Shown: piece by piece, positions 1 through 64,000 of the stretch
Layout: the number at the start of each line of letters is the position of its first letter
How positions within the stretch are numbered: the stretch's first letter is position 1
Assembly: GCF_921293095.1 (NCBI RefSeq)
Contig: NC_060259.1
Span: 25,613,812-25,677,811 of the forward strand
Direction of reading: 5' to 3'
Source of the DNA: Ischnura elegans
Lineage: Eukaryota > Arthropoda > Insecta > Odonata > Coenagrionidae
DNA: 64,000 bases
Program-made: the position numbers and the translations under genes
Notes under the pieces: generated by a model
Database searches by the model: none
What the model saw: the letters and a program-made list of their open reading frames with translations, nothing else
What the model was told of the DNA's origin: nothing

Positions 1-1008
1 GACTTGCTGTAATGGACTGTATTTGTGTCGAAGACGGAATGAATGGTGTTGAATTTGCTGGTAGATTTATTTGCGGGAGCTTCACGGGAGCAACATTGTG
101 GCCCTTTTCTTTTGAATTACTAGTGTGATTGGTGGGTGATTGTATTATTTGTTCGGCCTTTGAGACGGCATAAAAATACGCGTCTTCAAATTCCTCCCAC
201 TCTCCGTCGCCTCCCGCATTCAATAATTCGATTTCTGATTGTACATCTTCAAAGGCCTGCCATAAATCCTTAAATTTCTCCAGGCGGAGACGCAATTGAT
301 GGATTCCATCAGGAATCTTAACATTTTCCACAAAATTCTTAAATCTAGTGACTCTAGCCTTGATATGCCCGCGTTTTATAATTAATTCTTTAATTTTCTT
401 TGCCACCGCTGAGAAACGTGCCTTAATGGGTTAATTAGGAGTGGGGAAATGACAGGAAAGGATATGCACTCACTGCCTACCTTGTGCTGCGATGGCTGCA
501 TAGTAATGCTGCGCTGCTGGTGCGCCGATGCCGCTGCGGTGACTGATGTGTCCTCCACTGGTTGGATGGCACCTCTCTGGAGATGCTGATTGATGAATAG
601 TGCTGATGGTCCTCTGCTTGAAGACAGCTGGGAGATGCCTCACGATGAAATAATCTTGCGCCGATGCACAAAGATTCCAATTATGATTTGCAGATCACTG
701 GTGCGATCCGGCCCGAAGGACCAAAAATGTCGAGTCCCCTTGGCGGAGACCAAGAGAAAGGGGGCCGAAAGGGACTTTGCCGGGCCTTGGGAAATCCAAA
801 GGGCGACGACACTCGCTGCAGGGGAGGGGGGGAAATACCCAACAAAATACGTTGGTGAAAACTTGCATAAAAAATTCTTCACGACCTATATTGCATGACA
901 CTGAACCAACATTCATTGATAATGTAGCAGACTCCTTTGAAAACATTACAAGGACATTGCTTGCTGCCCTCGTAACTTCAAATTTGGAATCGGAGGAGTA
1001 AACCCACA
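1..1008 (-). mobile_element. Bel/Pao LTR retrotransposon, 5' part (fossil, runs off the window)
   Basis: Read on the minus strand, about 1-425 is an open stretch resembling the N-terminal Gag region of Bel/Pao elements, with a pattern like VTRFKNFVENVKI, then LRLEKFKDLWQAFEDVQ, then PQINLPANSTPF. Upstream on the same strand lies a leader (about 426-700) and a primer-binding-site-like stretch near 705-725 (TGGTCCTTCGGGCCGG), typical of Bel elements. Beyond it about 728-1008 looks like the 5' LTR, with TGT/ACA-type ends; its outer border is uncertain. The rest of the element lies to the left of the window, so its overall state and age cannot be judged. The family call is an inference from motif memory. 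Confidence 0.6.
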
Positions 1009-1719
1009 GGCCGTATTCTGTATTTCGTCGGTACTACACCGATCGGTTTCCCTTTCAAGCCCACCGACTGGACATCATTCCGTACCGACGACAGCACTTT
1101 CAGCGATTCTGTAAGGTCGTCGGTTTCAAACCAGTCGGTATGGTTCCCCCTCATTCCCAAACAGGGAAAATCCGAATATATCCGAAGTTAGAAGTCATCT
1201 AACACGTGTCCCCACCAATGAAAGAGGGGTAAAAACAAGTGAAGACTCATTAGCAGAGTTTTTCGTCGTTTTAAATCTTTTTATTTGCGGAAATTACGAC
1301 TTATTGTTAGATTAAGATAATCGATATTAGATAAGTTGTTAACAATGCTTATATAGTGTGTGTTATTAATGCTGTACCTACAGAATCGAAGGAAACAATA
1401 TTACAAAATCAGAATATAATTTGTATGTGATGGAGATTGTTGTTGCTGGAATGAATAGTTGAAACTATCCTTGAGATCGTAGTTTCTTTTTTTATGTATT
1501 GGTTCCGTCTAAATGTTATCAACGGAAGGTTATGCCATTGGCACCCTAGCAGACGAAAATCACATACCATGGAACGTGAACGTAGGATTCAAAAGCAAAT
1601 GTTATATTAGATGGACAAGTGAGGAAATTGTTATAAAAATATGGAGCTGGGTGCAATAAAAAGAAGTGTAATGACGAGGAAGTAAAGAAATTGTGATTGG
1701 GTGAAATACATATGTATAA

Positions 1720-2040
1720 GTTGCTCATTCCAAGTGAGAGAAAATGATAATATAGCGGAAAACCTCATACTTATTAACAAATATCTTCTTTTATCGTCAA
1801 GGGAATTAATGGCTGACGATAAAATGAAATATAGTTGCCTATTACAAACGAAAGAAACTGATACCGTTGCAGCAAACTTCATATTTAAATAAAAAGATCT
1901 TATTGCTATGTCGAGAGAAACGCCAAATGATGATTTAGTGAAATAATAGTTGCCTATTCAGAGTGAGATAAAGTGATAACATTGCGGCAAAACTAATATT
2001 TAATCAAAAATATATTTTACCCAGATAGCACAAAGTAAGA
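1720..2040 (+). repeat. Tandem 115-120 bp repeat units (first cluster)
   Basis: Three degenerate units start at about 1720, 1834 and 1949. Each opens with GTTGC(C/T)(T/C)ATT, then a GAGA(G/T)AAA-like stretch, then GATAACATTGCGGCAAA-like text and a CTCATATTTATTAA-like text. Two more units lie at about 3085-3275, so a unit array was split or expanded inside the 1009-3514 element. Confidence 0.55.
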
Positions 2041-2420
2041 GAGTTAACCATTTCTTATGGCTTTCTAACGGAAAAAATTGATAAGCAGCTTATCGTAAGC
2101 TAAGGGACTTATATAAGGCAAGGGTAAGATGTTAGGGAAGATTAGGTAAGGAATGCCGTCAAATATCCTCAGGCAACGTAAGTCACTTCTGTTGGAGCGC
2201 CTAAGGCGGCTGAACAGCGTACTACACATGCTACGCGGCTCATTTCGACATGAATTTAAAGGCTATCAGTGAAATTAAGCGAGTTTTTATAAGGGCTTAA
2301 CAACTGATAATAGATTTTCTCGTAAATAGAAAAAAAATAATAACCGCAAGCGACCGGCTAGTGAAGATGTAAAGCATAATACAAGTACTCATTCCATGCG
2401 GCGGAAATAAAATAAAATAG

Positions 2421-2489
2421 CAGTAGTGGGAACCGATGGTGCGATCTGCGTAACCGAAGTCTTGCACGCTAACCACTACACCACGGCAG
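2421..2489 (-). pseudogene. tRNA-like sequence (tRNA pseudogene or SINE head)
   Basis: On the minus strand the sequence starts GCCGTGGTGTAGTGGTTAGC, a good polymerase III A box in a tRNA-like acceptor and D-arm setting. About 40 bases further the B-box position reads GGTTCCCACTA, which departs from GGTTCRANNCC. A clean cloverleaf with a matching acceptor stem is not evident. It lies inside the 1009-3514 element, which favours a SINE fragment or dead tRNA copy over a working tRNA gene. Confidence 0.45.
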
Positions 2490-3084
2490 TTGATAATAGT
2501 GAGAGATGTAGTTAACAATTAAATATCCAATTATGTAAAAGAAAACTTGTTTGGCATGTGCATGAAAAATTGAAATTATTCAAGGTCCATACATTTTAAC
2601 ATTTATGAATTTTAAATTATGGCTTGATAACCCGATGACTACAATACGTATATTAGATGTTCCTTCCGGCATTTTTATATTATTCTACATCGCTATTTTT
2701 GTGAAATCGTGTGTTTTTCTGACGACCTTCATTTCGCCATCAGTTCATATATGTGATTGATTTTCAAATTATGGCGGTATGATGTTATTTCTCCTCATAA
2801 TATAGAAGCGCCAATAATAAAAACATTATTTTGATACATAAAGGCCTTAATAAACACTCTGAAACGATGGGATAGTAACAGCATCTAAGTGCTGAAAGTT
2901 TGGCATTCATTTTGCCATTACTCTGGATGTTTGTCGCCCTGGCCGTAAGAAACCCATAACAAGCTTACTTGAGAAGCGACTTCCTTATTTCTTCCTTTCA
3001 CCTTTATCTCAATGACTTATAATGTGCTAGCTGGGTTATATGCCAAAGGAGCAAATAAATTATGATACAGTGAAAAAAATCCTA

Positions 3085-3275
3085 TTACAATAGCAAGTGA
3101 AAGTGGTAACATAAATGAGAGAAAGTCATTATATGGTGGCAAACCTCATGTTTATTAACCAATATCTTATATTTCTGTCAAGGTAATTAATATAGATGAT
3201 GACAGTGAATTATAGTGGCCTATTCTAAGGGACAGAAAAGGATAACATTGCAGCAAACCTCATTATTTACTCGGT
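3085..3275 (+). repeat. Tandem 115-120 bp repeat units (second cluster)
   Basis: Two further copies of the unit described at 1720-2040. The second begins at 3215 with GTGGCCTATTC and runs through GGATAACATTGCAGCAAACC. Similarity between copies is visible by eye and clearly imperfect, so the array is old. Confidence 0.5.
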
Positions 3276-3519
3276 GTTAAGGTGAAAACAAAATAAAACA
3301 TATAATGCGCACCGGGGAGTTCATAAAACCCGCTAGTCGACCTTTGCTTTGCTCTTTGCTGTCGGTAGGGCTACCGACGATCTCCCGTCCTCACGTCGGT
3401 GCCGCACCGATCGGGTTCGTACAGAATCGAACCACTGCTTGCCGGGAGTCGGTGTGACGTCCCACACGACGAATCGGTGCCGCACCGATCGGTTTGGAGA
3501 TACAGAATACGGCCCCACA

Positions 3520-4790
3520 TAAGAAATAAGTGAAAACCAGAGAGGTTCCAATGTTCAGGAATAATCACCAACAGGAACCCTACCACCACCTCCTGCTCCA
3601 CCAGTAGGCTCTCGGTTGAAATTTAACTCTTGTTATACCGAAAAATATTATACTCGAGTCGTTTACCCCGAATTTACCCGACGGATCCCATTTGAATACG
3701 AATGTCGAGAAAATATTTTCTAAAATATATCTTGTATATATATTAGAAAAGCGGACATTCAGACACCTACCAAATATCTAGAAAATATTACAAGATATTT
3801 TCCAGACACTGGCTGAAGACGTTCAAAATACTTAGAAGACATCTAGAATATATTTTTTGCTATTTGGGTATGCCACATAACCTCCTGTTTACCCTAAAGA
3901 AATACTTCAGCATCATTGTTCTTCTTGATGTTTTAATTATTCGCCGGTGGCGAGCCCAACACAAAACGCTTATACATTTCATTTTGGCACATGTGCAACA
4001 TTCGCGAAATTCGCAATTCAACCATCCTACGGCTAATTATGGACCTTCCAACAAAAGAAAAGAATCTCTAACACACGTAACGCAAATATCTACGAAGAAT
4101 TCACAATTTAATTGATCAAAACAGGACCGAACATGTTGAGCACGTGCAGCGATGGATAAGGCAATAAAAACAACATGAAAATCACCATATGCAGTGAACG
4201 AACGTTTTTTAATAAACCACAAGTTTACCTATTCGCTTCTTAAAAAGTTACTATCAATCGAACAATATTGATAAAAACAACTCGGCTAGCCATTTTGATT
4301 GAAGCAATGGCCTACCAAATGATAACAAAACATTACATTATAGTAAATTGTAAGCAGTTAATCCAATACGTCAAAACAACCTTTAATAAATAATTTGATG
4401 CATACAAGTTTGTCATGATAAAGAAAAGGATTAAGGAATAAATAGACACACAAATGCAAAATGGGAGATCGTAAAGTAAATTTGTGACACGTGTCTAATA
4501 GTACCACAAGCACTATTGCGAATAATATCATTCTAACCAACATTACCTGAAATGTCCACCTTCATCCAACAAATGGAAGTGACGTCTGAAGAGAGAACTT
4601 CTTTTAATGGAAAGGTTTTCCATTTCTTCCTTTGGAAATTTCAATATATCAAATTAAACTTTGGTTCACTTGAACCACTTCAGCTTCCTACGTGCAAGCC
4701 ATTTCGTATTTTAGTGGTACCAAATGCGATAGCTCGATCGCTCGATATTGAAACAATCGATGGAGACTGGATACACAAATCGACTCAAAC
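3520..4790. other. AT-rich stretch without recognisable gene
   Basis: I see no supported coding region. The segment around 3700-3860 is rich in short words such as GAAAATATTTTC and AGAAAATATTACAAG. Short open frames here lack family resemblance. The right edge approaches the PCLAF promoter. Confidence 0.5.
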
Positions 4791-4798
4791 TTGGCGCG
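4791..4798 (+). promoter_or_regulatory. Possible E2F site upstream of PCLAF
   Basis: The octamer TTGGCGCG sits about 150 bases before the PCLAF start codon, embedded in AACTTGGCGCGAGTC. It matches the core of the E2F consensus (TTTSGCGC). Vertebrate PCLAF is a cell-cycle gene controlled by E2F, so the position is sensible. A single short motif is weak evidence, and no transcription start is visible. Confidence 0.35.
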
Positions 4799-4949
4799 AG
4801 TCTGGAGCATGCATATGGAAGTTCGGTGAAGTCTCCTGTGAGTTGTAATAATAGCTTGCTCATCACCTTCATCCCCGTCTTGGTGCATGTCAGGCAGTGA
4901 GACACGGAAATCCGTCTCCCTAAAATTAATTATACATCTAATTTACGAC

Positions 4950-4986
4950 ATGGTTAGGACGAAAGCAGATTGTTCAGGAATTAAAG
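4950..4986 (+). CDS. PCLAF: PCLAF exon 1
   Basis: This exon encodes MVRTKADCSGIK and ends in phase 1 at the donor AAAG|GTCAGT. A purine sits at position -3 before the ATG and a G follows it. Confidence 0.85.
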
Positions 4987-5403
4987 GTCAGTAATTTAAA
5001 TGGTGGGAAGTGATTGTTTATGAACCTAGAAATTAATTCATATTACGTTCATTTGTAGTGTCTGGGGCGAAAGCTCCACGGAAGATTGTGAATTTGAAGC
5101 CAACCGACCAAGGCAATGGTAGCGGGGCCAGCTCAGGTGCTGAAATGTCACTTCTGTCTTTTTCCTTGTTTTGTGAGAAATTTTCGGGAAATTAATGCCT
5201 TCTCTTCGTTGGCAACTGTAGGACAGTACTCCGGGGGAAACCCCTATAAACCTCAGCCGACACCGGAATGGCAGAAGGAAATAACGAGATTTTTTCGCAA
5301 AGACGAGTCTGGTCCATCGAGTGACACTGTACCCACGGTGGAAGGAACGCATGGAGAGAAAAGTGAACCTGCTGTTTCTTCGGAAGAAGGATGTAGCACA
5401 TGA
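4950..5403 (+). CDS. PCLAF: PCNA-associated factor (PCLAF/PAF15), three-exon gene
   Basis: PCLAF is a small, largely disordered nuclear protein that threads through the PCNA ring and acts in replication and translesion synthesis. Exons: 4950-4986, 5059-5136 and 5222-5403; the introns are 72 and 85 bases with GT/AG borders, and the phases match (1, then 1). The product is 98 residues, near the 111 of human PCLAF. It starts MVRTKAD like the human protein, has APRK at about residues 18-21 (human APRK contains the regulated K24), then YSGGNPYKPQPTPEWQ, and a PIP box QKEITRFF that fits QxxIxxFF. K12 and K21 are candidates for the monoubiquitinated lysines K15 and K24. I see no KEN box, which the human protein has. 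The start codon is fixed by the conserved N-terminus. The spliced model was assembled by eye. I am confident of the family. Confidence 0.88.
5059..5136 (+). CDS. PCLAF: PCLAF exon 2
   Basis: The acceptor is CATTTGTAG|TG. The exon encodes VSGAKAPRKIVNLK and a Gly/Ser-rich stretch, and ends in phase 1 at TCAG|GTGCTG. Without splicing the frame would continue into a Cys/Phe-rich sequence unlike the family. Confidence 0.82.
5222..5403 (+). CDS. PCLAF: PCLAF exon 3 with PIP box
   Basis: The acceptor is CAACTGTAG|GA. The exon encodes the conserved YSGGNP block, PTPEWQ and the PIP box QKEITRFFRK, then an acidic Ser/Glu-rich tail, and stops with TGA at 5401-5403. Confidence 0.88.
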
Positions 5404-5624
5404 ATTCGAAAGTGTTAGGAGTATCCCATGTCAGATACCTAAGCCTAAGATTTATATTTGTTGCACTCCAATCGCATATCATTACCAAATGCCTCTCTTG
5501 CAAACATTGAATGGGTGCAATATTTGATATGCATCTTGTGATGCGTTATGTATAGACCTTTCTAAATAATATTTTGCTGAATCATTTTAGTTGAAAGCTT
5601 AATGTGTTCTTTCTAATTTAAGTT

Positions 5625-5630
5625 AATAAA
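5625..5630 (+). terminator. PCLAF: Poly(A) signal for PCLAF
   Basis: AATAAA lies 222 bases after the PCLAF stop codon, in AT-rich sequence followed by T-rich stretches. It is the first canonical signal downstream of the stop. Confidence 0.5.
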
Positions 5631-6192
5631 GTAATTTTAGTACCACAGGGATTTCATAGTAATTTTCTTCGGAGAACTCTACCTCACAAGAACTTAAAGT
5701 CACCTCACATTGAGTGAAGTTCGCCATTATGAGACAAAATATTTAACCTCTTGTAACTTTTTCTTATCCGTGGCTTGCCTATGCTTTAATGTCTAATTTT
5801 ATCATCTTTCTATTACCCATTTCAACGAAGTACAACTTTCAGCATACTATGTGTTTCCTGTCCTATTAATCCCTGACAGAAAATACACTTATTGTTTCAT
5901 TGTGATTCATCTCCGAGTGCCCTGATATGTATACATTATTCTGTATTACACATTAATGAATCAGAAGTGCTATTAGTTGTAATTCCAACTCCCACTTCAT
6001 GCAAGTGTTTAGTCTGCTACAGGCCTGAGGATTGCTTATGATTTGGATCATTTTTAGTCTTACCAGAGGCCTGATCTTGGTCCGTGGTTTAAACATTTGG
6101 GGAAAAGAGTTGCGGCAAGGGCTAATTTGCTCTCTCCCACTATGTATTTACCATTTAAAATATATTTAAAGATAACTTGCCAATACTCTATT

Positions 6193-6436
6193 AAAAACCA
6201 CAGGTTGGGTAGAATCACAGTTCACAAAAAAGAAAAAAACACAGTAAGTACTAAATTTTCGGTGGCGTATTACCACCTTCCTCAGAGCTAGGTAGGAGAC
6301 TGTCTAATTGTCTGTGACAGTCTCCTACCTAACTCTGAGGAAGGTGGTAATACGCTACTAAAAATTTAGTACTTACTGTGAGTGTTTTTTAAATCTTTTT
6401 TGTGAACTGTGATCTGCCCAACCTGTGGTTCTTTTT
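6193..6436. repeat. Foldback (long palindrome), about 244 bp
   Basis: Two arms of about 115 bases are near-perfect inverted copies around a loop of about a dozen bases near 6309-6320. The outer ends read AAAAACCACAGGTTGGG on the left and its complement on the right. Inside, CCACCTTCCTCAGAG and GAGACTGTC pair with their inverted copies. It looks like a small foldback transposon or MITE; no clear target duplication was found. Confidence 0.75.
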
Positions 6437-6491
6437 ACGTTATTTAACTCGTCGAGGAACATTTTGAAAAGTATATATATACACACACACA

Positions 6492-7681
6492 CTAGCTGAC
6501 CCAACAAACGTTGTTTTACCATATAATTTATTTCTGGTGAATATTTTGGCTGTTAAATTAAAAAATAACAGACTTATTGTAAGTGTGTGGGAATGTGGTG
6601 TATGATTCAAATAGGAATGGAGCACTGTGAACGATGACGACCTGTAATAATAACAAAACATCAATTTTTTGAATGCATTTTATTTTTATTATCTTAATAA
6701 ATTTCAAATTACTTCTCTTTAACAAATTATGACAAAAAAATAAGCAGTATCAGTGTCTTAGTGCAATGGTGTGAACGATATTTTTATTTAGCCAACACAA
6801 ACAAAGTGGATGGTTTACCCACGCGAGAGTATTCCACGCATAATTGTCTGTATGAAAAACAAGGTGTACCCATATCTAAGCCATAAACGGGTATCGTTTG
6901 GCCTTTAGACTTACTGACTGCCAATCTTATTGGAAAATGGATATGTTTGTATTCTATTGGAGTAACAGGGATACATTGTAGTAACACGTGTTCTCCATAG
7001 AACTTTCCATTCAAAATTTTTGACAACGTTTTGCATCAATTTTTTAATGACTAATTTCGTGCCATTGTACAGCTGCGGTGGGCTCAAATTACAAAGTATA
7101 TTTAACTGGAGATCCTACCTTGTAAACAGTGCGACAGTATGCCTAGCAAACCCAATGAGTTTATAAACTGCTGGATAATTTACAGCTGTGCTGGTATCTC
7201 AAACTGTATCGATAGAAGAGTTGTCAAACTACCTAACAATGCTGAGGTCGTCAAGGGGACAGTGAGCCAAAAACGCAAAAATTTCAGCATTTTTATGTAT
7301 TGTTTTTCAAAATCCACCGTATATCACATGGAAAACTAAAACCGATTGCAAGAATAAAAATGTGCATTTCTTTTCCTTTCCAATGGTATATGTCTTCAAC
7401 TAAATGTGACCATTATCACAAATTTATACATGCATAATTATAAGAATTATTTATGTATGCATTAAGAAAGAAGGTCTGTAGGCATTAAAAATGAACTTTA
7501 CATGTTTTTCTAATGGAAATGACTCAGGGCCTCATGGTCTTAGTAGAAGAATGAAAAATAGTTCATAACATATTCTCTGACCTACTGAACATACACACCA
7601 AATTTCGTAGGAATTGGTTCAGCCGTTTCAGAGGAGTTTGGAAACAAAAAAAAATGTGACACGAGAATTTTATATATAAGA
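6492..7681 (-). mobile_element. Helitron, internally deleted
   Basis: On the minus strand the 5' end at 7681 reads TCTTATATATAAAATTCTCG, the familiar insect Helitron 5' end, preceded by A. The 3' end at 6492 reads GGGTCAGCTAG followed by T, giving CTAG as CTRR, with a short stem around AACAACGTTTGTT just before it. Insertion between A and T is the normal Helitron target. At 1190 bp it is far shorter than an autonomous copy, and only the end of the helicase is visible. A TA/CA microsatellite (6472-6491) abuts the 3' end. Confidence 0.75.
6784..7026 (-). pseudogene. C-terminal fragment of Helitron Rep/helicase
   Basis: The 80-residue frame resembles the end of Helitron PIF1-like helicases: YKHIHFPIRLAVSKSKGQTI corresponds to the family's FPVKLAFAMTINKAQGQT pattern, missing several residues, and VEYSRVGKPSTLFVLA corresponds to the terminal SRVG block. 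The Rep and ATPase parts are absent. It belongs to the 6492-7681 Helitron. Confidence 0.75.
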
Positions 7682-8157
7682 TAGATCAATTGAAAGAGAT
7701 ATCTATTCAGGAAAGGCTCATGGTTTGTTTCACAGCACCCATTAAATGATTTATTTCTTGTAATTTGTAGGCCATAGTCACATTTTCTCATTTTTAAACC
7801 TGACTTTGCACTGATAACAATAATATAATTTATTTATGGGCTTCCACCTGTCTCCTAATAAGTACAAAAAAGTGATACATTAATGATTTAAGTTATGTCT
7901 ATAGATTATAATGAAATACAAATCCTTAATAAACTAGTAAGGTTTCATTTAAAAATTTTCCATAAAAGACAAATCATAGTACTCTTGTGTTAAAATAGTT
8001 TAAGCAAATATTTCCATTTGCGTTAAACTTTTGAGAACAAGCTGATTAATATGAGTTGAAAATGGCCATATCAATGCAGTGCACATTAAAATCTGTTACT
8101 GGCCAATACTGTATGACCTTTTTCAAACGATTGGATGGAAGGTTAAGTAAAAAAGTG
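7682..8157. other. AT-rich intergenic stretch
   Basis: No gene, repeat pair or terminal repeat could be supported here. Confidence 0.4.
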
Positions 8158-8325
8158 GCCTATGGAAAATTCACATTTTCAATGCATATGTAATTTTGCT
8201 TGTATTATTTGCCCTGTTTCTTTAATTTTATTTGAAAAGTATCAGAAAGGTTAATCTTCTAAATATTAAGTGCAAGAAGTGAACTTATTGATAGAGTGGG
8301 GAGGGTGTGTTTTTAGGGAGGTTAA
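8158..8325 (+). repeat. Dispersed repeat, copy 1
   Basis: This shares a diverged but continuous resemblance with 11775-11945: AAATTCACATTTT, then TTTGCCCTGTTTCTTTAATT, then a run ending GAGGGTGT(G)TTTTT. The unit has no visible coding capacity. The family is unknown. Confidence 0.55.
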
Positions 8326-8462
8326 ATACAGTTACATCCCTTGTGTTGACCTTAGGAACCCAAATTGTTAAAAGTGATGTTAGATCTGAGTATCTTATGA
8401 GTAAATGTAACACTGGGTAGAAAGGATAGATGTAGCCGACAGATTAAGGGAGAAAGAGACTC

Positions 8463-8568
8463 ATCCCTCGTAACACAGTCTGTTGGCCAAAAGTGTCCCC
8501 AACGCTTTCCCAACAATGCCTACCAAAAAACAAAGTTGGGCCAACAGACTGTGTTACTAGGGATGTAA
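8463..8568. mobile_element. Short hairpin MITE
   Basis: Arms of about 30 bases, CATCCCTCGTAACACAGTCT and onward, face inverted copies ending AGACTGTGTTACTAGGGATG, with a spacer of about 45 bases. No transposase and no unambiguous target duplication were seen. Confidence 0.6.
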
Positions 8569-9256
8569 GGAATTGTAAACTTAAGATAAATTAAATCTCT
8601 TTATGCTGTTATCAGGAAGATTCAAGAATTGTTTCTGAATCTATTCAAAAGTTAGAATGTATACATCATACGAAGGATTCCAAACCATCGAGCCATTATA
8701 AATTTTACTAAAAATGATTCTAATTTAGTTTTGCAGGCCAAAATATTTGTTACTATCCATCTGCGAGGCTGGTGGCTCCCTGGCATGAGATTGAGAAACG
8801 CTCCTAGGCATGTGACCATTTCATGTGTAGAGTTTGATGAATATCAAGTATGAGTGGTTGCAGGTATGGGTGAAATCATGGCAAATTAAATTGTCTTGAC
8901 TCACCGAATATCTAAAAATTGCATTTATCTGCACAAGAATATAAAAGTTGGATTTCATGAGTAAGTGGTGGACAAGGGGATGAATGAAACGATGCTGGTT
9001 GCAGGTCACTAGAGGCAATAGATGAAGAAAATAGCATCCTCATAAGTGCAGAATGATAGCGACGTAAATGTGACTCTCCTTGGAATATAGTTTTCTAAGC
9101 TACAAGAGAAAAATTCCCATACAATGTTCCTAAGCATTTTGTTAAAGTAAGTATCAAGAGTGAGGTGATGGCAGCAGATTGGCTATTGACTGGAAAATGT
9201 GACCACTGGCCATTGAAGGAGTTAAGATTGAAAAGATCTGGACTGTTGATGGTTAA

Positions 9257-11390
9257 CCCATTTATGCCGAAGGTTTGAAAAATGCGAATTTTACCCCGAT
9301 TTTTACATATTGTCGATAAAAACAAGTTTGAAAACAATATCCGAAAGGATAAAAAATGTATCTCTTGCCAATTATTAATTACGAGGTGTTCCAAAAATGG
9401 AACACTAGGCAAATCCACTACTATGACGTACTCATTGATAGCATGCAAAAATTTTGATTTAGACTTTTATTAACTCACTATTAAGAATGATATCCAGGTG
9501 AACACTTAATATGCAAGGATATATTGCAGTTTTTACATTGAAAAGTGGTATTTGGTTCAGCAGAATTACCATTTGTCTGTATTGTAACAGGTCACATGGC
9601 GACGAAATTCAAGAAGATCCATTGGCTTCACATCGTTTATTTTATGCAATTGCCAAGCATTTTGTAAAGTCAGCTCAAAGAAGAATAACCGGAGGGCTTG
9701 AGTACCATTTTTTTTCCACCGTTTGACGCTTGGTACTTGTCAATATTTTCATCAGCTCGGTCCACTCCTCCCATACACTGATTATAGACCTTGATTGAAT
9801 GTGGCAGAGGAACTTGTATCTTTTTTTCTGATTTTGAGAATAACGACTGACCGTTGCAAAGGATTGACACCGGCACCAGTAGATGCAGCAGTTACAACAC
9901 TTTTATCATTTCATTTACGAACAGTATTGCCTTTTCCATCAATTCGGTAACCGAATGTGCCCCAATCTTTTTTATTTAGGGTAGCATCAGATAGTAAAGG
10001 AGGTTTGTTTACGCGATCTTTTCTCGCTATGCCAGTTGCTTGGTGGCCCATTGAATGAAGTTTATCAAGGAGTGCAATGCTTGTAAACAAGTTATCGAAC
10101 ACAAAATGGTATTTACCAGGATTCTGAGTTGTGAGTGCCTCAATGAATTGCAAAACAATTGGAGCGCCTACACCATATTATTGGTATTGAGTGTTCGGGT
10201 TTTTTCCTTGATAAGGCTGAAACCAGCAAATGTAGCCTAGACGCACCAGAATTTATACCCAAACCAAATAGGCTTACCCCGAATGAACTGTTTCAACCCG
10301 TCAAGGCCGAAATAGGGAATCATGGCCTCATCAAAGCTGAAGTATATTACATTTGGCACAAATTTCATGCATCTGTCATTCAGACGCTCAGAAGTCGCAC
10401 CTTGGAAAACTTGTCCGTGTGGTTCAAGTTAGAATTGTCAGCAAAATGCAAATTTGAAAATATTGTTTCAAATCGGTCACGTCCCATTGCACCACTAACT
10501 AGAGAATTATGCGAATCTTGTCTTTGCTCCCAACGTCGTCTCGGAACAGAGACGTAACCACTCAGGAAAATTATTCCCAAAAAAAACCAACTGTCAGTTC
10601 AAGGTTCACTTCAATATCCAGAAAGAATTCTAAATATTCTGTAGGGGTTTTCATTTTCGTGATTTCTTCTTCTGAAACCCAACCTCCTACTGGCTGGGCA
10701 GTCAGATCGCCCTTCTTCCATTTGCGCACAACTTTGGTTACCTTTTTTCCTATAGCAAGAAGAGGTTTAGGCGAAGCAGAAGCCGATGCACCGCCATTTT
10801 CAGTAGTATCAGCATCCGGTATCAGATAAAGGTAAAAGTTCTCGTCGGAAGAACCATGAATGAGATGAGCAGAAGTGCACAGCAATGAACCGGGAACATT
10901 ATTAATTGTTCCACATCTAATTGCTGACTTGATTTAAAATTAAAGTGAACATTTCAGTGCGCCTGAATGCACGCATAATAGTAGTGGATTTGCCTAGTGT
11001 TCCAAAAATGGAACACTGTTAAATAAAAGCTTATAACTAAAACAAAATATGTTGTTTCAAAAAGTTCTCCATCAAGCACTGTAAGTTAACTATTAATGAA
11101 TATGCCGGGAAAAATTTATAACATTTGGGTGAAATGGCAAATAGTTATTAATATAACATTAGAGATGGTCACAGAAAAACTGCCTTGAAAAAAAAGACTG
11201 ATATTTCTCAACACACTGGCTGCGATAGGTTGGCAAAACAGACTAAATCTTTGCACCCCATAATTCAATGTATCTTTATAAAGAGGTACAGGAAGAAAAA
11301 TCGTGGCATATTTGTGTATAATGAGTCATAGTCATTAAATTAGAAAGTCACATCAGGTGTTCCAAAAATGGAACACTAGGCATAAATGGG
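9257..11390 (-). mobile_element. piggyBac element, full length, transposase broken
   Basis: TTAA lies at 9253-9256 and 11391-11394, the piggyBac target. The ends are 12-bp perfect inverted repeats CCCATTTATGCC / GGCATAAATGGG. The palindrome GTGTTCCAAAAATGGAACAC occurs three times, at 9386, 10997 and 11357, and about 37 bp around the first and second are inverted copies. The 2134-bp length fits a transposase gene of normal size. The gene lies on the minus strand and is broken. Confidence 0.88.
9670..10885 (-). pseudogene. piggyBac transposase, broken
   Basis: Pieces in family order on the minus strand: an N-terminal part with VRKWKKGDLTAQPVGGW and a PTEYLEFFLD stretch (10571-10885); IIFLSGYVSVPRRRW with RDRFETIFSNLHFADNSNL (10380-10580); DEAMIPYFGLDGLKQFIRGK with the first catalytic Asp (about 10290-10340); FVFDNLFTSIALLDKL with the second (within 9911-10153); and NQCMGGVDRADENIDKYQ near the end (within 9670-9876). 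The pieces lie in different frames with stops between them, so several frameshifts have accumulated. Host domestication is unlikely given the decay. Confidence 0.85.
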
Positions 11391-11539
11391 TTAATGAGGG
11401 AAATCGCTCCACTCCATGGAAAGAGGGTCACTGAGTAGAGGAGGCCATTTGGGCAGGTTTGACCATGTCAAATAGTAGTGAACGCCAGCCAAAGGAAGTG
11501 TATAGAATTGTTTTTATACTTAGAGCCAAGTATCCTTTT
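11391..11539. other. Unannotated spacer after piggyBac
   Basis: Nothing supportable beyond the TTAA duplicate at its start. Confidence 0.4.
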
Positions 11540-11766
11540 GTTAGGGACTGCCCGATCCCTGCTTGAATGTTGCGTGGAGGACATTTCAAGCGCAACACTC
11601 CGTCCGTCGGATGGGACGTTAAGCCGTGGTCCCCTTGGCGCCTTTCGTTAAGAGCAGGCTAACGCCGACGCCGGGTTTCTCTCCACCCTTTCTTCCACAC
11701 CCTTCCCTCTTGGCGCAAATGACCTAAGCTGTCGGTCACCTGGTTTTAGTAACCATTATTAAAAAA
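11540..11766 (+). repeat. SINE-like repeat fragment
   Basis: A GC-richer block stands out from its AT-rich setting. It contains GGATGGGACGTTAAGCCG and GGTCCCCTTGGCGCC, a word pattern I associate with multicopy arthropod short interspersed repeats, and ends in ATTATTAAAAAAAC, a tail-like sequence. I could not find a clear polymerase III head. The class is uncertain. Confidence 0.45.
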
Positions 11767-11774
11767 ACTATCCT

Positions 11775-11945
11775 CTGAAAAATTCACATTTTTGATGCTT
11801 ATGTAATTTAGCATATACTATTTGCCCTGTTTCTTTAATTGTTGATGAAAAGCGTAAATGTACCTTATTTCAGGAATGTATCTTCTTAATCTAAAGTACA
11901 AGAAGAATACTTATTGATACAGTGAGGAGGGTGTATTTTTATCTA
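11775..11945 (+). repeat. Dispersed repeat, copy 2
   Basis: Partner of 8158-8325 in the same orientation, 3.6 kb away, with the piggyBac and SINE-like block lying between them. Confidence 0.55.
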
Positions 11946-12233
11946 ATATTCTAACTTCAACTAATTTAGTAAATAGTTTACAATGTTTTTCAGAATTTGC
12001 TTAGGTTTTTAAAGTTTGGAATATCTGATGCAGAAATTGACTAAGAAAATGTTGTTTGATATGCGATTCTTCGTCATACGAAGTGAATAAACAATTGCCA
12101 GAAGGATATATTTTGAACTCACAACATAGCAAGGGTAGGACTACTCTTCCTTGGAATTTCTTCACTTTCCATCCCTGTAAACCATGCCACAGCATTGCAA
12201 CAATCTCTCACTGCAACCTACTGGGAGTTGCTG

Positions 12234-12640
12234 CAATATAATAATAATAATGATTTATTTGTCCAGAGATCAAGTAATACAAAGGTTACACTGATAGGAC
12301 ACATCAGGTTCATCAAGAGGTAACACATCAGTTACACACAGGTAGCACATCAGGTAATATATGTACAATAAATACAAATATACAATGGATACAAGATACA
12401 TAAAACTTTGTTTAGAAATTCTTCAATAGAATAATACATTTTTAGTTTCAGATATTTTAGGAGGTTGGTCTTAAAAGCAGTTACACTTATTGGTGCCTTA
12501 AGTTCAACCGGCAATTTATTATAGAATTGAAGGCCCATACAGTTTGGACCAGCACCTATATTCTTAGTGCGCAAATAAGAAACATGCAGCTGATCCACTT
12601 GCCTGGTAAAATGATGGTGACATGGTTCTTAACATAATGG
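12234..12640 (-). mobile_element. LINE 3' end (CR1/Jockey type), truncated
   Basis: The minus-strand frame 12350-12598 has FYNKLPVELKAPISVTAFKT and a YYSIEEFLNK stretch, the usual ending of reverse transcriptases of CR1/Jockey-type LINEs. After the stop, a short 3' end runs into TCATTATTATTATTAT, the short-repeat tail of such elements. The catalytic domain is missing, so this is a 5'-truncated copy. Confidence 0.65.
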
Positions 12641-12829
12641 GATAGATTTTTTTTTCTATCACAATCACAGAGATATTACTTGCGGTTACCGGTGAAAATC
12701 AAAATTTGTGTAGTGTCCTTTTTTACTGCACATAAAGGTTCTCAAAATTCTTTTGATAAAGTTGCTCTATGGCAGTCTGGAAATGTTTGCCTATAGTTAG
12801 TCACAACCTTCAGCAAAAATTGTTTCTGG

Positions 12830-13420
12830 CTTTAATTTTTTGCTACAATTTTTAAAACTCTTCCATCAATTTAACTCCTCTTTCAGCAATATCATTGACT
12901 ACTCGTACATGTTTTACTAGATTTAATCCTTGCTTACATGCCTTGCCACTTTTCCAACCAACCCGATCCTCTGATAGAAATGTCACAGGAATAATAAATC
13001 TTTTGAAAATATTTTCCAGTGTCTAGAAATAAAATTTGAGTCCATTGACATTGAAGTAGACAATATCATTTGGAGAAACAGAAATTCATTTCGGTAACTT
13101 GTCTGCATTATCCGTTATATCTGACTCTTGGGCCTCTACCATTTGTTTTATAGTCTCCACTGATACATTTTCATCGAAAAATCCTACGGATACAGCTTCT
13201 GGAGAAAGGTACCATAAACGGTTCTGAAATTTGCTTAAAGCGGTACCACTAACTTCACAATCGGACTTTCTGTATTCATAAAGATTTTTGAAAAATAATA
13301 AATCTCGTCTAGGAGCCTCTTCTGCATTTGGTGCAGTAATGCAGGCCTCCACGTAAAGACACACCACAAACAGGCAAAATGATTCACTGAATTTAGAGTC
13401 GTTAAAATAAAAAAATATCT
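12830..13420 (-). pseudogene. Relic of an unrecognised multicopy arthropod protein family
   Basis: The minus-strand frame around 13086-13420 reads VEACITAPNAEEAPRRDLLF, then GTALSKFQNRLWYLSPEAV and VGFFDENVSVETIKQMVEA; further on (about 12890-12960) comes VVNDIAERGVKLMEEF. I remember this block pattern (LWYLSxE, FFD, VVNDxAERGVKL) from uncharacterised proteins present in many copies in arthropod genomes, probably tied to a mobile element, but I do not know the function. The copy is broken. Confidence 0.5.
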
Positions 13421-13424
13421 GTAC

Positions 13425-16400
13425 ATTTTACAAATTAAAGTATGAATATCAGCATCTTTTTCTCTTTGAAGGTGGCCTGTTTCTATGGGGTGCCTTCGCT
13501 CCTGATGAGCAATTATTCAGTAATTTTGAAAGTCTATCTGATATTTTTAATTTATGCTAAGGGGTTGAATATTATTCTATCTTAATTGAAATTCTTCTTT
13601 TAACAAAAGTGGGTTGACAAATTAAATTGCCTATTTTAATTGAGGAAAAATATTTATTCTATACACTGGAATACGTAATATGTATTACATTTCACCCCAT
13701 AGTGGTTGAAATTTGCATGGACGTAATATTACTTATTATGAACGTATTATTAATACCAAAACTGGTTATGTACTTGGTTGGCTAGGCAATCACCATCTAG
13801 AAGGAGAATGTCTAAGCCTGCCCAAGGAAGTGGTAAGAGTGCTGGGAGTTGATTTATGTGATGATATCACAGCCCAGGGGTTCCCATGAGTTGTTGACTC
13901 TGAGAATGCTGGGTAGCTGACATCACAGTTTTTGTGGGAACTGACCATGAGTGGAAAAATCAGTTCAAGAGATATTAACTCCTATTTTAATTGGCTTTAG
14001 GAGGTACACATCAAAATTTCAATTCGGCAAATTAGCAGCTTCACACATTTAAAAAAATTGTTGCTTACAGAAGGCATATAAATTTAAATCTGGTGCTTTC
14101 TCAGCATATTAACTGGATTCTTTTCCGGGATTTCATCCCACATATACATTCCAAATTTGTTCATGAATACTTTCATTTGAAGGTCCAAATTGTTTCTCAT
14201 TCCCATGATATTAATCATCTTAGAGTTCAGTATGCTATTTAAGGAGGATTTAGAAGGAAATATTAGATGTTGCATAAACTTAATTATCATTGGTCATTAG
14301 ATAATTTACTTATTAATTTTATTCAGGAGGTCAAAAGGCAGTTTGCCATAACAGATGAAGAACATTAGCAGCTGATGTCAATTCTTCCTACTCTCAATTT
14401 GCATTTCACAGAAATGTACTAGTGACGTTTCCCAGTTCTCTTATATCTCAACAAGATGTTTCCCTTCCATGCTGTTTCCCAAACTAAATCACCTGAATTT
14501 ATTCAGGGTAAAATCAATCTTTGATTAAACCTCAAAATTGGGGCAAAAAAAATTACATCAGTCGAGGTAAAGCAATATTCTGAGTAACGAGAGGGAGTGA
14601 ATAGATTCATACTTTTCTAATACCGGACACTCCGATACATTTGAGTTTACTTTGTAGGTATTTCTTTGATATTGCCCTTTGCAGGGCCAAATTTTAAGAA
14701 CCTTTTTAATGTAATCATGTAGCAAACACATGTTATGTATGTACCTCCAAAGTGAGGGGCTATTATGTAATTATCTGTACTGAAATATAATTCCTTTAAG
14801 CAATATTTCTTGTCACTTTCCAAGGACCAGCTCCACCCCAGGGTAATCTTATTTCATTTTCTTAGATTTGGAGAGCAAGAGTTAGTATGAGAATTTTTAT
14901 ATTGAAGGAAGAGAATATTGAGTATTAATACATATTCTTAGGGGATTTTTTGGCCATACAGGAATCTCCAGGAAATTCTTAGAAGACTACAAGGAATATG
15001 GGACTTCTGGGTAGATAATGCTGCCTTGCAGAAGATTCTAGCTGTACCTAGCGGAAGTTCATTCCATCCTACAGAAAGAACTGCTGCTATTCACACCAGG
15101 GTGAAATTATAAAAACTACCTAGATTACTTGGTTACCTATTTCCTGCTAGTTAGTGTACCCATTTCATATATCTGGTCAATTGACATCAAATCATCAAAC
15201 GATTTGATGCCATCAAACCATAATATTCTGCTGTACCCATATTCCTCCATGTAATTTCTTCATTCCATTTCATTACTTTGAAGTTTTTCATTTCATATTA
15301 CTATTGCGAAGAGGAAATCGGGGAGTATTTTTTTCCATGGAAGCAATAACCAGGATCATACAAGAAAATATTTGGTTGGTCCAATCACATTTCTGGCATT
15401 TTTATTACACTCATGTATTTACAATTTGGAATGCTACAATTTTTGACTCCCTCACATGAATATTGGCATCTTTAAAATAACTGCAATAGAATAAGGCATA
15501 TATAAAAGGTGCTACACAGTACAATAGCTTGAAGGTCAAAAAATAAATAACACTATCAATAACTTTTCAAAGCCTGTTATAGCACATAACCTGAAACCAT
15601 TTAAGTAGTTAAATGAATTAACTCTGAATTAATGTGCCTTACTGACATAAAAATAACTGATTTCACCTTTTAGAAATTATAATTGAATGCATTCAGTCCC
15701 ACAGTGAAAAGAATTTTTTGGGCATACATACTCTTGAATGGTATAAATAACTTTGAAATTCCAAAAGTGTCATAAACAATGCATACAAAATTAACAAGAT
15801 CCAACGAGGAGTAATTGCAACAGTCCACAAAAAGAGGACTTTTAATTCTATTGTTAAAGCATACATATTCCAGGGATTAATTTTGTTCATTACACATACT
15901 TATTTCAATAGCCATAGGTAATTCCATTCTTTCTAGGTTCATCAAGATTTATTCAAATATATCAACAGTTCTATATCAATAACAACAATATATAACCTTT
16001 ATTTGCTTAAATTGGTTTGGATTTTAGCTTCAGTATTTTATAAGCAATAAATATGTATCACAAAAAAATCAATAGTATCAGTCACAACACACAAACCATT
16101 ATGAAAAGAGAAGACTGAACCCGTTTCCTACATCTCAATTCTTTCAGACCTTCAATAAATGGAATTTTATTACATGAAGACACAAATTTGAAGGCATACC
16201 CACATCTTATCCGCTAAATGAGAAGTCACTGGCCATGAATACTTTAATTCACCAGAGTGGTGTCCTCAGAAATTCTGGGGAATTACTTATACACATCTTT
16301 TCATTGTTCTCACCAAAAGGACTATCAAGGGGAAGACCCCAGTTTGCCCTTTCTCTTGACTTATGCTGCCACTTAGTGTCCATTTTGATCAGTTTTCAAA

Positions 16401-17098
16401 AATGCCCACAGCATGGCAATGAAAGCAGAGAGATCCCTTTACCTACAATATAGCTTTTCTATGGCAATAAATGGTGTCAAAAAGTTATGAATTTGACAGA
16501 TTATACCATCACCAATATATGTTTCAGTTAATAGTCCTAATTATAGCTTCATTCCCCACAAAAAAGAGATCGCTCTGCTGTAAGCCACACGAGTGGCGAC
16601 TTTTGGAAATACATTTACATAAATGCACAGTGAGTAACAACACAATTAGTGGCCAACTGGAGATACCTCTATGGAAATATTCATGATTCTCACTCCCACA
16701 GGAAGACAGATAAAGTAGGAGAGATTACATAAATTTTTGTTTGCATGACATTCATTATATTTTTCAATTGAAAATATCTGATTACAAGGCTAGAATTAAA
16801 TTCATCTCCATGATGTCTACTTCGCTACCTCCTTCAGTATTTGTCTTTAATTGAGTTCATTTGGATCATCTTTTTTTCATGTTCCAGTAATAAGATCCAA
16901 CTCTGGTTTTCTAGCTTGCAGTAGGCTGTGTTCAGCCTCCACAATGGAAACAGCAACATAACAGAATTTTTACTTGCGACAATGCAGGCTTTATATCTGG
17001 TTTTCAATTGATCTCAGGAATACTAATTACTTACTGGCTATTAACCTTTGACTTTGTTATCTTACTTAATTTCTTATTTTCCTAATGACCTTTCTCTG
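13425..17098. other. 3.7 kb AT-rich stretch without recognised genes
   Basis: I checked both strands for family motifs, splice-linked exons and inverted ends and found nothing supportable. Short open frames occur by chance in AT-rich DNA. If the candidate last exon of GBF1 is real, the part next to 17098 is its 3' UTR; ATTAAA on the minus strand at 16846-16851 could be a poly(A) signal. Confidence 0.4.
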
Positions 17099-17187
17099 TT
17101 ATCTTTTTGTTCTGTACAGTAACTCAATGATGTGAATCACATCTACAAGGGATAATAAATCTGAGAATAGAGGGTGAACACTGCCTG
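17099..17187 (-). CDS. GBF1: Candidate terminal exon of GBF1
   Basis: A good pyrimidine tract and acceptor (TTGCTTTCAG|CAGGC) are followed, in the phase left by the previous exon, by 28 open codons (GSVHPLFSDLLSLVDVIHII after the split Ala) and a TAA at 17099-17101. The phase fit is the main support; I know of no conserved counterpart. It could be a chance frame. Confidence 0.35.
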
Positions 17188-20100
17188 CTGAAAGCAAGAA
17201 GACCAGAGGTGGATCTCATTATAAAAGCAGGAAAAAAGAAAATATTAAACAAGGCAATTAGAAGGAAAATAATGGAGGAGGTAATAAAGAAGACTTTAAA
17301 GCAATGGACTTGAGAGTAACCTATTCCTTGAGCTATTTCCCATTGAAAAACACAATGAATGTGATGGACACACAAACTTCACTACGGGTTTATAGAATTT
17401 TGAACACTACCATAAATTATGAATGCATTATACTAAGTAGATGTGACACTGATGAGGTACAATCCATTATGATGAATAAACTGAGGATATACTTTATAAA
17501 TTGGTTTGCAATTTAGATAAAAACATTACAAATCACAATTTAGATAAAATTATCCGGGATGCCAAATATAGGGTTCTATCAAGTTTCCTTGATCCTATTC
17601 CAGTTCTGCTGAACAATGATTAATGTATACCTTTACAATATGATGAACAAATTTCAAACAATATTTACTCACAAATTCTTCAAAGACACATAGGTCAAGC
17701 AGGAAATGGCCATGTTAATGTTTTCTTCAGACAAGTGCCTGACAAGAAAACTTAAGCCTAGGACATCAATTAACTCTCTTAAACAGGATCAGGATCAACC
17801 GATGACAGATGATTCTGTGCACAAGGACTGTTAGATTGGTGCTCCAGAGTATCAGGACTGATAAGGAGAGGTAAATTGCCAGCCATCACCTCAGGCGAGC
17901 TTACATTCACTGAAAAGATATCAACACTCACTCAGAACAATTACCCTTTGAAGTACATCAAGACACATTATGGACACATATTTATGATGCACCAGACCAG
18001 ACTACAGGCCATCATGATTATCATGATCCTTACTTATAAAGGCATTTTGAGGGAATGAAAGGATATAAATGGCTCTTTCAAAGAAGCCTGGTTATCAGGT
18101 AGTCTTTGTCTTCAAATACAGACTAATTTTTAAAACTGGTATTATCCATTAATTTCTTTATCTTGATTTTAGCTGCTATGTAAATTTCATAATTATTCCT
18201 AATGATTATGCAAAGGAAAATACTTATTAATCAACATTATAACATTAGAGAGTATTAACTCATTATATTTGCAGACAGAAAATGTTTACCAATGAGGTCT
18301 TAATGAAGATACTAGATTTGGAGACATTAAGCTGTCTTCAAAATCTCACACAAAAGATACGAAAATGATCTCTTGCAGGATACATAATGTGATTTTTCTA
18401 CTCCTGTGAGCACGATCCCTTCCTTGCCAACAACCCAGGTGCCCAAGGTGTTGTAGACAGACGCAGGATATAACTCACACAAGGGGTCAATTTTGCCACC
18501 CTGTAGCGTTATGCTAGTAATGCGTTGTTTAATTGTAGGTAACATGTATATTAGGGTGGTCCTTATTTTCAGAGTTTTCGAATTTCTTTTGGGATGCCCC
18601 CCAGTTTTGTTCCATTCGGTGAGAAAATAAATCATGAAAATTATTTTTGCAATCAGATTCCCAAAAAACATGCCGCATTGCACTTCAAGTTTTGAAATTT
18701 TGGTATTTTTGGGTGTTTTTTGGACATAACTGAAGATGATGTCACTCTCTGATTATTCTATCACTTTTTTGTCTTCCATAACGACTCGTTAGACATTTGC
18801 AGAGTATCACCTCAAATTTATTTCATTTCATTTACTTTAGTGAATTGCTTGGCCTAGGCTCTTATTAGTGGACCACTCAAAGGAATTTTTTGTCCCTGGC
18901 TTGCTTAAACCATTTGCTTGCTTAAACGCTGGGAAACATTTTGTCCAATGCAAACCTCTTGACAATAGTGTTAGTAAAGCATATTTTCTAATGGATTCAT
19001 AATTGCTTTGAGTCGCAGATTATAATCTATACCTTATTTTGACACCAAAAATTTGAATTATCCACGATTTTTTTAGCATTTTTTGGATACAAAATTCTAG
19101 GGACCAAAATATATACTCAAATTAAAGAATATTTCGAATTAAAGAAGTTAGAATTACCCAGGTTCCACTGTAATTATATTCTTATCAGTAAATACCAGTA
19201 ATTAAAAAAAAATATTTTAGAAGTTTTACCCCTTGATTGTTGAGTATGTTAATGTGATTTTTCTCTTTTGATATTCTGTCAATAATGTTTATACATGTAA
19301 ATAAATAATGAGTTAACCTAAGAAATCCATGTTTCTGAATCTGAGAAAGCAATTTTTTAATAGCAATTATTTTGCTATGCACACTGCCTCTTCACAAATC
19401 TATTGTAGAAAGAAAATGTTGTCATTTTTAATGGGAAAATTTGTATTTAATTTTATATCTATACAGGTCATAAGTAATTTTGATCTTTAACCCGGCCTGT
19501 ATTGCAGCCAACAGTTATCACCTTCTTCTTCATCATTCGTATGATGAGAACTGTACTTCAAATTGGGGCTATGTATGGAAAAAATCATGACTGTTTAGCC
19601 GGTAGATTCTTTTTGTGCCAAGTACTGGAATCGGATATAATCGGAATTATTGGAAAACACGGATAACCCACTTTCGCTTATATGTCTTGCAATGCTCATA
19701 ATTTGCTTAAAACATACAATATATTATTATTCAAGCATTTATTCTGTTATTTTAGAGTGCTTCCCGGACTCAGTGAGAGCTTTATTCGCCAGTTCGCCAT
19801 ATTTTTAGCGGAGTGCGGTCGCGCACTGAGAGGCTTGGAAAACAAGAACACGGTGCTCCCATGAATGCAGCTAGCGTGCAATCGCCTCCATTTTACGAAG
19901 GGGATTCTAATGGAAATAATAAGCCCAATGTATCCTAGTATTAATGTAGTAATTCCGATGATTTTGCGTCCGATTTCATTTTTTTATAAAGATCGCGGAA
20001 AAAATTGAGCGAGAGTAAAAATTATGCACGGATAATCTGCGACGGATAATCGGGAGTCTGCTATACTTCTTTAATTCGAATTTATGGATAATTTGAAGTT

Positions 20101-23100
20101 TTTAACTGGTACCTTGATGTTCGAATTATCCAAGTTCCACTGTACATGAATAAGAAAAGACTGCTTATATGTACAACTTACAAAATATTGTTCAAGGTTT
20201 ATTGCTTACCTTGAGTGACAGTTGATGTCCAACTGCTACTATGTAGTACAGTAACCGGAACAATTTGAGGCTGTTAACAGAAAAAATGGTGTAAATGATA
20301 TAAAATCTTTGATAGTTTGTACACAAGGCATAACACATGTAAAACATAAAATAAACCTTTTTTATGAATGCAGTTGATAATAGATTATTGAAAAATAATT
20401 TGCAAAATGATAGACTCTGCGAAGGTGATGTTCAAAACACGAGTAAAATTACCTGAACTGCATTATAATGGTATTAAAAAATAACATGCAGAGGCACACT
20501 TCAACAGAAGGTAGAAATAGGTATATGTGTTAATCAGAAAACTTATGGCATAAATAGATCAGAAACACCAAATAGTGATCAACCCTTTTGCAGTTGTAAA
20601 TTATACCATGAATCATATGGACCTATTTCGTGATTATGATTGAGTGAAGAGACACCAATTTACTTGTAGCTGGCAATGATACAATGAACTGTAAATGTTA
20701 TGTGTCAATAAATTATTATTGTTATTGATCAGTAAGAACTTAAATACGCCTCCTTACATCATTTCATGACTTTACTGCAAAGTCTCTACTTTGAATAAGT
20801 GACCATGATTCAAACTGGTTTCCCAAAAATTATTTCGGTACTGATTCTTTGTGGGCTCAAATCGCAAGAACTGGTGGCACTTAGAACCAATACATCTGTA
20901 GATCTTTCCTCAGTGACGGCTACAAGGCTGTGTCACTGGCTAAGAATAATGATAAATAATATACTGATCTGATCTACATCCATATCTGAACAAACCCTTG
21001 TTTTTCCACTTGGGTCCATATTTGGAGCACTTGTTTTCGTGATCTACCTGATCCTTAGGTTGTCAGTAACATTAATAGCCACACCCTGATCCTTTATTCT
21101 GAGAACACCATTTTAATTCTATCTGACCCATTTTATACCTTCACATATTTTATAAATCAATAAGAACCACAGGAAACATCAGAAATTGATGTCCACAAAA
21201 CTTTCTTCAATTCAGTGACACTGACTGTTTGATCAAACTGATACCCTGACCTTTTCAGAATTTCCAAACTTTCACACTTTACCAGACTATGTATTTGCCA
21301 CTGAATACTTTAACAAATACATGATTACCTAAGTGGACATAAAATATAATAAAATGCAAGCAAATTACATCCATAAAAAGAGTTAAGGAAAATCATGATT
21401 TTTAACGGCTATGGAACACCAGCCGAATAACATGACGGAATAATGATACCCAAGTGTGGAAGATACACACATATTGAAGAAGATGGGGAAAAAGTGCCTT
21501 CTTGCTTCTAAAAAATATATGATTTTCGAGATTATTATTATTGTATTCTACCGATTAAGGTAGGTTTCCATGGAGTACTCAGGAAGTGATCTGGGAGCCT
21601 CCCTTTCCTTCCAGCGGTGCCTTCTTCAATTCACTGTAAGGCCTACTCTCTTTCAATCTATCTAAAAATCCTATTCTTTTCCTTCCCCTCCCTCGTTTCC
21701 CTAACATTCTACCCTCTAACACCATTCTCAACATCCTCTCACCGCTAAGCACTAACTCCACCCATACCTTCTGTCTCCTGCGTATCTCATCTAAAAGCTG
21801 CCTCTCCTCGCCAACCATATCCAGCACTTCGTCGTTCCTTTTCCTCTCCGTCCATTTCACCCTCTCCATTCTTCTCCATACCCACATCTCGAATGCCTCC
21901 AATCTTCTCTCGTCTTCTTTCCTCAGTGTCCATGTTTCCGCACCGTATAGAGCTACACTCCAAATCAAACTCTTCACTAACCTTTTCTTTAAACTCTTAC
22001 ATAACGATCCTCTCAGATGCTCCTTCCTGGTCACGAACGTATCCTTCGCTAATGCAATTCTCTTCCTGACGTCCTTACTACTGTATCCGTTTTCCTCTAA
22101 TGTACTGCCTAAATAGTTGAGTTGCTCAACTTGCTCAAGTTGTTCACCACCCACCTTTATCTTGAGTCTCACATTCCTCGCTCGTGATGCTTTACAAAAC
22201 CGCATAACCTTAGTTTTCCTGTGATTAATCCTCATCCCGTACTCCTCGCAATGCTCGTATAACGCATCCACTAGAGCCTGAAGCCCCCTCGCTCACTGGC
22301 TAATCAACGCCTGATCATCCGCGAATGTCACTGATTTGAACATCATTCCTCCGACTTTTATTCCAGCTTCTAACTCATCCCACGCTTCCCTTACCATCTC
22401 TTCAGCGTACACGTTAAAGAGCAGCGGTGATAGAGGACAGCCTTGCCTCACACCTCGGCCAATGCTTGCCCACCCAGATTCTCCGTCCGCTACCCTCACT
22501 TGCGCAGTCTGGGCCATTTACAGATCACGAATCAGTCGTCTATCCCTCCAATCTACACCTATTCTCTTGAGAATATCCATTAACTTTATCCAGTTCACCC
22601 TATCAAACCCTTTCTCAAAATCCACGAAACACGCATGTACGTCCTGGTCATATTCTGGGTTCTTCTCGACGAGGGACCTCATTATTGCTATTGCATCACG
22701 AGTTGACTTCCCTTTTCTGAAACCAAATTGATCTTGGCCCAAATACTCGTTTGCCCTCGCCTTCATTTGTCTGTTCAATATCCTCAGCACCACTTTCACC
22801 GCATGCGATATTAGGCGGATAGCCCCATAATCTCCGCATTCCACAGCTTTCTTCTTTTTCGGAAGCAGAATTAAAACTGTCTTCACGAAATCCTCCGGCC
22901 AACATCCCTCCTCATAGATCCTGCGCCCTAGTTCGAAAAACCTTTTCTTACCTTCCTTACCTAGATTCTTCAGAAGCTCACACGGGATACTGTCCACGCC
23001 TACTGCTTTCCTAGCCTTCATATCATGAAGTGCTCTCTCTATTTCCGAATCTACTATCTCCGGCCCAAGATTATCCTCCTCCACTGCACTTTCCTCCTCT

Positions 23101-26100
23101 AGAGTCAATCTCTCTGGTCTGTTCATTCCGTCATGCAGGTTCTCCACATATTCCTTCCATCTACTCTGTACTTCTTCTCGCTCGGTTAGCATCCTCCCAT
23201 CTTTAGCCTTAATTTTAGACATGGCTTGTCCTCTTTTGCCGCCCGATAGCGACTTAACTTTGGTGTACAACTACTTCAGTATGGCGCCTACTTCTCCATC
23301 CTTCTGGAACTTTTCCATTTCCTCACTCTGTCTTTCCCACCAAGCCTCCCTTGCCCTCTTAGTTTCACGTAGTAATCGATTATTCAGTTCCCTATACATT
23401 CTTTTGCCCTGTTCTGTGTCCACGTTCTTCCACTTCCTCCTCTCCTCCATTTCCCTTATCATGTTCTCCGCTATCCACGGCTTATTTATCCTTCTACGGT
23501 CAACGTAACCAATTGACTTCTCCGCCGCTTTGACTATTCCTGTTTTAATATTATCCCATCTTTCCTCAACAGTCTTGGTGCTGTCAATGTCCCGCATAGT
23601 AATGTCCACTAGATCCTGATATTCTCTCCTCATACTCCCCTTCAGGGCTTCTACGTTCCATTTCTTTGCCTTCCTAACTTCCATAAGTCTTTTGAATCTT
23701 ACATTGCATTTCATGAGCACTAGATTGTGATCCGAATCCGCATCCGCTGCAGGGAAGCAGTGCGAGTTTTTTAACACTATTCCTAAACCTCTGTCTTACC
23801 ATAATGTAGTCTATTTGATATCTCCCCACATCCCCTGGACTTTTCCATGTGTACCTTTCCTTTATGATGATTGAACCACGTGTTTGTGATGAATAATTTG
23901 TTTCTCCTACAAAATTCTGCTGCTTTCTCTCCCCTGTCGTTTCGTATTCCTATACCAAAATCTCCCATTTCGTTTCCATCCCCGACTGAGGCGTTCCAGT
24001 CCCCCATCACCACCAGATTTTTCTTAACCGGTGTGTCTCTTAATTATTTCCTCGAGCTGTTCATACACCTCATCTACTTCTTCTTCCATATGATTGCTAG
24101 TGGGCATGTAAACTTGGACCACCACAAGGTTGGTGGGCCGCGCCTCAATTTCTACCACCAGAATCCTATCGCTTACCTGGTCTATACCTGCCACACGCTT
24201 ACCCATCTTCCCGTTTAATACTAAAGCTACCCCTCGCTGGCTCTCTTCCCCTCCACTATATATAACCCTATACCCATCACTCCAACAGTCCCCGCCATCC
24301 CTCCACCTCACCTCGCATAATCCTAAGATATCTATCCTCCCTTTATCCATTTCCCTCTTGATATTTTCTAACTTCCCCGCCCTCATCATAGTCCTCACAT
24401 TCCACGTCCCTACATTTATAGCAGACTTCTTCTTCTCCATCTTCTTGGTCTTCTTTTCTTCCTTCTTCATTGTTGCTGCTGCTGATGATGATGATAAGTC
24501 TCTGCAAGGATTTCGCATGTTGGCGACCCTGAGGACCTTGCCGACCTCGCTGCCGTGCCCGACACCCGCCCTATGCGGACGGGTCCCGGGCGATGAGATT
24601 CCGAGGCTCATTTGGTTGTACTCCATGTGTTCAGGGAAGAGATAGTTGGTAGGGTTTCCCACTTCCATTCCAACAGTGTTTTTCACATGACACCATCACG
24701 TGGACTACCCTTCGTCAGGCTCCTACCCTTCGACCTATGTGGCATGGGTGGCCCTACCGGGAATAATTTAGAATTAATCCCGCCAGTGCAGCTCTAAGGG
24801 TCATAGGAACGCGCAAGCCTTTCCACCGCGACAAGGTTGTAGCCCAAGGGAAAGGATTTTCCAGATATGCTTGTTATATTCCCTGACATTCTAGGTACAA
24901 TAAAATTCCAAAACTTTCCAGATTTTCCAGGAGAGTGGCCACCCTTTAGATCTGGCTCTTACCCAGAGTATCTTAATTCATACATCTCAGTGTCTTAACT
25001 GAATGCATTTATTCGGGATTTCATCGAGGTGAGTGGGTTCAATGCCCACATATTAATACTCATCTAATTTTTGGTGACACATTGATTGCATGAGAATGGC
25101 AACCTCCCCCTAGGTAGTTCTCTAAAAATTGCCACTGCCCACATCATAGGAAAATGTATTTCAAGATTCCAAGCACATTGTATGGATACCCAAGGAAAAA
25201 ATCCAGAGCATTAGATAGGAATTAGAAACTAGACAAGACTGAAGTACAACTTTTGATTATTTAATAACAACTAAGAAATTAGCTCAATACTGTCATTGCC
25301 ACTGAGAGATTGTGGTCAGGTTTCATGAAAAAATCAAAGAAATTAATCCTGATATTATTATTGATTAGAGTTTCTATCTGAGACTGATTTGAGACATACT
25401 AATCTTGAAAGCAAGACAAATGCATACTATGATTTCTCAGTACCTGTTTAAATGCAACACTGAAAACACCCCACATTTAAAGCATACCCCTTTTTACAAA
25501 CTAGCAAACAAAATATTGAAGCTATCAATTCATCAAAAGCTGATTTCATTCATTTTTGAGCAAAATAGTAATGCATTTTTACATTCCTCAAATTGCCAAG
25601 GACTAACAAAGGGAAGATAAAGACATCTGGCAAGTAGCAACTAAGCAGAAGTAAAGCAAAGCATATGAACTTACCAAATATTGTTGCTTAGAACTTTTAG
25701 CCAAGCCCAGAGTAGTTAAGGGTGACACTTGTGGATGAGGGGGGTCAGGATGAGACTGGACTGTCATCATTGGTGTGAAACCATCTGATACTGAAGGTTG
25801 GGAAAATACATAGGAAAGGGGGGAAGAGGCACTAAGAGATGGCATGGTTGGGTTTATAATGGATGCAGGCATGGAGGAGTAGCTATTAGATACAGTTTGT
25901 GCACTAATAGTGACTGAATATGTAATAGGTAATGTGGCAGTAAGGGATAAGGTCCCTCCTTCAGTCCCTAATCTCGTCAACTTTGGCGGGTTTCCAATCG
26001 ATGTGTTCACCATCTATGAGACAAAGGATGAGGACTAAAGTTAACCTAACAGCTTTGACTACGCCACAACACCAACATTCAACCAAACAAGATGTGTTGT

Positions 26101-29100
26101 CAGCCATGCTTATAGATCATCCCACCACCTTAAACCATCCTCAACAAAGACCTTAGAAAGTGGGGGGGGGGGGATTACTTTGGAAACCTGGTTTTAAGTG
26201 TCCCCCACACAAGAATCCCACCCAAAATGTATCCCCACCACAAATGAATCCCCACAGAAAATTACTTTTAGCCTTGGCCTTGTCCTCAAATAATGTATCC
26301 ATAAATGTGCACTTATCTAGGAAAACAAAATGCATACTATACTCTACAAGCATCCACAAAACAAATTCATTACATAATTGACTACAAGCATAATAACCAA
26401 ATAAAAAGTTTAAAATGAATTTATCTGGTGACAATGAATAGAAACAATTTGCAAGCCTTAACACACATACTTTACAGAGGTAAGTTGTTCAAGCTAAATT
26501 AAACTATAGAATAGTACTTGAGTGCCTGTTCTCTATTTTAAAATCAATAAGACAGTATATCATTAAAAGTAATTTACTCAAAATATTTTCACGATAGCAT
26601 GAATTTCAAGAAAATTCAGATAGCATGAGATTTCTGCAAATTCTCAATATGCAGGTTACCAACACCTAACAACGACCCATAAAACTGGTAAGAACCCAGT
26701 GAGAAATGGGTGGTGGAATCCACGTGGAAATGTAACGTGGATACCACGTGTTTTTGGTCGTGGAATCAACGTGGAACCCACGTGGAAATTTGGTGGAAAA
26801 ATTAAAACAGCAGTAGGTGCTGTCCTAAAACCATTAAAACCTCAACCACTCTATAGCTAAACCTTCTATATATGTGTCTACGATTTTTCATGTGCTCTCA
26901 TGGCTGCCTTTCCACGAATTATATAAAAATAGAATGTGCGATACATTTTCACATAACTAGCGTGGTTTCAGGATGATAAATGACGCAATGTCACACCAGA
27001 GAGTTAAGTTCCACAAATTAGAAATTCTGTTCACCATTTTATGCTAATCACCACAAATCCACTTGAAATCAACGTGGATTCCACGTGGGTCCAACCACTC
27101 AATATCCACCACCACCAAATAAATATCCACCACTCAACATGGATTCCACGTGGACTCCACCACCCATTTCTCACTGGGAAGAGCTTCTAGCATAAATAAG
27201 GGGCAATTGAATTTTGTACACAATAAAAATGAGCATGGATGGTGCTAAGAGGGTTGGAGTGGGTAAGTTTCTCCCCCAAAGGATGTTCTAAGAACGCATT
27301 TCCATCAACTTCCGCTGCATGGTGTGGGCACTGGGTGTTCCCCCAATACCCAATTCTTACGTGTTTGCAGATACACCCATGTCTCGTATAGCGCAAGGGA
27401 TGCGTTCCTCGGGGTCTTTGCGCTATACGAATTTGCGTTATACGAGAGCGTTTTATCATTGGGAAGATAGGGATGCGTTCCTGGTATGATAGGTCTTGGG
27501 TATTGAATTTCCTCTAAAACATCTATATTCCCATAAAAAGCCTTAGAAAACATTATTTATATAAATTTTTATAGCTTAAAACATCTTTAAAGATAGTATG
27601 CACGCATTCAAAGACTTTCATTCACGTTAATAAAAATTATTACGTGCTTTTGAAATTCCCTCCTGTCGTGCAGTCCTATCTCAGGGGATCGTAATGCGTT
27701 GCCGGCAGTTGATGATTTTTCAAACTAGTCTAAAAACAACTATGGTGTCACCCAGGCCCTTTTGTCGCTCATCGAAATGACAGGAAAATGCTACTTCGAA
27801 TGCCATTTCATAGCTAGCGGAGTTTATGAATGATAAATCATTTTAATTTGAAGTCCCCCGAGTCATTAGCAGCTACGTGAAACAGTCTTTAAATGCCTTG
27901 AAACCTGACCCAGGTTTTCCTTCCCTGAAAATGAATGAATGAGATTGCATTCTTTTCCAAAACAATATCGTCTCGTCAACACTAAAAACTGGTTGAGGGA
28001 GAAAGGAGCCACTTTCAATCACAGCTTGGAGTTCATCAGAAAATGTTGCGGTGACTGCGCTATCAACACTTGCATATTCACCTGATATCGCCGCACTGAA
28101 AATACCTGCTTGCCGTTTAAATGCTGGAACCAACCGGAGCGATTACCACTCTCGTATTTTTGTACTGATTCTCTATGAACTTTCCGTATGTGTAGACCGC
28201 TTGGTTGAAGTTGGTGCGGCTGAGGTCACTGATGTTTTAACTTAGTCTTTATTCAGAATAAGGCATCGTACGTTTAAACTTCCGCGCAATATTGCTTTGA
28301 CGCTCTCCATTTTCAAAGCAATTGACCTCTTTCAATTCCTCTTCTAGGTTTATAGTTTTTATTGATAAATTCTTGATTTTTCTACACGCATTCCTATTTT
28401 TTGCTATTCTCTTGGTTTTTACTCTGTATGGCTCTATCTAAATCACCTTCCACTGCTGAACTGTATTCCTGAGACGCAGAAGGCCTAAGACTGCGGGGAG
28501 GGAACGAAGCCATTGTGTTTGAGACTCTATAGCGGACCCTTTTATGTGTTGATGCTATTCATGCGCAACTCGGCCACCGCTCCATTTCTCCCCCGTGAAT
28601 ACCGATGACCTTGAAGGCTTTAGCGTAGACGTAGACCTGGAAGTCAATCGCCCGATAACCTATGACGGCAAAAATACGTCTCAAACCGTATTGCTGTAAA
28701 AAATCATTTCCACTAGCCCCACGCATAATTAACGATCTAAATTATTTATTATCATTCTGTTAAGGAGACGAGATAAATTACTTCGGTAAGCCGGCTATCT
28801 GGACCCAATGACGAGTAATACTTTTGGCCATTGCACAGCAATAGATTTCGATTAATACATAAACAAAAAAGAAGCTTTGAGGCAAGCAATAACATTAATA
28901 TGCGTAAAATGATAGAAATTTCGTTTGTACTTCGCGCAAGTTCATGTTTTATCACGAGAGCGTTTAAGAGTTTTGATTAGGCTACACTGCGTTGCAATGA
29001 TTCCCCGAGGAACGTATTTGTGCTAGATCGAAATTGCGCTATACGAGACATGGGTGTATTTGATTTTCATGCCAATCTAGGTGAAGCCCTAAATAAAATA

Positions 29101-32100
29101 ATATGAGTTTAAATACCTTCGGGCATCAAAATAGATCATGGCAAACCATTTCTTTAAGGTATCCCCTTCCATTGAGAAACATTTCTGGTTAAACTCATTG
29201 AAATGTAAAATAATTACAGCTGATATTGTACCTTGATATAAAATATTATTCTGTTTCAAAGGACCTATTGTAAAGCAAATGCCATCCTAGGTAGAGTCTG
29301 CATTATGTCAGGGCAAGGAATTGATTTAAAGAGCATGAGAGCATGCAAATTCCACCAAGTTATAATTTTTTTCCTTATCAACTAGGCATAGAATGAACAA
29401 TTGAGGGGAGTGGTGGTGATGATTGAAGTGGGAAAGAAAACAGCAAAATGTGAAACGTTTAAGTACGTAAAATCAGCTCAGCTCATATGCCGAATCTACT
29501 TTAAGTAGAACCTATCGTAATGCTGGATGTGTACATGTCATAAAGATGCACTGTAAAATGTGACATAATTGATCTTTTTCCAAACAAATCACTCAAAATT
29601 ATCATGTCCAAGTCTTGTTATCATAACTATGCAAAGACAAAACTTTCACTGGGCTAATTTTATGCTAATGATGACAGAATAGTGTCTTAACAGCATAGAT
29701 TGGAGAAATATGCGCTTTAAGTATATGCATACATTATCTATTTATATTTTTATCACCTGAATACTTCTGGTCATCACATGATAGTTATTAATTCTGAATA
29801 CACTCCAATAGTAAGTATGTTTGGCAGGCTTCTTGTATTCCTGCAGGGTGGTCCAAAATTCTCATGCAAAATTTTAAAAAATCATAAAAAATTACGCCTT
29901 TTTCAGCATTTTTAAAATTGTGATGGATGCAGGGGATTGGATTGTGTTCAAAATGGCTGTATTGTCTCTTATAAAAGTTCCTTGGTCTTTAACAAAACAA
30001 ATGATTCCCTTCGTCCTCTTCTTTGAGAGGGAGGGGGAGTCACTCATCGCATTTAAATTATCAAAAAATTGTAAAGAAAATAATTTTTTATGGATTTCCT
30101 ACCTTAAAGTTACAGTGATCAGAATACGTTCAAAATCAGTATGTGGCCTCTTCTATATGTTCGTTGTCTTTTAAAAGATATATAATTCCCACTCCCCATT
30201 CTTTAATGGAGAAGGGAAGGAGCATGTAACAGCACAATTTAAACTCAGACAATTATCTTGATCAAACTGAAAATTATTATCCTGTGACATTATTTTAAAT
30301 AATAACACAGAAGACCAAAACATACCCGGTTATACATGCAGAAGTGAAACTTGTGCTTGCTAATACCATGCCTACGATGATCCTCTCCACAATTAAGACT
30401 GATAAAAATGGTTCAAAACCCATATGAAGCCTTCAGACACTCATAGCAAAAATCTTCATGGTACAAGGCAGCCCAGAAAACTGAACAGGCTCCCCTACCT
30501 TTTATGTGCGAAATTGACACATTTGTAACATGGCTTGGGGTGAGCTCTACCCTCACCTAAGCAAACCAACCATTTGGATTGAAGCACTGAGTGGGTGAAT
30601 ACAGAAGTGCTGATATTTATAAGAAAAAATACAAATGGACTGGTAACAACAACTACAATTCTTTCCCAAAACAAGAAATAAGGAGTAAAGTACTGTTGAC
30701 AAAACTAAAAGGCACCAGATACAGAAAAGAAGAAATTCCGTAAGAAATTTAAAATTATGATTGCCATGGAACCCAAGATATTGTGCAGGTTTTTCTAGAT
30801 ATTATGAAAGATAGGAACCCTCAGGACATCATATCACAGGAGTACCTTTATTTTCACTCATGTTTTATGAAAAATTGTAGAAGCCGAAAGAAAGGTTTCA
30901 ATGAGAATGGGCAAGCACATGAATACAATCAGACTGATCTATCTAGGATGCTCTGCAACCATCAAACATACACTGAACATGTCATTGACACATCTCAGAT
31001 AAAACAGGGGTTTCAATATGCAACTCATTCCAGGGGCAAATGGAAACAAGCAAACATCCCAATGACTAAAACCAAAGGCAAAGATTCAGAAAGAAAAGCC
31101 ATGGAACACATAATTTATAAATAAATTTAAATCACCTCACCCCTACTATTTCCTTCAATGCTTCCTTCAGAAAATCGACACATTAATCTCATACCATAAA
31201 GGTTAGGGTGCCAGCACCTTGGCTTTGTAAAGGTAGTAGCCATCAAGACTGTGCACATTTTTACTTTAGAGGTGATAATTCAACATCATATTAAACTGAG
31301 ATCCCAGAGTATAGCCAGTCATACGCAACATGAAAACATGATTAAGAAAGACATCAAGCAAATAGAAGTTATAAAGTAGCCCCTTATCAAACTTGATAAA
31401 GAGAAGCAAAGCCTTTCACCCTTATTAATAAAAAAAATCACAATTTTAGCAGAGGGAATTCAGATTCCACACAAACTACATCAGTTAAGATATAACAGCA
31501 AAAATGAAATAAATAATACTTGCTTAAACAGCAAAAAATAGATGAACAATAGAGTAGGATGATCTTTTAAAACTGTAAATAATTTGCAGTTTGAAGTTCA
31601 CACATAGACAACATTTAATACATCCAAATAGGACTAATTTAGATCAAAATTGACGTTAAAAGTCAAATTCAGATACATTAAACATTGAATGACTGTAGAT
31701 GCTACTACCACATAAGATGCATAACACGAAAACCAAACAACAGATGCAAAACTAAACTTGAGGCAAGATATCAACCAAAGGTAAATAGGTCAGCCCAAAT
31801 GATTACTCAAAAGCACCTCACCTGTCCTGAATGGGTAAACACAGGCACATGGGAGAATTGGGGGCTGTCTGAGCTATCCTTTGTAGTGGGCTGACTGCAA
31901 TAGGTTAAAAGGTGAGAAAATTTCATTAGTTATTGCATTCCATAAACAACTTCATTGCTCAAAACAAAACAACTAAAATAGCCTTTCTGGGACTTAAGGA
32001 GGATTGGTTTCTTTTAAACAAGCCACTGTTAGAAATGATTTAGTTGAGAGCCTAAATTACTGCAAAATTGGTATAAAATGAAGCAATCACATACCTTACC

Positions 32101-35100
32101 TCATCGAAAATAGATTCTTTTCCCCCTTCTAGTGAAAATGACTGAAAACAGCAATCTTTCTAATTTATTCCCATGATTTTTTTAAAGTCCTCTGCAGTTA
32201 TCAAATTCAAAGAGAGTCCATTTTCATGAGAATTTTCTTTTCCCATGGGCTAATAAATGATAGTAAAATGCAAGCCCCCAACACTTCCTCCCAGTCCAAT
32301 GCAGTAAAGTCAATGCAAACATTCTACACTCATCTCCATAGTTCAATGCATGTTTACTTATCAATAAGCCTTTCAATGCACTTTTCAATGTCACCCAGAT
32401 ATTTGACCATTCGAAATAGTGGTGGCCACGCTTCACAGCACTGGCAACTGTATGCCTGCGGCCAGGCCAGGAACATTTTATTTGGCCCCATTAATATTAC
32501 TAGATTAGAAAGCTTCAACATACATATTACTTTGGTGCAAAAGGCCCATGGCCCTGCCATGGTTGCATAGCCCCAGCCAAATTCCCTGACTACACAAACA
32601 ATATTTGGGATTTCATACTATGCAAATAGTATTCTTCGAAATACCTTGCAACCGCCTTACCTCTGGAGAGATGGTGTTCCTGGAGGAGAAGATGGCTGCT
32701 GACCACTGCTCACCACATTACTCTCACTGGGATCACCCTCAAACGGAAGAGGCACTGCATCACCCTCGGTTAGTTTGCTATGCTGCTCAACTATATATTG
32801 AATGGTGTAAAAATTAAGGAAAAATTATCCCTTTTCACCTTAGGCATTTCACATTGAGAACTAAGCATTTTAAGTTATTTTATGCATTCCACTGTTGATA
32901 GTTAAATTTTTAGCAGTTTTTCCATACAACTCATTCTACCCCATTACATCTGCCAGGATAAAGGTACTCATAATGTCAAAACGAGCACACATTCTCTGAA
33001 TTTTAAACATTTGACTAACTCATCTTAACTTACTATTTAAAAAAAGGAACATCAAGGGCAGTTTGATGATTTTCACAAAATAAGGCATACTTGGTAAGCA
33101 AGTTACACTGGCAATTGACAGTGCCTTGAATGCATATGCCAATGATGATAAGAAAAATTCTTCTCATAAAGAGAAAAAACTATGACCCAACATAGTTATC
33201 ATTAGCAGTGGAAAGGTTGAAAGTAAAATTTGTTCATTCTAAGTTCCAAGGAACAACTTCCCACCTGACCCACATAGAAAGAGCCATAATAGCACAGCAT
33301 CACACATAATAGCATAGCATTAAGACTTCTAGGAATAAACCCAATGTACTACACAGGTGGAACTGTACCCTCAGGGTTCCCACTCCACCTAAATAATGAA
33401 ATTCACGGTTTTTTCCAGGTTTTCAATGTTTTTTTCAGGTTTTCACGGTCTCAATGTCAAATTCATGGTCCGTTTATAAGTCAACAATAGGACAATCACC
33501 GGCCGTATATTAACTAAAAATTTACGTACGCGACATACGCCATGAATGCAAATGCAGCAATGAAAAGTGATAACTGTTATGACGTCAACGTTTGGAAAAT
33601 TGAGGGCCAACTAAAGGCCCAACCCAACCGTGCTCTTGCCCGGACGCTGAATGCCATGGCCTCCTTTAATATGCGAATGCCCTTAGGACCTTATTCCGTC
33701 TGAACACCAGAAGTCCTTTTTTAATTCCTCGCCGAGAGATTGTTTTTTTTGCACACGTTGTTATATCCGCACAGTAACCAAATTTCCCTTACCCAATCTT
33801 TCTGAGATCGCGGAAAATATTTATTAAAAATGTTTATAGAATGTAATAAATCAATTTCATATAATTACAGTGGAACCTCAATCTATCGTTTTTCAGGGGG
33901 CTGGGCGAAAAAAACGATGAATGCGGGAAAACGATCGATGCAGGAATGTTTGGATAGGTTGCCTATGTCCCAGTAAACGCAGGATTTTGGCGTTTAACTA
34001 TGATATTTGTTAATAAATTCAAAGAAGATTTTATCCAATTACAGAAATACTAGTACTTTATCGAGACACTAAGGCCATATTGTTGATTCGAATAATATCT
34101 CTTTCAAATATTCTAAAGGAACAGGCCACCTCACTAAAAATGTTTGCTCTCCATAATGATATAAGGGATTGAACGAACTACGGCCGTTAAACAGTGGAAA
34201 GAAAATTAATTTCCCAAGACCGTACTCTTTGATGCGCAGATGGGAGAGGTAATAATGTTAACACGGGAAGTGATGGACAAAATAAGACACTTACGGAAAT
34301 ACAAACTTGAAACTAACACACGCACAAGCACTCACTTACTCAGGTTTGTGAAAAACACGCTACCGACAGTGACCCACCCACAACAATAGAAAAGGACAAA
34401 TAATAAAATAAATAAAACACGCTCTCATTCACGCACCTCGCGGGTTTGCTCCAAGGAACAAAAGGCCGCGTAGGACACACGCACTCACTCACTCAGGTTT
34501 GTGAAGCTCATGCTTACGACAGTGACCCACTCACACAACAGAAAAGGACAAATAATAAACAAATAAAACACGCTCTCATTCACGCACCTCGCGGGTTTGC
34601 TCCGAGGAACAACTGGCCGCGTAGGACACACGCACTCACTCACTCAGGTTTGTGAAGCTCTCGCTTACGACAGTGACCCACTCATACAAAAGAAAAAGAC
34701 AAATGAAAAAATAAATAAAACACGCTCACATTCACGCACCTCGCGGGTTTGCTCCAAGGAACAACTGGCCGCGTAGGACACACGCACTCACTCACTCAGG
34801 TTTGTGAAGCTCTCGCTTACGACAGTGACCGCCACACACACGGGAAATGGGAAGGTAAAGGGTAAAAGTGCCCAAGAAGTATCTCCTGACACCAGGTGTT
34901 TCTCCTGCCAAGCAGGCCTCCTCAAAGGAGAATGAGGAGAGAATTTCTGAGGTGGGTGAGTGAGAGCGTGTTTTATTTATTTTTTCATTTGTCTTTTTCT
35001 TTTGTGTGAGTGGGTCACTGTCGTAAGCGAGAGCTTCACAAAACTGAGTGAGTGAGTGCGTGTGTCCTACGCGGCCAGTTGTTCCTTGGAGCAAACCCGC

Positions 35101-38100
35101 GAGGTGCGTGAATGAGAGCGTGTTTTATTTGTTTATTATTTGTCCTTTTCTGTTGTGTGAGTGGGTCACTGTCGTAAGCGTGAGCTTCACAAACCTGAGT
35201 GAGTGAGTGCGTGTGTCCTACGCGGCCTTTTGTTCCTTGGAGCAAACCCGCGAGGTGCGTGAATGTGAGCGTGTTTTATTTGTTTATTATTTGTCCTTTT
35301 CTATTGTTGTGGGTGGGTCACTGTCGGTAGCGTGTTTTTCACAAACCTGAGTAAGTGAGTGCTTGTGCGTGTGTTAGTTTCAAGTTTGTATTTCCGTAAG
35401 TGTCTTATTTTGTCCATCACTCCCCGTGTTAACATTATTACCTCTCCCATCCGCCCATCAAAGAGTACGGTCTTGGGAAATTAATTTTCTTTCATTTGCT
35501 CTCCACTCGGCATTTACCCTGCTATTATGGATTTCTCTCTGATATAAAAATCCATGAAACGCCATTTCCAGTACACGTATTCACGAGAGCCATGTGCATG
35601 TTATGCCTAAAACAACCGCTTTCGCCGGCACAGTGTTTGGTTGTGAGATGGATCATATAGACCAAAATTAGTCCATTATTTGTAATGTTCCTGTCTAATA
35701 AATATATTTTTCATGTTGTTTAGGCAATGTGTAAAGCGTGAACAACTTAGGGTTAATCGTCGGTGGCACACCCGCCTGAGCCTTGGCTTCATCCCACTTC
35801 TTGTTTTCACTGGTAGCTCGCTCAACCCCCTACCGTTATGTGCTAGCGGACAGCCTGAGGCGTTCTCCAATATTCACTCGCTTCTATCCCGGATGCTTTT
35901 CTTCTTATTCAATTATTTTCAGTCCATCTTTTAAAGTACTCACTTTTTTCAGAAGGGCAATGGTCCGAAGACGGATAAAAATAAAACAAAAAAAATGAAA
36001 CCTTACTTTATCAAACCCTCATGAAAAACACTTCCTAGTTTGAATTCAACCCACATTGGAAAGTACGGAACCACTCGTGCGAGGTGAAGTTCAGAACTGA
36101 TGCTATCGCGTACGTCTTACGCAGAACATACTGCAGAGGGTGAAGCATAAACATATGACTGCGCCATGAAATTTTTTGTTCTAAAGAGAAGGCAACTTAC
36201 ACATTCTTTTCTAATGATCGTAGCGCCAGATGAGTAGATAAATTCGGATTGTTAGTAGGGAGAAACAAAATATCTTGAGAAGATATCCCTTCCTCAGTAA
36301 CTCTTACAACTGAGACTTATAGTATAGCTCGTAAATTGATAACTGATGATAACCTGATATCCTGTTTTTGGAAAAATGCCACATTAACTGCCGAGAAGCT
36401 CAGCTACGAGGATATCAAGTTTTGCCAGAAATCATCATTGTATTTTTCCAACTATTTTCTTGTTTTAAATTCTTAAATAACGTTAGAAATACGCCGTGTT
36501 TGGTCTCATTCTTTTTTTAATTACGTGCACTTTACAAATATTTCAATCTAATTAAAGTATAATGCCAATTGCCAAAATTCATTGTTAGACACCTTTTGGG
36601 CTAATAGGTATTTAAGCAGCAGTTGACCCCCAGAAACTGGGAACTTTGAAGCAGTTACGCTGAAAAAGGTCAGTGGGTGAGAAAAGGGGGGGGGCGCGAA
36701 ACACGTTCCTATTGTTCTCGTGTAGCTTGATATTTTGTTTCGAAGCTAAGGTCTTCGTAATACGATCCCTGCACGAGCTGAGACCATTTTTTTATTTCGG
36801 AGAAGAGGCAAGCTTCAGAGGGGGGGAGGCAAGTTCTGAGTGGAGGGGGATAGCGGATCTTGGGAAATGCGCTAATGTAACTATCCCACGGCACTCAGCT
36901 TCTCCCTATTGTAATTCAATCTCCTGGGGGTGTCTGTCGTTATAAGCCACAAACAACTCGTTGTAAACACTTCGTCTCATTTTCGTCAAACGATGGATGC
37001 GGGAAAATTATACGACGGGACCGCGATCTTCAAACGATCAATGAGAGAAAACGATATTTCGGAGAATGATGGATGCGGGAAAAAATTACATTGCCTTTAC
37101 GTAACTTTATTTGAGACCAGGAACGGCTAACAATGAATGCGGGAATGATAGATCGGGGTTCCACTGTATAATGCACTTGGTTTTAAATACATAAAGACAA
37201 AATAAATACGTACTGAAACACGTTATTTTCACTTTTACTTTATTATTCACACAGATTAAAACGAGGTGAGCGTAGTCTATTGAGAGCCATTGCCATAAAT
37301 TGAAAGCCTATTTGCCGTAGAAATGTTTCCTTAAGTAAAATTCCAATGGCAAACTCATATTTCGAAGCATATGGCATGTGCCCTAATTTTGTGTGTGAAC
37401 CGTGTGAACCCTCAAGTTACAAATCAGATAATTTTCGTAAATGGTTCATTCTGGGTCCATTAGAAATGCAAGTTATTTCATTCATCCTTTTTCAAATACA
37501 CCATCCCAAGCTATCACTGAAATTGAAACGCTTAGACAAAATAGCAGACTTCCTCCATTAAAATGGAAAATATCGGTCAATGTGTCGTCATTTGTTACGG
37601 ACCAATTACTACACTTCGAATATTCGTGTGTAGAGAAATGCGTAGACTAAGAGTCTGCGCGTGCCTGACCATGAAACATGATTAACATATCGAATTTGAT
37701 CAGTCAATCATAGTATTATTATCAAGATTGAGATATTTTTAAGGTTTCATGGCGAAATTCACGGCTTTTTCCAGGTTTTTTCACGGTAGATGAAATTCAC
37801 GGCTTATTCACGGTTTTAAGGTTTTCACGGTTGAGTGGGAACCCTGACTCTACCACAGATTGCCATATGACTGAATTTCGCCTGTTAATATGCACATATA
37901 CAATGAATAAAAATGAAAATGCATTCAAAAGAAACAGAAAAAACAAAACGTATAATTTCTATCTGCTATGACACAAAAGAACCAACCAGAGGGATGTGAC
38001 TTGAAGAGTTCTTCTTTAAGGGATGGTAGGAAAGTGTTGATGCGATCCCAAGTAACAGTCCACAGGGGTGAATACCCATCTGGTGTACTGAAAACCTTTG

Positions 38101-41100
38101 CTGCATCCATCACCAGAAGCATGTTCTTCAATGACTCCGGAATTGCCTCATACTGCAAAAAATATAATCTTTGGTTATAACTTTACATTAGGGCTGTACG
38201 AAATACTCTATATTCCAATGGCTATCAAGAAAAAAACTTGAAAAAAACTAGGCCGGTTTTAAAAAGGTTAATGTCACATTAACATTATGCAGGCACTGAC
38301 ATGTAATGTAAAACACTGAGTTCACATGTGTTTCGATAGTCACAAAGCCAGTGGTTCATTCTACAAAGCATACATACTTAGGGCCAGTTTCACCCACGAG
38401 GATAATTGAATTAACTCGGATAATATTCTCCAAAAACCGAGATATTACAACAATTGCATTTCACCAGATGCATTAACTCGGCTCTGGGCTGCTATCTCGG
38501 TTTATACTTTTACTGACGATATTCCTCCCATCAAAGCTTATTATCCAAGTTAATCAGAGGGCAGATGTAACATGGTGTGCATGCAGCTTCATCAGCTCTC
38601 GGAAAATACGAATGACGGTGATGAAGAATATCGACATTATAATTGGAGACCACATTCATTATGGATAAATGAGCGTGCAAATTATTTAAATATATATTGT
38701 AACGTACGTTTCTATACTCATCCCAAAATGGCAAAGGAAACTGCAAAGGCAGTTCTCGCACTCATTGAAGAAGACAAATTTTACTCACAAGGGTAAGTGG
38801 AGGTTTTCAATGCCGTATTTTTTATGGCATTTGGAATGGCATACACATCTCTAAACTGTTAGCGGTTCCATTGAATGGGCCTTGGTTTGGCTCTAATTAA
38901 TTAACTTTTATGCATTACTTTTAACAAGCCTTTAACACATTCAATGCGGATGATATTTTCGCCGTAACCTCCAATGACGGATGGGTGATTTTCCTTCCTA
39001 GCGGTGGTGTTGGAAGTAATACAACAGAATTTGCAAATTTTTGTTTCTATTTCACACAATTTGTAAAAAACGTTAATGACATACATATATGCCACCCGTC
39101 ACCAATAATTGACAATTCACGCAACCCGCATTACACACATGCAATTTTACTTGTATGAAGAGGTAAACTTTGCATATTTCCGTTTATAATACTTCTCCTA
39201 CCATTGATGCCTTAGGTTAATGACGAAAATATCTTGGAATTAGTCTTTAGGTCTAATTTTTTAGTTTCAAAGGCTGTAGATTTAATTTTTTCAAGTCACA
39301 GAAGTAGAACACACAATGAACGGCAATGAAAATATAAATTTATGGAATAAACATTTTTTTTTAATCAAAGCAAATCTATGTTACCTCAGGATTATTGCAA
39401 AATTGAAACATTTCAATAAAAATTCTTACAAATTCTTATGATATATTTGAAAGCAAGGCCTTACACAGAGCCCTGGTTGACCTTCACATTCTGGGCCAAT
39501 CATAGTCACTGTCCTACGGATGCCTTCACGGTTAGTGGAGAAATGAACAGCCTGCATCATTCCTAAAAACCTATCACGGCACATTTTATCCCTGAATATC
39601 GGTACTCGCACTAACTCTGACCTCCTCCAATCGTTAGAAATCGTGTTAACCCTAATTGCGCCCATGTGGAGAAGAAGGCCCAGCCAAGTTTCCAGTTCTC
39701 CCTGCCCAACGGCTTCCAACCCATTATGCCCTTAGTGAAGGCCCTTGGTGAAGGATTTCGGGGGAAAATGCTTAATGCATTTTACTCCGTCTACGAGAGG
39801 ATTATTTCAAAGAAAATATCATTTGCAAGTTGAAATAATCCCTGGGAGTGCCGCTGGTAGGGAGGGACTCCAACCTTGGCCTTAAAAATTATCCAGAAAA
39901 ATAGTACAATTTGTGTAATGGAGTGTTGCATATGTGATTAATATGTTAGTTTTTATGAAAAATAAGACTGTATCTGTACCAAACACCAGAACGTATTAAT
40001 GACCTACAAAAGGAAAACACCATAATGAACAAAGGACAAGTAATTGATGTGGAGAAATGACTGAGAAAATAGGCCGTAAAATTAGGAAATAAACCCAAAA
40101 ATGTAAAAAAACGTTATTTGCAATAATGATTTTAAAAATTATTAATAAAGTATAAAATACGACCTTATGGAACGCATGGAAACATTTTGGAATAAAATAG
40201 TGAGTTTTGAGACGGGAATACACGTTATTAACAAAAACTAAGTCTGATCATAATTCTTGTGGTTGCACATAAGATATGAATAAATTAAAAAATAAGATAA
40301 AAATACTATTTCAAGGGAATAAATAATGGTTAAATGCCGTAATGCTTAAAATGCCTCTGAGTTTATCTATTCATTTCCCCAATTTCGTTTACAAAGCTAA
40401 GGAAACAAATACATGAGTTAAAAAATACAAACCACTACTGTACATAATGTAATGCAGTGTTGCATACGCGATTAATATGTTATTTTTTATGAAAAGGAAG
40501 AAAATCTGCAATTAACCCCAAGACGTATGAATAACTCAGAAAATGAGATAAAATCAAAATGAATAAACGATTGGTAATTGACCTAGAGAAACGAATGAGA
40601 ATATATACCGTAAAAGTAGGAAAAAGATCCCAAAAAATCACCCAGGATAAACATAATTTGCAATAACAAAAAAAAAGTTCCTAGATAAGAAATTCAAATA
40701 TAACATAATCAACGGAAGCACCGCACTAAGATCATTTTTTTATAATGTAGTGAGTATAAAACGGGGATAAATATCTTTAATAAAAAAGTTAGCCTAATCA
40801 TAATTTTAGTGATAGCACATAAAATATGAATAAATTAAAAAGGAAGGTAAAAAAAAAAACAAATTTAAAAAAATAATCCATTTGTAAGACATGATGGGAT
40901 ATTTGCGATAAGAATAATGAAAAAGAGGTGAAGGAAATGAAAAGAAAAATCCCAACCTGCCAAATTGTTCCAAAAATAGCACTAACGTAAACAAAAAAAC
41001 ACTAAAAATGAAGGAACATGTAGAACTAGAAACGGAAACTTCCGTAATGGTGTAAGGTCACTCCCGAACTGCGGGAGGGTGAAAAAGTAACGCTAGGCAC

Positions 41101-44100
41101 GCTCGGAGCACCCCAGTGACCAGCGGAAAAACAAACTCCCGAAGACATACATTTATGTCTTCTGCCTGAGTGGAAAAACCTTCATGGCATAAATATATAT
41201 GTCATCCGCACTGAAAGTGTTAATTTCAAAATAACCCACAGTCCGACACATCAGTCGGTATAGAAGTTCCGACGTTGACTCTCACCCAGGGGGCCGGGTT
41301 TTGGGTTTACCTCATACCAGTATATTTCGTTGTTTTGATCATACGGTGACAAGTATGTGATTAATTTGAATAGAAGCAAGCATAGGCATGAGGGAAATTT
41401 TTTTATCATCATAATCCGGCATGTGATCTCCTTTTGTAAAAGCAATTTCACGTTTCTTTCTCTTTAACTTGAGCTTTTCCATACCTATGCTCTTCTTGAG
41501 CTAATGGTTCCAACAACTCTTACCAAAATATGTTTGTATTCATAAATGTTACTAGCTTTTCTTTGAATTTTCTTACATATACATACATACAAAATCCTTA
41601 ATCTCTGTCCTCTTCCTGAATTAATACCTATGTAACGGCATCATTATCTTCGAAATCACAATTTTACCACTGTAAGACGTAATTAATTATTGTAGCACAA
41701 AATAAGCAAGACCTGTGTTTATTTAAATCTGGGAGTCTCGTTAAATTGAAAATTTTCATTTTTAAATAATGATGCATTAAACAAAGGTGCTTATAAGTTT
41801 TTTACTGCAATATTCTCACATTCCTTGCTCTTGCCAAACGCAGTTACCCTGTTTTTTATTTATTTTTTATTACCCATGCATGGTATTTGGCAAGGTAAAT
41901 TAATAAATCCTTCCACGAAAACATCATATTTGAGCTTTTCTAACTCTCATTGTCAATATTAAAACTGTTGCTATTCATTTTCTCACTCTGTACTTGGTAC
42001 GTACACTTACCGGCTGATTAAAGCTGACTGCATGTCATACGGCTGCTTACCGTCATTTATTTTTCCCACGTCAGAGTTATGAAAAACGTACGAGCCAAAT
42101 TATTTATTCTGATTATATCGGTTTTTAAAAACGAAGATAAAATGTCGTTGGTGAAAAACGATCCTCACATTACTGAGATAATAATTTTAACCGAGTTTTT
42201 GAAAACTGAGATAATAGAGAATATTATCCTTGTTGGTGAAACTGGCCCTTAAACAGCGAAAAAAGGCAAATACATGCAAAATGGCTTTAATATAGAGCAA
42301 AATGGCTTTACTTCAATGCTACATCAATGAATTAAAGTAAGTAAAAATTTAATGCACTACAGGGCCAGATAAATGATACAATTGTAAAACTTACCAATAG
42401 ATCACTCTTCTCAGCATGCATGTATTTGTCCATGAAGTCTAGAATAGTGAGCCAGAGAGCGGTGAATGTTGGCAATGATAGAAGAGGTGATAAGTGATGT
42501 AAAAAGACCTGCAAAGTAGAAAATTATCTCCAAATATTAATGAATTCATTCTTATAGCTCAATAGACACATTCAGCACAAATAAACACAATTTTGTTTAA
42601 AGACATCCATGGTTTCTAACACTCACAGCCTTAGAAACACTAAACAGTAAAAAAAAACTGTGCACCACAAAGAGAAGAAACCTAATGATTTTTTCAAGTC
42701 CTTACTTCCCAATATATTTCCCAATTTCAACCTAGATTAGTCAAAACAGCAAATCATTGAGAAACTAGAAATTTTGAATTATCCAAGATAATCAGAGCTT
42801 ACTGATATAGTAGCCAGTGAAGAGGGTTAACACAACTGAAATCCAACAGACAAATTTTACACAAGATGAATTCCTAACAGTAGTGTACAGGTGTCCCTCA
42901 CTAAACATAAATTCACTTAACATAGTTTCTCAGGGACAAAACTGGGTGTCAAAATTACATATTTATGTGTAAGGCATTTGCTTTTATATATTCATGAATT
43001 AATAAACAGCTAAAAGGGTATAGTCATTTACATTGATTGATCTCTGTGCAATATAAACTGTATTGAAGCAAATGGACGTATAATAATTTACAAATTCCAA
43101 TCAGAAAATAGGCTCTGTAACACAGAAATAACTGACTGTAAATGAATACAACACTTTCCCTGTCTTTAAAGCCTACTATGAATAAAGAATACAAATTAAA
43201 ATAGCATAAAATGAGATGAGGAGTAGTACAGGGTACTTGAAACACACTAGCCAAAAGACTTATAAACAATTTATCAGAGAAATTTGAGCCATCCTTGAAA
43301 ACAGATCAACAATTAACTGTATGATTCAGGTAGCACCAAAATGGCCCTAGAAAATCAGTCAATGGGACCAAAAGTGTCAAGTATACCACCTTTATTACAC
43401 CTCTCAGTTAACACAAAATTCGCTTCACACGATACATTGCTGAAGCATATCTTTATTGTTGAACATGGGCTGCCGGTACCAGTAATTACTGTCTTTGAAG
43501 AGTTTCAGCAACGAAAGTTAAACTATTCTCATTATGTGTCAACAATTATGGACTATTGAGCAAAGGCATGTGTACCAAAGATTATTGCAATTGAGTGTTC
43601 TATTTAAAGCTAGGAATGCAAAGGTTGTCCCTTCATATTGATAATACAGCTCAAAGTACTTATGTAAGCTTCACGCACAGACTACAGTGGAAGCCTGGTT
43701 TTGTGAGTACAGCATTTTACGAGAATTGTATTTTTGCGAGTGAAAATCTTTGTACCACCAAATGGACTATGTTTTACAGGTAAAATAAATCGCATTTAGC
43801 GAGGTCAAAAAGTTTCTTCCACTGTGTACGCTCGGTTTTATGACATGTATTTCTTGAGGGTGATGCACCGCTGAGCAAGCATTAACTATTATGTTTTGTA
43901 TTACCTGTTTATTAAACTAAAAATACAAGATGTGTGTCAGATCTGCTACACCTAAAGCCAGTTATGTCTAAGCATTTTTGTGATTTACGGACTTGAGTAC
44001 GCTCCACGTGCTCCCATTTTATGTTCTTATTTTGTTACACCCAGCTATCAATAGGAGGGGAATAGGAGAAAGATGACAGCGGGAGAGAAGGTTAGTTCCC

Positions 44101-47100
44101 CCCCATCTTCTTTGGCTGGCTTCATCTCTATATTACAAAAGGCTTCTTATTGACTTACGACTTATGGAAAGCTAGAGCAACATTACCTTTCGCTGCATGC
44201 TATCCAGCGACGTATATTTGGCTGTTTCATTTATGCATACGGATGTAGTTTGATCAAGACATCATCAGCTATTGCCATGTAGGAAAATCGCAATTATTAC
44301 CAAGGTGGTAAAATAACAATCAACCATAGGTAAGCAAGTGAGGACTCAGCACCGCCGAGTAATCAATTGTAAAAAATTTGTAACAGCAGAATTACTCTGC
44401 TGATAGCAGAAATCCTCTTCTTAGAGACCAATCATAGTGAATCTTCATTATCTCTTCTTCATACTCTCCAAAATTCAGTATAATTCAAAGTTTAACATCA
44501 TATCAGCAGAACTGTGATGCACTTCCGTGCAATCTCTAAAATTTGTTAAAACGAATGGCTTAACTTAGATGCGGGTTACCCTCAAGGGCTATGTACTCTG
44601 CGAGCACAATTAAAAAATGCTATTTCCTACACCTGATCCTTTGAATCTCTTGGAAATGATTAAAAGCTCCGATATAGACTCCTACGTCAAAAATTATTCC
44701 GCTCCTAAGTTTACGACGCAGCATATGCTTCTTTGCTAATCTGTTCCCATGCGGTGCTTTTATTGTAGATATGTAAACCACCCAGGGTAATTTTTTTTCG
44801 GAAGAACAGAAGATTTTACATTAAGTAAAATATTTATATCATCCCAATTGCTATCCAAAAAACCCTTAGACTACAGTACGGCCGGGGAGAGTTGTCCAAT
44901 GCACAGACAGTCCAATGATAGTCCAAAATGAGGGGCAGAGAACCCTGCGCCAGCACGGTTTGCAGCCAATCACTGCCCCCAAAATGCACCTCACACCCTC
45001 ACCTAGTCATACAATGTTGTTGCATGCATGAGGAGCTACGAAACAAGCCCGAAACACCATAACAAGCCCTTCGTCAAGGTCGTTGTCCCTTCTGGCTCCT
45101 TTATTCACAGACGCATTTTGTTTAAATGTTTCCCTTTCCTACCTGGCAACCTTACCCCCTACCCCGAACAATTCTCTGCGGTCAGACTGTATAGAGGGGT
45201 GACTCAATGCACCCGATCCTTTGAGCACGATCCAAGGCAGAGGGCTGATGGGGCCTCAGCATTCAGCAGAAGAGAGCGATTGAAAAACTTCTACCATCCC
45301 GTCGACTGGATGCGCCCAGTCACACAGCAAAGGAGAGTTGGGATGTGCGTAAGGGGTGGAGTTTACTTGCGTGGAGGGGTGGAGTGTGCTCAGTCTTGTA
45401 GGCGTAGTAGTGTTAGGTGGTTTGCGCTAGTGCATCATATCCGGTAAATGTAAATATTTGGACATTAAAATTATAGAGGAGTGCGAGGGTAGCTGGACTT
45501 AAAGGACATAACCAGAAGCGGTTTGGTATCTCGTCATTTACGTAGTTCACAATATTAAAGAAAGATACAATTTGTGCAGTAGAGAACAAACTAGGAACAC
45601 CTAGTCAGCCAAAAATATTTGCAGCAAGGGGAATATCCACAAATGGAATCTGAATGGTGTGATGTTAAAGACGAACGCTGAATACATTTCCAATGGAGAG
45701 AAATGTCTTTGCGAGAAATATCTTTGACCACCGAATCATGCCATATTTCAGTAAATCTTTTGGCCAATTTTTCAACTGACTGATGTACTGATTAAACATT
45801 CAAAAAGTCAACAAAACCAATATTGTCGACATGATATATTCGCAAAATTATCCAAAAACTTCCACCGCATATCAACGATATTGATTCTGACTAGTTACGC
45901 TGTTTTTACAGCTCTCTTCGTGGATCAAAAAATACAAGAACGGGAATAAATTCACCGAAACTGGGGAATTATTATTTTATAAAATTGAAAATCCCCCATT
46001 TCCTTCTTTAAATAATTTGATACTCAATTACATTGTGCTTAATAATGACTTTCTACCAGTTTAACTTCATCAAATACCACGGAAACAAAAGAGAAACTGA
46101 AAATATGAATGATTATGAGACTTGGGTGGATTTATTCAACTCCTTCGGATACAACGAGCGCTCAGTTTTGCGAGTAATTTCCAAGGGATTATGAGCACTC
46201 ATAAAATCAGGCTTCTACTGTAATACCTCTTTGACAATGATTCACAATGATGCTCCCTGAGGCACTATCCCAGACGCTTGTGTATCAGAAATTCACATAA
46301 TTTTTAATGCTTTCAGGATGATACTTGTGCATTCAATTCAGAAAAAAATGACAGCAGTTTTCTAGAAATGGTGCAGAATCAGTTCATCCTTACCTTAGAT
46401 AAAACGGTTGCAGCCCTCATTCTTGTTTCCTCGATGCCAGCAGGGGCTTGTTGAGGAACTGGCTCCAACAATTTTGTGAGCAAAGGAAAAAGAACTTGAT
46501 TGAAGCAAGACTCCCATTCATGAGGTGTAAGAGTTTGAAGATCATGAAATAATAGTCCTCTCTGAAGATAGGTTATGGCACTCATTCTCACCTTAAAAGG
46601 AAAATGGGGAAATAGCATTTATTAATGTTATATATTTGTCCTCTAAGGTATTTGTTTACAATTAAACAATACTAAAATTATCCAAGTTGAATAATAGACT
46701 GACAGAACAATGATCTATGCAAAGTGGCAATGTAAGATGAAGGTCATAGGTTCCCTTCCCTGGCCAGGTAAATTTTTTCTTAGTGCTAATATTGTGAATA
46801 TTAATGATATTCACATGGCAGGTTTGAAATATTAGTAAAGAACCTGAGCAAACAAGCAAACGATTTGAACAGTTAGAATCTCTCCAAATATTTTAAGCAA
46901 TTGATGCTTTTAGCATTCAATATGTAGGGAGTTCAATGACTGAATTACACCCGAACATTTTTATCACAATGTTATTTCTATAAATGCTTAATTGGTGTCA
47001 GACAGCTTGAAAATATAGTTCCACCCCCCATTAATATTTTAGGCTTGATTTTTGAAAAAAAATTCTTCCACAAACTTAACTGATATTTTAAAATGCACTT

Positions 47101-50100
47101 CCATTCAGGGTTCATAAAATTCACTTTAAATTAATTCTCTGCATTATATTTTTGAAGTTCCTTTTCAAGGTATATTTTTCCAAAAAGGGAGAAAAAATAC
47201 TTATAAACATCTCACAGGAAAGTAAACGAACGTTCAAATGGATGATGGTCACCAGGCAAATAGGTTTTAGTCCAATATTTGGTTGTGTTTGATTAAAGAA
47301 TGAATGGCTTCTGTTAATTACCACTCACATTGCTGTTTGAAAAAAAACTAATGGGAAAATTATCCATCATAAACATTTGAATCGGGTGAGTATCATATTT
47401 CTCTCAATATAGTCAAAGAAAATGAGAAAAACAAGGATTCATAAAGTTACTGAAGAGGGGAACAGGAAGTAAGAAGGACAGAGGAAGCCAAATTACATAT
47501 AACATAGATGAACTAATTCTCACAAACAAAAGACACACAAAACACAACTCACTTGTCTTCGACTATCACAGCAAAGTCTGGCCATGCCTTGTAGTAAAGG
47601 ACACCAGCCAGTTGACCAAAGGGAAGGTATGAAGGGTTGTACTTGATCAGAATTAGGAACAGATTTCTGCTCCTCGGACCACCATCGGAATATCTGTGCT
47701 GTCCTGGTATGCAAGGTATGCATGAGGTCCAATAACTGCCAACAAAGTCAAATTGTGAGAGGCTTTTCAAACAAATTAGAGGAACATAACTGTCTGAAAT
47801 CAAGCAAGTGACAACAAAATATGGACAAAATACCTCTTATTACAAAGGAGTAATGCTTGAAACCGTCAGCTGAGGAGAGAATGAAACACATTGGAAAACA
47901 TAACCTCACCTTCATTTAACAGGTTTGTGTCATTATTAGATGGTTGGCAGGTCTATAAGACAGTGCACAACTGAGTTTTGAAGGACTTCATGTAGCATAA
48001 CAATGAAAATTTCACTTACATGCCCTCCTTCTCATCGCATGAGAGATTTGATGAGAGGAAGACTTCTCAAATTATTTACATTTTCAAACAATGAGATGCA
48101 TCTTACTCCCAAGTGAGGAGTCAGAATAAAAGTCGCAAACAATAATTTACGTAAAAATAACTTGACTTTGAGACCAATTCTAATTTTAAACGCCATTGTC
48201 ACCTAACAAATTTTGTAGAAATCTATCCGGTAATGAATACAAAACTAAGGATTTTACATCATTATCAATAGAAACTGTTTCCACCCCTTTCCACCGTGTT
48301 CATGAGGTAGTTGTGTGCCAGCAGTCACAGTACACAAGGTCTGTTAGAATAGAACTGGGGAAAAATTGGTATGCTAGGAGGGTTGGAAACCAAATAATCC
48401 ACTAAGTAGTCTCCTTCAACACCTCCCCCAAAAGTGCCACCATTGTTGAAAGCATTTCGAGAAAGCCTCTTTTGGAATGAAGTTTAACCTGGCTGTCATT
48501 GCATCCATCATTTCCTCCCTTTTCTGAAATTGTGTTCCATTAAATGGTCTCTTGAGTTTGTGGAAAAGCCAGACATCGCAGGGGGTCATACTGGGTCATG
48601 CTAAAACCTGCATTAAGATTTAAAAAGATAGCTTATTCCTCTAAATTCTAAAAAAAATAAAGTACCTGAATAGATACTTGGTGGTAACTACCAGGAAGCT
48701 CTTCAGAATCACTTTCATCTGCATCATAGGGCATGGAAGTACTACTGCTGTAAAGGCTGCTGCGACTCCTTGATTCTGAAGCGTCATCACGCTTCCTACT
48801 TTGAGCCTTTTTACGGGATTTGGAAGGATTCTTTTGGGAACTAGACCTTCTCACACTTCTCCTTTCATCTGTAGTGAAGAAATAAATGGATTTAACAACC
48901 ATAAGCAATTAAAAATTACCTCCATAGTTTAAATACCTTAAAAATTATCTATAAAAATAGTAATGTAAATCTAAAGCCATTACTAAGGATAGCAGATTGA
49001 CCCTTTTTTATCAAGGAGGAGGATTGAGGAGATAAAACAGTAGGATTAAACAGATTGGGATGGAATATTCTTCATTAATATGACATGAAACTTCACCAAG
49101 CTGAGGGGTAAGGTTAAATCAAAACCATAAGCTCTGACATGGTGGAATGGCTCTACAATGGTACTGATACTGAACTTGGGGCTTCCACAGTTTTAACTTA
49201 AAACAAAAATGGTTGCAGCTGTTTGGTCATCTTCAGGTACAAACTCTTTGACACCATATGAGCCAATATAGAGGTAAGTGGAGTTGGTTGAGGGTGGAGG
49301 CTTTGACAAGAGAATAAATAAACATTTTATAACTAGGAGTTGGTACCATAAGATGGCTGATGACACACAATTCTTTGATTATAAAATCGAATCCATGGTA
49401 GTCAAAAAGTTGTATTTCATACCATTTGGTAACCTCTGTTAGGTTAAGCTGCAACATTAAACCACACGACTTATGGGCTACATATATCATAAATTTTAAT
49501 TAGCTTCCAATAGATATGAGGATAAAATTAGTATTAAAATTGAATTAGACTTTTGGTCACAAGGATAATCTTCTATCAGTAGTGCATGAATGATAAAATA
49601 ATTATTATAATAATTATTCATGTTTTCCACTCCATCGTCCTTAGGAAATTCATACCACACAAACATGTTTGAATGAACAAGGAATCTACATATCTATGCA
49701 GTTGGCTACAAATGCAATAAAAATATCAACTGAAAACATTAACCCTTGATTCAATGCAATAGAAAGTAGATTTGATTTGATGGCACAAGGGCACTAAGGT
49801 AAACGATACAATACTACAGGATTACAGAAATCCTTAATTTCACTTTAGAAAAAATATTCTTTTCGTTATTTCACATACAGTGCAAGAAAAAAACAGTATT
49901 CAAAGCAAAAATCAGAGTTAAACTTACTTCCATTCAGACTAGCTTCAACAAATGTACGAATGCAATGGACACAATTTTCAAAGTTGTAAGGAGTGATGTG
50001 AGCTAAATCCCTGACCAAAAATGCTAAGCTCTCGCAACACTTGACTAATGAATATGGGTCATGGCCAAGAAGTTCACGGTCATGAACTATACTGAACTGG

Positions 50101-53100
50101 TTCCCAGGCACAGGGCGAACTTGGAGAGGCTGAATTTCTCCCTCTCGACCAACCTATAAAAAATCAAGGTTCAATTAATTATACATGATAAAAGGAACTG
50201 ATATATATGCATAATCAAGACTTGCTGGTCATAAATAAAGCCGCTAAATAATTACTCATATTAATCAGTACTACTTGGAAAATCTACACTTTTCAGTCCC
50301 TCTGGCATAATTATTAGAAGAGTGATGAATACAATTCATGGTTTCACTGCAGATATGAGACAAGGGTTTGAAAGTTCAAGTTTCAAGTCTTGTCTAATCT
50401 TTGAAATTGAAATTCAATCAAATCCCTGGATTAAATGTTTAAATGCCCATAGCATGGTGTCTTTAAACAAGGGAGGGAAATATCACCCAGCTGCTGACAC
50501 CTATATTCCTTTTCCAAAGTCACTGATTAGGGACAGCATCATTGAAATTATGTGTAAAAAAATGTAAAGCAAGTATGACCATTGAATATAACTCATGTCC
50601 GACTTCCTTCAAATAAATAAATTATCTAAATTTAAAGGTTGACCATTTATGACATAATTGATGTTTACTTTCCTAGCATCACCCAGAATCCTTCCGTCAA
50701 ACACATATAAATTGGGTAGATTATAGGGATGGTCGGATCGATATCTCAGATCCAAATATCCACGGATATTGCCCTTCATCAGATACTTTGAATCCAAATT
50801 CACTGAAGGCACCGGATCTGGATCCGAAATTTTAAATTTATGCTTCAGCGAATGCAACGTCCTATACGAGGGAGTGGAAAGAGTTCCGATCCCACCTTTG
50901 CGTGTACCATTGCACTGCAATGCTTGTCTTATCCATGAACCATTCTGTTTAAAAGCTCTCTTAGGGGTTATGCAACAGAATTTACCTTACTGCAATTGAA
51001 GCATTTGCGGGTAAAACACAAGTCAGTATGCGGTGAGAAATTGACAACATTCGGGGGAATCTTATGTGAGGAATATTAAAAGTCAGTAAATAGTTTATCC
51101 AAAGATTGAAACCAATTTTCATTTCCAAACGCAAGCATAACATTTTAGATCCTGAGCTGGTAAAGATTTTATCATTTAAAAAAATGATTTGAAAGCTTAT
51201 AAAAAGGATTTTTAATCAGTAAAAATATTAAAATGTGTATGTAAATCTAAAAAGCATTCCTTTGATTGTATGTACCCAGAGGAAACTTGAATAATTACTT
51301 CGTTTTGTAGTAGAAATTTGAAAATGCATTTGGATCTGAAAATATCTGAAGATCATGGATCTGAAAATCATGGATCCATCCATCCCTGGTAGATTACATA
51401 GCTAATCACTCAAAAACTAATTCAATAAGAAGGTACTTTCTTCAAGACCCTTTATTGAGTATTCTTTAAAGAATAATTTTAAAATGTGATAGCAGCACAA
51501 CCCATTCTCTTCCACCTGCCCACTTGGGTTTGCCCTGTCATTCAAATAACATCTGAAGGTCCTGAGGTTGTGGTGGCCATTGCATCGGTCTGTTGATACA
51601 CTTGTTGCCCTCAGGAGGCAAATATGGAAGATGCATCTATAGCCAGGGGGAGAGACCACCCTTGAGGGTCGTTAACATTCCTTACATAGAGTGGAGGGTG
51701 GGCTGCAAAACGTGGGGCATGCCGATGAGGCAGCCAAAGGGAAGAAAGCATAAGTGTAAGATGTTGGTGTAGAACAATGAATGCCTCGACAGAAATTTAG
51801 AAATCCACTGTTCTCTTCTCTTACTCTCTAGAGTGAGTGAGTGCTAACAAATGCCCCCAAGGCTTTTTCACCAAGTTATAAATTATAAATTCTACCTTAA
51901 AGCTACTCTCATATTGAAAATGCAACTTCTACTTATTTTTATGCAATTTCTCTGCATGTAATTTCACGAGCAACTTAACAATGTATTTAACTGCATATAT
52001 TTAATGTTCGACGAGGGGTTAGATGGAAGATGGGACTTTCTAGTCCCAATCTCACCCAATAAAGACGTATTATTATTATTACAGTGGAACTTGGTTAGTG
52101 CGTTCCTCCTTAGTACGTTTTCCTCCTTAGTACGACGATTTCTCTCGGTCCCGGTACCATCGGAACAAAATACAGGTAAAAGTATTTGGTTAGTACGTTT
52201 GAAAAAATTGCGCTTTCCTGGTTAGTACGCTCAATTGCTATATGTGACGCAACCCGCAATTCGTTCTCCAGTATCTTCTTAAGCTCCGAATTCATGATTT
52301 AATTTATTATTACTAGCCATAAAAATTCTTGCATTAATTCTACATATCTTTCTTCGACCGTGATTTATCCAACTGCATTTCTCAATTGTTATGACGTGAT
52401 GAATAATAAAATATGGCCATTTATCAGGAATGTCTGACTATGCAAAACTGCAGCCAATGAGAAGCCGCAATTTTCCCCACCCCAAGCTCCTCACCTTCTA
52501 TTGCCTCTGCAGTGCCCACTGCGCACAAATTTCACGAGTGGGTTGCTATTGCATGATTTATCATGATGAAGAAATGAGTCTTTTCCAATTCCCACTTTAC
52601 CTAAAGCAGTACTGCACGACGTCAATGCTACGTAGTACGTGCGTATTTGACTACTGCTGCGGGAGCAGACGATGCTCTGGATTTCCACGCGAAGCTTAGC
52701 TTAAAAATACTTGATCTAGGCACGAAAGCAGACGACATTAAGCAAATTTTAAAAGTAAATTTCGACTGTATAATGTAAAATATTCTTGTAATTACCTCGT
52801 AATCTAATAATCTTGGGTGTTATTATTCGATATATCGATCGCTATAACAATCGATATGACTTTATTCCAGAAGCGAATGTGTACGGCTGTTGCCGTAATT
52901 TAAGGTTAATATAATTTTGTCCAATTTTTATGATGTTTAAAAATAACCCGTTGACATACTCAGGGTTGTTTTTATATTCTCCAAGTATGCTGTGACAAAA
53001 AAGAAATGACTTAGCTATACTTGTCCTCTTTCTATAAATACATGTAGGATAAATCACGGGAGAAAGACGCCGTTTTCATGTAATTGTCTTCGTGAAATCT

Positions 53101-56100
53101 ATGAAACATTGTGATTTTTTATTCACATGGTATTGTTTTTCAATGTAGCGCCCATTTTCTTTATTTTAAAGGTGAAAAGAGTTCAGGAAGGCGATCCTAC
53201 AAGAACTACCGATAGAAATTGTAATTGTGACGACTTTTCCACAGATTGCAATTACCCCGACTGCTATTTTTTACTTTCCTCGTTAGCACGTTTTCCTGGT
53301 TAGTATGTTCATTTTTTGTGGTCCCTTCAGAAACGTACTAAACAGGTTCCACTGTATTATTATTATATAGACCACAGAAAACCTCAGCTTGGCCAGTCAC
53401 TAAGATGAATAAATATAAGACACAAATATGGATCACAAACCAGTATCCATCCACCACTGCTAACAGGAGGTAAGTCTGGACTGGTAGGCCTGGAATGTGA
53501 AGTATGATGGGTGGTACGATGACTACGATGGTTGGAGCGTGTGTTCCCTGGACTAGAATACAGTTCTGAGTCTGATGTACAAGTCCTTTGACAACCACTG
53601 TCCTCATCTCCACCATATGAGCTGTCTTCACCATCAGACTTGGTACCTGAAAATTTGCATGAGGAAGAAGTAGAGTAGTTTCAATGCTTCAAATTGAATT
53701 GCCTCAAATCAAGCACAATTTGGTTTGTACTCTAACAGGAATACTTAGATAAAAAAGGATTCATGATGAAAATATTTGCAGAATTAATTTCCAATGGGGT
53801 GGCTCACTTGTACCAAAATCATTAAATTCATTAAAAGAATTCAGAAGATGGAGGGGAATGATATGTTATAATGAAAAAACTTCCCATTAGGTCATTTTCT
53901 AACAGGGTTAAAGTTGGAAAATACAAAAGTTGCCGCCCACTGTTCATGAATAGGTGATGTCATCAGGGCTTTGATTAATTTACTTACTTAGGGAGAACCT
54001 TTCATTGAGAGACAGAGTCACTCACAACAGTGTAAACAACAACAAACCACATGAGGCCCATGCATAAGGCTAACGGGTAGCTGAGAAGCAGTGACTTGCT
54101 AGCTACGAATTCAATATGTCATCAACTGATCTGTGAAAGGATTAAGGCTGTCGATTTTCCCTTGGGAATAGCTTGAGAATTAAGTAAAAAATTGAGAAAC
54201 AGAAAAATACAGTCATCTTTATTTTTTAAACTTGACAATAAATAAAATTGGTTAATGTAAAGTTGGAAACCTCAAGCATTTGATCTTTTATATTTTATTT
54301 TAGCCTTCCACAAACATGATGATGATGACCTGACAGTTAGCTATTACTTTGAAACCCAGGTTGCTTCAACAACAAAATATAATGTGGAACCAAAAAAATA
54401 TTTTATCATTTCCTATAATTAGGCTGATGAAGAGGTAATTATTAAATACCTAAGCTTAAGTCAGGAACAAATTCAGGCAGGCAGAAAACTTTTGCAAAAT
54501 TATACCCCAGCTGAACATTTATTTTTCCAACAATCATCAGTCTCCAATTTTGAAAGTATTAATCTATAAACTCACCTAAATTTTACCCTTGAATCAGGTT
54601 ACATAACTAAATGGCCACATAGAAAAAGAAATTAATTTTAAAATCTCAAAATAATGAGGTGGGATGATACACCCACCTTGGCCAGTTGATACTTTGCCCA
54701 CTTCTCCCACTATCCGAGGTGGGTGCGCTCCTGCTCCAACACATTCCAATAATGTGAAAATGATTGACCAGTCAGTATCGGAATGAATGTTAGCAGCACT
54801 TGTCTTCAGGATATCAAACAGCCCATATGCAATTTGCCGAGAAATCCGAGCTAATGTTTGAGACTTTAGGAGAAGAAGCATTCTTAGAGACTGCAACACC
54901 TGAAACCAACAATAAAACTTACATTAATTTGAACAAGTATGTAAAAACATTTATTCTTGAGAAATGAATAATAAGGAAACTCAGCAACGATAAAATCTGA
55001 GGATTAAAATCAGTGCCTTCAATCGAGAAGCAGATACTCGTCAAATACCATCCATTATGGTAGAATGCAAAAAACAGCAGTATGATACTCTGGGTTGTTT
55101 AAAGGGAACATGTTACTTAAGTGGATGGAATGGTTGGCTGCTGACAGAAAGATAAAAGGTTCAAAGCTAGAGTGAAGTCCTTGGACACCCTGACACAAAT
55201 ATCCTCAAAATGCAAGGGAGCACATGGAATGGGAATGCAGTAGACTCTCATTGATACCAACAACGTTATTACAAAGTTCTCGTAATTACAAAGCAAATTG
55301 TTAGTCCCGACGAAAAGGCTTATCCAATCTATAGTACGAGAGAAGTTTTTTTTTTCAACCTCCGGTTGCTCGGAAAAAACATCATACAAGCGAGAGGCAG
55401 GTTCTGCGCTGGTAGGGCAATTGCGCGTCCTCCGTACCACACCCTTAAGTCATTTCTGACCTTAAGTTGTTAGTTTAAGGTTAGTAGTAATCTCATTAAC
55501 TGCACTGCCTCATTTGATTCTCCAGCTACTAGTGTGCACTACGGAGATACAGGCAGAAAACTCGCCAAATACCTTCAGCATTATTAGCTAATATGTATTA
55601 TGTTCTCTGTGTCGCTCTTAAAGATAACCATTCTCAATAGGGTAGTTTCCTTCATCAACGAAAACGAAAGGCATTGATTGCGATTCCTTACCCACCATTA
55701 GTGTATTCATGATATACAAATTATTTGGTTTTAGAAATACCGGTTTAGACGAATGGCAATGGTCAATTTTATCCTCATTTGAAAAAGGCCAGATTGGCAC
55801 CCATGTGATGCCACTCCACGTGACGTCACAGGAACCTAGTTTCTATACGAGTAGATAGGAGTTTTACATCGTCTGAGGTTACCAATGCATGCATGAGGCA
55901 CAGAGCTCAGGGAAACTTAAGCCCAGCCTTAATAATCACCTATTAAAACTGGCTAAGGTCAGAAAGTTTTCTTCATTTGATAAGGTATTAATAGTCCTTA
56001 TTCACGCCAAGTGCTACCAGCTAGCATCCTGCGTCGTATCAGCTCTTGGAGTCTCGCCCCAAGGTCACCTCACTTGTGGCAGCAGGAACCAGAAAGACGT

Positions 56101-59100
56101 CACACGGAGTTTCCCCGGCATTCATACTTACCCGTCGCGTTTTCGCACGCTTGAAAGTTTTCACTTGTCATTTAATCGCGAAAAATAGATATTGTCATTT
56201 AAAAATCTAATAGCGTGAAATACGTACTCCAGGAGTAATAATCTTTCGATTTAGGCAATAAAAAAATAATAGGAAACCACCCTATTGTTCAAGCAATCTA
56301 AGCCTGGCACGCTGCCTCCGAGTCTCCAGTGGCTCCCAGCCTAATTTGCTCAACATCTGGGTAATGCTGTCTGTATGCCCCTTATGGTTTTTGAGGAACC
56401 ATACAGCCTTCTTTTGTACAGTGAGTCCTCGATCTACGTCACCCCGTTTAACGTCATTTCGCGATAACGTCACGAAAATTTTGAGACCGTCATTCGTTTA
56501 TCGCACCTTTGTTTCGCAATAACGTCAGGTCTGGTCAGGTCTTTTAAATTTCGCGCAAGAAAAAATGCGAAGCGGCGGGCGTTGCAGGTTGTTCGTTTTG
56601 TGGGCGGTAATACAGTCAGTCTAAACGAAGTGTAAAACGGTGTGTTTATTGTCAATTTCGATTACGTTTATAGCAAATTTTCTGCAAAATGAATTCTTAG
56701 GTAGGTGTGCAAATGTTAAGTGCGTAAATGTCAAGTAATGTTTTAGCAAATTTTACTTGACATAACGGTTTTCTGGAACCTGAAAAGTGATTTGTAGGAA
56801 TTTTTCCGGGTAGAACTCGGAGTATTTGTCGTCACTTTTTCGCCGTGTTTTCAATAATCTTGGTTCCTGTAACTGCGACGATGTTTCAGCGATGATGATG
56901 ATGCCGAGGCGATGATGCCGCAGTGACCACCATAGCGAAGCCGAAAAAACAAACGCGGGAAGATACAAAAATGGAGAAGGATGTACGTCGCTGCTGGTAT
57001 TGCCGTCAATGAAGACAGGGACTCGTGTTTATGCCACAGTTTGGCATTCCCATCGTAAGAAATGGCCCAAATATGATACGCTAAAATTTTTTCGCATAGG
57101 AATTGTGAGGTCTAGGAGCCTATATTCACTTTTTACATTGTTTCTTATGGGATATTGTGCTTCGATTAACGTCATTTCGTTTATCGTCACATTTTTCAGG
57201 AACGGTAAGTGACGTTAAACGAGGACTCACTGTATTTTGTTCAGTTTGCGGATTAAGTTCTTCTGCACCGGATCCCATACGCTCGCTGCATATTCAAGGT
57301 GTGGTCGGATGAGTGTGAAATAGCACCTTTCTCTTACTTTCTCATCTGAAAATCTTCCCACAATACACTAGACGAATCTTAAATTCTTCAGGGCTATGCC
57401 GCAAGTATTTCTTATAAGTGTTCCCCACAATAGGTTCGAGGTTATTGTAACTCCTAGGTACTTCACTTCGTCTGTTGTTTGATATTTTAACTGGCTTAGC
57501 ACAGCTGAAGTCTGTTATGGTAAGAGCTGCCACACATCGAAAAACTGCCCATTATAACAAAAATTCATCATCGTCTAAATTAACTGCAAAATGCCTCTAT
57601 AACTTCAGATTATCCACAATGGCTTTTTCCTCCCCAGGGAAAGATAAATGAAGGTCTACTTAAGTGCCTAGAAATGTTAGCTCATTAAAATATACTTACC
57701 ACAGGGCTCATATCTTCACGCCGCATTAAAGCACTAGCTAACCTCAGCAAACCAACAACTGAACGCTCCATAAGAAAATGCAGATCACACACAGCAGCAC
57801 CCATCAATAGACTATAGATATGATCACGTACACCCTGCCAAATGCAGCCCACTCTATCCCTGAAAAATCAGAGAAATCAAAATATAACCAAAAGTTTAAA
57901 TAAACCATTGGTAATTTTTATAGAATTAACTGTACCCATAACCGAAATGAACAATCCTTAACCACACACATTACATTTTACTATTTGAAGCGGGAAAATA
58001 ATATTGAAGAGGGCAGGGTAGGAAAAAGTAAGTAGGGATTAGGGAAGGGATTGACGGGGACTTATTGAGCGGCTGCTAGATGGTTAAACCCATGATTGGT
58101 TGATTAAACATCAGATAATAGGCACACTAATGAGTAGAGGTCGGTGAAAGTGGTTTTATTTTTTGCTAAAATTCGTTTTAAAACCATGTGACTTCAGTGT
58201 TATAGAAAATCTTGGCGGTGTTCTTATAATGCTACAATTTTCCCACGTTTATAAGCATTTTATTATTTTATGGTACACATTTCATGAATACTTATACTTT
58301 TAGTTAGCATTTTACATAACATTTAACACAATTTCGATTATACAAAATTTCTGATAAAACTAAATGAAGGAAATGGTTCAAGTTATATTGGTTCAAGGTA
58401 TATGAATGGTTCAAGTATGTAGTCTTGGCGAATACGATCAGCAAATGGCAAATCCCCACTACCTTAAATGTGTTTACTGCGAGAGCCATTCTAGAATTTT
58501 TGGATTGTGAAGTTTCTCTACACTAAATAAAGCCTTTAAAAATGCTTCAGTAGTGGCAACAGCAAGCTCCTCCTTTGCTTTCTTTCACTGAATGACTGTG
58601 TTTTCAAATGATAGCTGTCGTTTTGCGGGTCCCCTTTCTTTCGCATGTTTATGTGTATCGCTATTGATGTGCTTTAACAACATTTCACATCTTTCAAATT
58701 CAAATCTTTTACCGCAAACTTTGCACAGTAATACTCTTGTCTTTCACATAAAATCCTTCTCAGCTGAATTTACTTGCCCTGGTATGAACATTATCACTAG
58801 CTTTTGGCATTTTAAAATTTCTATCCTTCTTTTGATATTTAAAGCTGGAACTACGACAAAAAAACAGTCCAACCGCAAAACACAACCTGTCACGATGGTG
58901 TTTTCAAACTGAATGCTGGGTAGCTACGGTATAACCATAGTACTGTAACTTACAAATTGACCGAAATGTTTCATGTCATGGGTTCCCTTTCGATACCCCT
59001 CACCCAGATGTTGAGGGAAGGTAAGACAGCAGCTAGATGCAACAAAATCACTTAGTTTTGATTACAGCTGTTGCCAATCAGTCAGGAAAAGGAGTGAAAG

Positions 59101-62100
59101 AAGCACACTTGATAAAACATAATCGGATTCAAAGAAACTTGAAAAATTATTTTCCATTTATGGATCCTGAAACATCTAGAATGAGACGCTTTCTCACCTG
59201 AATAATTAGATTTTAGATTTGGCCAATGTCGAAATGATTTTTTTTTGCATTGTAGCTCAGTGTAGAGCCGAATATCCGACAATCCGTCCGTTAATAAGGA
59301 GAACCCCCTCTCCTCCTATCTTTTCTGTTCTTTCCTTCCCTTCCTCCACTGCTAGCGCATTGTGCTTTCAAATAACTATATGTGTCTATGGATGTCTTTA
59401 AACGAATCAAATCATGCAGTTGACGGCACGGTGCCGTTGACAGCCGCCGTGGTCACCACGGCGCCAATTTCAATCCTGCCTGACGGTGCGCCGTCTACGG
59501 CGTGAAATACAGGCAGTGCTACATTGAGGCCACTTTCTGACGAAATGTCTTTTCGCCGGCCGCTGTTCACGTCACGACGCCGTGAAATTCAGGCTGCTTT
59601 CAGACGTGACGACTCTCTGCCGCGCTGTGTGCCGAGCCATGAACGGCGGCCCGGTCCCAGCCAGCGGCCGTGTTTGAGTCAACGAAATTGTTACATTAGA
59701 CCCACACTCAAGGTTTTCCTGCAACAAGTTGTCCAATAACTCTGTCTAATGCGTCGCAGTGAGTCACCGGAATTACTGCTCGGCATTGACGCGTACCAGG
59801 CGCGTGAGCTTGTATTTCCCCTCTTCCGCGGCCGCGTTAAATTTCTTTCCGCACATTTTTAATTCATAATATCTAATTCTTCGGGTAAGAAAGTGCCTCA
59901 TTCTAAATATTTCAGGATTGATACATGGGAATCGAAGAGAGAGCCTGTGATAAATTTAACAGCCAATTCTGGCGGAGAAATCACTACAGTGTGCGATATT
60001 ATGCGGATGCGTTATGCGAGACTAATCAAGCTAACTGACCTTGGAATCGTAATGAGATTGAGCAAATAAACATAGGCTGTGTTAAACAATGAAGGCTTAG
60101 GCTTTAATAGATTATGACTCATTAGATGTGATTTTTTTCGCTAATCCACCTAAAGTCGCCAAAAACGCGAAATTTTGTTTTTATTCACCGATTTCGCGTT
60201 ATTTCGCTATATCGTGTCTCGCAAAATTCAAAGACCTCTACTAATGAGTACCAACGCTAAAAATTGACAAAATTTTGGTAAAGACAGGACAAGGGGATAG
60301 AATAATAAATGAAATTACATCACATGCTAGGGTAACATTTGAGCTACAAAATGAAGTCAAATGAAAACATTTCAAATCAAATTGAATTCATTCCATTAAT
60401 ATAAGACACAGTCTCCAAAACTTACAAATCAGATTAAATGGACCTAAAAACAATTTTCCATAAAACTTATTCGAAGAATTCATAGAACCACAAAGCAAAA
60501 AGTAGGGATTAAAAAAAGTACCAATGGCATAATTGATATATTTAAAGGGAAATTTCTGATTTCACAATTCAAAAACAAATATTTAAGATCACATACTCAT
60601 TTTGGGGTCACATCATTCGATATTGCTTGTGAAATTAATTTTATAAATTGAATTTCACCCAATTCAAGAATATTTTATTTTGAAGTTTTTTCAATGCTAT
60701 AAGCTTATACCGTATAAGCGCGTGTAAGAGGCGCACCTTTTTTCCCAGATATTGCAGCCGAAAATGGGGGTGCGCCTCTTACACAAACTTCTTATCTTCC
60801 CCCCCTCCCCTTCACCGGTTGCAAGTTCAAGGGGAACTGAGTGGCCTTGGTTTTCAGCGTGAGTCAGTCATCTGAAACCCTGGGTCAAAATCAAGCGGCA
60901 GGCAGGGGAGTTTCTCCCTTAGTGACCTATTTTTAAAATGCTCCTGTTTGAATTTCTTGCAAGCATCGCGCCGTCACGTCAGTACCCCAGAGGTGAACAT
61001 TGAAAAGATCGCGCGGGGTGATTCGCTCCGGAGCGCGCGCTAAATTTATTGCCACGAGTGGGCATCCCGCGGCATTTATACTGCATATAGTAATATTGGT
61101 GTCAAAATCTGCGGTTGAAAAAATTCGAACGAGTGTGCTCATTGTTGGACTTAATGGTGGATAGAAGAAATCGGAAATGTTTATAAGTGAAGAGCGCTGA
61201 AGGAGAGGTCGAGGGGAAGAGGGCTCCCTCCCCTCCGTATTTAAAGCTACGAGTGAAGGAGCAAGGGAAGAACACGTCCGATCTTGCATGTGACGTCGTT
61301 GCCTTTAAAGCGAAGGGGCGAAGGCGCAGCAATGTGATGTACGCAGTTTGCGTTGCCTGAGTTTCCAGTCCGTCTCGTCTTGTTTGAATGCGCTTATGCT
61401 ACGCTTGTTTCTTCTGAAATTGTGCTGTTGGACTATGTTGAATATTAGTAGCCTTATTTTAGCTATAAATCTTTGTATCAATCAATTAGAGCTCAAAAAA
61501 CTTAAATGCTGTAAGATATACGTCGCGTTAGGTCTAATTCTTTTTAGAACCTCGGGCGTGTCATACAATTGCTGAAAGATATCAAGATATCTTCGAGCTC
61601 AGAAGGTGACTCACGTAGCATTTGACCTCCAGAAACTCGGGGAATTGAACCTGGTAGACCGAAAAAGGTCAGTTGGTGGAATGGGGTAGGGATGAAACAC
61701 GTTTCCATTGTTCCCCTGTAACTTGATATTTTCCTGTGGAGTCTCGGAAAGGAAAAAAACGGCAGAGGCATTAGCTGATGGAGAGCCGAGTGTAGTTCCG
61801 TTAGGCCCCTTGCACACACACCGATTTTGGACGGCCGGTAAAATATTGGCCGATATTTTACCGGTGAAGCGATGCTTGCACACACGCTGGATTTTTACCG
61901 GTCAAACGATACGTTGCTAAGTTTTTGAGCCGGCGCCGGCGATCCACAGTGACAATAGCCGGCAGCTAACCGGCATTTTGCCGGTGCCGGCGTGTGGTCG
62001 GTACGTGTGCAAGCTCCAATGCTCTCCCATTGTTCACCATTGGAATATGGACGGCCGATATTTACCGGCCGTCCAAAATCGGTGTGTGTGCAAGGGGCCT

Positions 62101-63843
62101 TAAATCTACGACGTGGTTATTATCCTACGGCGCTGAGATTGCCCCGATTGTTGTTCAATCTCTTGGGAAAGCTCATGCCATTTGCCTGTCGTGTTTTGCC
62201 TTAAAATTTTCCACGGCTGCAATTCTATTGCAATACTCCTGCGAGAGCTTTTAAACAAAATTTTTCGTGAGTAGGACAAGCAACGTAGAGCGATGGCGTA
62301 TGCAAAGAGAGGATTGGAACTCTTTCTACTCCCTCTTATGCCGCCGCAGTTATCAAAATTTCCTTTTTCAAATAGTACTGAAAGAGGACATTTCGATAAC
62401 TGTCGAAATTCCAGGTATACGTCTGCAACACCTCACGATAGGATAAAAAAATGTCGCAAAATTTTTTTTCTTTATAGCTTCGATCCTCAAAATAGGGGTG
62501 CGCGTCTTACACGTGTGCGCCTCTAACACAAGCTTATACGGTATTTTCATAAGCTGGATAAGCTGTTTTTTCATAGTAAAGTCAGACACACATACCTATT
62601 CTGGATCACAATTTTTAGAAGTAATTCTAGGAAAAATACAGTTGTATCCTCATCATATGTGGTACCTTGACCGTCTGGTCCATGGGAAGCAAAGATGAGA
62701 GCCTAAGAAAAAATAATGAACAAATTCAAGAATTTATTTTTCACAAAACAAAGCTTTAACTGACTTTTAAAAACAATCACAAAATATGCATACCTTGACA
62801 AGTTCCAACAAAGAATCTAAACGCAGAAATTTGGACTCTGTAATGAGCTGCTCAATGTGACACTCTTGTATACATGCCTGAGCTTTCTTGATATTTTCTT
62901 CATCCTCAGGAGATGGAACTTTGGCATTCGCAGGATCTGTTATGTGGAATAAGATTTTGAAATTGGGAGAATGCCATGAATTGAAACAAACATCTACATC
63001 ACATCACAACATAACATCACAAAGCTAAAAAAATATAGCCTTGATTCTAAAAACACCTCTTTTATTTTTCACACATTTGTAACACCACATTCTAAGAACA
63101 ATTACTTAAACAAAGGATAAGAGAATAATAGCACTCCCCTATGATTGCTCCTTGGGCCAGAGGTTGAAATTTTGACGTGAAGTGAGAAGAAATGGAATGA
63201 AATATTATGCAAATTGATACAGTATTCATGAATTGGAAGTTTAATAATTCTCGGATTACATGAGCAGTCAGATGCAGGGAGGGACAAGAGGGAGGTGGCC
63301 CAAAAAATCAATAGTATTCAATGCTTTGTGGAGATTTTAAGTTTGCATGATTTTGCATTGCATTCTAGATTAATCTCTCAGAGTTAGAAGAGTGATTCTA
63401 CAATTTTTACGGGAAACAGGCCTTCACAGAAAAGCAGATGAATTTCGCTTTTTGTTGCAGCTTCATTTTTTTTAATTAATGACATATTAACCCAATTTTT
63501 ACTTTTAAAAGGCAATAGCAAAGATGATAAAAAAGGGACTTTGAAAATGACCATTTGATCCACAAAATATAAATTCACAAACGCTCAAAGCTATCATCTT
63601 CACAGTGCCTGAATATCTATCGCTGGAAAAATCCCTCAGGAGGGTATTACTCTTGACAAGGACAATAAACAACATAATACAGTAGACAAAGAGCATGGAT
63701 TAGAGGAAATCATTTCATAACAAACCTGGGGACAGAGCTATGTAGGAATACAGGGAACTAAAAAGAGATGTATCAGTCTTCTGATATGGTGTTTCTTCCC
63801 TGAGAAGTGGTATCTTGCCACTCGGTTCAATGAAGTCATCAGC
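17099..63843 (-). CDS. GBF1: GBF1 (Golgi-specific brefeldin A-resistance GEF), C-terminal part, whole gene span
   Basis: GBF1 exchanges GDP for GTP on ARF at the cis-Golgi and ER-Golgi intermediate compartment, allowing COPI coat recruitment. Sixteen exons read well on the minus strand and are listed one by one; a seventeenth is a candidate. Together they encode roughly 900 residues, homologous to the part of the human protein downstream of the Sec7 domain, including the HDS regions and the Ser/Pro-rich tail. The order, spacing and wording match human GBF1 across all folded blocks, and every junction keeps phase. The catalytic Sec7 domain and the N-terminal DCB/HUS domains must lie beyond position 64000. 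Introns range from under 100 bases to about 6 kb and hold nearly all the transposons of the right two thirds of the window. The gene looks intact as far as it goes. Confidence 0.9.
18300..19039. other. Intron stretch with no supported feature
   Basis: A minus-strand frame of 118 codons (18327-18683) has no family resemblance I recognise and no clean splice context. The T-rich part after 18550 looks like repeated DNA but I could not define ends. Confidence 0.35.
19040..19170 (-). mobile_element. pogo/Tigger-like right end (solo)
   Basis: Ends at 19170 with CCCAGGTTCCACTG followed by TA, the inverted form of a CAGTGGAACCTGGGTAATTC terminus. Words of the type AATTAAAGAA and GAATTATCC lie next to it. 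No matching left end is present, so it is a truncated copy. Confidence 0.55.
19560..20142 (-). mobile_element. pogo/Tigger-like element, left end eroded
   Basis: The right end at 20142 reads GAATTATCCAAGTTCCACTG followed by TA. Internal words GGATAATC / GATTATCC recur near 19630-19670 and 20035-20105, as expected near both ends of such elements. The left terminal CAGTGGAAC is not visible. Confidence 0.55.
20210..20270 (-). CDS. GBF1: GBF1 exon, tail
   Basis: Acceptor CTGTTAACAG|CCTC, donor ACTCAAG|GTAAGC. In phase it encodes PQIVPVTVLHSSSWTSTVTQ. If the donor is not used, the frame reads on through two more sense codons to TAA, and an AATAAA overlaps the stop on the minus strand (20198-20203), so this could also be an alternative last exon. 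Confidence 0.7.
20280..21530. other. Intron stretch without recognised feature
   Basis: AT-rich, no coding resemblance, no paired ends. A short ATTATTATTGTTATT run lies near 20713. Confidence 0.4.
21579..23270 (-). pseudogene. LINE reverse transcriptase domain
   Basis: Family motifs in order: KARKAVGVDSIPCELLKNLG, DQFGFRKGKSTRDAI, ACFVDFEKGFDRVNW, GVRQGCPLSPLLFNVYAEEM, TFADDQALIS (the FADD catalytic box) and a C-terminal ALYGAETWTLRKEDERRLEA. One frame runs through but is interrupted by in-frame stops at about 23271, 22518 and 22293. The CPLSPLLFN and FADD boxes are intact, so the copy is fairly young but dead. Confidence 0.85.
23271..24686 (-). pseudogene. LINE endonuclease domain
   Basis: Exonuclease-endonuclease-phosphatase fold: NVGTWNVRTMMRAGKLENI (catalytic Asn), DILGLCEVRW (catalytic Glu), VMGDWNASVGDG (the GDxN motif) and DSDHNLVLMKCNV (the SDH motif near the end). 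The reading frame changes twice, near 24014-24024 and near 23778-23785, so two frameshifts are present. The upstream Lys-rich stretch likely precedes the true domain start. Confidence 0.8.
24856..25674. other. Intron stretch without recognised feature
   Basis: No supported coding region or paired ends between the LINE 5' end and the GBF1 donor at 25674. Confidence 0.4.
25675..26013 (-). CDS. GBF1: GBF1 exon, Ser/Pro/Thr-rich tail
   Basis: Acceptor GTCTCATAG|ATGGTG, donor TATTTG|GTAAGT. It encodes exactly 113 codons of low-complexity Ser/Thr/Pro-rich tail starting VNTSIGNPPKLTRLGTEGG (after Met), with VQSHPDPPHPQVSPLTTLGL near the end. Human GBF1 also ends in a Pro/Ser-rich region of this sort. 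Here Met is internal, not a start. Confidence 0.8.
26695..27178. mobile_element. MITE with CCACGTGG-rich ends
   Basis: The left end at 26695 reads CCCAGTGAGAAATGGGTGGT and continues GGAATCCACGTGGA; the right end at 27178 is its inverted partner over about 34 bases with one difference. CACGTG, mostly as CCACGTGG, occurs five times close to the ends (three left, two right). AAGA abuts both sides, which may be chance. There is no coding capacity. The superfamily is unclear. Confidence 0.7.
27374..29056 (-). mobile_element. Tigger (pogo) DNA transposon, broken
   Basis: TA lies at 27372-27373 and 29057-29058. The ends are inverted repeats starting CACCCATGTCTCGTATAGCG, about 23 bp and identical. 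Words of the type GCGCTATACGA recur near the left end. The interior carries a decayed Tigger transposase on the minus strand. It lies in the GBF1 intron 26014-31821. Confidence 0.85.
27873..28513 (-). pseudogene. Tigger transposase (CENP-B HTH plus DDE), broken
   Basis: The likely start is the ATG at 28513 (MASFPPRSLRPSAS). A CENP-B-type helix-turn-helix is visible as INLEEELKEVNCFENGERQS with NIARKF. The DDE part (27873-28133) reads FKRQAGIFSAAISGEYASVD, then LPQPVFSVDETILFWKRM with the first catalytic Asp, and GSGFKAFKD. Stops and frame changes separate the two parts. Confidence 0.8.
29057..31821. other. 2.8 kb intron stretch without recognised feature
   Basis: No element ends, coding motifs or exons with matching phase were found on either strand. 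The open frame 30783-31124 (plus) is Lys/Gln-rich and shows no family resemblance. Confidence 0.4.
31822..31894 (-). CDS. GBF1: GBF1 exon, tail
   Basis: Acceptor TATTGCAG|TCAG, donor GGACAG|GTGAGG. In the phase set by the previous exon it encodes QPTTKDSSDSPQFSHVPVFT and HSGQ. Other frames contain a stop or give unlikely sequence. Confidence 0.72.
32661..32790 (-). CDS. GBF1: GBF1 exon, start of disordered tail
   Basis: Acceptor AATATATAG|TTGAG, donor CCAGAG|GTAAGG. It encodes EQHSKLTEGDAVPLPFEGD and a Ser/Pro-rich QQPSSPPGTPSLQ. There is no close human counterpart, but composition, phase at both ends and splice sites fit. Confidence 0.75.
34200..35492. repeat. Large inverted repeat with about 151-bp tandem units
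   Basis: The left arm (about 34200-34838) and right arm (about 34963-35492) are inverted, nearly identical copies around a spacer of about 124 bases. Each arm is built from tandem units of about 151 bp, marked by CACCTCGCGGGTTTGCTCC on the left (near 34435, 34586 and 34738) and its complement on the right (near 35090 and 35240). The outermost 130 bases of the two arms, ending in AAAATTAATTTCCCAAGACC, differ at only a few positions. Frames of about 69 codons recur on both strands, but 151 is not a multiple of three, so they are not coding. Confidence 0.85.
36610..36745 (+). repeat. Module shared with 61613-61735
   Basis: GACC(C/T)CCAGAAACT, then GAAAAAGGTCAGT, then GAAACACGTT and GTAGCTTGATATTTT align in order with the second copy at roughly 75 percent by eye. 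The two copies sit in different TA-flanked elements. Confidence 0.55.
37987..38152 (-). CDS. GBF1: GBF1 exon
   Basis: Acceptor TTTTTTGCAG|TATGAG, donor CCTCTG|GTTGGT. It encodes YEAIPESLKNMLLVMDAAKV and TWDRINTFLPSLKEELFK, matching human EAIPESLKNMLLVMDTAEIF and ERIDCFLPHLRDELFK. The donor GTTGGT is weak, but it makes the phase fit the next exon. The folded part of the protein ends here. Confidence 0.92.
39426..39719 (-). pseudogene. piggyBac transposase fragment
   Basis: The frame reads ELETWLGLLLHMGAIRVNTI, then SELVRVPIFRDKMCRDRFLG and MMQAVHFSTN, matching the piggyBac pattern of a small hydrophobic helix, PIFRxxMxRxRF and LHFSxN. The catalytic part is absent. Similar residues can be followed a little upstream (about 39720-39850) with stops. 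Confidence 0.75.
39915..40310 (+). repeat. Internal direct repeat, copy 1
   Basis: Shared words with copy 2 in order: GTGTTGCATA, GATTAATATGTTA, TTTTTATGAAAA, GTAATTGA, GAGAAA and GCACATAA, then ATGAATAAATTAAAAA. Confidence 0.6.
40444..40860 (+). repeat. Internal direct repeat, copy 2
   Basis: Second copy of the segment at 39915-40310, about 530 bases downstream, in the same orientation, inside the same piggyBac. Confidence 0.6.
42395..42508 (-). CDS. GBF1: GBF1 exon
   Basis: Acceptor CTTTGCAG|GTCTTT, donor CTATTG|GTAAGT. It encodes VFLHHLSPLLSLPTFTALW and LDFMDKYMHAEKSDLL, matching human VFLQHLSPLLSLSTFAALW and LDFMDKYMHAGSSDLL. Exactly 38 codons. Confidence 0.95.
42509..43684. other. Intron stretch without recognised feature
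   Basis: No exon, motif or paired ends could be supported here. Confidence 0.4.
43685..46220. mobile_element. pogo-like element, 2.5 kb
   Basis: TA lies at 43683-43684 and 46221-46222. The left end CAGTGGAAGCCTGGTTTTGT and the right end, inverted CAGTAGAAGCCTGATTTTAT, match at 17 of 20. TTTGCGAGT-type words recur near both ends (about 43733 and 46165). A plus-strand frame of 139 codons (45028-45447) shows no resemblance to a transposase. It lies in the GBF1 intron 42509-46393. Confidence 0.7.
46394..46591 (-). CDS. GBF1: GBF1 exon
   Basis: Acceptor CTTTTAAG|GTGAGA, donor TCTAAG|GTAAGG. It encodes VRMSAITYLQRGLLFHDLQ and WESCFNQVLFPLLTKLLEP, then GIEETRMRAATVLSK. Human: VRMQALTYLQRALLVHDLQ and WESCFNKVLFPLLTKLLE. 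Exactly 66 codons. Confidence 0.95.
47553..47735 (-). CDS. GBF1: GBF1 exon
   Basis: Acceptor GTTGGCAG|TTATTG, donor CGACAA|GTGAGT. It encodes LLDLMHTLHTRTAQIFRWW and WCPLLQGMARLCCDSRRQ, matching human LLDLMHTLHTRAASIYSSW and WCPLLQGIACLCCDARRQ. Exactly 61 codons, phase 0 at both ends. Confidence 0.95.
48666..48868 (-). CDS. GBF1: GBF1 exon, basic Ser-rich linker
   Basis: Acceptor CACTACAG|ATGAA, donor TTCAG|GTACTT. It encodes an Arg/Lys/Ser-rich linker with several likely phosphorylation stretches, then DESDSEELPGSYHQVSIQ. Human GBF1 has a similarly basic linker followed by EGVPASYHTVSLQVSQ. Likely disordered; low conservation outside the end is expected. Confidence 0.85.
49928..50153 (-). 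CDS. GBF1: GBF1 exon
   Basis: Acceptor TTTATAG|GTTGGT, donor TGGAA|GTAAGT. It encodes VGREGEIQPLQVRPVPGNQF, then HDPYSLVKCCESLAFLVRDL and NCVHCIRTFVEASLNG; human has LKCVESLSFIVRDAAHITP and LRIFVEASLNG. It ends in phase 1. Confidence 0.93.
50724..51388. mobile_element. Short non-autonomous hAT element
   Basis: GTAGATTA occurs directly on both sides (50716-50723 and 51389-51396), a perfect 8-bp target duplication. The left end TAGGGATGGTCGGATC pairs with the inverted right end CAGGGATGGATGGATC. GGATCTGAAAAT-type words recur near both ends. At 665 bp it has no coding capacity. Confidence 0.85.
52000..52081 (+). mobile_element. Short LINE-like 3' tail
   Basis: The sequence CCCAATCTCACCCAATAAAG is followed by ACGTATTATTATTATT, looking like the 3' end of a CR1/Jockey-type LINE with its ATT tail. 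The tail continues after the pogo-like insert at 53355, so the insert split it. Confidence 0.45.
52082..53354. mobile_element. pogo-like element, 1.27 kb
   Basis: TA lies at 52080-52081 and 53355-53356. The left end CAGTGGAACTTGGTTAGTGC pairs with the right end ...GTACTAAACAGGTTCCACTG. TTAGTACG or close variants recur at least six times near the ends. It lies 86 bases from the GBF1 exon at 53441 and has no visible transposase. Confidence 0.78.
53441..53646 (-). CDS. GBF1: GBF1 exon
   Basis: Acceptor TTTTCAG|GTACC, donor ATACTG|GTTTGT. It encodes an acidic Ser/Gly-rich start, then RTCTSDSELYSSPGNTRSNH and a His/Ser-rich stretch, ending SSGGWIL. Human GBF1 has RGYTSDSEVYTDHGR and NSGWLVVG in the same place. 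The correct frame differs from the longer methionine-started frame over the same bases. Confidence 0.85.
53647..54676. other. Intron without recognised feature
   Basis: No motif, paired ends or extra exon could be supported. Confidence 0.4.
54677..54899 (-). CDS. GBF1: GBF1 exon
   Basis: Acceptor GTTTCAG|GTGTTG, donor CCAAG|GTGGGT. It encodes LQSLRMLLLLKSQTLARISR then QIAYGLFDILKTSAANIHSD and DWSIIFTLLECVGAG, nearly word for word human GBF1. It ends in phase 1. The open frame runs on past the donor but the continuation has no family resemblance. Confidence 0.93.
54900..56281. other. Intron stretch, mostly unrecognised
   Basis: A possible single end of a Tigger-like element (CAGTAGACTCTCATTGATAC, near 55228) is present, with GTTATTACAAAG and GTAATTACAAAG words beside it, but no partner end or flanking TA was found. 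The rest shows nothing supportable. Confidence 0.35.
56282..57540 (-). mobile_element. LINE reverse transcriptase fragment (CR1/Jockey type), split by an insert
   Basis: Minus-strand homology runs on both sides of the insert at 56419-57231. The upstream part (57232-57540) decodes in shifting frames to the YLGV-type region and ends with a block before LNKIQ. The downstream part (56282-56418) gives KKAVWFLKNHKGHTDSITQM and LGWEPLETRRQRARLRLL, the usual C-terminal block of such reverse transcriptases. The catalytic part is missing. The element is 5'-truncated. Confidence 0.75.
56419..57231. mobile_element. pogo-like MITE inserted in the LINE
   Basis: TA lies at 56417-56418 and 57232-57233. The ends are inverted repeats CAGTGAGTCCTCGATCTACG and CAGTGAGTCCTCGTTTAACG, continuing TCAC. 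AACGTCA-type words recur at both ends. There is no transposase. Removing the 813 bp and one TA leaves the LINE reading LNKIQKKAVWF without a gap. Confidence 0.85.
57700..57859 (-). CDS. GBF1: GBF1 exon
   Basis: Acceptor TTTTTCAG|GGAT, donor CCTGTG|GTAAGT. It encodes DRVGCIWQGVRDHIYSLL and VVGLLRLASALMRREDMS, matching human DRVGCVWQTVRDHLYHL and VVGLLRLAIRLLRREEIS. The intron upstream (57860-62595) holds a complete hAT and a pogo-like element. Confidence 0.93.
58135..60240 (-). mobile_element. hAT element with BED/CGGBP1-like zinc finger
   Basis: CTAATGAG occurs directly on both sides (58127-58134 and 60241-60248), a perfect 8-bp duplication. The left end TAGAGGTCGGTGAA pairs with the inverted right end TAGAGGTCTTTGAA. 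The minus strand carries a zinc finger fragment (58440-58735). A GC-rich part around 59400-59850 includes the palindrome CGCCGTGGTCACCACGGCG. It lies in the GBF1 intron 57860-62595. Confidence 0.82.
58440..58735 (-). pseudogene. BED/C2H2-type zinc finger of a hAT transposase or CGGBP1-like protein
   Basis: The frame reads LCKVCGKRFEFERCEMLLKH, then INSDTHKHAKERGPAKRQLS, giving C-x2-C ... H-x6-H. After an in-frame stop it continues with ATTEAFLKALFSVEKLHNPK and ILEWLS, the pattern that follows the finger in CGGBP1-like hAT proteins (a helix with AF, then EK, then NP). Known CGGBP1-like proteins bind CGG-rich DNA; this copy is broken by at least one stop. Confidence 0.65.
60249..60709. other. 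Intron stretch without recognised feature
   Basis: AT-rich, no supported motif or paired ends. Confidence 0.4.
61613..61735 (+). repeat. Module shared with 36610-36745
   Basis: Second copy of the module described at 36610-36745. It lies just before the Harbinger MITE. Confidence 0.55.
61804..62099. mobile_element. PIF/Harbinger MITE, 296 bp
   Basis: TTA lies at 61801-61803 and 62100-62102. The ends are perfect 39-bp inverted repeats starting GGCCCCTTGCACACACACCG and continuing ATTTTGGACGGCCGGTAAA. The interior repeats (G)CCGGT(A/G)-type words, including GCCGGCGCCGGC. Its perfect ends suggest it is one of the youngest insertions in the window. Confidence 0.88.
62596..62702 (-). CDS. GBF1: GBF1 exon
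   Basis: Acceptor TTTCTTAG|GCTC, donor AATAG|GTATGT. It encodes GTTYDEDTTVFFLELLLKIV, matching human ETYDEEDAAFCLEMLLRIV. It ends in phase 2. Confidence 0.9.
62794..62936 (-). CDS. GBF1: GBF1 exon
   Basis: Acceptor CATAACAG|ATCC, donor CAAG|GTATGC. It encodes a block with KKAQACIQECHIEQLITESK and FLRLDSLLELVK, corresponding to human ALECIKQCDPEKMITESKFL. The upstream phase 1 is completed here as Asp. Confidence 0.9.
62937..63725. other. Intron without recognised feature
   Basis: No element ends or coding motif could be supported here. Confidence 0.4.
63726..63843 (-). CDS. GBF1: GBF1 exon (first in window)
   Basis: Acceptor TCTCTAG|GCTGAT and donor CCCCAG|GTTTG. It encodes ADDFIEPSGKIPLLREETP and onward, matching human VEDFVDPNGKISLQREETP after Sec7. 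It starts in phase 0 and ends in phase 1. Confidence 0.88.
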
Positions 63844-64000
63844 CTAGAGAGAAAAATTATAAAATATATAATCAAATATTACTCCTAAGGTTCTGCTAAA
63901 GCTAAAGTTATTCATTCAGTATCTACAGAAATAGTCCCTTATAGCTCATTTTCAGGAAATGAAATACTTCCAACTTTTCTAGGACCCAGCACCAGGTAAC

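Follow-up and report, generated by a model that had tools for sequence, protein, structure and literature searches.

In L1 twin priming, the second target strand primes internally on the element RNA and inversions result. Among Penelope-like retrotransposons (PLEs), a hammerhead ribozyme has been reported in the pseudo-LTR (pLTR) of several elements; we do not treat it as a defining feature. The closest known counterparts of the family studied here are the endonuclease-bearing (EN+) PLEs (Adineta vaga Pen2a and its relatives, Drosophila virilis Penelope and Anolis Poseidon PAc). PMC3846280 and PMC11167929 describe the same ORF with reverse transcriptase (RT) and GIY-YIG domains and the same direct or inverted pLTRs as in our Ischnura elegans family, which also shares with these PLEs a one-sided tail of about 31–36 bp, a short target-site duplication (TSD), partial tandems and 5' truncation. 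In the accessible text of PMC3846280, PLE pLTRs occur both direct and inverted, a 31-bp tail is optional on one inverted pLTR and TSDs measure 8–10 bp. According to PMC11167929, purified PLE protein cleaves both strands and extends them from two RNA starts, two adjacent reverse-transcription start sites bound the tail, and the later steps are left unvalidated there. The Tetris/Foldback elements of Drosophila have the same long, satellite-like inverted arms of tandem units and are described, in the available part of PMC4079207, as DNA transposons with TIRs, whereas the Ischnura family is a retrotransposon with asymmetrical ends. Among the papers listed by literature searches on dual priming or on tandem repeats within the pLTRs of PLEs, nothing matched apart from PMC3846280 and PMC11167929; PMC12910113 offered no more than statements of a general kind on PLEs.

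We analysed a 64,000-nucleotide stretch of the I. elegans genome (the window; NC_060259.1, 25,613,812 to 25,677,811), in whose coordinates features are given. Two arms, 34197–34742 and 34949–35493, are 97% complementary in two blocks, with 12 mismatches and 1 gap column over 545 aligned positions. Both are built of tandem units of 151–153 bp, and units paired in register match at 150/152, 149/151 and 111/116 positions on the diagonal. The long facing arms of tandem units described in an initial annotation are therefore real, and the arm alignment it had suggested verified their inversion. Its spacer of about 124 bases is replaced by one of 206 bp between the matched arms, or 108 bp (34841–34948) between the unit arrays. 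The low divergence that it saw in the outermost 130 or so bases is not special, since 3/126 positions differ there against 12/545 overall. Near identity had also been read as a sign of gene conversion or of a recent origin. With 2.2% of positions mismatched, the two arms rank only 11th of 21 pairs compared, which does not support that reading. Its expectation of an RNA hairpin agrees with predicted folding, which gives one long hairpin at -1106 kcal/mol (a value for more than 1000 nt, computed without a shuffle control); the annotation's siRNA production or A-to-I editing would be possible consequences for GBF1.

The whole insertion measures 1341 bp (34154–35494) and lies between two copies of the TSD TTTGCTCTCCA (34143–34153 and 35495–35505). 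Read in sense, on the minus strand, the PLE finishes at its 3' side in a tail (34154–34196), the core of which (34161–34196) is common to the other tailed copies. It is preceded by the terminal 126 bp of the pLTR (ARM, 34197–34322), an array of about 3.4 units of 151–153 bp (34323–34840) and the pLTR centre (CEN, 34840–34948), which adjoins the 3' UTR and ORF in longer copies. Beyond a junction at 34948/34949, the plus strand carries an inverted array of about 2.8 units (34949–35367) and an inverted, tail-less ARM (35368–35493), which stands at the 5' side of the insertion in the sense reading. The window arms are thus two head-to-head pLTRs, each drawn from CEN, the 151-bp unit array and the 126-bp ARM.

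The insertion sits within a TA-flanked DNA element (33868–37166) with 25-nt TIRs (88%, beginning CAGTGGAACC), which we take from its TIR and TA to be pogo-like. Nine other copies of this element (L040–L048, from 40 scored) all lack the PLE insertion and hold one copy of TTTGCTCTCCA at the empty target, exact in five and with one base changed in four. Because they retain the uninterrupted target site, the pogo-like element is the older host. The inverted repeat had been placed inside the pogo-like element; that position stands, while its absence from 9/9 other copies fetched marks it as a later insertion and no part of the element.

The surrounding gene is supported by sequence matches as GBF1, on the minus strand. 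PF23325 (GBF1-like TPR) matched 46382–46618 on that strand (E 6.6e-12), and Sec7 exons lie 4–7 kb to the right of the window. Closest to the insertion, on its upstream side in the sense of the gene, is a GBF1-like exon within an open frame at 37928–38182 on the minus strand (PF23325, E 1.8e-4, 21.7 bits, cut-off 27), and a further PF23325 match at 42335–42523, minus strand, was below cut-off. Four of the seven candidate GBF1 frames gave no match in Pfam. The proposed location in a GBF1 intron thus holds for the GBF1-like gene region; a strictly intronic position is likely, its left-hand exon being a candidate frame at 25606–26013 that had no Pfam match. The PLE has the same sense as the GBF1-like gene.

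We searched the genome (1,722,721,009 bases in 110 contigs) with a 201-base arm query and scored the best 40 of 203 candidates; further searches scored the best 40 of 447 and the best 40 of 274. This genome search, also proposed in the initial annotation, yielded dozens of related copies among the candidates scored, mostly with nearly the same outer ends, so the window inverted repeat is not a product of chance. Flanks of 30 loci mostly showed a shared 36-bp sequence after one end and unique DNA after the other. The tail continues directly into an ATG and ORF at three loci: C4 (= L024), C11 (L011 and L012, counted as one element) and C14 (= L025). The sister copy L024 runs through ARM, tail and ATG into an intact 796-aa ORF with an RVT_1 match (Pfam, E 7.1e-13). 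GIY-YIG (PF01541) scored 20.1 bits on the whole L024 protein, short of the cut-off of 22.6; a separate scan of its C-terminal 137 aa exceeded that cut-off with 24.4 bits. Four related genomic ORFs are 31–34% identical to that of L024, and most of the GIY...YIG and Cys/His residues, two Cys included, are common to the five aligned ORFs. Scanned whole, these four gave RVT_1 only, with no PF01541 match at E 0.01; with C-termini alone, PF01541 scored 22.7 bits in L065, 14.8 (below cut-off) in L062 and had no match in L063 and L064. PDB sequence searches, one with the 796-aa ORF and one with its C-terminal part, returned 0 matches each.

The part map gives the sense order ORF, 187-bp 3' UTR, CEN, units, ARM, tail and ORF, which is how EN+ PLEs are organised. 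The pLTRs are direct and/or inverted in C14, C11, C4 and 22 inverted copies, C14 being a partial head-to-tail tandem, and the pLTR array ranges from 0.4 to 18.4 units of 151/152 bp among copies. Rfam matches at E<1 for L024, L013 and window positions 33000–37500 included no hammerhead, and the core motif matched once in L024, outside the element, with 0.85 matches expected by chance; a ribozyme-defined element end was accordingly rejected. Two microRNA matches in the L013 flank were far under Rfam gathering scores. The family is a PLE of known kind, notable for a minisatellite-like pLTR array and no detectable hammerhead ribozyme; it differs from the EN+ PLEs in the variable-length 151-bp unit array and in that a hammerhead ribozyme was not found. 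The window insertion is almost certainly a non-coding, truncated copy of this I. elegans family, lying in the sense of the GBF1-like gene.

We read 41 elements (29 from L009–L038, 11 from L051–L061 and the window). Inverted ends with a TSD formed the commonest class (22/41), and five were simple truncated insertions with a TSD, either tailed (L028, L034 and L057) or tail-less (C4 and L052). In L057 the repeat measures just 8 bp and shares 4 with the unit; in L028 and L052 the repeats are 10 and 24 bases away from where recognisable element sequence starts. Fourteen elements were not resolved (L017, L019, L021, L022, L023, L026, L032, L035, L037, L051, L054, L055, L059 and L061). Long ORF pieces were present in only 5/41, a count biased by the finding of copies through the pLTR. 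In a first comparison, 11–14-bp repeats flanked 14 two-ended copies and none was seen in the L011 and L025 rows; the C14 TSD was found in a later comparison, and the C11 repeat only as an 8-bp palindrome. Of the 22 inverted copies, 20 had a TSD match of 11 bp or longer and two, L053 and C11, one of 8 bp, so that over the 22 inverted and five simple copies TSD length was 8–14 bp.

The two ends of nearly all inverted copies follow one rule. A one-sided tail, sought at 30–40 bp as in EN+ PLEs, was present in 21/22 copies, the remaining copy (C11) being tail-less at both ends and none tailed at both; in the window insertion one pLTR of the pair bears this published mark of PLEs, at 36–43 bp. If ends were independent, with at most half the copies expected to be mixed, the chance of at least 21/22 mixed would be at most 5.5e-6. 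The simple insertions C4 and L052 stop at the tail-less site beside repeats of 11 and 9–13 bp, which identifies that site as a true start. For L016, the tail-less end is set back into ARM by about 14 bases. The inner ends, transferred manually out of the part maps, formed 22 different pairs in the 22 inverted copies. By approximate BLAST limits, six junctions overlap by 2–8 bp, two abut, 11 carry 2–12 extra bases and three carry 24–41. What lies between the arms varies as well (nothing, CEN, UTR or ORF pieces). In 7/22 copies (L018, L030, L031, L036, L053, L056 and L058) the tail-less arm exceeds the tailed one in length, and the arms of C7 hold 7.4 and 17.4 units though both reach CEN. These differing unit numbers point to two RNA molecules or to slippage within the array.

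ARM sequences were compared within and between elements in 10 of the 22 inverted copies. C4 was excluded since its arms are direct repeats; the 12 inverted copies left out were C11 and C14 (three arms each), first-set copies without one full arm and those among L051–L061. Differences averaged 1.3/126 within elements against 3.7/126 between them, and 1 of 100000 permutations gave a value as low. For the tail-less arm of the window, 6/9 other tailed arms were closer than its own partner, while none was for the other nine pairs. Since arms are closer within than between elements, their templates would be the same or sister RNAs, and copying at insertion from such RNAs is the most likely source of the arm similarity in the window.

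These ends and junctions can be accommodated by an insertion in which both nicked target strands would prime reverse transcription of the PLE RNA. One strand would start at a distal RNA site and produce the tail, the other about 36 nt upstream and produce the tail-less end; the two antisense cDNAs would then meet and be joined at an arbitrary point, and a hairpin would form anew at each insertion. We consider this dual-priming step probable. Taken together, a PLE insertion that carries the pLTR twice, head to head, and was probably formed by dual priming is a highly probable reading of the structure. The tail rule and the diversity of junctions favour two-strand target-primed synthesis over an inherited hairpin or self-priming. 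The centre of an inserted palindrome can be lost, and deletions of this kind could likewise account for differing junctions and for arms of different length, which leaves dual priming short of proof. In the in vitro work of PMC11167929 the two strands did not differ in start site, so that a constant single tail calls for some further step. The set-back tail-less end of L016, the 14 elements that were not resolved and the ARM comparison of the window pair also count against dual priming.

Of the other origins considered, self-priming survives best and is still unlikely. One cDNA or antisense RNA would fold back and copy itself into head-to-head arms, an idea put forward in PMC3846280 for the Penelope elements of Adineta vaga, with a possible antisense template. 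The near identity of arms within an element fits such copying, as does L010, where a palindromic junction falls at the same unit position. Where each arm holds sequence absent from the other (the tail in one and, in 7/22 copies, extra pLTR in the other), however, neither can have been copied from its partner, and self-priming accounts neither for the tail-less simple insertions C4 and L052 nor for the 21/22 tail rule. Deletion of part of the tailed arm after insertion could rescue it.

Far less probable is an inherited hairpin, in which an already inverted master copy would be transcribed over its full length and retrotransposed whole. The outer ends are indeed nearly the same in most copies, but 22 different inner junctions in 22 copies contradict inheritance of the hairpin in one piece, barring later changes at the junctions, and the varied contents between the arms also speak against it; we rejected it on the junctions. 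The initial annotation had pointed to Foldback elements, and a DNA transposon of the FB, Galileo and Tetris class, whose long TIRs contain tandem units, would share the gross anatomy (in D. virilis, Tetris TIRs have units of about 220 bp in the part of PMC4079207 available). This analogy fails on the one-sided tail, by which the ends are not inverted copies of each other, on the variable TSD of 8–14 bp, on the contiguous RT and GIY-YIG ORF of sister copies and on the 5'-truncated copies with TSDs, and such an origin was rejected as exceedingly improbable. Inverted repeats are difficult to assemble, but the chance of an assembly artefact is negligible given the distinct TSDs, the matching empty sites, the many independent chromosomal loci and the combined PacBio and Hi-C assembly (ioIscEleg1.1, as stated in the available part of PMC9975421).

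Two-strand priming in the Ischnura PLE would resemble L1 twin priming in that a second target strand priming internally on the element RNA gives inversions. It differs in that almost every second start uses a single site next to the first, and in that inversion is the commonest class (22/41). With dozens of readable copies, their TSDs and the unit arrays as natural markers, self-priming and dual priming can be distinguished. Elements of foldback shape with tandem units can be products of retrotransposition, and shape alone is no ground for filing them as DNA transposons. We lean slightly towards a broader view, in which PLEs would insert by a coordinated two-strand reaction with distal and proximal starts and be born as one-tailed hairpins, which the pLTR array of the damselfly would turn into large palindromes. 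For the specialist, the I. elegans copies are a natural record of PLE integration, and on that broader view they may serve as a fossil record that separates dual priming from self-priming.

The largest of the 41 elements read, the 9.5-kb C11 element, spans two of the fetched loci (L011 1-1544 and L012 after 2588). Its flanks are mutually inverted, with 99.2% identity over 655 bp, which places the element at the centre of a palindrome. Among the 22 inverted copies with a target-site duplication, it alone has two tail-less ends. A head-to-head layout was observed in another Penelope-like family, where four ORF matches of equal length at G000:C1:37190444-37202779 follow the order minus, minus, plus, plus, with a period of 2527 bp within each pair, and thus form a head-to-head pair of tandems; one copy lies within L065, a locus with a related ORF.

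The window holds other transposon remains on its minus strand. A Pfam RVT_1 match (22521-23270, E 9.6e-12) lies within what is probably a LINE-like retrotransposon remnant (21582-24695), and a Pfam scan of two neighbouring frames returned no match. Fragments of transposases of the DDE_Tnp_1_7 family (piggyBac type) are found at 9673-10598 and 39429-39731.

L054 (C2:1900858-1902528) consists of about 11 array units, with the 3' UTR and pLTR centre (CEN) at one end and without the terminal ARM; it may be a pLTR-derived satellite that exists on its own. Finally, G000:C14, a single small chromosome, carries three matches to the PLE ORF (at 276558, 5642162 and 7256431), each of 458 residues and with equal or nearly equal scores, which look as if they arose by recent copying.
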